DNA from: Alphaproteobacteria bacterium
Lineage (GTDB): Bacteria > Pseudomonadota > Alphaproteobacteria > Rhodospirillales > Rhodospirillaceae
Direction of reading: 5' to 3'
NCBI GenBank assembly: GCA_030604885.1
Contig: JAUVUZ010000005.1
Coordinates: 62,001-126,000, forward strand
DNA: 64,000 nucleotides
In this document: positions 1-64,000 of the stretch, in pieces
How positions within the stretch are numbered: position 1 is the first letter of the stretch
Layout of the letters: each line of letters begins with the position of its first letter
The notes under the pieces: model-generated
The model's database searches: none
What the model was told of the DNA's origin: nothing
What the model saw: only the letters and a program-made list of their open reading frames with translations
Made by a program: the position numbers and the translations under genes

Positions 1-113
1 ATGATCTGCAGGACCTTCTTGATGTTGCCGGTGAATTGCACCCGCACCACCTCGTAGCCCATGTCGGCGAGGGAGGGCGCGATCAGCTCCGCCACGTGCC
101 GCGAAATATCCAT
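1..113 (-). CDS. rimP: Ribosome maturation factor RimP, N-terminal fragment (runs off the left edge)
   Basis: Reverse complement from 113 reads MDISRHVAELIAPSLADMGYEVVRVQFTGNIKKVLQI, typical of the RimP N-terminus; it sits next to trmB. Not in the ORF track because truncated; the start may lie slightly upstream. Confidence 0.75.
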   Translation of the reverse strand, partial: MDISRHVAELIAPSLADMGYEVVRVQFTGNIKKVLQI

Positions 114-151
114 GCGTTCGTCCACCCGTTCCGGCCGAACGGCGCACAAAC

Positions 152-175
152 AAAAAAAGTGGGCCACCGGCCCAC
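152..175 (-). terminator. Intrinsic terminator / candidate attenuator in the rimP leader
   Basis: Minus strand GTGGGCC-ggt-GGCCCAC followed by TTTTTTT; 38 nt upstream of the rimP ATG. Confidence 0.75.
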
Positions 176-263
176 CCTCATCGGCGTCCGTGAGCCGTCC
201 AATAAGAATGTCGAGGCACAATCTAGACGATCGGGGGGAAGTGTAAAGAAGATTCTAAAACTA

Positions 264-440
264 GGCCGGGCGCTGCCCGGACCCGCGAGGGGACAGAGGT
301 CCCCTCGACCCCCGTTCCTGGTTTTTCCGCGAAGCGGGAGTCATCCGTCACGCCGCGCGATGGTTCGATCCCGCTTCGCGGAAAAACAAATGGGTTCACA
401 GGGCCACCCGGCCCTGTGCGGGTCCGGGCAGCGCCCGGCC
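264..440. repeat. Modular inverted-repeat intergenic element, copy 1 (P-Q-R-R'-Q'-P')
   Basis: Perfect 23-nt terminal inverted repeats GGCCGGGCGCTGCCCGGACCCGC (264-286) and GCGGGTCCGGGCAGCGCCCGGCC (418-440); inner inverted repeat TTTTTCCGCGAAGCGGGA (322-339) / TCCCGCTTCGCGGAAAAA (369-386); two unlike hairpins at 286-307 and 397-418. Confidence 0.9.
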
Positions 441-445
441 TGGTT

Positions 446-1156
446 TTATCGCGGATTGCGCCGGAACCGCAGGATCACCGGCGCGCGGCCCTGGCGGATG
501 GCTTTCCGTTCGTAGCGGGTCGGCACCCAGTCGTCCGGGCGGCCGAGCCAGTCGGTCGGGGTTTCGGCCATCCAGGTGAAGTCGGGCGAGTCCATCAGGT
601 GGCGGAGCGACCAGCGGATGTAGGTCATGTCGTCGGAGGCGACGCGGAGTTCGCCGCCGTCGGCGAGCAGGCGCGCGAGTTCGGGCAGGTTGTCCGGCCC
701 GATGAAGCGGCGCTTGGCGTGGCGCAGCTTGGGCCACGGGTCGGGGAAGAGGACGAACACCCGGGAGAACCCGGCGTCGGGGAAGCGCGGCGTGAGGGCG
801 CGCACGTCGCCGTGGTGGATGCGCACGCGATCGGTGGCGTTGCCCGCGTCGAGCAGCGACATCAGGCGGGCGACGCCGTTGAGGAAGACCTCGCAGCCGA
901 CGATGCCGACGGATGGGTTGGCTTCCGCCTGGCCCGCCAGGTGTTCGCCGCCGCCGAAGCCGATTTCGAGCCAGGCTTCGGCCACCGGCGCGGCGAACAG
1001 CGCCTTCGGCTCCAGCGGACCCTCGCCGCCGGGGACCGAAATCTCCGGCAGCAGGGTTTCCATCAGGCGGGCGCGGCCGGGCCGCAGGGCCTTGCCCTTG
1101 CGGCGACCGTAGAACTTGAGATCCCGCGCCTCGGGCGGAAGGTCCTCGGGCCGCAT
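446..1156 (-). CDS. trmB: tRNA (guanine-N7)-methyltransferase
   Basis: WLEIGFGGGEHLAGQAEANPSVGIVGCEVFLNGVARL, LFPDPWPKLRHAKRRF motif; overlaps the metK stop. Confidence 0.92.
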   Translation of the reverse strand: MRPEDLPPEARDLKFYGRRKGKALRPGRARLMETLLPEISVPGGEGPLEPKALFAAPVAEAWLEIGFGGGEHLAGQAEANPSVGIVGCEVFLNGVARLMSLLDAGNATDRVRIHHGDVRALTPRFPDAGFSRVFVLFPDPWPKLRHAKRRFIGPDNLPELARLLADGGELRVASDDMTYIRWSLRHLMDSPDFTWMAETPTDWLGRPDDWVPTRYERKAIRQGRAPVILRFRRNPR

Positions 1157-2325
1157 CAGCGGATCAGCCCCCGCAGCTTGTCCGCGAGGTCGGTGCGCTC
1201 CCACGAGAATCCGCCGTCCGCTTCGGCCGGGCGGCCGAAGTGGCCGTAGGCGGCGGTGCGGGCGTAGATCGGACGGTTGAGCGACAGGTGCTCGCGGATG
1301 CCGCGGGGCGACAGGTCCATCAGCTCCTGGAGGGCGCGGGACAGCTCGGCCTCCGGCGCCTTGCCGGTGCCGTAGGTCTCGACGTAGACCGACAGCGGCT
1401 TCGAGACGCCGATGGCGTAGGAGAGCTGGATCAGGCAGCGCGCGGCGAGGCCCGCCGCGACCACGTTCTTGGCGAGGTAGCGGGCGGCGTAGGCGGCCGA
1501 GCGATCGACCTTGGTCGGGTCCTTGCCGGAGAACGCGCCGCCGCCGTGGGGGGCCGCGCCGCCGTAGGTGTCGACGATGATCTTGCGCCCGGTGAGGCCG
1601 CAGTCGCCGTCCGGCCCGCCGATGACGAAGCGGCCGGTGGGGTTGACGTAGAACTCGTCCTCCGGCGGCATCCAGCCTTCCGGCAGCACCGCCTCGACGA
1701 ACGGGCGCACGAGGCGGCGGATGTCCGCCTGGGAGACGCCCTCGACGTGCTGGGTGGAGACCACCACCGAGGTGGCGCCCACCGGCTTGCCGTCGACGTA
1801 GCGCAGGCTGACCTGGCTCTTGGCGTCGGGGCCGAACTCGGGGCGGCTGCCGTCGTGGCGGGCGGCGGCCATGTGCTGGAGGATGGCGTGGGCGTAGACG
1901 ATCGGCGCGGGCATCAGCTCCGGCGTTTCGTCCACCGCGTAGCCGAACATGATGCCCTGGTCGCCGGCGCCCTCATCCTTGTTGCCCGCGGCGTCCACGC
2001 CCATGGCGATGTCGGAGGACTGGGCGTGCAGCAGCACCTCGACCTCGCAGTCGGCGTGGTGGAAGCCGTCCTGTTCGTAGCCGATCGCCTTCACCGCGTC
2101 GCGCGCCACCCGTTCGAGGGTCTCGGAGGTGATCGACGCGGGGCCGCGCACCTCGCCCGCGAGGACGATGCGGTTGGTGGTCGCCAGGGTTTCGCAGGCG
2201 ACGCGGGCGTGCGGATCGGCGGCGAGGAAGGTGTCCACCACGGCATCGGAGATACGGTCGCAGACCTTGTCCGGGTGGCCTTCGGCGACCGACTCGCTGG
2301 TGAACACATAATCGGTTTGGAACAT
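1156..2325 (-). CDS. metK: S-adenosylmethionine synthetase
   Basis: [31 protein letters not shown]..., [35 protein letters not shown]. The longer ORF start is probably wrong. Confidence 0.97.
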
Positions 2326-2520
2326 CTTTTCGGGACCCCTTTCCGTAACCACCCATGTCGGAGAACCCGACAACGGCGCAATCCTGGCGGTGAACGAACG
2401 AACCGTTGGCGCGCCGCGGGCGGCGCGCCAAATCGCTTCATCTGGTATCCGAACTGGACCGGCAACGCAAGGACGGCAGGAAGACACTGGGCGCGAAGCG
2501 CGCCCGGTGCAACCGGCGGG

Positions 2521-3033
2521 TCAGGAAATCTTCTGGCGCTCGACCACGGAGAGGGCCTCCGCCGCCGCCGCGAGGGCCTTGGCGAGGTCGAACACCTTCT
2601 TGCGGACGGTGGGATCCTGGATGCGGTAATAGGCGCGCACCAGTTCGAGGGTTTCCCGCTTGGTGAGGGGATCGGCCTCGACCGCCTCCGGCTCCTCGGC
2701 GAAGCCCGAGATCAACCGCGGGCTGTGTTCGGCGACGTCGTCGGCCATGTCGTCGTAGAAAAAGCTCACCGGAACGTCGAGGACGCGGCTCAGGTCCCAC
2801 AGGCGGCTGGCGCCCACCCGGTTGGTGCCGCGCTCGTACTTCTGCACCTGTTGGAAGGTGAGGCCCAGGGCGTCGCCCAGGCGTTCCTGGCTCATCCCGA
2901 GCAGCGTGCGGCGCAGGCGGATGCGCCCGCCCACATGCACGTCGACCGGGTTGGGATTGCCTTGCGGCGTGCGTCCCCGCGACGACCCGCGGCCGCGCAG
3001 TTCCTCTTTCTGCATATCCCTCATCTCTGGCAT
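2521..3033 (-). CDS. XRE-family HTH transcriptional regulator
   Basis: VDVHVGGRIRLRRTLLGMSQERLGDALGLTFQQVQKYERGTNRVGASRLWDLSRVL; start approximate. Confidence 0.85.
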   Translation of the reverse strand: MPEMRDMQKEELRGRGSSRGRTPQGNPNPVDVHVGGRIRLRRTLLGMSQERLGDALGLTFQQVQKYERGTNRVGASRLWDLSRVLDVPVSFFYDDMADDVAEHSPRLISGFAEEPEAVEADPLTKRETLELVRAYYRIQDPTVRKKVFDLAKALAAAAEALSVVERQKIS

Positions 3034-3185
3034 TCCCTCTCCTGGAATTGCCCCACATCTCCCACCAGTATCCCTCCCCCGGCGCCGAGTGTATACATGC
3101 GGTTGTATGAGCGTCAACGAAGAAACGTCGGCCTTTGATTATCGAAAGTATGAGATTACGGGTGCGGGGACTTAGATTTGGGGAT

Positions 3186-4742
3186 TCAGGGGCGTCGGCG
3201 CAAACCGCCGCGCAAAAGAATTCCGCAGACCAGGGCACCCGCCGCCAGCGCCAGCGCGGAAAGGTTGCCCCACGCGGCGAACCGGGTGGGCGGCAGGGGC
3301 CGGGGCAGCGGCGCGTCGAGCACGCCGCGGCGGCCGAGATCGAGGCGGGCGACGATCCGGCCGTAGGGGTCCACCACCGCGCTGATGCCGGTGTTGGCGG
3401 CGCGCACCAGGGGCAGCCCCTCCTCCACCGCGCGCAGGGTGGCGGAGGCGAAGTGCTGGTGCGGCCCGGCGGAGAGGCCGAACCACGCGTCGTTGGTGAC
3501 GTTGAGCAGCCAGTCCGGGCGGTCGCGGCGGTCGGCGACGGCGGCGGGGAAGATCACCTCGTAGCACACCAGCGGGCTGTAGGGCGGCGTGCCGGGCAGG
3601 CGCTCGGTCTCCACCCCCGGCCCGGGCGAGAAGTCCACCCGGCCGTGGGTGAGCTTGGCCACCGGCAGGATCCCGGCGAACGGCACGTATTCGCCGAACG
3701 GCACCAGGTGGGCCTTGTCGTAGACCGCGCCGATCTCGCCCGCCGCCGAGAGGGCGACGATGCTGTTCCAGATCTTGAGCGGCGCGCCCTGGGGGGTCTG
3801 GCGCGGCGCGCCGGTGATCAGCCAACCGCCCGGCGGCGCGGCGGGGCCGACGAGATTGCGCATCAGCGCATCGTCCGGCCCGTCCACCGGCCAGGTGGCG
3901 GCGGTCTCGGACCAGATCACGTGGGTGGCGGTCTCCCAGCCCGGAGCGCGGCTCAGCAGCACCTGTTCGTAGAGGTTGTCGCGCCGCGCGATCGGGTCCC
4001 ACTTCAGGCTTTGCGGAATGTTGGGCTGCACCAGCCGCAGCGCCACGCCGGGCTGGGTCGGCATCGGCTCGGCGGGCAGGCGCGCCGCGCCGCCGACGCC
4101 CCAGGCGGCGACGAGCGCGGCGGCGAGGGCGGTGCCGCGCAGCGTGCCGCGGCGGAGGCCGAAGGCACCCAGGCGCCCGGCGGCGGGGGCGGTGGCGGCG
4201 AGCACGGTGAGCCAGGCGAGGCCGTACATGCCGATCCACGCCGCCGGTTGGGCGAACGCGGGGAACGGCGCCCAGGCGGTGCCGAGGGAGTTCCAGGGAA
4301 AGCCGGTGAGCGCCCAGCCGCGCAGCCACTCGACGCCGGTCCACGCGGCGGCGAAGGCGAGCCAGCGCAGCGGGGCCGCGGCCGGGGCCAGCCCGGCGAG
4401 CCAGAACGCGAGGCCGGTGAACAGCCCGAGGCCCGCCCCCAGCCCCGCCAGGGCGAAGGGGATCATCCAGCCGTAGGTTTCCGCGTCGACCAGGAAGGCG
4501 TAGGACACCCAGTAGAGACCGGCGGCGAAGTGGCCGACGCCGAACGCCCAGCCCACCAGGAAGCGCCGCCGCCCCGGCCGGGGCGCGGCGTCGGCGGCGT
4601 TCCAGACGAGATAGGCGAGGGACAGCCCGAGCGGCAGCAGCGGCAGCCACGAGAGCGGCGGCAGCGCCGTCACCAGCGCCGCGCCCGCGGCGAGGGCGAG
4701 CCAGGGAGCGCCGATCCGCGGGCGGGGAGTGGCGCCGATCAC
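3186..4742 (-). CDS. lnt: Apolipoprotein N-acyltransferase
   Basis: LVQPNIPQSLKWDP, VIWSETAATWPVD, YDKAHLVPFGEYVPF, CYEVIFP, LNVTNDAWFG motifs; GTG start inferred at 4742 overlapping the upstream stop. Confidence 0.93.
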   Translation of the reverse strand: MIGATPRPRIGAPWLALAAGAALVTALPPLSWLPLLPLGLSLAYLVWNAADAAPRPGRRRFLVGWAFGVGHFAAGLYWVSYAFLVDAETYGWMIPFALAGLGAGLGLFTGLAFWLAGLAPAAAPLRWLAFAAAWTGVEWLRGWALTGFPWNSLGTAWAPFPAFAQPAAWIGMYGLAWLTVLAATAPAAGRLGAFGLRRGTLRGTALAAALVAAWGVGGAARLPAEPMPTQPGVALRLVQPNIPQSLKWDPIARRDNLYEQVLLSRAPGWETATHVIWSETAATWPVDGPDDALMRNLVGPAAPPGGWLITGAPRQTPQGAPLKIWNSIVALSAAGEIGAVYDKAHLVPFGEYVPFAGILPVAKLTHGRVDFSPGPGVETERLPGTPPYSPLVCYEVIFPAAVADRRDRPDWLLNVTNDAWFGLSAGPHQHFASATLRAVEEGLPLVRAANTGISAVVDPYGRIVARLDLGRRGVLDAPLPRPLPPTRFAAWGNLSALALAAGALVCGILLRGGLRRRP

Positions 4743-5650
4743 GACGCCCCGGCGGGGCGGCTGCCCGGCGGCAGGTTGCGCACCCGCAGGCGCTTGATCC
4801 GGCGCGGGTCCGCGTCGACGATCTGGAACTCGATGCCGGAGGAATGGGGGACGATCTCGCCGCGCGCCGGAATGTGCCCGGCGAGGGCGAACACCAGGCC
4901 GCCCAGGGTGTCGGCGTCGTCCCGCTCCTCGGGCGTGAGCATCGGCCCGACGGCGTGCTCGAAATCCTCGATCGAGACCCGCGCGTCGGCCTCGAGCACG
5001 GTGTCGGCGCGCCACGCCAGTTCCGGGTCCTCCTCGATGTCGTGCTCGTCGTCGATCTCGCCGACGATCTGCTCCACCAGGTCCTCGATCGTCACCAGCC
5101 CGTCCACGCCGCCGTATTCGTCGATCACCAGCGCCATGTGGGTGCGCTTGACGCGCATCTCCAGCAGCAGGTCGAGCACCCGCATCGACGGCGCGACGAA
5201 CAGGATCGGGCGGAGGATGCGGCTGAGCGAGGCCTCGGGGCCGCCCGCGAGGTGGCGCACCGCGTCCTTGATGTGGACGAGGCCGACGGCGTCGTCGAGG
5301 GTTTCGCGGTAGACCGGCATGCGCGACACGCCTTCCGCGACGATGCGCTGGACCAGTTCGGCGATCGGCGTGTCGATGGCGGCGGCGACGATGTCGGCGC
5401 GCGGCATCATCACGTCGGCGGCGGTGACGTCGCGCAGGCGGAGGATGTTGGTGAGCAGCAGGCGCTCGTGGGCGTCCATGGGCGCGCCCGGTTCGCCGCC
5501 CTCCTCGATCAGTTCGGCGATCGCCTCGCGCACCGTCGGCTCGCTCGTGGTCCAGGGCAGGCTGCCCTTGAGGGCCTGCCACCACGAGCGTTCGTGTCGA
5601 GGCTGGGGGTCTTCGGCGGCGGCGGGGGTTTCGGGCGTGGGATCAGTCAT
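4739..5650 (-). CDS. corC: CorC/HlyC-type CBS-domain protein
   Basis: VMMPRADIVA, HIKDAVRHL, HMALVIDEYGGVDGLVTIEDLVEQIVGEIDDEHD. Confidence 0.9.
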   Translation of the reverse strand: MTDPTPETPAAAEDPQPRHERSWWQALKGSLPWTTSEPTVREAIAELIEEGGEPGAPMDAHERLLLTNILRLRDVTAADVMMPRADIVAAAIDTPIAELVQRIVAEGVSRMPVYRETLDDAVGLVHIKDAVRHLAGGPEASLSRILRPILFVAPSMRVLDLLLEMRVKRTHMALVIDEYGGVDGLVTIEDLVEQIVGEIDDEHDIEEDPELAWRADTVLEADARVSIEDFEHAVGPMLTPEERDDADTLGGLVFALAGHIPARGEIVPHSSGIEFQIVDADPRRIKRLRVRNLPPGSRPAGAS

Positions 5651-6210
5651 CTCCGTCTCCGTGCAGCAGGGCCGCGGCGTGGGGATCGGCGATCCCCAGC
5701 CCGGCGAGCAGGCGGGTTTCCAGGGTTTCCATGGCGTGGGCCTCGTCGGCGTCCTCGTGGTCGTAGCCGAGCAGGTGCAGCACGCCGTGCAGCAGCAGGT
5801 GGGCGAAGTGGTGCTCCGGCGCCAGCCCGCCGGCCTCCGCCTCGGCCAGCACCGTCTCGCGCGCCACCGCGATGTCGCCGAGGATCAGCGGCGCGCCGGG
5901 CGGCGGCGGCGGGCAGTCGTCGTCCCACCAGGTGGCGAAGGAGAGGACGTTGGTGGCGGCATCCTTGTCGCGCCAGTCGCGGTTGAGTTCGCGCACGTCG
6001 TCGTCGCCCGCCAGCAGCAGGGCGATCTCCACCGGCGCCAGGGTCCCCGCCTCGGCCAGCGCGTCGGCGAGGGCCGGGCGCGCGGCGGCGCCCACCTCGG
6101 CCACCACCCGGCGCCACGCGGGCAGGGCGGCGTCCCACGCCGGGTCGGCGGTCACCTCGAAGCCCCAGGCGCCGCCCGGGTCGGCGACGCGTTCGGAAAG
6201 CTCGGCCTCG

Positions 6211-6218
<8 letters not shown>
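5643..6218 (-). CDS. ybeY: Endoribonuclease / rRNA maturation factor YbeY
   Basis: LNRDWRDKDAATNVLSF and HLLLHGVLHLLGYDHEDADEAHAME metal-binding motif. Confidence 0.93.
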
Positions 6219-7199
<981 letters not shown>

Positions 7200-7203
<4 letters not shown>

Positions 7204-8546
7204 TCCGCCGCTTCCCTTTCGTCGCCGGAGAGGAGTTCGCCCGCAAGGCTGTTGGGGCCGACGCCGACGATCCGCACCGGGCGGACCGTGCCCATGGCGT
7301 CGGCGGGGGCTTCGGCGTGGACCGCCTGCATCGTCGGGCTGCGGCCGATCAGCTGGCCGGGGTGGCGGCCCGGCCGGTCGAACAGCACCGGCAGCACCCG
7401 GCCGACGCACCCGGCGTTGAACGCCGCCTGCAACTCGCCCAGCGCCGCCTGCACCGCCGCGAGGCGGGCTTCCGCCACCTCCTGCGGCACGCGGTTGGGC
7501 ATCAGCGCCGCCGGGGTGCCGGGGCGCGCCGAATACTTGAACGAGAACGCCTGGATGAACCCCACCTCGCGGATCACCGCGAGGGTCTCGGCGAACTCGG
7601 CGTCGGTCTCGCCGGGGAAGCCGACGATGAAGTCGGACGACATCGCGAGATCGGGCCGCGCCGCGCGCAGGCGCTCGACGGTGCGGAGGTAGTCGGCGGC
7701 GGTGTGGCCGCGGTTCATCGCCTTCAGCACCCGGTCCGAGCCGGACTGGATCGGCAGGTGGAGGAACGGCACCAGCTTCGCCACGTCGCGGTGGGCGGCG
7801 ATCAGCTCGTCGTCCACCGCCAGCGGGTGCGAGGTGGTGTAGCGCAGCCGCGCGAGGCCGTCGATCTCCGCCAGTTCCCGCAGCAGGCGGCCGAAGCTCC
7901 AGCCGTCCGCCGCCCAGGCGTTGACGTTCTGGCCGAGCAGCGTGAGTTCGCGCGCGCCGGTGGCCACCAGGCGTTTCGCCTCGGCCAGCACGTCGGCGGC
8001 GGGCCGGGCGTATTCGGCGCCCCGGGTGTAGGGCACCACGCAATAGGTGCAGAAGCGGTCGCAGCCCTCCTGGATCGCCAGGAACGCCGAGGGTCCCTCG
8101 GCGCCGGGCGGCGGCAGGAAGTCGAACTTCGGCTCCACCGGGAACTCGGTGTCGAACACCGCGCCCTCGTCGCGGAGGGCGCGGGCGACCATTTCCGGCA
8201 GGCGGTGATAGGTTTGCGGCCCGAGCACGATGTCGACGATCGGCGCGCGCTTTTTCATCGCCTCGCCCTCGGCCTGGGCGACGCAGCCCGCCACCGCCAC
8301 CAGCATGCGGCCCCCGGCCTCGGCCTTCTCTGCGGCGAGGGGGCGCAGGCGGCCGAGGTCCGAATAGACCTTCTCCGCCGCCTTTTCGCGGATGTGGCAG
8401 GTGTTGAGAACCACGAGGTCGGCGCCCGCCGGAGTCTCGACGGCGGCGTATCCCAGGGGCGCGAGCACGTCCTTCATCCGCGCGGTGTCGTAGACGTTCA
8501 TCTGACAGCCGTAGGTCTTGATGAATACCTTCTTGCGTTCGCTCAC
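7200..8546 (-). CDS. miaB: tRNA-2-methylthio-N6-dimethylallyladenosine synthase
   Basis: [41 protein letters not shown] radical SAM cluster. Confidence 0.95.
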
Positions 8547-8604
8547 CGGGCGTGGGTGTCCCTCTGTTGTCGAAAGCCCGACCGTATCACCGGGCTTTTC
8601 AAAG

Positions 8605-9435
8605 TCAAGACGGCGACCGGCCGCTCAACGACCGCGCCACCGCCGCGCGCACCGCGGCGTGGCAGTGCTCGGCGGCGGCCTTGCGACTGCCGAGCGCCGA
8701 AAGCATGCGCGGCTCCAGGAACGTCACCTCGACGGTGAGGCGCCCCATGCGCAGCACCTGCCAGAGATGGGGCGCCAGGTCCATGTCGCCGTACCAGGCG
8801 AAAAAATGCCGCCAGACGTAGCCGATCGGCATGCCGAAGCAGCGGGTGTAGGCCACCGCCACCGGCTGCACCATCACCGGCTGGCCGTCCACCGCCTCCT
8901 CGGCGATGGCGAACAGGGTGCTCTTGAACGGATAGACGCGGTTGCCGTCGTCGCTGGTGCCCTCGGGGAACAGGATCAGCGGCACGCCGCGCCCCAGGCG
9001 GCGGGTCAGCTCCTCCTTCTGCCGCGCCGCCTCGGTGCGCTTGCGCTCCACGAACACCGCGCGGCCGAGCTTGGCGACGAGGCCGAGGCCCGGCCACTTG
9101 GCGATTTCCGCCTTCGCCACGAAGCTTCCGGGCAGCAGGCTGCCGAGCACCGGAATGTCGAGATACGACACGTGGTTGGAGACGAACAGCAGCGGCCGCA
9201 GCGGCGACGCCCGGCCGAACACCCGCACCCGCACGTTGGCGAGGCGCAGCACGCCGCGCCAGAACAGCTTGTTGAGGACGGTCTGGGCGGGCTCCCACAT
9301 CATTACCGGCAGGTAGACCGGCAACAGCAGCAGCAGCCACGCCAGGATCAAAGCCAGCCGCAAACCCGCGATCGCGGATTCGATGCGGCCGTGCTGTCCG
9401 AACGTCCCGGGCGTCGGTTCGGCGGCGCGCTGCAT
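8605..9435 (-). CDS. 1-acyl-sn-glycerol-3-phosphate acyltransferase (PlsC/OlsA-like)
   Basis: [15 protein letters not shown] (NHxSYxD), [19 protein letters not shown]. Confidence 0.88.
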
Positions 9436-9439
9436 CGGC

Positions 9440-10231
9440 TCAGCCGCGCGCGGTGCGGTCGTAGTGGCGGAAATACTTGTCCGTCACCAGGTCGGTCTTC
9501 ACCATCACGCACACGTCGGTGGTGTTGAACTGGTCGTCCACCACCGCCCCGTCGCCGACGAAGCCGCCGAGGCGGAGATACCCCTTGATCAGCGGCGGCA
9601 GCGCGTTGAGAGCGGTCTTGGGCGAGACCGCCTCCTTCTCCCGGCGGTTCATCTCGGTGTAGAGGTGCGGCAGCGCGCGCGGGCGGAAGTCCTCGGGCGC
9701 GCGGTGGAAGTGGTGGAGGTACGACAGCTCCAGCGCCAGCGCCTCCGGATCGGTGCCGCCCATCGAGGCGCAGCCGAACATCATGCCGATGTCGTGGGCG
9801 AAGACGTAGGCGGCGATCCCCTGCCACAGCAGCTGCATGGTGGAACGGGTGCGATACGCCGGGTCGGTACACGAGCGGCCGAGTTCGAGGATCGGCCCCG
9901 GCAGCGCGAGGATGCGGGAGATGTCGTATTCGGCGGCGGTGTAGAACCGCCCCACCTTCTCCGCGTGCTCGCGGCGCATCAGGCGATAGGTGCCGACGAT
10001 GTTGTCGCGCGGGTCGTCGCCGCGGCTGCGATCGATCACCAGCAGGTGGTCGCACACCGCGTCGAAGGCGTCGCTGTCGCGTTCGAGCGCCGCCGTCTCG
10101 GCCGAGGCCTGCGCCCCGCCCTCGGTGTAGAAGACGCGGAACCGCAGCGCCTGCGCCGCGTCCACCTCACGCGGCGCGGCGGCCAGGCGAACCTCCATGG
10201 TGCCGCCGGCGAGTGCTTCGATAGGATCCAT
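9440..10231 (-). CDS. OlsB-like GNAT (ornithine lipid N-acyltransferase / hemolysin-like)
   Basis: LRFRVFYTEGGAQ..., LELGRSCTDPAYRTRSTMQLLWQGIAAYV, next to a PlsC/OlsA-like gene. Confidence 0.75.
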   Translation of the reverse strand: MDPIEALAGGTMEVRLAAAPREVDAAQALRFRVFYTEGGAQASAETAALERDSDAFDAVCDHLLVIDRSRGDDPRDNIVGTYRLMRREHAEKVGRFYTAAEYDISRILALPGPILELGRSCTDPAYRTRSTMQLLWQGIAAYVFAHDIGMMFGCASMGGTDPEALALELSYLHHFHRAPEDFRPRALPHLYTEMNRREKEAVSPKTALNALPPLIKGYLRLGGFVGDGAVVDDQFNTTDVCVMVKTDLVTDKYFRHYDRTARG

Positions 10232-10266
10232 GATGCTCCGTTGTCTGCTCGGATCGGTCCGCCGGG

Positions 10267-10701
10267 TCAGTCCTGGGGCTCGTCCCCGCCGGACTTGCCG
10301 AGCGGCTTGCAATAGAGTTCGAGGCGGTGGCCGACCAGGCGGAAGCCGTGGTCGCGCGCGATCTTGCGCTGCAGGTCCTCGATCTCCTTGCAGTGGAACT
10401 CGATCACCTGGCCGCTGCCGATGTCGATCAGATGATCGTGGTGGTCGTCCGACATTTCCTCGTAGCGCGCCCGGCCGTCGCCGAAGTCGAGGCGCTCGAG
10501 GATCTTCTCCTCCTCGAACAGCCGCACGGTGCGGTAGACGGTGGCGATGCTGATGCGCGGGTCGATCAGGGTGGCGCGGCGATAGACGTCCTCGACGTCC
10601 GGGTGGTCCTCGGAATCCGACAGCACCTGGGCGATCACCCGCCGCTGGCCGGTCATCTTGAGGCCGAGTTCGAGGCAGCGTTTTTCAATCCGGGAGGTCA
10701 T
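10267..10701 (-). CDS. fur: Fur-family transcriptional regulator
   Basis: GLKMTGQRRVIAQVLSDSEDHPDVEDVYRRA..ISIATVYRTVRLFEE..HHDHLIDIGSGQVIEF. Confidence 0.88.
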   Translation of the reverse strand: MTSRIEKRCLELGLKMTGQRRVIAQVLSDSEDHPDVEDVYRRATLIDPRISIATVYRTVRLFEEEKILERLDFGDGRARYEEMSDDHHDHLIDIGSGQVIEFHCKEIEDLQRKIARDHGFRLVGHRLELYCKPLGKSGGDEPQD

Positions 10702-10812
10702 GTCCTGCCATTTGTCCTAGAAGAAAGGGTCCCCGCCGCCACGGTAGTCCGAAACCGCGCGGATGAAAAGCCACGCGGCCCATTGTGGCAGAAGCGGCCC
10801 CGAACGCGCAAC

Positions 10813-10839
10813 GGCGGACTGCCGGAAAGGCGGTCCGCC
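10813..10839 (-). terminator. Hairpin downstream of mucR (possible terminator)
   Basis: GGCGGAC-t-GCC-ggaaa-GGC-g-GTCCGCC; no strong U-tract. Confidence 0.4.
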
Positions 10840-10864
10840 GCACGGGACGATCAGGAATGGCGCG

Positions 10865-11281
10865 TCACTCGCCCCGGCCGCGCCGGGCGCGGGTGCCGAG
10901 GCCGATCTTCTTGGCGAGGGAGGAACGGTGCCGGGCGTAGTTGGGCGCCACCATCGGATAGTCGGCGGGCAGGCCCCACTTCTCGCGATAGTCTTCCGGC
11001 GTCATGTCGTAGGCGGTCTTGAGGTGACGCTTGAGCATCTTCAGCTTTTTGCCGTCTTCCAGGCAAATGATGTACTCGGGGGTCACGGATTTCTTGACCG
11101 CGATCGCGGGCTGCGGGCGATCCGCCGCCGCCGGGGCCTCCCCCAGCGTCGCCAGGGTCGAATACACGTTGCGGATCAAGGCGGAGAGATCGGTCGGCGC
11201 GACCTCGTTCTTGCTCACGTGCGCCGCGACGATCTGCGACGTAAGATGAAGTAGGCTTTCCTTGCTTTCTTGACCAGACAT
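10865..11281 (-). CDS. mucR: MucR/Ros-family zinc-finger transcriptional regulator
   Basis: LTSQIVAAHVSKNEVAPTDLSALIRNVYSTLA...YIICLEDGKKLKMLKRHLKTAYDMTPEDYREKWGLPADYPMVAPNYARHRSSLAK. Confidence 0.93.
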   Translation of the reverse strand: MSGQESKESLLHLTSQIVAAHVSKNEVAPTDLSALIRNVYSTLATLGEAPAAADRPQPAIAVKKSVTPEYIICLEDGKKLKMLKRHLKTAYDMTPEDYREKWGLPADYPMVAPNYARHRSSLAKKIGLGTRARRGRGE

Positions 11282-11314
11282 GTACCGCATCCCTCCAATC
11301 ATCAGTTCATCTAT

Positions 11315-11343
11315 CTTATAAAATGCCCTTCAAACATTATCAA
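11315..11343 (-). promoter_or_regulatory. Candidate sigma70 promoter of mucR
   Basis: Minus strand TTGATA-N17-TATAAG, within a locally AT-rich stretch upstream of mucR. Confidence 0.6.
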
Positions 11344-11576
11344 CCGTGAAATCGTGGCCAATAAAATCCCGCGGCACCCATGGCCGGGTCCGCCGATCCA
11401 CTTGACGCCATAGAAAATCCCGTCCGGCTCCTCCTATTTGATACTTAGGGGTTAGCCGATTCGCGAAATTTCTCATCCGAAAGTCGCACGATGGCGTGCA
11501 GCGGGGAGTGCAGGGGCGCGGGCGGACAAATCGCGGCGGCCCGGGGCGGCCCGCCCGATTGACGGCATGCCCGCCA

Positions 11577-12062
11577 TTACTTTCCCGGTTCGGCGGTTCC
11601 CGTCGCCGGGTTCAGGTTCTTGGCGAGAATCCTGGCGTCGGTCTCGATCGTTCGTCCGCCGACCTGCGCGCGGTAATAGCCGCGCCGCGTGCCCACCGGG
11701 TGGAATCCGGCACGGCCATAGAGGGCGAGGGCCGCGTCGTTGGTCACCGCCACCTCGAGGAACATCCGCTCCGCCCCCCGCGACGCCGCCGCCGCCTCGG
11801 CGCGGCACAGCAGCGCCCCGGCGACGCCGCGTCCGCGCGCCTCGGGCAGGGTGCCGATGGCGAGGATCTCCGCCTCGTCGGCCACCGCGCGGCACAGCAC
11901 GAAGCCGAGCGGCGCCGCCTCCGCCGCGGCGATCGCGCCGAACACGCCGGGGCCGGACAACAGCTCGGCGATCGCGGCGGCGCTCCACCCCTCGGCGAAG
12001 CAGCGCCCGTGCAGCGCCGCGTAGACTTCGGCGAACGCCGCCCCCGCGTCGTCTAGACGCAT
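11577..12062 (-). CDS. rimI: Ribosomal protein alanine N-acetyltransferase RimI-like
   Basis: MRLDDAGAAFAEVYAALHGRCFAEGW...FVLCRAVADEAEILAIGTLPEARGRGVAGALL...NDAALALYGRAGFHPVGTRRGYY; overlaps tsaB. Confidence 0.85.
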   Translation of the reverse strand: MRLDDAGAAFAEVYAALHGRCFAEGWSAAAIAELLSGPGVFGAIAAAEAAPLGFVLCRAVADEAEILAIGTLPEARGRGVAGALLCRAEAAAASRGAERMFLEVAVTNDAALALYGRAGFHPVGTRRGYYRAQVGGRTIETDARILAKNLNPATGTAEPGK

Positions 12063-12661
12063 GGCGCGCCGCCCCGGGGCACCGCGTCCGCCTCGCGCAG
12101 GTAGATCGGCAAGGGCGGCCGCCGCGCCTCGGGCCGCCGCGCCGCCGCGAACACCGCCGCGAGGCCGGGCGCCACGCCACCCGCGAGATCGCCCACCGCG
12201 CCCGGCGCCTGCGCCAGCGCCGCCGGGCCGAGGAACGGCTCGCCCGCCGCCCGCCCCGCCGCGTCGAAATCCTGGACGAAGGCGTCGCCGCGCCGGGTGT
12301 CGAGCACCACCCGCACCGCGCCCCCGGCCTCCGCCGCCCACGCCGCGAACGAACTCACCGCCACCACCGGGCAGCCGATCGCGAGGCCGAGGCCCTGGGC
12401 CGCCGCCAGCCCCACCCGCAGGCCGGTGAACGACCCCGGCCCGGCGGTGACCGCCACCGCCCGCACGGCGGCGTAATCCACCCCCGCTTCGGCCATCGCC
12501 TCCGCCAGCATCGGCAGCAGCGCCTCCGCCTGGCCGTGCAGCATCTCGGCGCGGCGCAGCGCCCGCGGCGCGCCGTCCACGAACACCCCCGCCTGGCACG
12601 CGCGCCCGGCGGTGTCGAGCACGATCGCCGCGCCGACGCCAAGTTCGTCTTGTTCCGACAT
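12053..12661 (-). CDS. tsaB: tRNA threonylcarbamoyladenosine biosynthesis protein TsaB
   Basis: VLDTAGRACQAGVFVDG..., VTAGPGSFTGLRVGLAAAQGLGLA. Confidence 0.9.
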   Translation of the reverse strand: MSEQDELGVGAAIVLDTAGRACQAGVFVDGAPRALRRAEMLHGQAEALLPMLAEAMAEAGVDYAAVRAVAVTAGPGSFTGLRVGLAAAQGLGLAIGCPVVAVSSFAAWAAEAGGAVRVVLDTRRGDAFVQDFDAAGRAAGEPFLGPAALAQAPGAVGDLAGGVAPGLAAVFAAARRPEARRPPLPIYLREADAVPRGGAPCV

Positions 12662-12716
12662 GCCCGCCAATCCTATGCTTGGGTCATTCCGTGTCGCCCG
12701 CCCGAACCGAGGCCCC

Positions 12717-13271
12717 ATGCTGATCGAAGTCACGCCCGAGGATCACGGCGTCGTTGTCGACCTCGCCTACGCCACCGCCGATAACTTCACCGGGCGGCCG
12801 ATCTATCGCCGCGCGGCATGTTATCTGCACGCCGAAGCCCTTGCCAAGCTCGAACGCGCCCGCGACCTCGCCGCCGCCCAGGGCCTGCGGCTCAAGATTC
12901 TCGACGCCTTCCGCCCCGCCGAGGCGCAGTGGGCGCTGTGGTCCCACACCCCCGACCCGCAGTTCGTCGCCGACCCCCGGCGCGGCAGCGCCCACGGACG
13001 CGGCGCCGCCGTCGACCTCACCCTGCTCGACGCGGACGGCGCCGAACTCGACATGGGCACCGCCTTCGACGCCTTCGCCCCCCAGGCCCACCACGGCCGC
13101 ACCGACATCTCCGCCACGGCGCAGCGCAACCGCGCCCTGCTGCTGGGGCTGATGACCGCCGCCGGGTGGGAGTTCTACGCCCACGAATGGTGGCATTACC
13201 AACTGTTCGACGCGCGCACCCGCTTTCCCCTGCTGTCCGACAGCGTGCTCCCGATCCCGATGATGCGATGA
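12717..13271 (+). CDS. ddpX: D-alanyl-D-alanine dipeptidase (VanX/DdpX family)
   Basis: LKILDAFRPAEAQWALW, GSAHGRGAAVDLTLLD, WEFYAHEWWHYQLF. Confidence 0.88.
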   Translation: MLIEVTPEDHGVVVDLAYATADNFTGRPIYRRAACYLHAEALAKLERARDLAAAQGLRLKILDAFRPAEAQWALWSHTPDPQFVADPRRGSAHGRGAAVDLTLLDADGAELDMGTAFDAFAPQAHHGRTDISATAQRNRALLLGLMTAAGWEFYAHEWWHYQLFDARTRFPLLSDSVLPIPMMR

Positions 13272-14323
13272 GGCCCCCGATGCTTCGCCCCCTGTTCGCC
13301 GCGTTCGCCGCGTTTCTCGCCGCCGCCCCCGCCCTCGCCCAAACCCCGGAGGAGGCATCCTCGGCGGTGGTGCTGATGTACCACCGCTTCGGCGAAACCG
13401 GCATCCCCTCCACCAACATCCGCACCGAGCAGTTCGAGCGCCACCTCGAAAAACTCGCCGAGGGCGGCTACCGCGTCGCGCCGCTGGAGGAGATCGCCGC
13501 CGCGATCAAGGCGCGCCAGCCCATCCCGCCCAAGACCGTCGCCATCACCGTCGACGACGCCTACGCCTCGGCGCTCCACGTCGCCTGGCCGCGCCTCAAG
13601 GCGCGCGGCTGGCCGATGACCATCTTCGTCGCCACCGAGGCGGTGGACCGGGGCACCCGCGGCTACCTCACCTGGGACCAGCTGCGGCAGATGGCCAAGG
13701 AGGGCGTCGCCATCGGCGCCCATTCGGAAGCCCACGGCCACATGGCCAAGCTCTCCGCCGCCGAGGCCGAGGCCGACATGAAGCGCGCCAACGCCCGCTT
13801 CCAGGCCGAGCTGGGGTTCGTGCCGAAGCTGTTCGCCTATCCCTACGGCGAGGCCAGCAGCGCCACCGTCGCCGCCGCCCGCAAGCTCTACGTCGCCGCC
13901 TTCGGCCAGCACTCGGGCGTCGCCGACGCCGCCGACGACCCGTGGTTCCTGCCGCGCTTCGCCCTCAACGAACGCTACGGCGACGACGACCGCTTCCGCG
14001 TGCTGGTCGGCGCGCTGCCGCTGCCGGTTACCGACGTCACCCCCGCCTCGCCCACCCTCTCCGCCAACCCGCCGATGTTCGGCTTCACCGTCACCGACCC
14101 GGCGCTGCCGCTGCGCAACCTGCGCTGCTACGCCACGCCGGAAACCAAAACCACCACCGACATCCTCGGCAACCGCGTCGAGGTGCGGATGGAAAAACCC
14201 TTCCCCGGCACCCGCGGCCGCCTCAACTGCACCCTGCCCGGCCGCGACGGCCGCTGGCACTGGTACGGCCGCCTGTTCTACCTGCCGGAAGGCGTGCGCC
14301 TGCCCGGCGTCAAGGACGACTGA
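13268..14323 (+). CDS. Secreted polysaccharide deacetylase family protein
   Basis: Signal peptide MLRPLFAAFAAFLAAAPALAQ; VVLMYHRFGE, VAITVDDAYASALHVAWPRLKARGWPMTIFV, GAHSEAHGHM; ATGA overlap with ddpX. Confidence 0.85.
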   Translation: MRPPMLRPLFAAFAAFLAAAPALAQTPEEASSAVVLMYHRFGETGIPSTNIRTEQFERHLEKLAEGGYRVAPLEEIAAAIKARQPIPPKTVAITVDDAYASALHVAWPRLKARGWPMTIFVATEAVDRGTRGYLTWDQLRQMAKEGVAIGAHSEAHGHMAKLSAAEAEADMKRANARFQAELGFVPKLFAYPYGEASSATVAAARKLYVAAFGQHSGVADAADDPWFLPRFALNERYGDDDRFRVLVGALPLPVTDVTPASPTLSANPPMFGFTVTDPALPLRNLRCYATPETKTTTDILGNRVEVRMEKPFPGTRGRLNCTLPGRDGRWHWYGRLFYLPEGVRLPGVKDD

Positions 14324-14432
14324 GAGGGTTGACGCGCGGCGGCACGACCCCTAGCTTGCCGCCCGCGCGCCTTCTTCGCGGGTTTCCGGGCGCGCCTCCC
14401 GACACCGAGCCTGCGCACCTCCGCGAGGCAAC

Positions 14433-14753
14433 ATGTCGTTCCACTGGCTCGTCCTCTTCATCGCCGTCGTCACCGAAATCGCCTGGGCGCTGTCGCTCAA
14501 GGCGATCCAGACCCACCCCTCGATCTGGTCGATCGGCGGCGCGGGCGTCCTCACCGTCCTCAACATGACCCTGCTCTCCACCGCCATGCGCGGCATCCCG
14601 GTGGGAACCGCCTACGGCGTCTGGACCGGCCTCGGCGCCGTCGGCATCACCATCGCGGGCGTCGTCCTCTACGACGACCCCATGGGCGCCAAACGCCTCG
14701 CCTTCCTCGCCCTCATCATCGCCGGGGTGGTCGGGCTGAAGCTGGAAGCCTGA
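14433..14753 (+). CDS. sugE: SMR-family transporter (SugE/Gdx-like)
   Basis: 106 aa, four TM helices, HWLVLFIAVVTEIAWALSLKAI...GTAYGVWTGLGAVGITIAGVVLYDDP. Confidence 0.82.
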   Translation: MSFHWLVLFIAVVTEIAWALSLKAIQTHPSIWSIGGAGVLTVLNMTLLSTAMRGIPVGTAYGVWTGLGAVGITIAGVVLYDDPMGAKRLAFLALIIAGVVGLKLEA

Positions 14754-14776
14754 AAAGAAGCCGAAGGAAAAACGTC

Positions 14777-14916
14777 GCGGAGGGTCTCGGACCCTCCGCA
14801 CCTCCCATTCCCTTGGTTTTCCGCGCAGCGGGATTCACCCGTCACGCCGCGCGAAGATCTCATGGCGCTTCGCGCAAAAAAATGTCCGGGAGGTCCGGAG
14901 GGGCGCGCCCCTCCGG
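14777..14916. repeat. Modular inverted-repeat intergenic element, copy 2 (Q-R-R'-Q')
   Basis: GCGGAGGGTC-tcg-GACCCTCCGC (14777-14799), TTTTCCGCGCAGCGGGATTCACCCGTCACGCCGCGCG...GCGCTTCGCGCAAAAA, and a 22-bp perfect palindrome CCGGAGGGGCGCGCCCCTCCGG (14895-14916). Confidence 0.85.
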
Positions 14917-14963
14917 CCCGGGCGGAGCCCATCTTCCCTTCTCTCTTCCTTTTCCCCCGCCCC

Positions 14964-16070
14964 TCAGAACAGCGCCAGTTGGTCCCCCGGGCGGGGTGGG
15001 GGTTTGAAGAGGTCGGTACGGAGTTTGGGGTAGCCTTTGTCGAGGCCGAGTTTGCGGCAGGCGATGGCGCAGCGTTGGCCGAGGAGTTCGGCGATCGGTC
15101 CGGTGCCGCGCATGCGTTGGCCGAAGCGGGCATCGTCGAGGGCGCCGTCGCGGGTTTGGCGGATGAGGGAGAGGACGCGGTCGGCGCGGTCCGGGGCGTG
15201 GGTGGCGAGCCAGTCGGCGAACAGGTCTTTGACGTCTTCCGGCAGGCGCAGGAGGATGAACGACCCGGCGCGGGCGCCCGCCTCGGCGGCGGCGGCGAGG
15301 ATGGCTTCGAGTTCGTGGTCGGTGAGGCCGGGGATCATCGGCGCCGCCATCACCGCCACCGGCACGCCCGCGGCGGCGAGGGCGCGGATGGCGTTGAGGC
15401 GCCCGGCGGGGGGCGTGGCGCGGGGTTCCATGCGCCGGGCGAGGTCGCGGTCGAGGGTGGTGATCGAGAGGGAGACGGAGACGAGGCCCCGGCGCGCCAG
15501 GCTTTTGAGGATGTCGAGGTCGCGCAGCACCATGGCGGACTTGGTGGTGATGGTGACCGGGTGGTTGAACTCGGAGAGGGTTTCGAGGACGGCGCGGGTG
15601 ATCGCGAAGCGGCGTTCGATCGGCTGGTAGGGATCGGTGTTGGTGCCCATCGCCAGGGGGGTGACGGGCTTGGCGCGGTAGGCCGGGGCGCGCAGCTCGC
15701 GGGCGAGCAGGCTGGCGGCGTCGGATTTGACGAACAGCCGGGTTTCGAAATCGAGGCCGGAGGAGAGGCCGAGGAAGTTGTGGCTGGGCCGGGCGTAGCA
15801 ATAGATGCAGCCGTGCTCGCAGCCGCGATAAGCGTTGAGCGAGCGGTCGAAGGGGATATCCGGGCTGTCGTTGCGGGCGATGGCGGAGCGGGCGGCGTCT
15901 TCCGCCACGGTGGTGGCGAGCGGCGGGAGGTCCGGGTCGTTCCAGGACTCCCAGCCGTCGTCGGCGGGCACGTGGCCGCGGCTTTCGAACCGCCCCGGGG
16001 CGTTCAGCCCGGCGGCGCGGTGGGCCGCGTTGGCGACCTGGGGCTGCGCCTTGAAAGGAATCTCGTCCAT
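14964..16070 (-). CDS. Radical SAM protein (SPL-like / PA0069 family)
   Basis: SLNAYRGCEHGCIYCYARPSHNFLGLSSGLDFETRLFVK; CxxxCxxC motif. Confidence 0.88.
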   Translation of the reverse strand: MDEIPFKAQPQVANAAHRAAGLNAPGRFESRGHVPADDGWESWNDPDLPPLATTVAEDAARSAIARNDSPDIPFDRSLNAYRGCEHGCIYCYARPSHNFLGLSSGLDFETRLFVKSDAASLLARELRAPAYRAKPVTPLAMGTNTDPYQPIERRFAITRAVLETLSEFNHPVTITTKSAMVLRDLDILKSLARRGLVSVSLSITTLDRDLARRMEPRATPPAGRLNAIRALAAAGVPVAVMAAPMIPGLTDHELEAILAAAAEAGARAGSFILLRLPEDVKDLFADWLATHAPDRADRVLSLIRQTRDGALDDARFGQRMRGTGPIAELLGQRCAIACRKLGLDKGYPKLRTDLFKPPPRPGDQLALF

Positions 16071-16131
16071 GCCGCCAGGATAACGCAAAACCCCCGCGCG
16101 ATAGAAGAACAAAAAATGAACTTCCGGCGAC

Positions 16132-17019
16132 TCAGGGGTTCCCGGCCACCTGCACCTCGGTGGCGAGGCGGGCGTCGTCCAGCCCGGCGAGGCGGTTGGC
16201 GCGGATGATCATGCGCAGGGTCTCGCCGTATTCGCCGCCGCGCTCGGAATAGCGGTCGAGGGCGCGGGTCAGCTCGTAGCCCGAGGCGCCGGAGGCGCGC
16301 AGGGCGCGGAAGCGGGCGTAGGCGCGGTGGGAATTGAGGTTGTGGACGTAGGCCGCCACCGCGCCCTTGACCGAGGGGAAGGCGCGCACCCGCCGCGCGG
16401 TGTCGCCGGGTTCGTTGTCCTGGGGCAGGATGCCGTCGTGGTCGTCGTTCCAGGTGTATTGGCCGAACAGGGCGTTGCCCTCGCGGACGAAGCGCGAGGA
16501 CCCCCAGCCGCTTTCCTCCGCCGCCTGGGCCAGCACCAGCGAGGGCGGCACGCCGTCGACGCGGGTCATCAGGCTCTCGACGGTGGCGGCGCCGTAGCGT
16601 TCGGAGAGGGCCGCCAGCCAAGCTTCGTCGCGCGGGGGAAGGAATTCGCCGCGCCGCAGCGTCTGCCCCAGCTCGGCGAGGCGGCGGCGCTCGGCGGCGA
16701 TTTCGGCGTTGACCTGCAGCACCACCGGCAGCAGGGCGCGGAAGAACAGGCTTTTCTTGAGTTCCAGGTCGGCGAGCCGGGCGAGATCGCGGGGCAGGGC
16801 GCGGGTGGAGAGCTTGGGCACCTCGGCCTCGCCGGCGCGCACCGCCTCCCAATCGTAGCCGCTCGCCGCGAACACGTCGGCCAGCGCCATCGCCTCGGGG
16901 GCGGTTGCCTCGGGGTTGGCCCGCGCCGGGGAGGCGAGCAGCGCGGCCGCGACGAACGCGGCGGCGGCGAGGGCGGAACGCAGGGATTTTCGCGTGACGG
17001 GTTGATCCGATTCCGTCAA
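16132..17019 (-). CDS. Secreted Bax-like glucosaminidase domain protein (paralog A)
   Basis: Signal-like N-terminus; PPSLVLAQAAEESGWGSSRFVREGNALFGQYTWN, YVHNLNSHRAYARFRALRASG. Confidence 0.82.
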   Translation of the reverse strand: MTESDQPVTRKSLRSALAAAAFVAAALLASPARANPEATAPEAMALADVFAASGYDWEAVRAGEAEVPKLSTRALPRDLARLADLELKKSLFFRALLPVVLQVNAEIAAERRRLAELGQTLRRGEFLPPRDEAWLAALSERYGAATVESLMTRVDGVPPSLVLAQAAEESGWGSSRFVREGNALFGQYTWNDDHDGILPQDNEPGDTARRVRAFPSVKGAVAAYVHNLNSHRAYARFRALRASGASGYELTRALDRYSERGGEYGETLRMIIRANRLAGLDDARLATEVQVAGNP

Positions 17020-17202
17020 TGGTCACTCCTCGTTTTCTCCGATTTCGACAACCGCCAACGCGAAAAGCCGGATATCGGTTCCCGAAAAGGCGCAGAATCC
17101 CGTCTCAGTTGCGCGGGATTTTGCGAAATGCGGGGATGTTCGCGGAAAAGGCGAAGACGCCGGAAGGACGTCGCCGCGCGGCGGAGCCGCGACGGCGACG
17201 CC

Positions 17203-18204
17203 TCAGCGGCTGACCACCTGGACCTCGGTGGCGAGGCGCGCGTCGTCGAGCGACGCCAGGCGGTTGGCGGTCATGATCGACCGCAGGGTGTCCACGTATT
17301 TCTCGCGCCGCTCGGAGTAGCGGTCGAGGGTGGCGGTGAGTTCGTAGCCCGAGGCACCCATCGCCCGCTGCAGGCGGAAACGCTCGTAGGCGGGGTGGGT
17401 GTTGAGGTTGCGCACGTAGGCCGCCACCGCGCTCTTGACGCTGGGGAAGGCGCGGATGCGGTGGGTTTCGCCGCTGCCGCGTTCGGCCGGAACGATCCCC
17501 GCGTGGCTGTCGGACCAGGTCCACTGGCCGAACACCGCGTTGCCCTCACGGGCGAAGCGCGAGGTGCCCCAGCCGCTTTCCTCCGCCGCCTGGGCGAGCA
17601 TCAGCGAGGGCGGCACGCCGTCCACCCGCAGCAGCAGGGCGGCGAGGTCGTCGGGGGCGGTGCCGTACTTGGTCGCCAGCGCCTGGAGCCACGCGGCGTC
17701 GGCGCGGCCGGGGGCGGCGCCCGCGTCGATTTCGGCCTTGAGGGTGGCGAGGCGGCGGCGCTCGGCCTCGATCTCCGCGTTCACCTGCAACGCCATCGGC
17801 AGCAGGGTGCGGAAGAACAGGCTCTTCTTCAAATCCACGTCCTGAAGGTGGACGAGATCCTTGGGCAGGTTGCGCACCGCCACCGGCGGCACGTCGGCGG
17901 TGCCCCGGAGCACCGCGTCCCACTCGTAGCCCTGCGCCGCGAAGCGTTGCGCGAGGGCGAGGGACTCGGTGGGCACCACCGGGGTTTCGGCGGCGACGGC
18001 GGGGCGGGCGCTCGGCGGCGCGTCGCTCTCCGTCGCGGTCACCACCGCGATCCGGGGAATCGAGGCCGGAGCCTCGACCGGGAATCCGTGAAGCGCCGCG
18101 ACGCCGATCGACGCCGCGACGAGGGCGGACGCGCAGGCGACGCGCGGCCGTTGGCCCAGAACGTTAAGGCTGAATCCCGCCAATAACCCGATCTCCCATT
18201 GCAA
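17203..18204 (-). CDS. Secreted Bax-like glucosaminidase domain protein (paralog B)
   Basis: PPSLMLAQAAEESGWGTSRFAREGNAVFGQWTWS, YVRNLNTHPAYERFRLQRAMG; close paralog of 16132-17019. Confidence 0.82.
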   Translation of the reverse strand: MQWEIGLLAGFSLNVLGQRPRVACASALVAASIGVAALHGFPVEAPASIPRIAVVTATESDAPPSARPAVAAETPVVPTESLALAQRFAAQGYEWDAVLRGTADVPPVAVRNLPKDLVHLQDVDLKKSLFFRTLLPMALQVNAEIEAERRRLATLKAEIDAGAAPGRADAAWLQALATKYGTAPDDLAALLLRVDGVPPSLMLAQAAEESGWGTSRFAREGNAVFGQWTWSDSHAGIVPAERGSGETHRIRAFPSVKSAVAAYVRNLNTHPAYERFRLQRAMGASGYELTATLDRYSERREKYVDTLRSIMTANRLASLDDARLATEVQVVSR

Positions 18205-18270
18205 AGTCGCACGTCAACATACCAACGCCCTTGCCCCGGCGCGGGGTTCCGCCGATTGGCGAAAATCGCG

Positions 18271-18819
18271 TCAAACGATCTGACGCACCCCGACCACCTC
18301 GGGGACATAGGTCTTGAGCATCTGCTCGACGCCGTTCTTGAGCGTCACCGTGGCGCTCGGGCACCCGGCGCAGGCGCCGCGCATGCGCAAATAGACGATG
18401 CCGTCGTCGAAGCGGTCGAAGACGATGTCGCCGCCGTCGCGCGCCACCGCCGGGCGCACCCGGGTTTCGATCAGCCTGCGCACGCGCCCGGCGACGCTGT
18501 CGTCGTCGTCCTCCGCCGCCGTCGCCGCCGTCGGGTGCAGAACCGCGTGGCCGCGCGACAGGTGCTCCACCAGCAGCCCCATCACCTGGAGCTTGAGAAC
18601 CTCCCAGCGCGCGTCGGCGGCCTTGGTCACCGACACCGCGTCGCCGCCGATCATCACCCCGGCGACGCCGTCGATCTGGAACAGCCGCTCGGCGAGCGGC
18701 GACAGTTCGGCCGCGGCCTCGGGGGTGGGGCAATCCACCGCCGCGCCCGGGTTCAGAACCCGCCCCGGCAGGAACTTCACGGTCGCCGGATTGGGGGTGG
18801 CCTCGGTCTGAATGAACAT
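18271..18819 (-). CDS. NifU/NfuA-type Fe-S scaffold protein
   Basis: MFIQTEATPNPATVKFLPGRVL (Nfu N domain) and RPAVARDGGDIVFDRFDDGIVYLRMRGACAGCPSATVTLKNGVEQML. Confidence 0.93.
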   Translation of the reverse strand: MFIQTEATPNPATVKFLPGRVLNPGAAVDCPTPEAAAELSPLAERLFQIDGVAGVMIGGDAVSVTKAADARWEVLKLQVMGLLVEHLSRGHAVLHPTAATAAEDDDDSVAGRVRRLIETRVRPAVARDGGDIVFDRFDDGIVYLRMRGACAGCPSATVTLKNGVEQMLKTYVPEVVGVRQIV

Positions 18820-18887
18820 CGCGCCGGCCTCCTCGCCGGTGCCCTGAGATATGGGGAAGAGGCGCGAGGGTCAAGTCTCAATCGACC

Positions 18888-19649
18888 TCAGCGTCGGAAC
18901 ACCAACGCCGCCGCCCACCCGGCGAAGACCGCGAACAGAATTGAAGCGAAAGCGTAACGGGCCGCGCTATACATGGCGAAATCATAGACATCGGCGGAGA
19001 ATCCGGTCTTCGACACGAACAGCGGCGTGATCTCCGCGCCGATCACTTGCCCCTCCTGAACGAAGTAGACTTCGACGGAGTAGGACCCCACCGGCACCGT
19101 CGCGGGGAGGTCCAGCTCGGCGCGGAACAGGCGATTCTCGAGGGTGGAGACGAGGCCGAGGGCCTCGGGGTAGAGGCCCGCCTGCTGCTTGATCCGCACC
19201 AGGGCGGAGCGGAAGCGGCGGCTCGCCTCCTCGCCCAGCGCGCGGCCCGAGCTGTCGGTGGCGGCGAGCGGCAGCGCCTCCACGCCGATGCCGTGGCGCT
19301 TGCGGATTTCCCAGGGCATCACCGCGTTGAGCGGCGCCGTCGCCGCCACCGCGTAATAGGCGGGAATCGCCGGGAACTCGGCGGCGTTGCGGTTCACCCA
19401 CACCCCCGCCACCCGCACCTTTTCGCGCACCACGTGGGTTTCGCGGGGGCCGCGCACCACCATCACGATGTCGCCCTTGCGGTCGTCGGTGGCGCCGAAC
19501 ACCAGCACGTGGGTGCCGGAAAAGCCGGTGGTGATGGCGACCAGATGGTTGGAGAGGTCCGCCACCACCGGCCGCGCCGCGCCCGCGCCGTCGCCCGAGA
19601 GGGCGAGCAGGCCGAGGCAGGCGAGGAGGGGTGACAGCAGCTTGCGCAT
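18888..19649 (-). CDS. TIGR02186-like putative transmembrane protein
   Basis: ADLSNHLVAITTGFSGTHVLVFGATDDRKGDIVMVVRGPRETHVVREKVRVAGVWVN; adjacent to a TSUP transporter; C-terminal TM. Confidence 0.75.
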   Translation of the reverse strand: MRKLLSPLLACLGLLALSGDGAGAARPVVADLSNHLVAITTGFSGTHVLVFGATDDRKGDIVMVVRGPRETHVVREKVRVAGVWVNRNAAEFPAIPAYYAVAATAPLNAVMPWEIRKRHGIGVEALPLAATDSSGRALGEEASRRFRSALVRIKQQAGLYPEALGLVSTLENRLFRAELDLPATVPVGSYSVEVYFVQEGQVIGAEITPLFVSKTGFSADVYDFAMYSAARYAFASILFAVFAGWAAALVFRR

Positions 19650-20569
19650 CACGACCTCACCACCACCACCGAATAGGGGTCCTCGGGCGTGGCGATCAGC
19701 TCGCCCACCAGCCCCGAGCACACCCCCAGCACCAGCAGCGCCAGCAGGATGCGCAGGTTGCGGCCGCCGATCCGGGCGCCCGCCCGCGCCCCCCACTGGG
19801 CGCCGACGATGCCGCCCGCGATCAGCAGCAGGGTCAGCACCGCGTCGACGTTGTGGTTGAGCGTCGCCTGCATGAAGGTGGTGGCGACGGTGACGAAAAT
19901 GATCTGAAACAGCGAGGTGCCGATCACCACCTGGGTCGGCATGCCGAGCAGGTAGATCATCGCCGGGACCATGATGAAGCCGCCGCCGACGCCCATGATC
20001 GCCACCAGGATGCCGACCGCCACCCCCATCCCCAGCGGCAGCACCGCCGAGACATACAGCCCCGACTTCGGGAACCGCATCGGCCACGGCAGGCGCGCCG
20101 CCCAGGCGAAGTTGTCCGGCCCGCGCGGCTTGCTCGCCGCCGGGCGGCGGCGGATCAGCGAGACCACGCTCTCCACCAGCATCAGCCCGCCCACCGAGGC
20201 GAGGAAGATGACGTAGGACAGGCGGATGGTGAGGTCGATCTGGCCGACCGTCTTCAGCAGGTTGAACAGCAGCACGCCGAGGCCGGAGCCGACCATGCCG
20301 CCCGCCAGCAACACGCCGCCCATCTTCACGTCCACGTTGCCGCGGCGGAAGTGGGCGATCACCCCGGAAACCGAGGAGGCGATGATCTGGTTGGTGCCCG
20401 ACCCCACCGCCACCGACGGCGGAATGCCGAGAAAGATCAGCAGCGGCGTGAGGAGGAAGCCGCCGCCGACGCCGAACAGCCCGGAGGTGAAGCCGACCAG
20501 CGCGCCCATGCCGACGATCACCACGGCGTCGACGGACATTTCGGCGACCGGCAGGTACATCTGGATCAT
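19649..20569 (-). CDS. TauE/SafE (TSUP) family permease
   Basis: GALVGFTSGLFGVGGGFLLTPLLIFLGIPPSVAVGSGTNQIIASS..., second GVGGGFIMVPAMIYLLG repeat. Confidence 0.88.
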   Translation of the reverse strand: MIQMYLPVAEMSVDAVVIVGMGALVGFTSGLFGVGGGFLLTPLLIFLGIPPSVAVGSGTNQIIASSVSGVIAHFRRGNVDVKMGGVLLAGGMVGSGLGVLLFNLLKTVGQIDLTIRLSYVIFLASVGGLMLVESVVSLIRRRPAASKPRGPDNFAWAARLPWPMRFPKSGLYVSAVLPLGMGVAVGILVAIMGVGGGFIMVPAMIYLLGMPTQVVIGTSLFQIIFVTVATTFMQATLNHNVDAVLTLLLIAGGIVGAQWGARAGARIGGRNLRILLALLVLGVCSGLVGELIATPEDPYSVVVVRS

Positions 20570-20594
20570 CTGCGCCCTCCGCCCGCCGCCGCCG

Positions 20595-21623
20595 TTACTT
20601 CAGCAGGATGTTGGAGACTTCCTGCAACTGGGTGCGCGCCCGCAACAGATAGAACCCCTGAGAGGCGAGATGGTTCGGGCAGACCTGGCCGTCCGGGTCG
20701 CAGTTGGCGACGATCAGCGGATCGAGGGTGGCGGCGATGCGGAAGGAGGCGAGCATCTGCTCCCACGCGCCGCCCAATTGCTTGTCGCGGATCACCAGCT
20801 CGAAGTCCTTGCCGAGCGCCTTCAGGATCATGTAGGTGCCGTAGAGCCGCCCCTTGGCGCGGTAGTAGACGTCGTCGGACGAGCGGTCGAACAGCAGCCC
20901 GCCGCCCGCCTGGATGCGCCGGTCGATCTGCGCCGAGGTCGAGCCGAGGTCGGAGCCGACGCGGTCGAGGGTGGAGATCAGGTTGTCGGCGCGGCGCTCG
21001 AACACCGCGGTGGCGGCGGCGAGGCGGTCGTTATAGCGGCCGAGGGCGCGGTAGGCGCCCATGTACTGGCTCTCCGACGAGGCGGTCGGCAGCATCGAGG
21101 TGGAGAAGTTGAAGATCCACACGTCGGCCGGATACTTCATCAGCCCCATGGCGGTTTCCACGTCCGGGTCGATCTGCGACGAGCCGCGGGTGCGCGCCAG
21201 CTGGTCCGCCAGCTCGGTGCCGAAGCGGGAGAGCGCGCTCATCATGCCGATCTGGAAGTTCGGCATGTTGTCGAGGGCGGCGGAGGGCAGGAAGAACGGA
21301 TCGTTGGCGCGCCAGCCGTGGCGGTTCACCTCGCGGTCGATCAGCGCCATGGTGGTCGCCACCGCGAGGGACTGGCCGTCGCGGATGTCGGGCGGGGCGA
21401 AATCCGGGTCGTCGTCGACGCGGTGGGTCATCGCCATGCCGATGGGGTAGTAGAGCACGCAGACGGCCACCAGCGCCGCCACCGTCCACTTCGCCGCGCG
21501 CCAGTGCCCCGGCCCGCGATTGAGGCGGGAGACGCCGCTCTTGAGTCCCTCGCCGGTGCAGCGGCGGCGCAGGCCGTCCCACCCCCGGCGGGCGTGGGCG
21601 CCCAGGTCCTCGAAAAACGGCAT
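20595..21623 (-). CDS. DUF2333 family protein
   Basis: Single N-terminal TM, NRHGWRANDPFFLPSAALDNMPNFQIGM...GRYNDRLAAATAVFERRADNL; family assignment from memory. Confidence 0.65.
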   Translation of the reverse strand: MPFFEDLGAHARRGWDGLRRRCTGEGLKSGVSRLNRGPGHWRAAKWTVAALVAVCVLYYPIGMAMTHRVDDDPDFAPPDIRDGQSLAVATTMALIDREVNRHGWRANDPFFLPSAALDNMPNFQIGMMSALSRFGTELADQLARTRGSSQIDPDVETAMGLMKYPADVWIFNFSTSMLPTASSESQYMGAYRALGRYNDRLAAATAVFERRADNLISTLDRVGSDLGSTSAQIDRRIQAGGGLLFDRSSDDVYYRAKGRLYGTYMILKALGKDFELVIRDKQLGGAWEQMLASFRIAATLDPLIVANCDPDGQVCPNHLASQGFYLLRARTQLQEVSNILLK

Positions 21624-21663
21624 GCGGAGCCTCCTCTTCTGCGTGTTCTCCGGGTCGGCCGCC

Positions 21664-22662
21664 TCACGGACGGAGGAAGCCCACCACCTCGTAAACCTCG
21701 TCCATCACCGGCTTCGCCAGCGCCGCCGCCTTGGCGCCGCCCTCGCGCAGGAGTCCGTCCACATAGGCGGGATCGTTGCGCAGGCGGGTCATCTCGGCGT
21801 TGATCGGGCCGAGCTTGGCCACCGCCGCGTCGGCGAGCTTGCCCTTGAAGTCGGCGAACGGCAGGCCGCCCACGTCGGCGATCGCCTGATCGAGGGTCTT
21901 GTCCAGCAGCGCGGCGTAGATGCCGAGCAGGTTCGCCGCCTCCGGCCGTCCCACCAGGCCCTCGGTCGTCTCGGGCAGGGGGTTGGGGTCGGTCTTGGCC
22001 TTGCGGATCTTGAGGGCGATGGTGTCGGCGTCGTCGGTCATGTTGATGCGCGAATAGTCCGAGGGGTCGGACTTGCTCATCTTCTTCTCGCCGTCGCGCA
22101 GCGACATCACCCGCGTCGCGGTGCCGAAGATCAGCGGCTCGGGCAGGGGAAACACCTCGCGGCCGAAATCGGTGTTGAACTTCTGCGCCACGTCGCGGGT
22201 CAGCTCCAGGTGCTGCTTCTGGTCCTCGCCCACCGGCACGTGGGTGGCCTTGTAGGCGAGGATGTCGGCGGCCATCAGACAGGGGTAGGCGAACAGCCCG
22301 ACCGAGACGTTCTCGCGGTTCTTGCCCGCCTTTTCCTTGAACTGGGTCATGCGGTTGAGCCAGCCCATGCGCGCCACGCAGTTGAACACCCAGGCGAGCT
22401 CGGCGTGCGCCGCCACCTGGCTCTGGTTGAACAGCACGTTCTTCGCCGGGTCGATGCCCGCGGCGATCATTCCGGCGGCGAGTTCGCGCGTCGTCGCGCG
22501 CAGCTCGGCGGGATCCTGCCACACCGTGATCGCGTGCATGTCGACCATGCAGAAGATGCACTCGTACTCGTGCTGCAACGCGACCCAGTTCTTCATCGCG
22601 CCGAGATAGTTGCCGAGATGAAGATTGCCCGAGGGCTGGATGCCCGAAAAAATCCGTTTCAT
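21664..22662 (-). CDS. trpS: Tryptophanyl-tRNA synthetase
   Basis: [48 protein letters not shown]. Confidence 0.97.
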
Positions 22663-22769
22663 GTCTGGAAGACTCTGCTGAAATTCGAAATCCGCCCGCG
22701 CGGCGTCCTAAAGGGTATCCCCCATTTCGCCGCGCAGGGTCAAGGTTCCGCCCTCAATATAGTGACGAT

Positions 22770-24320
22770 TCAGCCGCGCCGGAGCGCCGCCTTCAACTCC
22801 GCCACGGTGGCGGCGCGGAACAGCCGCGCGAACCCCGCGTAGACCACCGCGCCCACCCCCACCCACACCGTCAGCTGGCCCCAGGCGGGCAGCGCCGCGA
22901 GGCCGGGCAGCGCGCCGCCCCACGCCTGCGCCGCCACCAGCGCCGCCGCCATCGCCACCGCCGCGGCGAGGATGCGCGGCGCCCGGTCGAGCAGCCGCGC
23001 GTCGCAGCGGAAGTGGCCGCGGCGATAGAGCACCCACCCCAGCAGCCCGGCGTTGATCCAGGCGGAAACGGCGGTGGCGGTGGCGATCCCCACGTGGCCG
23101 AGCGGCCCCATCAGCGCCAGGTTGAGCACCACGTTCGACACCAGGCAGACGGCGGCGACGCGCACCGGGGTGGCGGTGTCCTCGCGGGCGAAGAAGCCGG
23201 GCACCAGGCACTTCACCAGCACGTGGGCGGGCAGGCCGCAGGCGAACGCGATCAGCGCCGCGCTGGTGGCGGCGGTGTCCTCGGGCGAGAAGCGACCGCG
23301 CTCGAACAGGGTCTCGACGATCGGCAGCGCCAGCGCCGCCAGCGCGGTGGCGGCGGGCAGGGTGAGGAACAGCGCGAACTCGAGGCCGCGATTCTGGGTG
23401 TGGGCGGCCACGTCTTCCCGCCCGCCCTTGATCTGGCGGCTGAGCATCGGCAGCATCGCGGTGCCGATGGCGATGCCGACCACGCCCAGGGGCAGCTGGT
23501 TGACGCGGTCGGCGTAATAGAGCCACGACACCGCGCCCTCGGACACCAGCGAGGCGATCACCGTGTCCACCAGCAGGTTGATCTGGTAGACGCCCATGCC
23601 GACCACGCCGGGGAGAATCCGCCCGCCGAGGCGCGCCACGTCGGCGTTCCAGCGCGGCAGGGCGAGGCCCGGCCCCATGCCGCTCTTGCGGTTGTGGTGC
23701 CACAGCCAGAGGAACTGCACCGCGCCCGAGATCGACACCGCCCAGGCGAGCACGTAGCCCGGCCCCTCGCCGCTCCAGGCGCGGCCGTAGCCCACCGCCG
23801 CCACGATCAGGCAGAGGTTGAGCAGAATCGGCGCGGCGGCGGCGGCGGCGAAGCGGCCGAGGGAGTTCTGGATGCCCGACAGCAACGACACCAGGGCGAT
23901 GAAGAACAGATAGGGGAAGGCGATCCGCGCCAGCTCGCCGGTCAGCTCGATCTTGCCCGGGGTTTCGAGGAAGCCGGGGGCGAACACCGCGATCGCCCAC
24001 GGCATGATCACTTCCATCACCAGCACCATCGCCAGCAGCACCAGCGCCAGCCCGGCGAACACCACGTCGGAAAACCGCTTGGCCGCCGCCTTGCCCTCGG
24101 CCTCGAGCTTGCGCGCGAACAGCGGCACGAACGCGGCGGAGAACGCCCCTTCCGCGAACAGGTGGCGGAACAGGTTGGGGAAGCGGAAGGCGACGAAGAA
24201 CGCGTCGGCCTCGGTGCCCGCGCCCAGCATCCGCGCCAGCAGAACGTCGCGCACGAAGCCGGTGACGCGGCTGATCAGGGTGAAGCCGCCGACGGTGGCG
24301 ACGGCACGGTAAAGGCTCAT
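22770..24320 (-). CDS. murJ: Lipid II flippase MurJ/MviN
   Basis: MSLYRAVATVGGFTLISRVTGFVRDVLLARMLGAG..DAFFVAFRFPNLFRHLFAEGAFSAAFVPLF. Confidence 0.95.
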   Translation of the reverse strand: MSLYRAVATVGGFTLISRVTGFVRDVLLARMLGAGTEADAFFVAFRFPNLFRHLFAEGAFSAAFVPLFARKLEAEGKAAAKRFSDVVFAGLALVLLAMVLVMEVIMPWAIAVFAPGFLETPGKIELTGELARIAFPYLFFIALVSLLSGIQNSLGRFAAAAAAPILLNLCLIVAAVGYGRAWSGEGPGYVLAWAVSISGAVQFLWLWHHNRKSGMGPGLALPRWNADVARLGGRILPGVVGMGVYQINLLVDTVIASLVSEGAVSWLYYADRVNQLPLGVVGIAIGTAMLPMLSRQIKGGREDVAAHTQNRGLEFALFLTLPAATALAALALPIVETLFERGRFSPEDTAATSAALIAFACGLPAHVLVKCLVPGFFAREDTATPVRVAAVCLVSNVVLNLALMGPLGHVGIATATAVSAWINAGLLGWVLYRRGHFRCDARLLDRAPRILAAAVAMAAALVAAQAWGGALPGLAALPAWGQLTVWVGVGAVVYAGFARLFRAATVAELKAALRRG

Positions 24321-27193
24321 CGGTTGGCGGCTTTCGGCGCTTCGCGTTCGGAGGGGGGGTCGATGACGTCGAGCAGGCGGCGGCGGATCGCCTTGATCTT
24401 CTCGTCGTGCATCACCTTCATGCCGAACACGTCCTTGACGTAGAACACGTCGACGACCCGTTCGCCGTAGGTGGAAATGTGCGCCGAGTTGATCTGCAGG
24501 CCGAGGTCGCGGATCGCCGCGGTGACCTCGTAGAGGAAGCCCGGCCGGTCGCGGCCGTTGATCTCGATCAGGGTGTGGGCGGCGGAGGCGGTGTTGTCCA
24601 CCAGCACCCGCGGCGGCACGGTGAAAACGCTCATCCGCTTGGCGCCGCGCATCGGCCGCTGGGCAATCTCGCGGGCGAGGTGAACCTCGCCCTTCAGCAC
24701 CCGGGCGACGGCGCGCTCGATGCGGTCGGTCTCGGTGTAGACCTCGCCGTCGAGGCCCTGGACGGTGAACACGTCCATCGCCGTGCCGTCGGCGAAGGTG
24801 GTGATGCGGGCGTCGAGGATGGTGGCGGAGGCCAGCACCATCGCCCCGGCGATCTTCGAGAACAGGCCGGGATGGTCGGCGGTGTAGACCAGCACCTCGG
24901 TGTGCGCGGTCTCCGGATTGGCGCGGCACACCACGGTGAGCTGGGCGCCGCTCTCGTCCGCCTCGCGCATGATCCGCGCCTGGCGCTCGTGCTCGTCGGC
25001 GGTGAAGGAGTGCCAGTAGGCGCGGTAGCCCCGGTCCACATAGCGCGCCGCCAGCTCGGCCGGCCAGTCCTTGAGGCGCTCGCGCAGGGTTTCCCGCGCG
25101 TTGGTCTCCTGCGCCGCCGAAACCCCGCCCTTGAGGCCGGAATCCGCGCCGAGGCCGCCGGTGATGCGGTCGAGGGTCTTGAGATAGAGCGCCCGCAGCA
25201 GCTGCGCCTTCCAGCCGTTCCAGATGTCCGGCCCGACGCCGCGAATATCGGCGCAGGTGAGGATGTGCAGCAGGCGCAGGCGCTCGGGGCTTTGCACCTT
25301 GTCGGCGAAGTCGGCGATCGCCTTCGGGTCGTCGAGGTCGCGCTTGAACGCCACCTTCGACATGATCAGGTGGTTGCGCACCAGCCACGCCACCGTCTCG
25401 GTCTCCTCGGCATCGAGACCGAGGCGCGGGCACAGCGCCTGCGCCACCCGCTCGCCCGCCACCGAGTGGTCCTCCCCCGACCCCTTGGCGATGTCGTGCA
25501 TCATCATCGCCACATAGAGCGCGCGGCGCGACTGCACCAGCGGGAACAGCTGGGTGGCGGTGGGCATGTCGTGGGCGTAGTTGCCCAGCTCGATGTCGTG
25601 CAGCATGCCGACGGTGCGGATGGTGTGCTCGTCGGTGGTGTAGACGTGGTACATGTCGTACTGCATCTGCGCCACGACGCGGCCGAAATCCGGCACGAAG
25701 CGGGCGAACACGCCGCACTCGTTCATCTTGCGCAGCGTGCCCTCGGAATTCTTGGGGTGCGCGAGAATCTCCACGAACAGCCGGTTCGCCTCCGGGTCGC
25801 GCCGCAGGCCCTTGACACGCCACAGCTCCTCGGTGATGCGCCGCGCCGCGTGGGGATGGATGCCCAAGTTCTGCGCCTGCACCGCGTGGAACAGCCGCAT
25901 GATGTTGCGCGGGTCCTTGGCGAACAGGTCGTCGGAGCCGATGTCGATGCGGCCGCGCTCGATCACGAAGCCCTCGGGCGTCACCCGCTTGCGCGACAGG
26001 CCGATGCCGAAGCGCGGACGGCGTTTGTTCTGCTCCTCCAACAAGGCGCAGAACAGCCGGGTCAAATCGCCCACCTCCTTCGCCACCAGGAAGTAGTGCT
26101 TCATGAAGCGCTCGACGTTCTTCTGCCCGGTGCGGTTCTGATACCCCATCCGCCGCGCGATCTCGGGCTGAAGATCGAAGGTCAGGCGATCCTCGGCGCG
26201 GCCGGTGAGGTAGTGCATGTGGCAGCGCACCGTCCACAGGAAGTTCTGCGCGCGGGTGAAGGTGCGCACCGCCTCGTCGTTCAACAGACCGCGCCCGACC
26301 AAGTCCTCCACCGCCTCCACGCCGTAGACGAACTTCGCGATCCAATAGAGGGTGTGGAGGTCGCGCAGGCCGCCCTTGCCCTCCTTGATGTTCGGCTCCA
26401 GCACATAGCGCGAGCAGCCGGTGCGCTCGTGGCGGTCGTCGCGCTCCGCCAGCTTCTGCTCGATGAAGGCGATGCTGCTGCCCGCCACCACGTCCTCGAA
26501 ATAACGGCGGCGCATCTCGTCGTACAGCGCGCGGTCGCCCCACAGCCAGCGGCACTCCAGAAGCGCGGTCTTGACCGTCGCGTCGTCCTTCGCCTGGCGC
26601 ACGCATTCGTCGGGCGAGCGGGTCGAATGCCCCACCTTCAGCCCCAAATCCCACAGCATGTACAGCACGTATTCGACGACGTTCTCGTGATACGCGGTCG
26701 CCTTGTAGGGCAGCAGGAACAACAGATCGATATCGGAATGAGGCGACAGCTCGCCGCGCCCGTAGCCTCCCACCGCCGACACCGTCAGGCTCTCGCCCGC
26801 GGTGCGCACGCCGTGGCCGAACACCCGCTTGGTCGCCAGCTCCATCAGCGCATGCAGAATCCGATCCACCAGAAACGCCTGGGCGCGCACCACCTGGGTG
26901 CCCGAAGCCGCCTCCGCCTCGAACCGGCGCCGAACCTCCTCCGACCCGTCCTTCAGCGCCGCCTTCAACGCCGCCAGAACCTGCGGCCGCGCCCGCGACG
27001 CCTCGCCCTCCGCCGCGCGCCAAACCTCCTCCAGCCGCTCCAGCAAAGCCGCCGAACTGACGATCTGTTCCGGATCTGGAATAACCGCGAGCACCTCCGG
27101 CGCCACCCCCGACGCCCCAAGGCGCTTGTGATCCGGGTCCCACTCGCAGTAGTCCGCCGCGCGCGGCGTCATCGTCGTCGTGTCCATGCGCAT
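24317..27193 (-). CDS. glnD: [Protein-PII] uridylyltransferase
   Basis: SAVGGYGRGELSPHSDIDLLFLLP, MHDIAKGSGEDHSVAGE (HD), two C-terminal ACT-like regions. Confidence 0.95.
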   Translation of the reverse strand: MRMDTTTMTPRAADYCEWDPDHKRLGASGVAPEVLAVIPDPEQIVSSAALLERLEEVWRAAEGEASRARPQVLAALKAALKDGSEEVRRRFEAEAASGTQVVRAQAFLVDRILHALMELATKRVFGHGVRTAGESLTVSAVGGYGRGELSPHSDIDLLFLLPYKATAYHENVVEYVLYMLWDLGLKVGHSTRSPDECVRQAKDDATVKTALLECRWLWGDRALYDEMRRRYFEDVVAGSSIAFIEQKLAERDDRHERTGCSRYVLEPNIKEGKGGLRDLHTLYWIAKFVYGVEAVEDLVGRGLLNDEAVRTFTRAQNFLWTVRCHMHYLTGRAEDRLTFDLQPEIARRMGYQNRTGQKNVERFMKHYFLVAKEVGDLTRLFCALLEEQNKRRPRFGIGLSRKRVTPEGFVIERGRIDIGSDDLFAKDPRNIMRLFHAVQAQNLGIHPHAARRITEELWRVKGLRRDPEANRLFVEILAHPKNSEGTLRKMNECGVFARFVPDFGRVVAQMQYDMYHVYTTDEHTIRTVGMLHDIELGNYAHDMPTATQLFPLVQSRRALYVAMMMHDIAKGSGEDHSVAGERVAQALCPRLGLDAEETETVAWLVRNHLIMSKVAFKRDLDDPKAIADFADKVQSPERLRLLHILTCADIRGVGPDIWNGWKAQLLRALYLKTLDRITGGLGADSGLKGGVSAAQETNARETLRERLKDWPAELAARYVDRGYRAYWHSFTADEHERQARIMREADESGAQLTVVCRANPETAHTEVLVYTADHPGLFSKIAGAMVLASATILDARITTFADGTAMDVFTVQGLDGEVYTETDRIERAVARVLKGEVHLAREIAQRPMRGAKRMSVFTVPPRVLVDNTASAAHTLIEINGRDRPGFLYEVTAAIRDLGLQINSAHISTYGERVVDVFYVKDVFGMKVMHDEKIKAIRRRLLDVIDPPSEREAPKAANR

Positions 27194-27293
27194 CCCTCAC
27201 CGCCCCACACGCGGGCCGTCCGCCACACTAATTTAGAAACGAGTTCAAGGAAAGGCGACTGCGGTGCAGGAAAAACCCCACCCAGGGCAGCAA

Positions 27294-27558
27294 GGCCGGG
27301 CGCTGCCCGGACCCGCGAGGGGACTCGGTCCCCTCGACCCCATTCGTTGGTTTTCCGCGAAGCGGGATCAATTCGGCACGCGGCACGCGAACAGAAAACA
27401 AGGCCGGGCGCCGCCCGGACCCGCACAGGGCCGGAGGCCCTGTGAACCCATTCCTTTTCCGCGAAGCGGGATCGAACCATCGCGTGGCGCGATCGTCCTC
27501 TAGCGCTCCGCGCAAAACCAAAACGTCCGGGAGGTCCGGAGGGACCGAGTCCCTCCGG
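27294..27558. repeat. Modular inverted-repeat intergenic element, copy 3 (tandem direct P-Q-R units, then Q')
   Basis: GGCCGGGCGCTGCCCGGACCCGC at 27294 and GGCCGGGCGCCGCCCGGACCCGC at 27402; Q hairpins CGAGGGGACtcgGTCCCCTCG, CACAGGGCCggaGGCCCTGTG, CCGGAGGGACcgaGTCCCTCCGG. Confidence 0.88.
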
Positions 27559-27563
27559 AGTCT

Positions 27564-30257
27564 TTAATCCCTTTCACCTCTCCCCGCCGCCGCCACGCCT
27601 TTGAGGGCGTAGAGTGCGTCGAGGGCGTCGCGGGGGGTCATGGCATCCGGGTCGAGGGTGGCGAGGGCGGTTCGGACCGGGTCCGGTTTGGCGGGTTCGG
27701 CGGGTTGGGGTTTGGGGCGGGCGGCCGAGAACAGGGGGAGGTCGTCGGCGAGGCGGGTGGCGCCGGAGGATTTTTCGTCGGATTCGACGGTTTGGAGGAC
27801 GACTTCGGCGCGGTCGATGACGGCAGGCGGGAGTCCGGCGATGCGGGCGACGTGGATGCCGTAGGAGCGGTCGGCGGTTCCGGGCGCCACTTCGTGCAGG
27901 AACACAAGGTCGCCTTTCCACTCCTTGATTCGCATGGTGAAGGGGGCGAGGGCGGGGAGTTTGGCGGCGAGGGCTTTGAGTTCGTGGTAGTGGGTGGCGA
28001 ACAGGGCGCGGCAGCGGTTGACGTCGTGGAGGTGTTCGGTGACCGCCCAGGCGATCGCCATGCCGTCGTAGGTGGCGGTGCCGCGGCCGATCTCGTCCAG
28101 CACGACCATGGAACGATCCGTCGCCTGGTTGAGGATGGCGGCGGTTTCGACCATTTCGACCATGAAGGTGGAGCGGCCGGAGGCGAGGTCGTCGGCGGCG
28201 CCGACGCGGCTGAACAGGCGATCGACGACGCCGATTTCGGCAGAATCGGCGGGCACGAAGGCGCCGATGTGCGCGAGCACGGCGATCAGGGCGTTTTGGC
28301 GCAAAAAGGTGCTCTTACCGGCCATGTTGGGGCCGGTAATCAGCCAAAGTCGCGCGTTTTCGTCCATAACGCAGTCGTTGGCGACGAATTTTCCCTTGTC
28401 GGCGGCGATCATCGCCTCTTCGACCACCGGATGCCGCCCGTTGCGGACGATAAAGCGGGTGTCGTCGGCGATTTGGGGGCGGACGTGGTTGCGCGCGGCG
28501 GCGAGATCGGCGAGGGCGGCGGCGACGTCGAGCACCGCGAGAGCCTGGGCGGTGGCCATCAGGTCGCGGCCGCGGGCGAGGGTATCGGCGCAGAGGTCGG
28601 CGAACAGGGCGAGTTCCATCGCCAGCGCCTTGTCGGCGGCGCCGCGCACCTTGTCCTCGAGGCCGGAGAGTTCGACGGTGGTGAAGCGCATGGCGTTGGC
28701 CATGCTCTGGCGGTGGATGAACAGGCCCTTGTCGGCGGCCAACACCTCGCCGTGCTTCTGCGTCACTTCGATGAAGTAGCCGAGCACGTTGTTGTATTTG
28801 ATCTTAAGCGCGGAAATCCCGGTTTCGGCGGCATAGCGGGCCTGGAGGGCGGCGATCAGCTTGCGGCTGTCGTCGCGCAGTTCGCGCAGTTCGTCCAATT
28901 CGGGTGCGTAATGTTTGGCGATGACGCCGCCGTCCCGCGCCAGCAGCGGCAGGTCTTCGGCCAGCGCGCGGGTGAGGCGGTCCACCAGCGGGCCGTGCTC
29001 GCCCAGGCCCGCGTAGCAGCGCATCAGTCCTTCCGGCAGCGAGCCGTCGGGGCTGGCGGCGCGCAGCAGGTCGCGCAGGGCGGGCACCAGGCCGAGGGCG
29101 TCGCGGATCGCCGCGAGGTCGCGCGGGCCGCCGCGTTGCAGCGACAGGCGCGACAGGGCGCGGGCGACGTCGGGGCAGGATTTCAGCATCCGACGCAGGT
29201 CCGCCCGCGCGTCCGGCCGTTCGAGGAAGAACGCCACGTCGTCCTGGCGGCGCACCAGCCGGGGGATGTCGGTGACCGGCTGGTTGAGGCGGTCGGCGAG
29301 CAGGCGCGCGCCCGCGCCGGTGACAGTGCGGTCGATGGTGGCGAGCAGCGAACCGCGGCGCTCGCCGGTCTGGGTTTGCGTGAGTTCGAGGCTGCGGCGG
29401 GTGGCGGCGTCGATTTCCAGCACCGATCCCTGGCTCACCCGCTTCGGCGGCTGCACCAGCGGCAGGCGCCCCGCCTGGGTGGCGACGGCGTAATCGAGCG
29501 CCGCGCCCGCCGCCGCCACCTCGGCCCGGCGGATTTGGCCAAAGCCGTCGAGGGTCGCCACGCCAAACGCCTCGGCGAGCCTGCGGGAACAACTTTCGCT
29601 ATCGAAACGATTGTTCGGCAGGGGCGTGAGCTGGGGCTTCAGCCGCGCCCAGAGGTCGAAGAACTCCGGGGTTTCGAGCATCCGCTGGGGCAGCAGGATC
29701 TCGCCCGGGCCGATCTGCTCGATCACCCCGCCGAGGGCGGCCTCGGCGACACTGCGGCAGAAGAACCGGCCGGTGGAGAGGTCGAGCCACGCCGCGCCGA
29801 TCTCGCCGTGGACCTGGGCCACCGCCAGCAGATAGTTGGCGCGCCGGGCGTCCAGCAGCGAATCCTCGGTGAGGGTGCCGGGGGTGACGATGCGCACCAC
29901 CGCGCGCTCCACCACCGATTTGGCGCCGCGCTTCTTCGCCTCCGCCGGGTCTTCGATCTGCTCGCAGATCGCCACCTTGAAACCTTTGAGGATCAGCCGC
30001 GCGAGATAGCTTTCATAGGCGTGGTGGGGCACGCCGCACATGGCGATCGGCTCGCCCGCGTGCTGGCCGCGCGCGGTGAGCGCGATATCGAGGGCGCCCG
30101 CCGCCGCCACCGCGTCGTCGAAGAACAGTTCGTAGAAGTCGCCCATGCGGTAGAACAGCAGGCAGCCGGGATGCTCCGCCTTGATGCGCAGATACTGCTC
30201 CATCAACGGCGTGGTTTTGGTCGGTTCGGCGGATGGCCGGGCGGTCTCTGCGGTCAT
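27564..30257 (-). CDS. mutS: DNA mismatch repair protein MutS
   Basis: [81 protein letters not shown]. Confidence 0.98.
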
Positions 30258-30509
30258 ACCATTGTCCTCAGTCTACACGAATCGTCGTTCTGCATAAGTT
30301 CGCGGATTCGGCCGAAAGTCGAGGGGTCTCCCCCACTTATCCCGACATTTGGTAATAAAATTTCAGCCAAAACCCCAAGACTTTTCCAGATAATTGGTAT
30401 AAAGGGGAAACTTCCCAACCTGTGGGACCCCGATAACAAAACTCAACAAACGTACCCCAAGCTGGCGCGAAAGAGACCGCTTTAAGACACGCAGGAGACG
30501 ACCAGTCAC

Positions 30510-31829
<1,320 letters not shown>

Positions 31830-31846
31830 GGGCGCGAACACCGGAA

Positions 31847-31872
31847 GCGGCGGGGGAAACCCCGCCGTTTTC
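31847..31872 (+). terminator. Intrinsic terminator of malic enzyme
   Basis: gCGGCGGGGgaaaCCCCGCCGTTTTC. Confidence 0.75.
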
Positions 31873-31948
31873 GCATATTCCGATTTTACCAAACCGTCAT
31901 CTCCGCCGCGCCTGCGGTGTGACAGACTGCGCGGCTGCCCGGGAGGAT

Positions 31949-31977
31949 TTGACGCCGCCGGGCGCAAGATCATACTG
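31949..31977 (+). promoter_or_regulatory. Candidate phoR promoter
   Basis: TTGACG-N17-ATACTG about 45 nt upstream of the phoR ATG. Confidence 0.45.
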
Positions 31978-32019
31978 GAGAGACCGGCCGAAACCCCGGC
32001 CGCCGGAGATCGGACCCGC

Positions 32020-33504
32020 ATGGTGGACCGCCCAGCCGACCGCGCCGACGCCGCGCCCGCGCCGACGCCAGAGCCGCCCGGAGCCTCGGACCGGGGGCGG
32101 GCGCTGCGCTGGTTCGCGCTCGCCCTGGTGCCCTCGGCGCTGACCTTCGCGGCGCTGGCGGCGCTGCGCCGCCTCGACCTCGCCGAGGCGCTGCTCGCCT
32201 GGATCGCCACCGCCGCGGCCACCGCCATCGTCGCCCTGGCGCCGCTGCTCGACCTCGCGCGGCTGCTGCGCTACGTGCAGGCGCTCTCCCTCGGCGCCGC
32301 GCCGCCGCCGCCCGAGATGCGCACCACCGGCGTCGCCGCCGCCGCCGCGTTCGCGATCTCGCAAATCCGCCGCGACATGCGCCGCGCCCTGGCCGCCGCC
32401 GAGAACGCCGCGCAAACCCACGAGGACGTGTTCGACGCCCTGCCCGACGCGGTGGTGATGCTGGGCGCCGACCACCGCGTGCTGCGCGCCAACCTCGCGG
32501 CGCGCGGCCTGTTCGGCCGCAACCTGGTGGGGCGCGACGTCTCCTCGCTGGTGCGCCACCCGCCGATCCTCGCGGCGCTCGACGCCATCGAGGACGGCCA
32601 CGGCCGCGAGATCGAGTTCTCCCTGCCGATCCCGGTGGAGCGCCGCTTCATCGTCGCGATCCGCCCCCTGCCGGGCGAGATCGCGGGCGACGCGGCGATC
32701 CTGATCTCGTTCCACGACATCACCACGATCCGCCGCATGGAGCAGATGCGCGCCGATTTCGTCGCCAACGCCAGCCACGAGCTGCGCACGCCGCTGTCCT
32801 CGCTGATCGGCTTCATCGACACCCTGCGCGGCCCGGCGCGGGACGACGCCGAGGCGCGCGACCGCTTCCTCGGCATCATGGCCGAGCAGGCGGCGCGCAT
32901 GGCGCGGCTGATCGAGGACCTGCTGTCGCTCTCGCGCATCGAGCTGAACGAGCACACCCAGCCCGCGGGCACGGTGGACCTGCGCCGGGTGATCGCCTCG
33001 GTGGTCGACCTGCTGGAGCCGAAGGCGCGGGCGCGCGGCGTCTCCATCGCCGTCGCCGCGCCGCCCGACCTGCCCGAGGTGCGCGGCGACGCCGACGAAC
33101 TCACCCAGGTGTTCCAGAACCTCGTGGACAACGCGGTGAAATACACCCTGCCCGACACCGAGGTGACGGTGAGCCTGGCGCCGCTGAACCACGGCCCGGT
33201 GAACATGCCGCGCGAGATCGAGGGCGCGGTGGTGGCGGTGGCGGTGCGCGACCGCGGCGAAGGCATCGCCCAGGAGCACCTGCCGCGCCTCACCGAGCGC
33301 TTCTACCGCGTCGATTCCGCCCGCTCGCGCAAGATGGGCGGCACCGGCCTCGGCCTCGCCATCGTCAAGCACGTGACGAACCGCCACCGCGGCGTGCTCA
33401 CCGTCGACAGCACCGTGGGCCTCGGCAGCGTCTTCACCGTCTATTTGCCCGCGGCCGAACCCCAGGCCGCCGCCCAACCGCAACGCCTCAGCCGCCGCGG
33501 CTGA
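32020..33504 (+). CDS. phoR: Phosphate regulon sensor histidine kinase PhoR-like
   Basis: PAS-like region, FVANASHELRTPLSSLIGFIDTLRG (H box), HLPRLTERFYRVDSARSRKMGGTGLGLAIVKHV. Confidence 0.88.
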   Translation: MVDRPADRADAAPAPTPEPPGASDRGRALRWFALALVPSALTFAALAALRRLDLAEALLAWIATAAATAIVALAPLLDLARLLRYVQALSLGAAPPPPEMRTTGVAAAAAFAISQIRRDMRRALAAAENAAQTHEDVFDALPDAVVMLGADHRVLRANLAARGLFGRNLVGRDVSSLVRHPPILAALDAIEDGHGREIEFSLPIPVERRFIVAIRPLPGEIAGDAAILISFHDITTIRRMEQMRADFVANASHELRTPLSSLIGFIDTLRGPARDDAEARDRFLGIMAEQAARMARLIEDLLSLSRIELNEHTQPAGTVDLRRVIASVVDLLEPKARARGVSIAVAAPPDLPEVRGDADELTQVFQNLVDNAVKYTLPDTEVTVSLAPLNHGPVNMPREIEGAVVAVAVRDRGEGIAQEHLPRLTERFYRVDSARSRKMGGTGLGLAIVKHVTNRHRGVLTVDSTVGLGSVFTVYLPAAEPQAAAQPQRLSRRG

Positions 33505-33522
33505 TTTTCCGGAGGACCGCCC

Positions 33523-34242
33523 ATGCCCAACCTCACCCAGCCCCACACCACCAAGGCCCTCGACCGCGAACTCGCCGACCTGCTGAAGGCGATCGCCCGC
33601 ATCGGCGGCATGGCCGAAAGCCAGATCGAGGAAGCCGCCCGGGCGATGATCGAGCGCGACGACCGCCTCGCCGCCGAGGTGATCAAGCGCGACCACGACA
33701 TCGACCGCCTGGAGGCGGAAATCCAGCAGAAGACCCTCCACCTGCTGGCGCTGCGCGCGCCGGTGGCCGACGACCTGCGTCTGGTGGTCTCGGCGATCTC
33801 GGCGGCCTCGGCGTTCGAGCGGGTGGCGGATTACGCCGCCAACGCCGCCAAGCGCTCGATGGTGCTCAACACCATGCCCACGGTTCCGGCGCTGCGGGCG
33901 GTGGTGCGGCTGATGCACATGGTGAAGCGCCAGCTCCACGCCGCGATCACCGCGTTCGTCGAGGGCGACGCCCAGCAGGCGGTGGCGGTGTGGGAACACG
34001 ACGACGAGATCGACGCGATCTACTCCAGCCTGTTCCGCGAAATCCTCACCTACATGATGGAGGACCCGCGCCAGATCTCCGCCTGCACCCACCTGCTGTT
34101 CATCGCCAAGAACGTCGAGCGGGTCGGCGACCACTCCACCAACATCGCCGAGCTGACCTACTTCATGGTTACCGGCCAGCAGCTCCGCGACCGCCCGAAG
34201 GCCGACGTCACCGCCGCGCTTCCCGCCGAGCCGCAGGACTGA
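33523..34242 (+). CDS. phoU: Phosphate transport system regulator PhoU
   Basis: ELADLLKAIARIGGMAESQIEEAARAM...NVERVGDHSTNIAELTYFMVTG. Confidence 0.93.
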   Translation: MPNLTQPHTTKALDRELADLLKAIARIGGMAESQIEEAARAMIERDDRLAAEVIKRDHDIDRLEAEIQQKTLHLLALRAPVADDLRLVVSAISAASAFERVADYAANAAKRSMVLNTMPTVPALRAVVRLMHMVKRQLHAAITAFVEGDAQQAVAVWEHDDEIDAIYSSLFREILTYMMEDPRQISACTHLLFIAKNVERVGDHSTNIAELTYFMVTGQQLRDRPKADVTAALPAEPQD

Positions 34243-34262
34243 GGCCGTACCCCTTCCATACG

Positions 34263-34292
34263 AAAAGGCCCGGGGTCGCCCCCGGGCCTTTT
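34263..34292. terminator. Bidirectional terminator between phoU and ppa
   Basis: AAAAGGCCCGGGGtcgcCCCCGGGCCTTTT between convergent genes. Confidence 0.85.
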
Positions 34293-34312
34293 GCGTTCGC
34301 GCGGGAAGGGCC

Positions 34313-34852
34313 TCAGCCCTTTTTCGCGGCGTCGTGGCGCTCGATCGCCTCGATCAGCACCTGCTTCGCCTCCGCGCAGTCGCCCCAGCCGATGATCTTC
34401 ACCCACTTGCCCTTTTCCAGGTCCTTGTAGTGGGCGAAGAAGTGCTCCAGCCGCTCGCGGTCGAAGGGGTCGATGTCGGCGATGTCCTGGGCGGTCGAGT
34501 AGTAGGACTTCAGCGCCTCGTGCGGCACGCACAGGAGCTTCTCGTCCATGCCCTTCTCGTCTTCCATCCGCAGCACGCCCACCGGCTTGGCGCGCACCAC
34601 CGCGCCGGGGATCACCGGCAGGCGGCCCATCATCAGAACGTCCACCGGGTCGCCGTCTTCCGAAAGGGTGTGCGGAACGAAGCCGTAGTTGCAGGGATAG
34701 TGCATCGCGGTGTGGAGGAAGCGATCCACCACCATCGCGCCGGATTCCTTGTCCATCTCGTACTTGACCGGCGGCGACAGCAGCGAAACCTCGACGATCA
34801 CGTTGACGTCGTGGGGCGGGTTCCTGCCGATCGAGATCTTGTCGATATTCAT
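34313..34852 (-). CDS. ppa: Inorganic pyrophosphatase
   Basis: VIVEVSLLSPPVKYEMDKESGAMVVDRFLHTAMHYPCNYGFVPHTLSEDGDPVDVLMM. Confidence 0.97.
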   Translation of the reverse strand: MNIDKISIGRNPPHDVNVIVEVSLLSPPVKYEMDKESGAMVVDRFLHTAMHYPCNYGFVPHTLSEDGDPVDVLMMGRLPVIPGAVVRAKPVGVLRMEDEKGMDEKLLCVPHEALKSYYSTAQDIADIDPFDRERLEHFFAHYKDLEKGKWVKIIGWGDCAEAKQVLIEAIERHDAAKKG

Positions 34853-36171
34853 GAAGACTTCCTGTTGGTGCGGGAGAAGACGCCGTCCCCCATGCGGCCG
34901 CTGCGGAGTATATGGGCAAGCAATAGCAGCCCCGGAACCGCCAGCAGCGCGGTCGAGCCGAAAAACATGCCCCAGTCGCCGTCGAGCCGGTCCACCATCC
35001 ATCCGGCGCTCCCCGCCATCAGAAGGCGGGCGAGGTTGCCGAAGGAGGCGAGCAGCGCGTACTGCGTTGCGGCGTGACCGGAATCGCACAACCGCGACAA
35101 AAAGGCAACGAATGCGACGACCCCGAAGCCCGAGGTCAAGCCGTCGCCCACCACCGCCGCGATGAACCACGGCCGCCCCGGGTCGGCCGCGAGCCCGGCG
35201 AACAGCAGGTTGGTGGCGGCCATCAGCACCCCGGCGAGCAGCAACCCCCGCCCCAGGCCCATGACCCGCAGCAGCGCGCCCCCGGCGACGCCCCCCGCCA
35301 AGGTCGCGCCGATGCCGTAGATCTTGCTCACCTCGGCGATCGTTGCGTAATCGAAACCCATCTCGCGGTAGAACACCCCGCTCATCCGCCCGAGCATCGC
35401 GTCGCCCAGCTTGAACAGCACGATGAAGGCGAGAATCTCCCCCCACAGCGGCCGCGCCGCCAGCAACCGCAACGGCTCGGTCACCGCCTCCGCCAGCCGC
35501 GCCCGCCAGCCCGAGGCGCCCGAACGCGGCCGCGGCGGAACCTCCGGCTCGCGCATCAGCAGAACCGCGACCAACGGCACCGCCAGCGCCAGCGCCAGCG
35601 CCGCATAGGCGGCGGGCCAGCCGAACCGCGCCGCCAGCAGCAGCCCGCCCGCGCCCCCCGCCACGGTGCCGCCGAGGTGCCAGCCCAGAATCGCCGCCGC
35701 CGACCCGGCCCCCATGCGCGGCGCATCCAAAACCTCGATGCGGTAGGCGTCCACCACCACGTCCAGCGAGGCGGAAACCGCCGCCACCGCAACCGCAACC
35801 GCCGCCATCCGCCCCAGCCCCGCCAGCGGGTCCTGCGCCGCGAACCCGAGAATCGCCGCGATCAACGCCGCCAACAGCACCAGCAGCCAGCCGCGCCGCT
35901 GCCCCAGCCGCCACGCCCCCAGCGGCGGCGGCACCCGGTCGAACACCGGCGCCCACAGAAAATTCACCGCATACGGCGCCGCCACCGCGCCGAACGCCGC
36001 AACCGCCGCCCGCCCCAGCCCCGCATCGCGCAGCCAAATCGACAAATTCACCGCCAGCAACGGCGCGGGCAACCCGCTCGCGATCCCCAACACCACCACC
36101 GACAGCAGCCGCGAATCCCGATACACGGCCAACGCCGCCCGTATCCGCGAATTCCGTTCCGCTTCCGGCAT
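34849..36171 (-). CDS. AmpG-like MFS permease
   Basis: VVLGIASGLPAPLLAVNLSIWLRDAGL...LWAPVFDRVPPPLGAWRLGQRRGW; about 12 TM. The longer ORF start lies inside repeat copy 4. Confidence 0.78.
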   Translation of the reverse strand: MPEAERNSRIRAALAVYRDSRLLSVVVLGIASGLPAPLLAVNLSIWLRDAGLGRAAVAAFGAVAAPYAVNFLWAPVFDRVPPPLGAWRLGQRRGWLLVLLAALIAAILGFAAQDPLAGLGRMAAVAVAVAAVSASLDVVVDAYRIEVLDAPRMGAGSAAAILGWHLGGTVAGGAGGLLLAARFGWPAAYAALALALAVPLVAVLLMREPEVPPRPRSGASGWRARLAEAVTEPLRLLAARPLWGEILAFIVLFKLGDAMLGRMSGVFYREMGFDYATIAEVSKIYGIGATLAGGVAGGALLRVMGLGRGLLLAGVLMAATNLLFAGLAADPGRPWFIAAVVGDGLTSGFGVVAFVAFLSRLCDSGHAATQYALLASFGNLARLLMAGSAGWMVDRLDGDWGMFFGSTALLAVPGLLLLAHILRSGRMGDGVFSRTNRKSS

Positions 36172-36199
36172 GATCGCTCCGCTCGACGTCGAGGAAAGG

Positions 36200-36456
36200 C
36201 CAGGGCGCTGCCCTGGACCCGGCAAGGGACTCGGTCCCTTGCATCCCATTTGTCGGGGGTTTTGGCGGGAAAGGCAATCGTCGTGCCCGAAAAGAACCAG
36301 GGCGCCGCCCTGGACCCGGCAAGGGCCGAAGGCCCTTGCATCCCGTTCGTTCTGGTTTTCGCGCGAAGCGCTATTCGACCATCACGCCGCGCGAACCGGC
36401 TTATGGCGCTTCGCGCAAAAACAAACGGGGTGCGCGAGGGGACCGAGTCCCCTCGC
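36200..36456. repeat. Modular inverted-repeat intergenic element, copy 4 (tandem P-Q units, R-R', Q')
   Basis: CCAGGGCGCTGCCCTGGACCCGGCAAGGGACtcgGTCCCTTGC and CCAGGGCGCCGCCCTGGACCCGGCAAGGGCCgaaGGCCCTTGC, then GGTTTTCGCGCGAAGCG...CGCTTCGCGCAAAAAC and GCGAGGGGACcgaGTCCCCTCGC. Confidence 0.88.
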
Positions 36457-36475
36457 ACCCTTACGTCCGCTTTTT

Positions 36476-38299
36476 TTACGCGTCCTTCGACGCCCGCGAC
36501 GCGCGTTTGCGGTCGTTGGAGTCGAGGATCGCCTTGCGCAGGCGGATGGTGGTGGGCGTCACCTCGACGCGTTCGTCGTCCTCGATGTAGGAGAGGGCTT
36601 CTTCGAGGGACATTTTGCGCGGCGGGGTGAGGGTCACCGCCTCGTCCTTGGAGGTGGTGCGGATGTTGGTGAGCTGCTTGGACTTGAGCGGGTTGACCTC
36701 GAGGTCCTGGCCGCGCGCGTTCTCGCCGATGATCATGCCGGTGTAGACGTCGACGCCGCCGCCGATGAACAGCGGGCCGCGTTCCTCCAGGTACCACAGG
36801 GCGTAGGGGACCGAGGTACCCTGGGCGGTGGAGATCAGCACGCCGTTGCGGCGGCCTTCGATGGCGCCCTTGTAGGGGGCGTAGCCGTGGAACAGGCGGT
36901 TCATCACGCCGGTGCCGCGGGTATCGGTCATGAACTCGCCATGGTAGCCGATCAGCCCGCGCGAGGGCGCGCGGAACACCAGGCGCATCTTGCCGCCGCC
37001 GGAGGGCCGCATTTCGGTCATTTCGGCCTTGCGTTGCGACATCTTGTCGACCACCGCGCCCGAGTATTCCTCGTCCACGTCGATCACCACTTCCTCGACC
37101 GGCTCCATGCGTTCGCCGGTTTCCGGGTCCTCGCGGAACAGCACGCGGGGGCGGGAGACCGAGAGTTCGAAGCCTTCGCGGCGCATGGTTTCGATCAGCA
37201 CGCCGAGCTGGAGTTCGCCGCGGCCGCCGACTTCGAAGGCGTCGCGGTCGGCGCTTTCCTTGACGGTGAGGGCGACGTTGCCTTCCGCCTCGCGCTTCAG
37301 GCGTTCGCCGATCATGCGGCCGGTGACCTTGGTGCCTTCGCGCCCGGCGAGCGGGGAGTCGTTGACCGAGAAGGTCATGGCGAGGGTCGGCGGGTCGATC
37401 GGCTGGGCGTTGAGGGCCTCGGTGACGTCGGGGGCGCAGAGGGTGTCCGCCACCGTGGCGTCGGTGAAGCCTGCGAGCGCGATGATGTCGCCCGCTTCCG
37501 CCGAGTCCACCGGCACCCGCTCGAGGCCGCGGAAGGCGAGGATCTGGCTGGCGCGCGCCTGTTCGACGAGGCTGCCGTCGCGGTGCAGGGCCTTGATCGC
37601 CATGTTGCGGGTGAGGGTGCCGTCGAGGATGCGGCCGGTGAGCACGCGGCCGAGGTAGGGGTCGGCTTCGAGCGTGGTGGCGAGCATGCGGAACGGCTTG
37701 TCGAGGTGCGCGGTCGGCGGCGGCACGTGGGCGACGATCAGCTCGAACAGCGGGGTAAGGTCCTTGCGCTCGTCCTCGAGGGTCTTGGCGGCCCAGCCGT
37801 CGCGGCCCACCGCGTAGAGCATCGGGAAGTCGAGCTGCGCCTCGTTGGCGTCGAGGGCGGCGAACAGGTCGAACACCTCGTCGTGGACTTCGTCGGGGCG
37901 GGCGTCGCCGCGGTCGACCTTGTTGATCACCACGATCGGGCGGAGGCCGAGCTTGAGCGCCTTGCCGACCACGAACTTGGTCTGCGGCATCGGGCCTTCG
38001 GCCGCGTCCACCAGCACCACCACGCCGTCGACCATGTCGAGGATGCGTTCCACCTCGCCGCCGAAGTCGGCGTGGCCGGGGGTGTCGACGATGTTGATGC
38101 GGATGTCGTTCCACAGCACCGACGTACACTTGGCGAGGATGGTGATGCCGCGCTCGCGTTCGAGATCGTTGGAATCCATGGCCCGCTCCGCCACCTGCTG
38201 GTTGGCGCGGAAGGTGCCGCTCTGCTTCAAGAGGTTGTCGACGAGGGTGGTCTTGCCGTGGTCGACGTGCGCAATGATCGCAATATTGCGACGCTGCAT
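36476..38299 (-). CDS. typA: GTP-binding protein TypA/BipA
   Basis: [60 protein letters not shown]. Confidence 0.98.
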
Positions 38300-38325
38300 C
38301 TGCTGTGTCCTGTCAAAAAAGGGGA

Positions 38326-39327
38326 TCAGGCGGTGGCCTGAACGTAAAGGTCGGCCATCGGCCGATCGGGCCGTGCTCCGAAATGGGTGATGATCCGCGC
38401 CGCCGCCATGTTGCCGAGCCGGCCGCACACTTGGGGTTCGAAGCCCTGGGTGTGCGCACGCAGGAATCCGGCGGCGAAGGCGTCGCCCGCGCCGGTGGTG
38501 TCCGCCACGTCGTAGACCGCCTGGCCCGCCACCTCGAAGGTGGCGTTGCCGGACACCACGACGCAGCCCTTGGCGCCGCGGGTGATCGCCGCGAGCTTCA
38601 CATGGGGACGGATCGCCGCGATCGCATCGTCGAGGGTGCGGGATTCGAACAGGGCGAGGGCTTCCTCCTCGTTGGCGAAGAGGATGTCGGTCTCCGTCTT
38701 CACCAGCGCCTGGAACTCGGGGCGGTGGCGGGTGACGCAGAACGGGTCGGACAGGGTGAGCGCCACCTCGCGGCCCGCGCCGCGCGCGATTTCCGCGGCG
38801 CGGCGCATCGCCGCCTTGGCGGCCGGCTCGTCCCACAGATAGCCTTCGAGGTAGACCGCCTTGGCGCCCGCGATCAGATCCGCGTCGATGTCGTCGGGGG
38901 TCAGCTCGCGGCAGGCGCCGAGATAGGTGTTCATGGTGCGCTGCGCGTCCTTGGTGACGAGGATCAGGCAGCGCGCGGTGGCGGCGCCGTCGGCGCCCGG
39001 CTTGCAGGAAAAGGTCACGCCCGCCGCCTCGATGTCGTGGCGGAACACCGCGCCGAGGAGATCGTCGCGCACCTTGCCGACGTAGGCCGGGCGGCCGCCG
39101 AGCGCCGCCATCACCGCCGCGGTGTTGGCGGCCGAGCCGCCCGAGCACTCGACACCGGGACCCATGGCGCGATAGATTTCCTCCGCCCGATCGGCGTCGA
39201 TCAGCGTCATCATGCCCTTCGCCATCCCGTGGGCGTCGAGGAAGGCGTCGTCCGCGTGCGCGAGCACGTCCACGATCGCGTTGCCCACGGCGACCACGTC
39301 GTGGCTCGCGGGATGAGCCGATGACAT
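38326..39327 (-). CDS. PfkB-family carbohydrate/adenosine kinase
   Basis: [36 protein letters not shown]. Confidence 0.88.
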
Positions 39328-39451
39328 TGGCGTTCTCCTGGTCCGTTCGGTTCGAGAAAATTGGGCGGCAGTATACAGAGCCGCCCGCCAATCACAAGCG
39401 CTGCCGGGTTGCGGCTCGATGACACCCCGCCCGGGCGCCGCCGGAGGACCC

Positions 39452-40120
39452 ATGTACGACACCCTCGTCGCCTCGCTCGCCCAGCTCGCCGACCGCCAGA
39501 CCCGCGGGGTGTTGTGGCGCTGCGTCGGCCTGGCGCTCGCGCTCTATCTCGCGGTGGTGGCCGCGGTGTGGTGGGGGCTTTCGCGGCTTTCCGAAACCGG
39601 CTGGGGCGGACTCGACACCGCCATCGCGGTGCTGGGGGGCCTGGCGGCGCTTATTCTCGGCGGGCTGATCTACCCGGCGCTGGTCACGGTTCTGGTGGGC
39701 CTGTTCGCCGAGCCGATCGCGCGGCGGGTGGAGATCCTCCATTACCCCGAGCGGGGCGCCGGGCGGGCGCAGCCGATCGGCGAAATCGTCGTGGGCACCA
39801 TCAACTTCGCTGGCAAGACCCTCGCGTTCAACCTGTTCGCGTTACTGCTGACCTTCGTGCTGCCGGGATTGAATATCTTTGTCTTCGTCGCCGTCAACGG
39901 CTATCTTGTGTCGGTCGAATACTTCGAGATGGTTGCAGTCCGGCGAATGGACCTCAAGCAGGCCCGGGCTCTGCGCAAACAGCACTTCGTGAGACTGTGG
40001 TGCGCCGGAGCCCTGTTCGCCACCGGCATGGCGGTCCCGGTGATCGGGGTGATCGCGCCGGTGGTGGCGGTGGTGTTCATGGTCCACACCCTCGAATCGC
40101 TGCGCGCGCCCGCGCGGTGA
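39452..40120 (+). CDS. EI24/CysZ-like membrane protein
   Basis: MYDTLVASLAQLADRQTRGVLWRCVGLALALYLAVVAAVWW; NGYLVSVEYFEMVAVRRMDLKQARALR. Confidence 0.75.
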   Translation: MYDTLVASLAQLADRQTRGVLWRCVGLALALYLAVVAAVWWGLSRLSETGWGGLDTAIAVLGGLAALILGGLIYPALVTVLVGLFAEPIARRVEILHYPERGAGRAQPIGEIVVGTINFAGKTLAFNLFALLLTFVLPGLNIFVFVAVNGYLVSVEYFEMVAVRRMDLKQARALRKQHFVRLWCAGALFATGMAVPVIGVIAPVVAVVFMVHTLESLRAPAR

Positions 40121-40158
40121 ACCCGGCGCCGCGCGCGCCCGAACGGGAGAATGGTTCG

Positions 40159-40752
40159 ATGTTCCGATTGTCCGGCCCGGGTCAGATCCGCACCGAGTCC
40201 GAAAAGCCCGCCGACGCCGACGCCGCCCCGGCCGTCCTCGACACCGCGCCGCCGCTCAAACCCTTCTCCTCCAAGGGGACCCACATGCCGCCCTCCAAGC
40301 CCACCCAATCGCCGTTCCGCACCGAGTTGCCGCGCCGCCTGCCCGACCTGCCCGGCGCGCCGCGCAAACCCGACTCCCCGGAAGGCAAGAAGCTGGTGGT
40401 GGGCCGCGACATCCGCCTCTCCGGCGCGATCTGCTCGTGCGACTGCCTGGTGGTGGAAGGCACGGTGGAGGCCGACCTCACCGACACCCGCACCCTGGTG
40501 GTGGCGGCGGGCGGCACCTTCACCGGCACCGCCATCGTCGCCTCCGCCGACATCTCCGGCCTGTTCGAGGGCGAACTCACCGCCGTCGAGGTGACGGTGC
40601 GCCAGGGCGGCGCGGTCAAGGGCAAGATCGACTACACCCAGATGGTGATGGAGCGCGGCGCGATGGTGGACGGCACCCTCGCCCAGGTGTCGCGCAAGGC
40701 GGCGCCGGTCAAGGCGCTGATCGGCGGCGACCCCGCCGAGACCGCCGGCTGA
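40159..40752 (+). CDS. Bactofilin family protein
   Basis: KKLVVGRDIRLSGAICSCDCLVVEGTVEADLTDTRTLVVAAGGTFTGTAIVASADISGLFEGELTAVEVTVRQGGAVKGKIDY. Confidence 0.9.
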   Translation: MFRLSGPGQIRTESEKPADADAAPAVLDTAPPLKPFSSKGTHMPPSKPTQSPFRTELPRRLPDLPGAPRKPDSPEGKKLVVGRDIRLSGAICSCDCLVVEGTVEADLTDTRTLVVAAGGTFTGTAIVASADISGLFEGELTAVEVTVRQGGAVKGKIDYTQMVMERGAMVDGTLAQVSRKAAPVKALIGGDPAETAG

Positions 40753-40755
40753 ACG

Positions 40756-41205
40756 GTGCCGAAGGCCTTCTTCCGCGCCGCGGCGAGCCTCGCGCTCGGC
40801 CTCGGCCTCGCCGCCTGCGCGGGCACGCCGCCACCCGCGGCGCGACCCGCCATCGATCCCCGCATCGCCGCCGCCCTCGAAGCCCTCGCCCAGCCCGACC
40901 CGCACCTCGCGATCGCCCGCGTGCCGGGCGAACGCACCCTCGGCACCCCCGACGGCACCCTGCTCAACGGCCTCACCGGCACCGAGGTGGAGCTGATCCT
41001 CGGCGCGCCCGCGCGGGTGCGCGTCGACCCGCCCGCCCAGGTGTGGCAATACGACCGGCCGCGCTGCTTCGTCGACGTGTTCCTCTACACCGACGACGGC
41101 GAAACCCGCGTCGTCTACGTGCAGGAACGCTCCCGCGAGGTGAAAAAGGTGCCGCCCGGGGTGTGCATCGGCGGCGTGTGGATGGCGCGGCAGGGCCGCC
41201 GCTAG
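40756..41205 (+). CDS. Predicted lipoprotein of unknown function
   Basis: Lipobox-like ALGLGLAACAG; LTGTEVELILGAPARVRVDPPAQVWQYDRPRCFVDVFLY. Confidence 0.7.
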   Translation: MPKAFFRAAASLALGLGLAACAGTPPPAARPAIDPRIAAALEALAQPDPHLAIARVPGERTLGTPDGTLLNGLTGTEVELILGAPARVRVDPPAQVWQYDRPRCFVDVFLYTDDGETRVVYVQERSREVKKVPPGVCIGGVWMARQGRR

Positions 41206-41846
41206 ATCGTTTTTGCGTCGTAACGACACAGGCTGGGCAAGGGGCAAACGCCGCAATTGGGCTTGGGCGCCTTGCACACGTAACGCCCGTGCAGGATCAG
41301 CCAGTGGTGGGCGTGCTGCATGAACTCCATCGGCACCGCCAGCTCCAGCCCCTTCTCCACCTCGAGCGGCGTCTTGCCGGTGGCGAGACCGGTGCGGTTC
41401 GCCACCCGGAACACGTGGGTGTCCACCGCCAGGGTCGGCTGGCCGAAGGCGATGTTCAACACCACGTTGGCGGTCTTGCGCCCCACCCCGGGCAGGGATT
41501 CCAGCGCCTCGCGATCCTGCGGCACCGCGCCGCCGAACTCGGCGAGCAATCGTTGGCTCAGCGCAATGACGTTCTTCGCCTTGGTCTTGTATAGCCCGAT
41601 GGTGCGGATCGCCTCGGCCAGCCGTTCCTCGCCCAGGGCCACCATCTTCTCCGGCGTGTCCACCGTGGCGAACAACGGCCCGGTCGCCTTGTTCACGCCC
41701 TTGTCGGTCGCCTGCGCCGACAACACCACCGCCACCAGCAAGGTGTAGGGGTTGACGGACTCCAGCTCCCCCTTCGGCTCCGGATTGCCCGCCCGCAGAC
41801 GCGCGAACAGCTCGTAAATCTCGGAGTCGGTGAGAAGGGTGGGCAT
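41202..41846 (-). CDS. nth: Endonuclease III
   Basis: LLVAVVLSAQATDKGVNKATG, LPGVGRKTANVVLNIAFGQPTLAVDTHVFRVANR, C-terminal 4Fe-4S cysteines. Confidence 0.96.
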   Translation of the reverse strand: MPTLLTDSEIYELFARLRAGNPEPKGELESVNPYTLLVAVVLSAQATDKGVNKATGPLFATVDTPEKMVALGEERLAEAIRTIGLYKTKAKNVIALSQRLLAEFGGAVPQDREALESLPGVGRKTANVVLNIAFGQPTLAVDTHVFRVANRTGLATGKTPLEVEKGLELAVPMEFMQHAHHWLILHGRYVCKAPKPNCGVCPLPSLCRYDAKTI

Positions 41847-41866
41847 CGGTGGTCTCCTGAAAACCA

Positions 41867-42060
41867 GGCCGGGCGCTGCCCGGACCCGCACAGGGCCAGG
41901 TGGCCCTGTGTACCCGTTCGTTTTTTCCGCGAAGCGGGACAACCCTACCACGCCGCGTGAAAATCTTCCCGCGCTTCGCGCAAAAACCAAACGAACGGGA
42001 GGTGCGGACGGGATTGGAGCCGGTCGCCGAAGGCGACAAAAGCGCCCGGTGGGCGCTTTT
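41867..42060. repeat. Modular inverted-repeat intergenic element, copy 5 (P-Q-R-R' with divergent right half)
   Basis: GGCCGGGCGCTGCCCGGACCCGCACAGGGCCaggtGGCCCTGTG, TTTTTTCCGCGAAGCGGGAC...GCGCTTCGCGCAAAAACC; right half has other hairpins including AAAAGCGCCCggtGGGCGCTTTT. Confidence 0.85.
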
Positions 42061-42113
42061 GAGGCGCAAATGCCCGAAGGGCGGCCCTCCGCGACCTTTC
42101 TTTTCGATCCGCT

Positions 42114-42914
42114 TTACAGCCCCAGCACGTCGCTCATGGCATAGAGGCCGGGCTTGCGGGATTGGAGCCACTGGGCGGCGCGGACGGCACCGGCGGCGTA
42201 GATGCCGCGGTTGGAGGCGCGGTGGGTGAGTTCGATGCGTTCGCCGGGTCCGGCGAGGGTGACGACGTGGTCGCCGACGACGTCGCCGCCGCGCAGGGCG
42301 GCGAAGCCGATGTCTCCGGCGCGGCGTTCGCCGGTGTGGCCGTCGCGGGCGCGCTGGGAGACCTGGGCGAGATCGACGCCGCGGCCCTTGGCGGCGGCCT
42401 CGCCGAGGAGGATGGCGGTGCCGGAGGGGGCGTCGACCTTGTGCTTGTGGTGCATCTCGAAGATTTCGATATCGAACGCATCCGGCCCGAGGGCGGCGGC
42501 GGCCTTTTCGACGAGGGCGGCGAGCAGGTTGACGCCGAGGCTCATGTTGAACGACTGGACGATCGCGACGGTGCGGGCCGCCTCGGCGATGGCGTCGAGA
42601 TCGGCGGGCGAGAGGCCGGTGGTGCCGATCACCAGGGCGGTACCGGTTTCGGCGGCGCGCCGGGCGTGGGCGACGCTGGCGGCGGGGGCGGTGAAATCGA
42701 TCACCGCGTCGGCGGCGGCGAACAGGGCGGCGACGTCGGCGGTGGCGGCGACGCCGAGGGGCGCGTCGCCCGCGAGCACGCCGAGGTCCTGGCCGAGGAG
42801 GGCCGAGCCTTCGCGCTCGGTGCCGCCCGCGAGGGTGCAGCCGGGGGTGGCGAGAACCTGCTTGAGCAGCATCCGGCCCATGCGCCCGGCGCAGCCGACG
42901 ATTCCGATCTTCAT
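42114..42914 (-). CDS. dapB: 4-hydroxy-tetrahydrodipicolinate reductase
   Basis: MKIGIVGCAGRMGRMLLKQV, IFEMHHKHKVDAPSGTAILLGEAAA. Confidence 0.97.
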   Translation of the reverse strand: MKIGIVGCAGRMGRMLLKQVLATPGCTLAGGTEREGSALLGQDLGVLAGDAPLGVAATADVAALFAAADAVIDFTAPAASVAHARRAAETGTALVIGTTGLSPADLDAIAEAARTVAIVQSFNMSLGVNLLAALVEKAAAALGPDAFDIEIFEMHHKHKVDAPSGTAILLGEAAAKGRGVDLAQVSQRARDGHTGERRAGDIGFAALRGGDVVGDHVVTLAGPGERIELTHRASNRGIYAAGAVRAAQWLQSRKPGLYAMSDVLGL

Positions 42915-42939
42915 GGCGGTTCCCCCTCGGTGGATGGTT

Positions 42940-44079
42940 CTATTCGGTCAGGTCTTCCCAGAATTCCCTGACCTTCTTGAAGAAGCTCGTGGATTCCGGG
43001 CTGTGGTCGTGGTCCCCCGCCTCGGCGGCGAACTCGCGCAGCAGGTCTTCCTGGCGCTTGGAGAGGTTGACCGGGGTTTCCACCACGCAGCGGACGAACA
43101 TGTCGCCGCGCGCCGGGCTGCGGAGCACGCTCATGCCCTTGCCCTTTTCGCGGAACTGGGCGCCGGTCTGGGTGCCGCGCGGAATCTCCACCTTCACCCG
43201 GCTGCCGTCGATCACCGGCACCTCGACGGTGCCGCCGAGGGCGGCGGTGGTCATGGGGATCGGCACGGTGCAGTAGATGTCCGCCCCTTCGCGCTGGAAG
43301 ATGCGGTGCGGCGCGATGGCGAGGAAGATGTAGAGATCGCCGGGCGGCGCGCCGCGCATGCCCGCCTCGCCCTCGCCGGAGAGGCGGATGCGGGTGTCTT
43401 CCTCGACGCCCGCGGGGATCGCCACCTGGAGGGTTTTGCTGCGCTGCACCCGGCCCTGGCCGTGGCACGCCGGGCACGGGTCCTTGATCACCCGGCCCTG
43501 GCCGTGGCAGGTGGGGCAGGCGCGCTCGATGGTGAAGAAGCCCTGCTGCGCGCGGATCTTGCCGGTGCCGCGGCAGGTGTTGCAGGTGACCGGCTCGGCG
43601 CCGTCCTTGCCGCCGGAGCCGTGGCAGGTGTCGCAGACCACCGCGGTGGGCACCTCGATGGTGGTCTTGACCCCGGCGAACGCCTCCTCGAGGGTGATCT
43701 GCATGTTGTAGCGCAAATCGGCGCCGCGCATCGCGCCTTGGGCGGAGCGGCGGCCGCCCATGAACTCGCCGAACATTTCGTCGAAGATGTCGGAGAAGCC
43801 CGAGGCGAACTCGAAATCGAAGCCGCCCGCGCGCCCGCCGCCGCCGCCGTTTTCGAAGGCGCGATGGCCGTAGCGGTCGTAGGCCGCCCGCTTCTGGTCG
43901 TCCTTGAGGATTTCGTAGGCTTCGCTGACTTCCTTGAACGCGCGTTCCGCGTCCTGATCGCCCGGATTGCGGTCCGGGTGGAACTGCATGGCGAGCTTGC
44001 GGTAGGCCTTTTTCAGTTCGTCCGGCGACGCCTGGCGCGCGACGCCCAGAACCTCGTAGTAATCCCGTTTCGTGCTCAA
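42940..44079 (-). CDS. dnaJ: Chaperone DnaJ
   Basis: [36 protein letters not shown]; four CxxCxGxG repeats. Confidence 0.98.
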
Positions 44080-44202
44080 CCGCCACCTCTATCGGATCCG
44101 GCCTTTCCGTCGGAAAGGTCGGGCGCCCCACGCCCGATGGTCCCCCGTTGCCGTCTTCGGAAGCGGGGCGGGGCCTTGCGGCCTCGCCCCGTTCACCAGC
44201 TC

Positions 44203-46104
<1,902 letters not shown>

Positions 46105-46286
46105 TTTCACCCTCTTCTGTTGCGGCAGGTTCCAGAGGCCCCGGTCCTCGCGGACCTATGCATAAGCACCCCGTGAAACCCCCAGGGACATTTTGCAGTT
46201 GAACTCCGGCCGCCGCGCCTGTCCCGCTTCCGTGGCGAGCGGAGGGCGGAACGTCGCGGCCGACACTTGTCCGATTGACACCGGAC

Positions 46287-46315
46287 GATATAAGAAAAGG
46301 CTTACCCCGTCGCAA
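46287..46315 (-). promoter_or_regulatory. Candidate heat-shock/housekeeping promoter of dnaKJ
   Basis: Minus strand TTGCGA-N17-TATATC; CTTATAT resembles the -10 of alphaproteobacterial RpoH promoters. Confidence 0.55.
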
Positions 46316-46345
46316 CACCCGCTTTCGGGCCGCGACAGGGAGCTA

Positions 46346-46372
46346 TTAGCACTCTTTCCGCGCGATTGCCAA
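46346..46372. promoter_or_regulatory. CIRCE-like inverted repeat (candidate HrcA operator)
   Basis: TTAGCACTC-N9-GATTGCCAA against consensus TTAGCACTC-N9-GAGTGCTAA: left half perfect, right half 7/9, spacing exact. Confidence 0.75.
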
Positions 46373-46387
46373 GACCCGGAGGGACCG

Positions 46388-46618
46388 ATGATCCGCTACC
46401 GCCTGCGCTGCGCCGAGGGACACGCGTTCGACCACTGGTTCGACAACGCCGCCGCCGCCGACACCGAACTTTCCGCCGCCGCCGTCGCCTGCCCCGATTG
46501 CGGCGACACCGCCGTCGCCAAGGCGATCATGGCGCCCTCCGTGGCCAAGGCCGCCCCGGCGCCCACGCCCTGCGGCAACCCGGTGTGCGCCTGCGGCTGC
46601 CCGGCCCTCGACGGATGA
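46388..46618 (+). CDS. DUF1178-like zinc-ribbon protein (short form)
   Basis: MIRYRLRCAEGHAFDHWFDNAAAADTELSAAAVACPDCGDTAVAKAIMAPSVAKA; Cys-rich tail CGNPVCACGCPALDG. Confidence 0.75.
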   Translation: MIRYRLRCAEGHAFDHWFDNAAAADTELSAAAVACPDCGDTAVAKAIMAPSVAKAAPAPTPCGNPVCACGCPALDG

Positions 46619-47430
46619 TCGTCTCGGCGAGCTACCGCACCGACATCCCCGCGTTCTTCGCCCCCTGGTTCGAGGAACGCTGGAAGGCCGGGTTCGCGCT
46701 GGTCGCCAACCCCTACAACCGCAAGCTCCACCGCGTCGGCCTCAACCCGGAGGAAACCGACGCGATGGTGTTCTGGACCCGCTGGCTCGCGCCGTTCTTC
46801 GGCTGCCTCGACCGGGTGTTCGGCGACGGCGTGCCGTTCGTCGTCCAATACACCGCCACCGGCCTCGGCGAGGAAATCGAACCCGGCGTGCCCGACTGGC
46901 GCCGCGCGGTGGACACCATGCACCGCGCCGCCGACCGCTACGGCGCGGGCCGGGTGGTGTGGCGCTTCGACCCGATCGTGCTGCGCGAGGGCGAAGACTG
47001 GCACGACACCGCGCTGCGCTTCGCCGCCATCGCCGAACAGGCGCGCGGCGCGGCGGACGAAGCGGTGGTGTCGTTCACCCAGTTCTACGCCAAGACCCGC
47101 CGCGCCCTCGACGCGCTCGCCGCCACCGGCGGCAGCCGCATCGCCGACCCGCCCGCCGAAACCAAACGCCGCATCCTCGAAGCCCTGGCGGAAATCGCCC
47201 GCCGCAACGGCATGAAACTCAGCGTCTGCGGCCAGCCCGACATCGCCATGGGCGTCCCCGGCGTCGCCGAGGCCGCCTGCGTCGACGCCGAACGCCTCTC
47301 CCGCGTCGCCGACCGCACCATCCCGGCCAAGAACAAACCCCACCGCAACGCCTGCCGCTGCGCCGAATCCCGCGATATCGGAACCTTCGCCACCTGCCGC
47401 TTCGGCTGCCGCTACTGCTACGCGGCGTAA
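46615..47430 (+). CDS. DUF1848 family protein with C-terminal CxxxCxxC
   Basis: MIVSASYRTDIPAFFAPWFEERWKAGFALVANPYN...MVFWTRWLAPFFG; C-terminus KNKPHRNACRCAESRDIGTFATCRFGCRYCYAA. Confidence 0.82.
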   Translation: MIVSASYRTDIPAFFAPWFEERWKAGFALVANPYNRKLHRVGLNPEETDAMVFWTRWLAPFFGCLDRVFGDGVPFVVQYTATGLGEEIEPGVPDWRRAVDTMHRAADRYGAGRVVWRFDPIVLREGEDWHDTALRFAAIAEQARGAADEAVVSFTQFYAKTRRALDALAATGGSRIADPPAETKRRILEALAEIARRNGMKLSVCGQPDIAMGVPGVAEAACVDAERLSRVADRTIPAKNKPHRNACRCAESRDIGTFATCRFGCRYCYAA

Positions 47431-47608
47431 CGCCAGGCCAGGGGCGCTGCCCCTGACCCCGCCGGGGGGTCTCGGACCCCCCGGACCCCGCGCTCACTTC
47501 CAAAGAAAAGGGGCCTCCGCCAGGGAGGCCCCTTTTCTTTGGAAACGAATGGGATCCAAGGGCCCAAGGCCCTTGGCGGGTCCAGGGCGGAGCCCTGGCC
47601 TGGCGTTA
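47428..47608. repeat. Modular inverted-repeat intergenic element, copy 6 (P-Q - bidirectional terminator - Q'-P')
   Basis: TAACGCCAGGCCAGGG (47428-47443) / CCCTGGCCTGGCGTTA (47593-47608); Q hairpins CCGGGGGGTCtcgGACCCCCCGG and CCAAGGGCCcaaGGCCCTTGG; central 19-bp stem at 47500-47542. Confidence 0.9.
47500..47542. terminator. Bidirectional intrinsic terminator at the centre of repeat copy 6
   Basis: CCAAAGAAAAGGGGCCTCC-gccag-GGAGGCCCCTTTTCTTTGG, perfect 19-bp stem. Confidence 0.9.
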
Positions 47609-48064
47609 CGCCTGCGCTTCGCCTTCGCCCATGCGCTGGCGGAACATGTCGACGAAGTCGATGGGGGCGATCATCAGCGGCGGGAAGCCGGCGTCGCGGG
47701 TGGTGGAGGCGATCACCGCGCGGGCGAACGGGAAGAGGTGGCGCGGCACTTCGATGAACAGCATCGGCTGGATGTGTTCCTCGGGCACGTTGAGGGTGAC
47801 GATGCCGCAGAATTCCAGTTCGACCAGGAACGCGACCTTGTCGCCCGCCTTCGCCTCGACCTTCATCAGGAGGTCGACTTCGTACATGTTGGCGTGCAGC
47901 TGCGAGGCCTTGACGTCCACGTCGATGCCGATCGCCGGGCCGTTGCCGTTCGCCATGTCGGCGAAGATTTCCGGCACGTGCGGCGCCTCGAACGAGAGGT
48001 CCTTGATGAACTGGCCGTTGATCGCGAGCGGCGGCTGGTTGGCGGCCTGGGCGTCTTCACTCAT
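47606..48064 (-). CDS. secB: Protein-export chaperone SecB
   Basis: LAINGQFIKDLSFEAPHVPEIF, VDVKASQLHANMYEVDLLMKVEAK, FPFARAVIASTTRDAGFPPLMIAPIDFVDMF. Confidence 0.96.
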   Translation of the reverse strand: MSEDAQAANQPPLAINGQFIKDLSFEAPHVPEIFADMANGNGPAIGIDVDVKASQLHANMYEVDLLMKVEAKAGDKVAFLVELEFCGIVTLNVPEEHIQPMLFIEVPRHLFPFARAVIASTTRDAGFPPLMIAPIDFVDMFRQRMGEGEAQA

Positions 48065-48134
48065 AGCGGTGCTCTCCGTTCGGGAAGTGGGTGTGGCAAT
48101 GCGATAGCGCGCTTCGGCGCGGAAGGCAAATCGT

Positions 48135-48626
48135 TCAGGAGCGCTTGTCGGCCTCGGGCGGCGGCAGCGGCCGGAGCGGCTCCACCGGGCCTTCGGGCGT
48201 GCCGTCGGGCGGGGTGTCCACCACCGTGAACTCGCCCTCGACGACGCCGTCGTCGCGCCGCCTCACCGCCTCGGCGGCGGTGCGCGCGGCCACCGCGGCG
48301 CCGAGCGCGGTGCGCAGCGGCGCGATCAGCAGCAGCAGGCCGATGGCGTCGGTGAGGAAGCCGGGGATGATCAGCAGGATCGAGGCGATCGAGAGGGCGG
48401 CGCCCTCGAACATCTCGCCCATCGGCATCTTGCCGCGGCGCATCGCGTCGTGGACCTTGCGCGCGGTCACCCAGCCGGTGATGCGCAGCAAGTTGACGCC
48501 CGCGATGGCGGAGAGGATTGCCCAGGCGAGCACCGGCAGAACCCCCATTTCGCGGCCGACGAAGATCAGCCCGGCGAGTTCGAGCACCGGCAATGCGAGC
48601 AGAAGGATGGCGAACGGGAACGGCAT
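48135..48626 (-). CDS. fxsA: FxsA family membrane protein
   Basis: MPFPFAILLLALPVLELAGLIFVGREMGVLPVLAWAILSAIAGVNLLR...LLIIPGFLTDAIGLLLLI. Confidence 0.88.
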   Translation of the reverse strand: MPFPFAILLLALPVLELAGLIFVGREMGVLPVLAWAILSAIAGVNLLRITGWVTARKVHDAMRRGKMPMGEMFEGAALSIASILLIIPGFLTDAIGLLLLIAPLRTALGAAVAARTAAEAVRRRDDGVVEGEFTVVDTPPDGTPEGPVEPLRPLPPPEADKRS

Positions 48627-48784
48627 GCTTGTCCTTTGCCTAGGGAACGCTTAGTTTCTCAAGGAGGAAACCCGGGCTGGCGGCGCGTGCCGCCGATCAT
48701 GGACGATTTCGGCGACGCGCGTCCATCGTTCTTTCCCGTCCTGGGAGTCCGCAGCCGCAGTTCGTGTCCCACCTGGAGCCGCCG

Positions 48785-49462
48785 ATGGACGGTAACTTCC
48801 AATTTCTCGACCTGATCTTCCTGGCTCTGGTTGCCGGGTTCCTGGTGTATCGCCTGCGAAACGTTCTCGGGCGCCGCGACGGCTACGAGCAGAAGCCCGA
48901 CGAGATCGTCAACCGCAAGCCTTCCGAGGACAATGTCGTCGATCTCACCAAGGTTCGCCAGCCCGACGCCGCGGACATCGTCGAGACCGGCACGGTGTCG
49001 AACCGCAGCGTCGCCGCCGGGCTGGTGCAGATTCAGACCGCCGACCCCAGCTTCGACCCCGAGGCGTTCCTGGGCGGCGCCAAGGCCGCGTTCGAGATGA
49101 TCGTCGGCGCCTTCGCCGAGGGCCGGGTGGAGGACATCAAGCCGTACCTCGGCTCCGAGGTCTACGCCAACTTCGCCGCCGCGGTGCGCGAGCGCGAGGA
49201 AGCGGGCGAGAAGGCGGAAACCCAGGTGGTGTCGATCCGCAAGGGGACCATCGTCGACGCGGCGATGAAGGGCCGCGACGCGGTGGTGTCGGTGGAGTTC
49301 GTCACCGAGCAGGTCAACGTGGTGCGCGACGCCGAGGACCGGGTGGTGGACGGCGACCCCAACACCGTGGTGGTGCTCACCGACGTGTGGACCTTCTCCC
49401 GCGACGTGCGCGCCGCCGACCCCAACTGGAAACTCATGGTCACGCGCAGTGTCGAACCTTGA
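48785..49462 (+). CDS. Tim44/TimA-domain protein
   Basis: MDGNFQFLDLIFLALVAGFLVYRLRNVLGRRDGYEQKP..., FDPEAFLGGAKAAFEMIVGAFAEGRVEDIKPYLGSEVYANF. Confidence 0.88.
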   Translation: MDGNFQFLDLIFLALVAGFLVYRLRNVLGRRDGYEQKPDEIVNRKPSEDNVVDLTKVRQPDAADIVETGTVSNRSVAAGLVQIQTADPSFDPEAFLGGAKAAFEMIVGAFAEGRVEDIKPYLGSEVYANFAAAVREREEAGEKAETQVVSIRKGTIVDAAMKGRDAVVSVEFVTEQVNVVRDAEDRVVDGDPNTVVVLTDVWTFSRDVRAADPNWKLMVTRSVEP

Positions 49463-50630
49463 ACGGCGCGTCCGGGCCGGTCGCGTCGCCTCCGTCCTTC
49501 TGCTGCTGCTGACCGCCGCCTGCACCCAGGCCCCGGTGGCGCCGGTGCGCCCGGCGACTCCCGCGCCGGCGCCCGCGCCCTCCACCGGCGTGGCGGTGGC
49601 GCCGGTGGGCTTCGACGCCCTGCCCGGCTGGCGCGCCGACGCGGTGAACGAGGCGCTGCCCGCCCTCGCGCGATCCTGCGCGGCGATCGCCAAGCGCGCG
49701 CCCACCGCCACCGTCGGCCAGGGTCCGCTCGCCCGCAACGCCGCCGCGTGGCAGCGCGCCTGCGCCGCGGTGCCCGCCTCGGCGGCGCCCGAGGCGGCGC
49801 GGCAGGCGATCATGCGCGCCTTCACCCCCTATCGCGTCACCTTCGCCGACGGCAACCCGGACGGCCTGTTCACCGGCTATTACGAGGCCGAGCTGGAAGG
49901 CTCGCTGTTCAAGAGCGCGCGCTACGCCTATCCGGTCTACGGTCGGCCGGTGGACCTGGTGGAGCAGGGCGAGGGCAACACCCGCGTCGCCGGGCGCCTG
50001 CGCAACGGCCGCCTGGAACCCTATCCGGCGCGCACCGAAATCGAGACCGGCGGCATCGCCGACGTGGCGCCAGTGCTGTTCTGGGTGGACAGCGCGGTCG
50101 ACCTGCACATCGCGCAGATTCAAGGCTCCACCCAGGTGCGCCTCGCCGACGGCCGGGTGTTCCGGATCGGCTACGGCGGCAACAACGGCCGCCCGTTCAA
50201 GGGCCTGGGCCGGATTCTGCTGGACCACGGCTACCTCCAGCCCGGCCAGGCGACGATGCCCGACATCCGCGCCTGGCTCCACGCCAACCCCAATCTGGCG
50301 CAGGGCTTGATGCAGGAGAACCCGCGGTATATTTTCTTCCGTCCGATCGAGGGCGAAGGCCCGGTCGGCGCGATGGGCGTTCCGCTGACGCCCGGCCGCA
50401 CCCTGGCGGTCGATCCGTCGGTGGTGCCGCTCGGCGCGCCGGTGTGGCTCGACAGCGTCGATCCCGACGGCAGGCCGCTCAAGCGCCTGATGGTGGCGCA
50501 GGACATCGGCAGCGCGATCAAGGGCGCGGTGCGCGGCGACTTCTTCTGGGGGTCCGGCGATCCGGCCCTGGCGATGGCCGGGCGGATGAAAAGCACCGGC
50601 CGCTATTTCGTTCTGATTCCGAGTCGTTGA
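49449..50630 (+). CDS. mltA: Membrane-bound lytic murein transglycosylase A
   Basis: GLFTGYYEAELEGS, QENPRYIFFRP, GVPLTPGRTLAVDPSVVPLGAPVWLD, QDIGSAIKGAVRGDFFWGSG. Confidence 0.95.
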   Translation: MSNLERRVRAGRVASVLLLLLTAACTQAPVAPVRPATPAPAPAPSTGVAVAPVGFDALPGWRADAVNEALPALARSCAAIAKRAPTATVGQGPLARNAAAWQRACAAVPASAAPEAARQAIMRAFTPYRVTFADGNPDGLFTGYYEAELEGSLFKSARYAYPVYGRPVDLVEQGEGNTRVAGRLRNGRLEPYPARTEIETGGIADVAPVLFWVDSAVDLHIAQIQGSTQVRLADGRVFRIGYGGNNGRPFKGLGRILLDHGYLQPGQATMPDIRAWLHANPNLAQGLMQENPRYIFFRPIEGEGPVGAMGVPLTPGRTLAVDPSVVPLGAPVWLDSVDPDGRPLKRLMVAQDIGSAIKGAVRGDFFWGSGDPALAMAGRMKSTGRYFVLIPSR

Positions 50631-50634
50631 TGCG

Positions 50635-51405
50635 ATGACCGATCTGCCCGCCCCGCGCCGCGTCGCCCTGTTCGCCACCTGCCTGGTGGAGACGATGCGC
50701 CCCTCCGTCGGCTTCGCCACCCTGAAGCTGCTGAAAGCCGCCGGAGTCGAGGTGGTGGTGCCGCCGGGGCAGACCTGCTGCGGCCAGCCCCAATACAACT
50801 CGGGCGACAAGGCGGGCGCCAAACGCCTCGCCAGGCGGGTGATCGCCGAGTTCGAGCGGTTCGAGGCGGTGGTGATTCCCTCCGGCTCGTGCGCGGGCAT
50901 GGTGCGGGTCCACTACCCCGAGCTTTTCGAGGACGAACCCGACTGGGCGGCGCGCGCCCGCGCCCTGGCGGAGAAGACCTTCGAGCTGACCCAGTTCCTG
51001 GTGGACGTGCTGAAGGTGTCCGCCGTGCCCGGCCGCCACCCGGGCGCGGTGGCGTATCACGACAGCTGCTCCAGCCGCCGCGAGATGCACGTCCACGCCC
51101 AGCCGCGCGCGCTGCTCGCCGCCGCCGGGGCGGAGGTGCGCGACGTCGAACACGCCGAGGACTGCTGCGGCTTCGGCGGCACCTTCTGCGTCAAGATGGC
51201 GGACGTCTCGGGCGCGATGGTGGACGCCAAGGCCCAGGCCGCCATCGCCACCGGCGCCGACACCCTGCTGGCGGGCGACCTCGGTTGCCTGCTCAACATC
51301 GCCGGGCGGCTGAAGCGCCTCGGCTCGCCGATCGCGGTGCGCCACGTCGCCGAGGTTCTCGCGGGCGAACCCGCCGCCCCCGGCATCGGCGAGGTGCGCG
51401 AATGA
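50635..51405 (+). CDS. lutA: Lactate utilisation protein, cysteine-rich (CCG) subunit (LutA/LldE)
   Basis: FATCLVETMRPSVGFATLKLLKAAGVEVVVPPGQTCCGQPQYNSGD, HAEDCCGFGGTFCVKM. Confidence 0.92.
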   Translation: MTDLPAPRRVALFATCLVETMRPSVGFATLKLLKAAGVEVVVPPGQTCCGQPQYNSGDKAGAKRLARRVIAEFERFEAVVIPSGSCAGMVRVHYPELFEDEPDWAARARALAEKTFELTQFLVDVLKVSAVPGRHPGAVAYHDSCSSRREMHVHAQPRALLAAAGAEVRDVEHAEDCCGFGGTFCVKMADVSGAMVDAKAQAAIATGADTLLAGDLGCLLNIAGRLKRLGSPIAVRHVAEVLAGEPAAPGIGEVRE

Positions 51406-52817
51406 CCCTGCTCAAAAGCCTCGAGTTCGCCGCCAACGCCCGCGCCGCGATCGCCGACCCCAAGCTTCAGGCGGCGCTCGTCAACATCCGCACGATGTTC
51501 CAGAGCGGCCGCGCCCGCCAGGTGGCCGCCACGCCCGAGTTCGAGGACCTGCGCGAGGCGGGCGCCGCGCTCAAGCGCGAAACCCTCGCCAACCTCGACG
51601 CCTACGTCGCCCGCTTCGTCGCCGAGGCCGAGGCGCGCGGCGCCCAGGTCCACATCTGCGCCGACGCCCGCTCGGCCCGCGAGACCATCGCCGCCATCTG
51701 CCGCGCCCAGGGCGCCAAGCTCGTCACCAAGGGCAAGTCGATGGTGACCGAGGAGATCGGCCTCAACCCCTATCTCGTCGAACAGGGCTTCACCCCGGTG
51801 GAGACCGACCTCGGCGAATACATCATCCAGCTGCGGAACGAGCCGCCCAGCCACATCATCGCCCCGGCGGTGCACGTGAAGAAGGAGCAGGTGGCGGAAA
51901 CCTTCCGCGCCGCCCACGGCAACCGCCCGGCCGACCGCGACCTCTCCACCCACGACGCCCTGCTGGCCGAGGCCCGCGCCGAGCTGCGCGCCCGCTTCCT
52001 CGCCGCCGACGTGGGCATCACCGGCGCCAACATGCTGGTGGCGGAAACCGGCCAGATGGTCCTCGTCACCAACGAGGGCAACGGCGACCTCACGCAGACC
52101 CTGCCCAAGTGCCACGTGGTCGTCGCCTCCATCGAGAAGCTGGTGCCGAACCTCGACGACGCCGCCACCGTGCTGCGCCTGCTCGGCCGCTCCGCCACCG
52201 GCCAGCACGCCTCCTCCTACACCACCCTGTCGGTGGGCACCCGCCGCCCGGGCGAGACCGACGGGCCGGAAGTCGCCCACGTGGTGCTGGTGGACAACGG
52301 CCGCACCGCCATGCTCGGCACGCCGTTCGAGGAAATGCTGCGCTGCATCCGCTGCGGCGCCTGCATCAACCACTGCCCGGTGTTCGTCAACGTCGGCGGC
52401 CACGCCTACGGCGCCGTCTACGTCGGGCCGATGGGATCGGTGCTCACCCCCAGCCTGGGCGACCTGGACCCGGCGCGCTACCTGCCCCACGCCTGCACCA
52501 TGTGCGGCCGCTGCGCCGAAGTCTGCCCGATGAAGATCCCGCTGCCCGACCTGCTGCGCCGGTTGCGCTTCGAAACCCACGAGCGCAAGCTCACCTCGCG
52601 CGTCAGCCGCGCCGGGCTGGCGGCGTGGACCTTCCTCGCCGAGCGGCCGCGCCTGATGCGCGCCGCCGCCCGCCTCGGCGGCTGGGCGATGCGGCTTTCC
52701 GGCAAGGGCGCGCTGCGGCGCTGGCCGCTGGCGGGCGAGTGGACCCGCGCCCGCGACCTGCCCGCGCCGGAAGGCGGCGGCTTCGTCGCCCGCGCCAACG
52801 CGAACCGCGGAGACTGA
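51402..52817 (+). CDS. lutB: Lactate utilisation iron-sulfur protein (LutB/LldF)
   Basis: GAKLVTKGKSMVTEEIGLNPYL, CIRCGACINHCPVF, CTMCGRCAEVCPMKIPLPDLL. Confidence 0.93.
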   Translation: MTLLKSLEFAANARAAIADPKLQAALVNIRTMFQSGRARQVAATPEFEDLREAGAALKRETLANLDAYVARFVAEAEARGAQVHICADARSARETIAAICRAQGAKLVTKGKSMVTEEIGLNPYLVEQGFTPVETDLGEYIIQLRNEPPSHIIAPAVHVKKEQVAETFRAAHGNRPADRDLSTHDALLAEARAELRARFLAADVGITGANMLVAETGQMVLVTNEGNGDLTQTLPKCHVVVASIEKLVPNLDDAATVLRLLGRSATGQHASSYTTLSVGTRRPGETDGPEVAHVVLVDNGRTAMLGTPFEEMLRCIRCGACINHCPVFVNVGGHAYGAVYVGPMGSVLTPSLGDLDPARYLPHACTMCGRCAEVCPMKIPLPDLLRRLRFETHERKLTSRVSRAGLAAWTFLAERPRLMRAAARLGGWAMRLSGKGALRRWPLAGEWTRARDLPAPEGGGFVARANANRGD

Positions 52818-52821
52818 CCCC

Positions 52822-53349
52822 ATGGCCGCCGCCGAAAACCGCAAGCAGCGCATGGAAAAGGAGTTCGACTACCGCGTCCTGCAACACGGCGTCAGCTCCG
52901 GCCGTCTCAAGATCTTCACCGACTTCCGGGTGTTCAACCAGGGCCACTCGCCCACCTACAGCCCGTGGGACAACGTCGCGCCGCTGCTGGTGCTGGTGCT
53001 GGTGAGCCTGGCGCTGCTGGTGCTGGTGGGGATCATCGTCGGGGTGCTGGCGCTGGTGCTCTCGGTGGTGCTCTACGCCTTCCTCATCCGCATCTGGGTG
53101 ATGCACCGCCTGCACGAGCGCACCCGCCAGGCGATGATGCAGAACCTCTACAATTGGGAACTGCTGTGGGGCATGGGCGGCGTGGTGCTCGCCAACGAGC
53201 GCACCGGCCAGATGTGCCACGCCCCCGGCGGCAACTGGCGCACCTTCGTCGTCAACGGCCTCGCCGACATCGCGAGCGCCCTGCGCGGCGACGCCGACAT
53301 GGCCAACCTGCGCGAACAAGGCTCGATGAACCGCGGAGACGGCCGATGA
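52822..53349 (+). CDS. Uncharacterised two-TM membrane protein within the lut operon
   Basis: MEKEFDYRVLQHGVSSGRLKIFTDFRVFNQGHSPTYSPWDNVAPLLVLVLVSLALLVLVGIIVGVLALVLSVVLYAFLIRIWVMHRLHERTRQAM; 4 nt after lutB and overlapping the lutC start. Confidence 0.8.
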   Translation: MAAAENRKQRMEKEFDYRVLQHGVSSGRLKIFTDFRVFNQGHSPTYSPWDNVAPLLVLVLVSLALLVLVGIIVGVLALVLSVVLYAFLIRIWVMHRLHERTRQAMMQNLYNWELLWGMGGVVLANERTGQMCHAPGGNWRTFVVNGLADIASALRGDADMANLREQGSMNRGDGR

Positions 53350-54011
53350 GCGACGACCGCGCCGCCGTGCTCGCCGCCATCGCCCGCAGCCGCTCCGGCA
53401 CCGCCGAAGCCCGCGCCGAGGCCGCCGCCCGCCGCATCGCCCGGCCGCCCGCCGCGCCGCGCCTCGGCTTCGTCGCCCAGGCGGTGGCCGAGGGCCGCAC
53501 CCTCGCCGACGTGTTCGCCGAAGTCGCCGCCCGCGCGGGCGCCACCGTCCACCGCGCCGCCACCGCCGCCGACGTCGCCCCCACCCTGCGCCGGATCTGG
53601 GTCGAACGCCGCCTCGAAGGCCCGCTGGTGCGCGCCGACGACCCGCTCTGCGCCGCCTGCGACGACCTCGCCGACACCCGCACCGGCCCCGCCGTCGGCG
53701 ACGAAAAGGTCGGCATCGCCCGCGCCGCCGCCGCTCTCGCCGAAACCGGGTCCCTCGTCCTGGTCTCCGACGCCGCGACCCCCACCACCGCCAACTTCCT
53801 GCCCGAAACCCACGTCGTCGTCGTCGCCGCCGCCGAGGTGGTGCCCGCGTTCGAGGATTTCTGGACCGACCTGCGCGCCCGGCCCGCCCTGCCCCGCACC
53901 GTCAACCTCGTCACCGGCCCCTCGCGCACCGGCGATATCGAACTCACCTTGCAGATCGGCGTCCACGGCCCGCGCGCGCTGCATGTCGTGGTGTTCGGCG
54001 ATGGCCGGTAA
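53346..54011 (+). CDS. lutC: Lactate utilisation protein C (LutC/LldG, DUF162)
   Basis: VGDEKVGIARAAAALAETGSLVLVSD..TANFLPETHVVVV...LVTGPSRTGDIELTLQIGVHGPRALHVVV. Confidence 0.9.
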   Translation: MSDDRAAVLAAIARSRSGTAEARAEAAARRIARPPAAPRLGFVAQAVAEGRTLADVFAEVAARAGATVHRAATAADVAPTLRRIWVERRLEGPLVRADDPLCAACDDLADTRTGPAVGDEKVGIARAAAALAETGSLVLVSDAATPTTANFLPETHVVVVAAAEVVPAFEDFWTDLRARPALPRTVNLVTGPSRTGDIELTLQIGVHGPRALHVVVFGDGR

Positions 54012-54570
54012 ACGCCGCCGCCCGCCGCCGATCACCGCCGACGACGCCCGCCTGTGGGCCGAGGTGACCCGCCGCGCCAAACCCATCGGCGACGCCCCCC
54101 TGCCCGAGATCGCCGCCGACCCGGCGCCGCCCGACGACGAACCGCCCGCCTTCGACCCCCCGTCGCCGCGCCTGCCGCCGGTCCGCCCGTCCGCCGGAAC
54201 CGTGCGCCGCCACGCCATCCTCACCCACGGCTCCACCGCGGGCATCGACAAACGCACCGCCGAACGCTTCAAACGCGGCGAAATGGATATCCAGGCCCGC
54301 CTCGACCTCCACGGCCTCACCCGCGAAGCCGCCCACGAAGCCCTCCACGACTTCATGCGCGAAAGCTTCGAACGCGGCCGCCGCTGCGTCATCGTCGTCA
54401 CCGGCAAGGGCCGCCGCTCGGGCGGCGAAGGCATCCTCCGCTCGGAGGTGCCGCGCTGGCTCAACGAAGCCCAGCTCCGCCCGCTGATCCTCAGCTTCTC
54501 CTACGCCCAACCCCGCGACGGCGGCGAAGGCGCGCTCTACGTCTTCCTCCGCCGGGAACGGGAGCGATGA
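54001..54570 (+). CDS. Smr-domain protein (MutS2 C-terminal-like)
   Basis: ARLDLHGLTREAAHEALHDFMRESFERGRRCVIVVTGKGRRSGGEGILRSEVPRWL. Confidence 0.92.
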   Translation: MAGKRRRPPPITADDARLWAEVTRRAKPIGDAPLPEIAADPAPPDDEPPAFDPPSPRLPPVRPSAGTVRRHAILTHGSTAGIDKRTAERFKRGEMDIQARLDLHGLTREAAHEALHDFMRESFERGRRCVIVVTGKGRRSGGEGILRSEVPRWLNEAQLRPLILSFSYAQPRDGGEGALYVFLRRERER

Positions 54571-54941
54571 CCCCCTTCGGCCTGCGCCTGCGCGAACTCC
54601 GCGCCCAACGCGGCGCCACCCTCTCCGCCATGGCCGCCGAACTCGGCATCTCCGCCGCCTACCTCTCCGCCCTCGAACGCGGCCACCGCGGCAAACCCAC
54701 CCCGGGCCTGATCCAGCAAATCTGCGGCTACTTCGGCCTGATCTGGGACGACGTCGAAACCCTCAAACGCCTCGCCGACCTCTCCCACCCCCGCGTCACC
54801 CTCGATACCTCCGGCCTTACCCCCGGCGCCACCGCCCTCGCCAACGAACTCGCCCAATCCATCCGGACCCTCCCCGAACCCACCATCCAGGAACTCCGCA
54901 AAGTGCTCGCGGAACGCCGGGGACGGGAGCGGAAAAGGTAG
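54567..54941 (+). CDS. XRE-family HTH regulator
   Basis: LRLRELRAQRGATLSAMAAELGISAAYLSALERGHRGKPTPGLIQQICGYFGLIWDDVETLKRLA. Confidence 0.9.
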   Translation: MTPFGLRLRELRAQRGATLSAMAAELGISAAYLSALERGHRGKPTPGLIQQICGYFGLIWDDVETLKRLADLSHPRVTLDTSGLTPGATALANELAQSIRTLPEPTIQELRKVLAERRGRERKR

Positions 54942-54974
54942 GGGACAGGAAAAGGGCAGGGGAAAGGAAAGGAC

Positions 54975-55137
54975 GCGGAGGGACTCGGTCCCTCCGCACC
55001 TCCCATTCGCTTTGGTTTTGCGCGTAGCGCGATAAAGCCATCACGCGGCGTGACGGGGGAATCCCGCTTCGCGGAAAAACCAGAACGAACGGGTACACAG
55101 GGCCTCGGCCCTGTGCGGGTCCGGGCAGCGCCCGGCC
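54975..55137. repeat. Modular inverted-repeat intergenic element, copy 7 (Q-R-R'-Q'-P')
   Basis: GCGGAGGGACtcgGTCCCTCCGC; GGTTTTGCGCGTAGCGCG...ATCCCGCTTCGCGGAAAAACC; CACAGGGCCtcGGCCCTGTG; GCGGGTCCGGGCAGCGCCCGGCC (55115-55137) then TGGTTTTTT. Confidence 0.88.
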
Positions 55138-55150
55138 TGGTTTTTTCCGC

Positions 55151-56464
55151 CTAGAGGATGAACTTCGACAGGTCGGCGGATTTGGCGAGTTTGCCGACGC
55201 GGTCGCGGACGAGGTCGGCGGTGATGGTGACGGTTTCGCCGGAGCGGTCGGCGGCGGTGAAGGAGATCTCTTCGAGCAGGCGTTCGAGGACGGTTTGGAG
55301 GCGTCGGGCGCCGATATTTTCGACGGAGTCGTTGATTTCGGCGGCGAGGCCGGCGATCGCGTCGAGGGCTTCGTCCTGGAAGTCGAGGGTGACGTTTTCG
55401 GTGCCGAGCAGGGCGACGTATTGGCGGATCAGGCTGGCTTCCGGTTCCACCAGGATGCGTTTGAAGTCGTCGCGGCCGAGGGCTTTGAGTTCGACGCGGT
55501 TGGGCAGGCGGCCCTGGAGTTCGGGCAGCAGGTCCGAGGGTTTGGCGAGGTGGAAGGCGCCCGAGGCGATGAACAGGATGTGGTCGGTTTTGACCGCGCC
55601 GTGTTTGGTGGTGACGGTGGTGCCTTCGATCAGCGGCAGGAGGTCGCGCTGCACGCCCTCGCGGGAGACGTCGGCGCCGCCGCGGTGTTCGGAGCGGGCG
55701 CAGATCTTGTCGATTTCGTCGATGAAGACGATGCCGTCGTTTTCGGCGGAGAGGATGGCTTCGCGCACCACCTGTTCCTCGTCGAGCAGGCGGTCGCTTT
55801 CGTCGGCGATCAGGAGGTCGTAGCTGTCGGCGACGCGCACCTTGCGTTTTTTGGTCTGGCCGCCGAAGGCCTTGCCGAAGATGTCGTTGAGGTTGAGCAC
55901 GCCCATTTGCGCGCCGGGCATGTTGGGGATGTCGAAGGTGGGCAGCCCGGCGTTGCCGCCGTCCTTGACCTCGATTTCGATGGTGCGGTCGTCGAGTTCG
56001 CCCTGGCGCAGCATGACGCGGAATTTCTGCCGGGTTTCCGGGTTGGCGGTGCTGCCCACGAGGGCGTCGAGGACGCGTTCCTCGGCGGCGAGTTCGGCCT
56101 TGGCGCGGACGTTCTGGCGCAGGCGCGCGCGGGTCATCTGGATCGCGGTTTCGACGAGGTCGCGGACGATGCTTTCGACGTCGCGGCCGACGTAGCCGAC
56201 CTCGGTGAACTTGGTGGCTTCCACCTTGATGAACGGCGCCTGGGCGAGCTTGGCGAGGCGGCGGGCGATTTCGGTCTTGCCGACGCCGGTGGGGCCGATC
56301 ATCAGGATGTTTTTCGGCAGCACCTCCTCGCGCAGGCCCTCGGGCAGCTGCTGGCGGCGCCAGCGGTTGCGCAGCGCCACGGCGACGGCGCGCTTGGCGT
56401 CGGCCTGGCCGACGATGTGGCGGTCCAGTTCGGAGACGATTTCGCGGGGGCTGAAGGAGGTCAT
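55151..56464 (-). CDS. hslU: ATP-dependent protease ATPase subunit HslU
   Basis: [37 protein letters not shown]...[49 protein letters not shown]. Confidence 0.97.
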
Positions 56465-57000
56465 AGGCTTTCGACCACGATGTTGCGGTTGGTGTAGATG
56501 CAGATGTCGGCGGCGATCTCGACGGCGCGGCGGGCCACCGCCTCGGCGTCGAGGTCCGGCCGGTCGATCATCGCGCGGGCGGCGGCGAGGGCGAACGGGC
56601 CGCCCGAGCCGATGCCGATCAGGGCGTCGTCGGGTTCGAGCACGTCGCCGGTGCCGGAGAGGATCAGCGAGGTTTCGGCGTCGGCCACCGCCATCATCGC
56701 CTCGAGGCGGCGGAGGTAGCGGTCGGTGCGCCAGTCCTTGGCGAGTTCGACGCAGGCGCGGGTGAGCTGGCCCGGGTAGCGTTCGAGCTTGGCTTCCAGG
56801 CGTTCGAACAGGGTGAAGGCGTCGGCGGTGGCGCCCGCGAACCCGGCGAGGACCTTGCCGTCGCCGAGCCGGCGCACCTTGCGCGCGGTGGATTTGACCA
56901 CGGTGTTGCCGAGGGTGACTTGGCCGTCGGCGGCGATCACCACGCGGCCGTCCTTGCGGACCGAGACCACGGTGGTCCCGTGCCAGGATTGGGGTTCCAC
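56461..57000 (-). CDS. hslV: ATP-dependent protease peptidase subunit HslV
   Basis: [40 protein letters not shown]...[22 protein letters not shown]. Confidence 0.97.
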
Positions 57001-57081
57001 GGATGGGGGCTCCCTGCTGAAATCCGAAACAGGGAAGCAATGTAAGGCGGCCGCGCGGCCCGCGCCAGCGGCGCGAGGCGG

Positions 57082-57549
57082 TCAGCTCTCCGACTGGGCC
57101 ATCGCCTTGACCAGGGCGTAGACCTGGGCGCGCGCCTTGTCGTTGCGGATTTTCCAGTAGTTGCGCACCAGCTCGAGGGTTTCGGTGCGCGACAGCGGGT
57201 CTTCCTCGAAGCCGTCCTCCTCGGCGAGGTGGGCGGTGCCCGGCTCGAAGGTTTCGGGCAGCGAGCCGTAGCGTTCCTCCGCCACCTGGGCCGAGACATC
57301 CTGGAAGAAGAAGCTGATCGGCACCGAGAGCACGTTGCCGATGTCGTAGAGGCGGCTGGCGCTGACCCGGTTGAAGCCGCGCTCGTACTTCTGAATCTGC
57401 TGGAAGGTGACGCCCACCGACGACGCGAGCTGTTCCTGGGTCATGCCGACGAGGTTGCGGCGCAGTCGGATCCGCTGTCCGACGTGGACGTCGATGGGAT
57501 CCGGGCCGTTCTCGGTCACGACGTTTTTGGGAATGCGGCGTTCGATCAT
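57082..57549 (-). CDS. XRE-family HTH regulator (paralog of 2521-3033)
   Basis: [69 protein letters not shown]. Confidence 0.87.
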
Positions 57550-57686
57550 GGTAAGGTGACTCTGTAGCGAGATTCGAGACTGCATGCATACGTGCGTTTT
57601 TTTGCCCTTGTCAACGCCTAATGGGTAGTTTTACGGCGAAATCGTTCGCGTATCCGTTTAGGTGAAATCGGCGCGGGAGCCAGGAT

Positions 57687-57715
57687 TTGCTTCGCACACG
57701 CCAATCCTGTAATAC
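57687..57715 (+). promoter_or_regulatory. Candidate his operon promoter
   Basis: TTGCTT-N17-TAATAC, about 55 nt upstream of hisB. Confidence 0.5.
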
Positions 57716-57769
57716 ACCTATACGGACGAACCAGAGCGGCCGGGCATGGCGGCCGACCAGCGGGAGACG

Positions 57770-58393
57770 ATGATGCGTATCGGAACGGTCGAACGGGTGA
57801 CTCGGGAAACCTCGATTTCCGTGCGGGTCGACCTGGACGGAACCGGCGTCTACGACGTCGAGACCGGCGTCGGATTTCTCGACCACATGCTGGAGCAGCT
57901 CTCCCGCCACAGCCTGATCGACCTCACCGTGCGCGCCAAGGGCGACACCCACATCGACGCCCACCACACCACCGAGGACTGCGGCCTCGCCATCGGCCAG
58001 GCGGTCGCCCAGGCGCTCGGCGCCCGCGCCGGCATCCGCCGCTACGGCGACGCCCTGATCCCGATGGATGAAAGCCTGGCACGCTGCGCCATCGACCTCT
58101 CCAACCGGCCGTATCTCGTCTGGCGGGTGGGGCTGGCGGCGCCCACCCTCGGCGGAATGGAAACCGAGCTGTTCCGCGAATGGTTCCAGGCGTTCGCGCA
58201 GACCTGCGGCGCCACCCTCCACATGGAGTCCGTCCACGACGGCGGCAACACCCACCACGTGATCGAGGCGTGCTTCAAGGCGCTCGCCCGGGCGCTGCGG
58301 GCGGCGGTGGAGATCGACCCGCGGGCGGCGGCGGCGGTGCCGTCCACCAAGGGCGTGCTCGGCGGCTCGCTGCCCTCCGGGACGGCGCCATGA
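57770..58393 (+). CDS. hisB: Imidazoleglycerol-phosphate dehydratase
   Basis: [47 protein letters not shown]. Confidence 0.97.
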
Positions 58394-59046
58394 AAACCGT
58401 CGCCATCGTCGATTACGGCTCGGGCAACCTCCGCTCCGCCGCCAACGCGTTCGAGCGCGCCGCGCGCGAGGCCGGGCTGCCCCACGCCATCCGCGTCACC
58501 GACGACGCGCGGGAGATCCGCGCCGCCGACCGCATCGTCCTGCCCGGCGTCGGCGCCTTCGGCGACTGCCGCGCCGGGCTGGACGCGCGGCCGGGGCTGA
58601 CGGAGGCGCTCCAGGCGGCGGTGCTCGGCGACGGCCGCCCGTTCTTCGGCATTTGCGTCGGCATGCAGCTGCTCGCCTCCGAGGGGCGGGAGCACGGCGT
58701 CCACCCGGGCCTCGGCTGGGTGCCGGGCTGGGTGGAGCGGCTGGCGGCGGCGCCGGGCCGCAAGATTCCCCACATGGGCTGGAACCACCTCGCCCTCACC
58801 CCCGAGGGCGCCGCGCATCCGGTGCTGCGGGGGCTTCCGGCGGGCGGGCAGGTGTATTTCGTCCACAGCTACGCCCTCACCGCCGAGCGGCCCGAGCACG
58901 TTCTCGCCACCGCCGACTACGGCGGCGCGATCACCGCCGCGGTCGGCCGCGACAACCTCTTCGGCACCCAATTCCACCCGGAAAAGAGCCAGGCGGTGGG
59001 GCTAGCCGTGATTCGCAACTTTCTCGCCTGGGACCCCGCACGATGA
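58390..59046 (+). CDS. hisH: Imidazole glycerol phosphate synthase subunit HisH
   Basis: [56 protein letters not shown]. Confidence 0.97.
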
Positions 59047-59783
59047 ACCTTTTCCCCGCCATCGACCTCAAGGACGGCGCCTGCGTGCGCCTCTACAAGG
59101 GCGAAATGACCCAGGCGACGGTGTTCAACGCCTCCCCCGCCGACCAGGCGTCGCGCTTCGTCGCCGCCGGGTGCCGCTGGCTGCACGTGGTCGACCTCAA
59201 CGGCGCGTTCGCGGGCAAGCCGGTGAACGCCGACGCGGTGGCGGAGATTCTCCGCGTCGCCCGCGACAACGACGTGGAGGTACAGCTGGGCGGCGGCATC
59301 CGCGACATGGCGACGATCGAGGACTGGCTCTCCCGCGGCGTCGCCCGGGTGATCCTCGGCACCGCGGCGCTGCGCCAGCCGGATCTGGTGAAGGACGCCT
59401 GCCGCCTGCACCCCGGCCGCGTCGCCGTGGGCATCGACGCCCGCGACGGCCGGGTGGCGGTGGAAGGCTGGGCGGAAACCTCCGAGGTGACCGCCGAGGA
59501 GCTGGCGCTGCGCTTCGCCGACGCGGGCGTGGCGGCGATCGTCCACACCGACATCGGCCGCGACGGCGCGATGCAGGGCGCCAACGTGGCGGCCTCGGCG
59601 CGGCTCGCCGCCGCCTGCGGCATTCCGGTGATCGTCTCGGGCGGCGTGGCGGGGATCGACGACATCCGCGCGGTGGCCGGGCAGCGCGCCAGCGGCGTGG
59701 TCGGCGCGATCGCCGGGCGGGCGCTCTACGACGGCAAGCTCGACCTGGTCGAGGCCTGCCGGGTTCTCGCGGCGGCGGCCTGA
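59043..59783 (+). CDS. hisA: Phosphoribosylformimino-5-aminoimidazole carboxamide ribotide isomerase
   Basis: [29 protein letters not shown]...[15 protein letters not shown]. Confidence 0.97.
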
Positions 59784-59793
59784 GGAGAACGCG

Positions 59794-60552
59794 ATGCTCA
59801 GCGTGCGCATCATACCCTGCCTCGACGTCAAGGACGGGCGGGTGGTCAAGGGGGTCAACTTCGTCGACCTGATCGACGCGGGCGACCCGGTGGAGCAGGC
59901 GCGGGTCTACGACGCCGCGGGCGCCGACGAGCTGTGCTTCCTCGACATCACCGCCAGCTCCGACAACCGCGACACCCTTTACGACGTGGTGAGCCGCACC
60001 GCCGCGCAGTGCTTCATGCCGCTCACCGTGGGCGGCGGGGTGCGCGCGGTGGAGGACATCCGCAAGCTGCTGCTGGCGGGGGCCGACAAGGTGTCGATCA
60101 ACACCGCCGCGGTGCACCGCCCCGAGTTCGTGCGCGAGGCGGCGGAGAAGTTCGGCAACCAGTGCATCGTCGTCGCCATCGACGCCAAGCGGGTGGCCCC
60201 CGGCCGGTTCGAGATCTTCACCCACGGCGGCCGCAACCCCACCGGCCTCGACGCGGTGGAGTGGGCGCGGCGGATGACCGCCTACGGCGCGGGCGAAATC
60301 CTGCTCACCTCGATGGACCGGGACGGCACCCGCAGCGGCTTCGACCTCGCGCTCACCCGCGCGGTGGCCGACGCGGTGACGGTTCCGGTGATCGCCTCGG
60401 GCGGCGTCGGCACCCTCGAGCACCTGGCCGAGGGCATCCGCGAGGGCGGCGCCACGGCGGTTCTGGCGGCGTCGATCTTCCATTTCGGCGAATACTCGAT
60501 CGGCGAGGCCAAGGCCCATCTTGCCGCGGCGGGGTTGCCGGTGCGACTCTAA
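59794..60552 (+). CDS. hisF: Imidazole glycerol phosphate synthase subunit HisF
   Basis: [55 protein letters not shown]. Confidence 0.98.
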
Positions 60553-60574
60553 GGCCCTCCGGAGGAGGACCCCG

Positions 60575-62113
60575 ATGGTGAAATGGCCGCATCTGTTCGT
60601 CCGGGTGTTCGGGCTCGGCGCCGCGGCGATCCTCGCCGTCGCGTTCGCCATCTACGAGGCGCGGCGCGGCGAGGCGCTGGTGCAGCTGGAGGCCGAGCAG
60701 GGGGCCACCGTCGCCGCCCAGGCGTCGTTCTTCCTCGACGTGCTGCACCGCCTCAACGCCGACCTGCAAATCCTCAGCCGCCAGAGCGAACTCAAAATGG
60801 CGGAGCCGGAGGCCCTGGCGCGGCTCGCCGACGAGTTCGGCGAATTCGTGCGCGCCACCCGCAACTATCACAGCATCCGCCTGGTGGACTCGCTGCAGGT
60901 GGAGCGGCTGCGCGCCAGCACCGACGAATTCGGCGTGGTCCACACCCACGTGGGTCCCAGCCTCGCCCTGGCCGACGACGTCCGGCTGGCGACGGCGCTG
61001 GCGACGCTGGCCCCGGACACCATGCTGCTGACCGACCGGGTGGACACGAGTTCCGGCCATCCGCGCCCGCTGTGGCGGCTGGCCGTCACCGCACCCGACG
61101 GCGCCACCCCCGCCCGCCACGTCGTCGCCGTCTATCGCGCCGACACCCTGTTCGACCGCCTGACCCGCCTCGCCCGGGGCGCCGAAACCGCGCTGATTCT
61201 CGCCAGCCGCTCCGGCGTCTGGAGCATCTCCACCGGCTCCGGCCGGGCGGGAAGCTGGGACTACCGCCCCCTCGGCGCCGAGCCGCCCGAGTTCGCCAGC
61301 CGCCACCCCGGCGCCTGGGAGGCGATGGAGCGCGATTTCGGCGGCACCGTCCACGTCGGCGAGGGGTTCTTCGTGTTCCGCACGCTGTTCCCGGCGATCA
61401 GCGGCTTCTGGGGAATCGACGCCACGGGCGCGGCGGTGCCCGAGGCCTCGGAATGGCGGGTGATCGCGTTCGTCTCGCCCCAGGCGGTGGCGCGGCTGGA
61501 GGGGCGGATTCTCGACTCCCTGGTGCCGTCCACCATCGCCGCGCTGCTGGCCCTCGCGCTGATCGCCTGGATCGGCACCCTGCACTGGACCTCGCAGCGC
61601 CACCGCCACGCGCGGCTGATGCACCAGGCCACCACCGACGCCCTCACCGGCGCCCTCAACCGCGCCGCCTTCGACGAGGGCTTCCGCGCCGCCCTCGACC
61701 GCTATGCCGAAACCGGCAGCGGCTTCGCGCTGATCTACGTGGATCTCGACCGCTTCAAGTCGGTCAACGACCGCTTCGGCCACGAGGCGGGCGACGCCTG
61801 CCTCAAGGAGACGGTGCGGCGGATGCGCGCGGTGATCCGCGAGACCGACCTGCTCGGCCGCCTCGGCGGCGACGAGTTCGCGGCGGTGCTGGCGCCGATC
61901 AAGGGCCGCGCCGCAGCGGAGGCGATCCTCGACAAGGTGCGCGGCGCCCTGGCCGACGGGCCGCCGCCGTTCCCGGGGGCGGAGCGGGCGATCGCCGCCA
62001 GCCTCGGCGTCGCCCTCTGCCCCGAGGACGGCACCGAGGCGGAAATGCTTTTGCGCACCGCCGACCGCGGCATGTATGGTGCCAAGCGGCGGCACGCCGA
62101 GCCGCAGGTTTGA
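60575..62113 (+). CDS. Membrane-anchored diguanylate cyclase (periplasmic sensor domain + GGDEF)
   Basis: Two TM segments flanking about 280 aa; DALTGALNRAAFDEGF, IYVDLDRFKSVNDRFGHEAGD, RETDLLGRLGGDEFAAVLAP with RxxD five residues before GGDEF. Confidence 0.9.
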   Translation: MVKWPHLFVRVFGLGAAAILAVAFAIYEARRGEALVQLEAEQGATVAAQASFFLDVLHRLNADLQILSRQSELKMAEPEALARLADEFGEFVRATRNYHSIRLVDSLQVERLRASTDEFGVVHTHVGPSLALADDVRLATALATLAPDTMLLTDRVDTSSGHPRPLWRLAVTAPDGATPARHVVAVYRADTLFDRLTRLARGAETALILASRSGVWSISTGSGRAGSWDYRPLGAEPPEFASRHPGAWEAMERDFGGTVHVGEGFFVFRTLFPAISGFWGIDATGAAVPEASEWRVIAFVSPQAVARLEGRILDSLVPSTIAALLALALIAWIGTLHWTSQRHRHARLMHQATTDALTGALNRAAFDEGFRAALDRYAETGSGFALIYVDLDRFKSVNDRFGHEAGDACLKETVRRMRAVIRETDLLGRLGGDEFAAVLAPIKGRAAAEAILDKVRGALADGPPPFPGAERAIAASLGVALCPEDGTEAEMLLRTADRGMYGAKRRHAEPQV

Positions 62114-62127
62114 AAGGTTCCCCGACC

Positions 62128-62448
62128 ATGAGCGGACACCCCCTCGATACCCTCTTCGCGGTGATCGCCGCCCGCAAGGGCGCGGACCCGAGCGAGTCCT
62201 ACACCGCCAAGCTGTTCTCCCGCGGCCGCGCCAAGATCGCCCAGAAGCTGGGCGAGGAGGCGGTGGAGCTGGTGATCGCGGGCTGCATCGAGCCGGACAA
62301 GATGGTGGGCGAGAGCGCCGACCTGCTCTACCACATGCTGGTGCTGTGGGCCGACGCGGGCGTCGCCCCCGAGGCGGTGTGGGCGGAGCTGGCGCGCCGC
62401 GCCGGAACCTCGGGCCTCGCCGAAAAGGCGTCGCGCAAGGCCGACTGA
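62128..62448 (+). CDS. hisE: Phosphoribosyl-ATP pyrophosphatase
   Basis: LDTLFAVIAARKGADPSESYTAKLFSRGRAKIAQKLGEEAVELVIAG...DLLYHMLVLWADAG. Confidence 0.96.
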   Translation: MSGHPLDTLFAVIAARKGADPSESYTAKLFSRGRAKIAQKLGEEAVELVIAGCIEPDKMVGESADLLYHMLVLWADAGVAPEAVWAELARRAGTSGLAEKASRKAD

Positions 62449-62475
62449 GTTCATCCATTCGTCAGGGAGGTCAAG

Positions 62476-62838
62476 GTGTACGATCCGAACAACGTGTTCG
62501 CGCGGATTCTGCGGAAGGAAATCCCCTGCAAGACGGTGCTCGAAACCGAGCACAGCCTGGCGTTCCACGACGTCAACCCGCAGGCGCCGGTCCACGTGCT
62601 GGTGATCCCCAAGGGCGCCTACGTGTCGATGGACGATTTCTCCGCCCGCGCCCCGGCGGAGGAAATCGCCGATTTCGTCCGCGCCGTGGGCGAAACCGCG
62701 CGCAGCCTGGGCGCGGTGGCCGGGGGCTACCGCATCCTCAGCAACGCGGGCGCCAACGCCGGGCAGGAGGTGCCGCACCTCCACGTCCACGTCTTCGCCG
62801 GCCGCCCCCTCGGCCCGATGCTGAGCCGCCGGGATTAA
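62476..62838 (+). CDS. hinT: HIT-family hydrolase (HinT-like)
   Basis: NNVFARILRKEIPCKTVLETEHSLAFHDVNPQAPVHVLVIPKG...GQEVPHLHVHVFAGRPLGPM (HxHxH). Confidence 0.95.
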   Translation: MYDPNNVFARILRKEIPCKTVLETEHSLAFHDVNPQAPVHVLVIPKGAYVSMDDFSARAPAEEIADFVRAVGETARSLGAVAGGYRILSNAGANAGQEVPHLHVHVFAGRPLGPMLSRRD

Positions 62839-62855
62839 GAAGCTGGAGAGATGAC

Positions 62856-63605
62856 GTGTCAGAGATCCATCTGAACGGCTTAGAAAGCCTTGAAGCACGA
62901 GGTTTTCAAATAGAATTCCATTCCCACGCCAAGGCAATTCTCAATATTGACTATCCCTCTTTGTTAGAGGAGTTGGAAACGACTCTGACGGGACTTTCTA
63001 TCCCTATTGAGTCGTTAGTCCGGGGCGGCGGCGGAGAGCACGAAACCACCCAGGGTCTTCGGCGCACACTAGCGGATCTAGGCTGGATTAAGCATAACTT
63101 TCAAATCAGAAAACTCATCGACGGGGTTGAACGCGAATCGACGTCCCACGAAGTCGATCATGTCCGCTCGTCGGGTCTGGGAAAGGTAGCTCTAGAGATC
63201 GAGTGGAACAATAAGGATCCCTTCTTCGATAGAGACCTGGAAAATTTCAAACGACTCCACGCAGAAGCCGCGATCTCCGTGGGCATAATCCTGACACGCG
63301 GCTCCAGCCTTCAAGATCGCATCAAGGACGCGATCTTGCGCTTCGCCCACGAGCGAGACATTAACTCCTATGCTGATCTCGCAGCCTGGATTGAACCGAC
63401 AGGGCGCCAAAAGCAGGCGGTTCAGCGTCGGATGGAATCAAGCTCCTGCTCTTTCGCTGAAGCTTGGGCGTCACAGTTCGTGGCTGACAAATTCGGGCAA
63501 GCAACCACACACTGGCGCAAGCTAGAAGACAGGATCCACCGCGGCGTCGGGAATCCATGCCCTCTTCTGCTGATCGGCATTCCTGACTCTGTAATCGTGT
63601 TCTGA
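62856..63605 (+). CDS. BglII/BstYI-family type II restriction endonuclease
   Basis: GTG start with upstream GGAGAG; EVDHVRSSGLGKVALEIEWNNKDPFFDRDLENFKRLHAEAAISVGIILTRG is characteristic of the BglII/BstYI family; lower GC than flanks. Confidence 0.82.
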   Translation: MSEIHLNGLESLEARGFQIEFHSHAKAILNIDYPSLLEELETTLTGLSIPIESLVRGGGGEHETTQGLRRTLADLGWIKHNFQIRKLIDGVERESTSHEVDHVRSSGLGKVALEIEWNNKDPFFDRDLENFKRLHAEAAISVGIILTRGSSLQDRIKDAILRFAHERDINSYADLAAWIEPTGRQKQAVQRRMESSSCSFAEAWASQFVADKFGQATTHWRKLEDRIHRGVGNPCPLLLIGIPDSVIVF

Positions 63606-63613
63606 ACGTACCT

Positions 63614-64000
63614 TCACTCTGCTGGAATACGATTCGTCGCGGAGTTGTATGAATATGTCGGCCAGCTTGGGGTATAATCATCTTCAGCTTGATTACCCCA
63701 AGCGCACCAGTTTTCCCGAGTACCCCGGGCAAACATTTCAAGATAAGGTCCAGGACTACAAGCTTCGATTAGATCATATTGCTCATCTGGCTTGCGGGAG
63801 TGTTCCCTCTTACGAGTTCCTAGGTAGTTGACCTGAGTACGACCAGGATCAAGTGTCCGAGCATTCTTCCCACGGACCCCGAAAAGTATCAATTCCGTGA
63901 CGTTGCGGAAATAGAATCCAACTCCACGGCCATCGCTTCCTCCATCTTTACGGAGTTTATGCCAAACCAAGTTGGTTTTATATTCAAACCCCCACGCACG
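63614..64000 (-). CDS. MT-A70 family adenine methyltransferase, C-terminal part (runs off the right edge)
   Basis: Minus strand RAWGFEYKTNLVWHKLRKDGGSDGRGVGFYFRNVTELILFGVRGKNARTL...EACSPGPYLEMFARGTRENWCAWGNQ. Confidence 0.85.
   Translation of the reverse strand, partial: RAWGFEYKTNLVWHKLRKDGGSDGRGVGFYFRNVTELILFGVRGKNARTLDPGRTQVNYLGTRKREHSRKPDEQYDLIEACSPGPYLEMFARGTRENWCAWGNQAEDDYTPSWPTYSYNSATNRIPAE

Follow-up and report, generated by a model that had tools for sequence, protein, structure and literature searches.

Structure of the palindrome next to trmB

The gap between trmB and the next minus-strand gene, close to the start of the window (the whole 64,000-nt stretch analysed here), carries a palindrome of nested and partly unlike hairpins, and the question is what kind of element this is and what it might do at the end of a gene. 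The initial annotation described perfect terminal inverted repeats of 23 nt, an inner repeat of 18 nt and two hairpins of equal geometry (9-bp stem, 4-nt loop) and different sequence, CGAGGGGAC-agag-GTCCCCTCG and CACAGGGCC-accc-GGCCCTGTG. All of these were read again from the sequence, the terminal repeats at 264-286 and 418-440 (Table 1). Once the A/T ends AAAACTA and TGGTTTT are counted, the palindrome reaches approximately 256-448 and overlaps the trmB stop codon (TAA, 446-448, minus strand).

The predicted single-strand fold of this element is one branched structure, with a long outer stem, the side hairpins B and B' and an inner stem bearing a small centre hairpin. Its energy is -149 kcal/mol as RNA (z -12.5) and -91.7 as DNA (z -14.5), and no shuffled sequence equals it in either case. 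Thus, the palindrome at 256-448 is real and lies far beyond chance (z -12 to -15). Since the side hairpins need to pair only with themselves, a difference between B and B' is compatible with matching outer and inner arms.

The far end of the element lies just short of a promoter-like site (TTTACA-16-TAGATT, 247-220) belonging to the next gene, for which the name rimP is taken from the initial, sequence-only annotation. On the minus strand the promoter-like site (220-247) is followed, ahead of this gene, by a terminator-like hairpin with a T-run, GAGGGTGGGCCGGTGGCCCACTTTTTTTG (155-179), and a similar hairpin with a T-run was seen downstream of trmB in most of the relatives read. This recurrence suggests a conserved leader attenuator ahead of the gene that follows trmB.

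Table 1. Repeat elements of the window and the parts of element 1
Feature	Position	Strand	Basis
Element 1, type 1, X-D-X	256..448	.	sequence, fold, 100% BLAST match and homologues
Left hairpin A, CCGGGC-GCT-GCCCGG	266..280 (mirror copy 424-438)	.	sequence, covariation
Left hairpin B, allele CGAGGGGAC, loop AGAG	286..307	.	sequence, stem covariation, allele count
Left inner arm C, TTTTTCCGCGAAGCGGGA	322..339 (mirror arm 369-386)	.	sequence
Centre hairpin D, CCGTCACGCCGCGCGATGG	345..363	.	sequence, fold
Right hairpin B, allele CACAGGGCC, loop ACCC	397..418	.	sequence, allele count
Element 2: Y arm, then C-D-C' and a variant arm; flanking genes convergent	14766..14931	.	sequence, gene calls
Element 3: partial X-C-D, then X-C-D-C'-Y	27290..27560	.	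sequence, gene calls
Element 4: extra X arm, then X-C-D-C' and another hairpin arm	36197..36460	.	sequence, gene calls
Element 5: X-C-D-C'-Y, nested hairpin insert in the Y hairpin loop; right boundary approximate	41860..42099	.	sequence, gene calls
Element 6, type 2: bidirectional terminator-like hairpin enclosed by A-B arms; flanking genes convergent	47436..47606	.	sequence, gene calls
Element 7: Y-C-D-C'-X; between convergent genes	54968..55148	.	sequence, gene calls

A family of mosaic repeats

A BLAST search with element 1 gave 80 matches in the 3.37-Mb genome (G000) of the Rhodospirillaceae-type bacterium to which the window belongs, and a covariance model of one arm (R1), a check that had been proposed at the outset, gave 109 arm matches in this genome as well as matches in its relatives. 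Grouping of the 109 arms gave about 62 elements and one more at the edge of a contig. No Rfam family matched the window at its curated score, the best sub-threshold matches being far below the cut-offs, and no named repeat of these bacteria came up in the literature searched. Thus, neither of the two outcomes on which the initial annotation had staked its reading, an already catalogued family or a lack of further copies in the genome, was encountered.

The general plan of a copy is an outer hairpin A, a variable hairpin B, an inner stem C and a centre D, followed by the mirrored arm. Each arm consists of a short triloop hairpin A and a 9-bp hairpin B, and the arms flank an exchangeable core, which is either the C-D-C' stem (type 1) or a terminator-like hairpin. 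Two kinds of arm dominate, X (AAAACCAGGCCGGGCGCTGCCCGGACCCG, hairpin B, ACCCCATTCGTTTTGGTTTTTCCGCGAAGCGGGA) and Y (AAAGGTCGCGGAGGGACTCGGTCCCTCCGCACCTCCCGGACGTTTTGGTTTTGCGCGAAGCGC); most copies join an X arm to an unlike Y arm, X-D-Y being the commonest form. In the type 2 subtype, represented by element 6 and about 10 more copies in the genome, a bidirectional terminator-like hairpin takes the place of the C-D-C' core. The seven copies noticed in the window all exist, but they do not share a single architecture, as the X-D-X form of element 1 is in the minority and element 6 has another core.

Several local peculiarities were also seen. In some copies (window about 41990-42099, L147, L139 and G000:C49 near 9209) a longer insert with nested hairpins takes the place of the Y hairpin loop; this insert is missing from G001 L055, the orthologue of L147. 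At L142 (about 2670-2830 and flank) an insertion with the inverted ends GGTGCTGTCCCTATAATTTTCC and GGAAAATTATAGGTACAGCACC, which looks like an insertion-sequence remnant, adjoins the Y side of the element. Elsewhere in the window, direct repeats (16125-16803 and 17193-17874) of 77-80% identity, about 1070 bases apart, have the look of a tandem gene duplication.

Pairing and alleles of the hairpins

In a set of 20 own-genome X arms, pairing was seen in 95% of cells, with double changes in 9 of 19 pairs, and slid controls gave 29-50%. For 23 arms from eight genera the paired share was 97.7% (slid controls, 29-56%), both sides had changed in 8 of the 9 B pairs, and covariation was 0.44 as against 0.14 in shuffles. 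In 74 own-genome arms, 657 of 660 B stem cells were Watson-Crick, one was G-T and two were other, a figure that is flattered by the use, in finding and aligning the arms, of a model that rewards pairing. The use of wobble asymmetry to tell RNA-level from DNA-level selection was dropped, there being too few mismatches in the B stems.

These results bear on the simplest alternative, that the elements are chance inverted repeats of a GC-rich genome with neither common origin nor function. Short inverted repeats are indeed numerous in a genome of such high GC content, but the fold z-scores, the covariation relative to shuffles and slid controls, and the homologous arms in other genera, including one setting in which the flanks are more A/T-rich (G040), are all against it. 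The covariation and homology already refute this explanation, the probability of which is negligible.

The B hairpins differ by whole alleles or by single compensated pairs, and the alleles are discrete: CCAAGGGCC, CACAGGGCC and CGAGGGGAC together account for 42 of the 74 arms. One mismatched hybrid, CCAAGGGCC-TCCC-GGCCCTGTG in L004, looks like an exchange breakpoint within the loop. A rule by which the two arms must differ, thereby avoiding long perfect palindromes, was considered and not adopted: one homodimer was scored in 50, about 3.6 being expected (P 0.09-0.12), which is suggestive only, and since this homodimer (L164) was scored by comparing A hairpins, the true count may be 0.

Orthologous sites and distribution among relatives

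The history of individual copies was followed in a sister species of the genus (G001), whose best 20 loci represent 19 sites (L073 and L076 fall on one). All 19 align to stretches of the own genome, with flank identity of about 84-93% among the alignments listed, and at 18 of them an element is present in both genomes; at L083 the G000 site is empty. The B stems of 18 orthologous arm pairs were identical in six, different at one position in four and different at two or more in eight. Whole B alleles are swapped at orthologous sites while the flanks are kept, and the CACAGGGCC/CGAGGGGAC exchanges at L069, L070 and L078 are clean, both versions being perfectly paired; mismatches are present in a few G001 stems. 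The proposal that each arm carries its own interchangeable hairpin was thus borne out and strengthened.

Comparison of the orthologous trmB-rimP regions, also suggested initially, showed the element to be present, altered or absent depending on the genome of the genus. It has the form Y-D-X in G001 versus X-D-X in G000, diverged or different forms in G005 and G007, and is absent from the trmB site of G003, G004 and G006, where no substitute terminator was recognised either, so the trmB element is dispensable. The site of window element 6 holds a type 1 core in Rhodospirillum sp. UBA1311 and unrelated sequence in G001. The shared sites and the swapped arms and cores indicate old age for most sites, some gain or loss, and exchange of arms and cores.

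On a wider scale, R1 matched in all eight genomes of the genus. An A-B arm model (R2) at 1e-5 matched in 33 of 199 genomes of the order, belonging to 15 of 84 genera, and in 5 of 388 genomes drawn from the class, these counts being lower bounds because few candidates were scored per genome. The A-B arm thus has a patchy occurrence, in 15 or more genera of the order, and in other genera the A-B arms are kept while the cores are different. Carriers include Oleispirillum naphthae, two alphaproteobacterial MAGs and UBA1311, whose synteny with the window at 76-82% identity places it close to the organism of the window. A plasmid collection yielded one relative, Rhodovastum atsumiense.

Mobility

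The initial annotation considered mobilisation by a RAYT/IS200-like transposase, which the genomes do not support. The Y1_Tnp (RAYT) domain was absent from the own genome and from the six other element-rich genomes of the genus, and was found in only one of the eight, G004, which is the lowest in arm matches. A RAYT-driven REPIN was therefore rejected.

A broader proposal is that some transposase acts in trans on a selfish miniature element, MITE- or REPIN-like, which survives mainly where it is least harmful, behind stop codons. This would account for the terminal inverted repeats, the many similar copies, the patchy distribution across the order and the presence or absence of copies at the trmB-rimP and L083 sites. 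We consider it somewhat unlikely, given that the transposase family surveyed is missing from the element-rich genomes, that 18 of the 19 sites are common to the sister species, giving no sign of frequent recent hopping, and that no clear target duplication is seen at the empty trmB-rimP and L083 sites, although these are too diverged to be decisive. The 23-nt terminal repeats belong to the X-X copy, and the commoner X-Y copies have no matching outer ends.

Location at gene ends

According to a simple codon-usage gene caller made for this analysis, 29 of about 62 elements lie between convergent genes, 33 between co-directional ones and none between divergent ones. Divergent gaps make up 49 of the 184 gaps of at least 60 nt in about 430 kb of sampled contigs; the chance of finding 0 of 62 is about 5e-9 with this reference or 1e-4 when all adjacent gene pairs are used. 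The distance from element to stop codon is mostly below about 20 nt, and some of the co-directional copies reach up to the following gene's start region as well. Of the 23 convergent gaps of at least 60 nt in the element-rich contigs sampled, 14 contain a copy. Such a bias could alternatively arise from purifying selection against insertion elsewhere.

The X arms have an A-run outside and a T-rich run inside, and their borders are T-rich in both reading directions. In type 2 cores, a stable hairpin is followed directly by a T-tract, in the form A-tract, GC stem, T-tract. In type 1, TTTT stands about 5 nt past hairpin A, not directly at the stem.

Position on the chromosome

Elements are clustered around dnaA, which served as the reference point. 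On the 4.04-Mb contig of G001 (C1, dnaA at 2544639), 14 of 35 sites are no farther than 200 kb from this gene, where 3.5 would be expected (Rayleigh p about 4e-5), and in the own genome the dnaA-bearing contig of the window (C3, dnaA at 36034) has 17 of 62 elements, where three would be expected; these figures take no account of gene content.

The BIMEs of E. coli have been described as gyrase targets and as supercoiling or nucleoid sites, and a similar DNA-level role, for instance as a gyrase target between converging genes, might be envisaged here. The frequent location between convergent genes, the clustering near dnaA and the near absence of G-T pairs from the stems are consistent with it. 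Nevertheless, mismatches are too few to tell DNA-level from RNA-level selection, and the clustering is uncontrolled for gene content, with the GC skew switching about 0.35 Mb from dnaA, so that we regard this role as unlikely.

A GANTC-linked repeat of the Caulobacter kind was not supported: GANTC occurs at 4.8 per kb in the elements as against 3.9 in other intergenic DNA, and in 14 of 27 elements. In the window as a whole (1-64000) GANTC is strongly under-represented, with 112 sites versus 269 expected, and is lowest in coding sequence.

Possible function and maintenance

The earlier reading of a REP/BIME-like structured 3'-end repeat has stood, apart from RAYT mobilisation: in the wide sense of these terms, the elements are high-copy intergenic palindromes with covarying hairpins, located at gene 3' ends next to stop codons and avoiding divergent gaps. 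Judged from sequence, they are most aptly described as a new family of mosaic REP/BIME-like repeats for which no transposase was recognised. The reading we favour, with about even confidence, is that the family marks the 3' ends of transcription units as a boundary working in both directions. The offset of TTTT from the stem in type 1 and the dispensability of the trmB element speak against it. The transcribed hairpins would stop or slow RNA polymerase coming from either side, and may protect mRNA 3' ends. Gene conversion might let dispersed copies trade arms, with the A and C sequences that they share providing the homology, and template switching during replication, which can create and repair stems (PMC8794818), might mend imperfect ones. 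Together, conversion between copies and template switching would keep the stems perfect and alike, and no dedicated transposase would be required today.

A more far-reaching version is offered tentatively. The elements may be a system not described before, a two-way gene-end boundary of exchangeable hairpin cassettes concentrated around dnaA, in which dispersed copies at fixed sites trade B alleles and whole cores, the stems are held to Watson-Crick pairing by a DNA-level process, and concerted evolution has long proceeded without a transposase.

REP-like repeats are common, and transposase-less families, such as the CGTC REPs of the 2013 survey (PMC3733652), raise the question of how they persist and stay uniform. 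Because individual sites can be followed from one species to another and the swaps keep pairing, conversion and template switching are directly testable here. The covariance model might also provide an annotation rule for gene ends in this order, as the share of filled convergent gaps in the sampled contigs indicates.

Comparison with known repeats

Like the BIMEs and REP dimers of enterobacteria and Pseudomonas, the elements are intergenic mosaics of inverted hairpin units in which heterodimers are common, and REPs elsewhere also occur at the 3' ends of convergent and co-directional genes and rarely between divergent ones (PMC3733652). They differ in the longer unit, the two hairpins per arm, the exchangeable cores and the discrete B alleles, and no RAYT accompanies them in the element-rich genomes.

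The CGTC-tagged REPs of Alphaproteobacteria resemble them in bacterial class, in adjoining stop codons and in having no known dedicated transposase, and in some species form dimers inside larger palindromes (Di Nocera et al. 2013, PMC3733652). However, these REPs are single palindromes of 20-40 bp that have a CCA tail and leave a CGTC tag unpaired (PMC3733652), and no tagged unit of this size was recognised here; CGTC occurs in some Y tails and in the centre D, not as an unpaired tag. Inspection of the printed copies against the description in PMC3733652 likewise recognised no GTAG or CGTC tag adjoining a REP-type palindrome.

Type 2 cores, with their A-tract, GC stem and T-tract and their location mostly between convergent genes, are similar to intrinsic bidirectional terminators, from which they differ in having repeated A-B arms around the hairpin; a hairpin of this kind is missing from the type 1 core. 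Other intergenic palindromic repeats of Alphaproteobacteria are the RIMEs of Rhizobium and the GANTC-linked intergenic repeats of Caulobacter, which the elements resemble in this general description.
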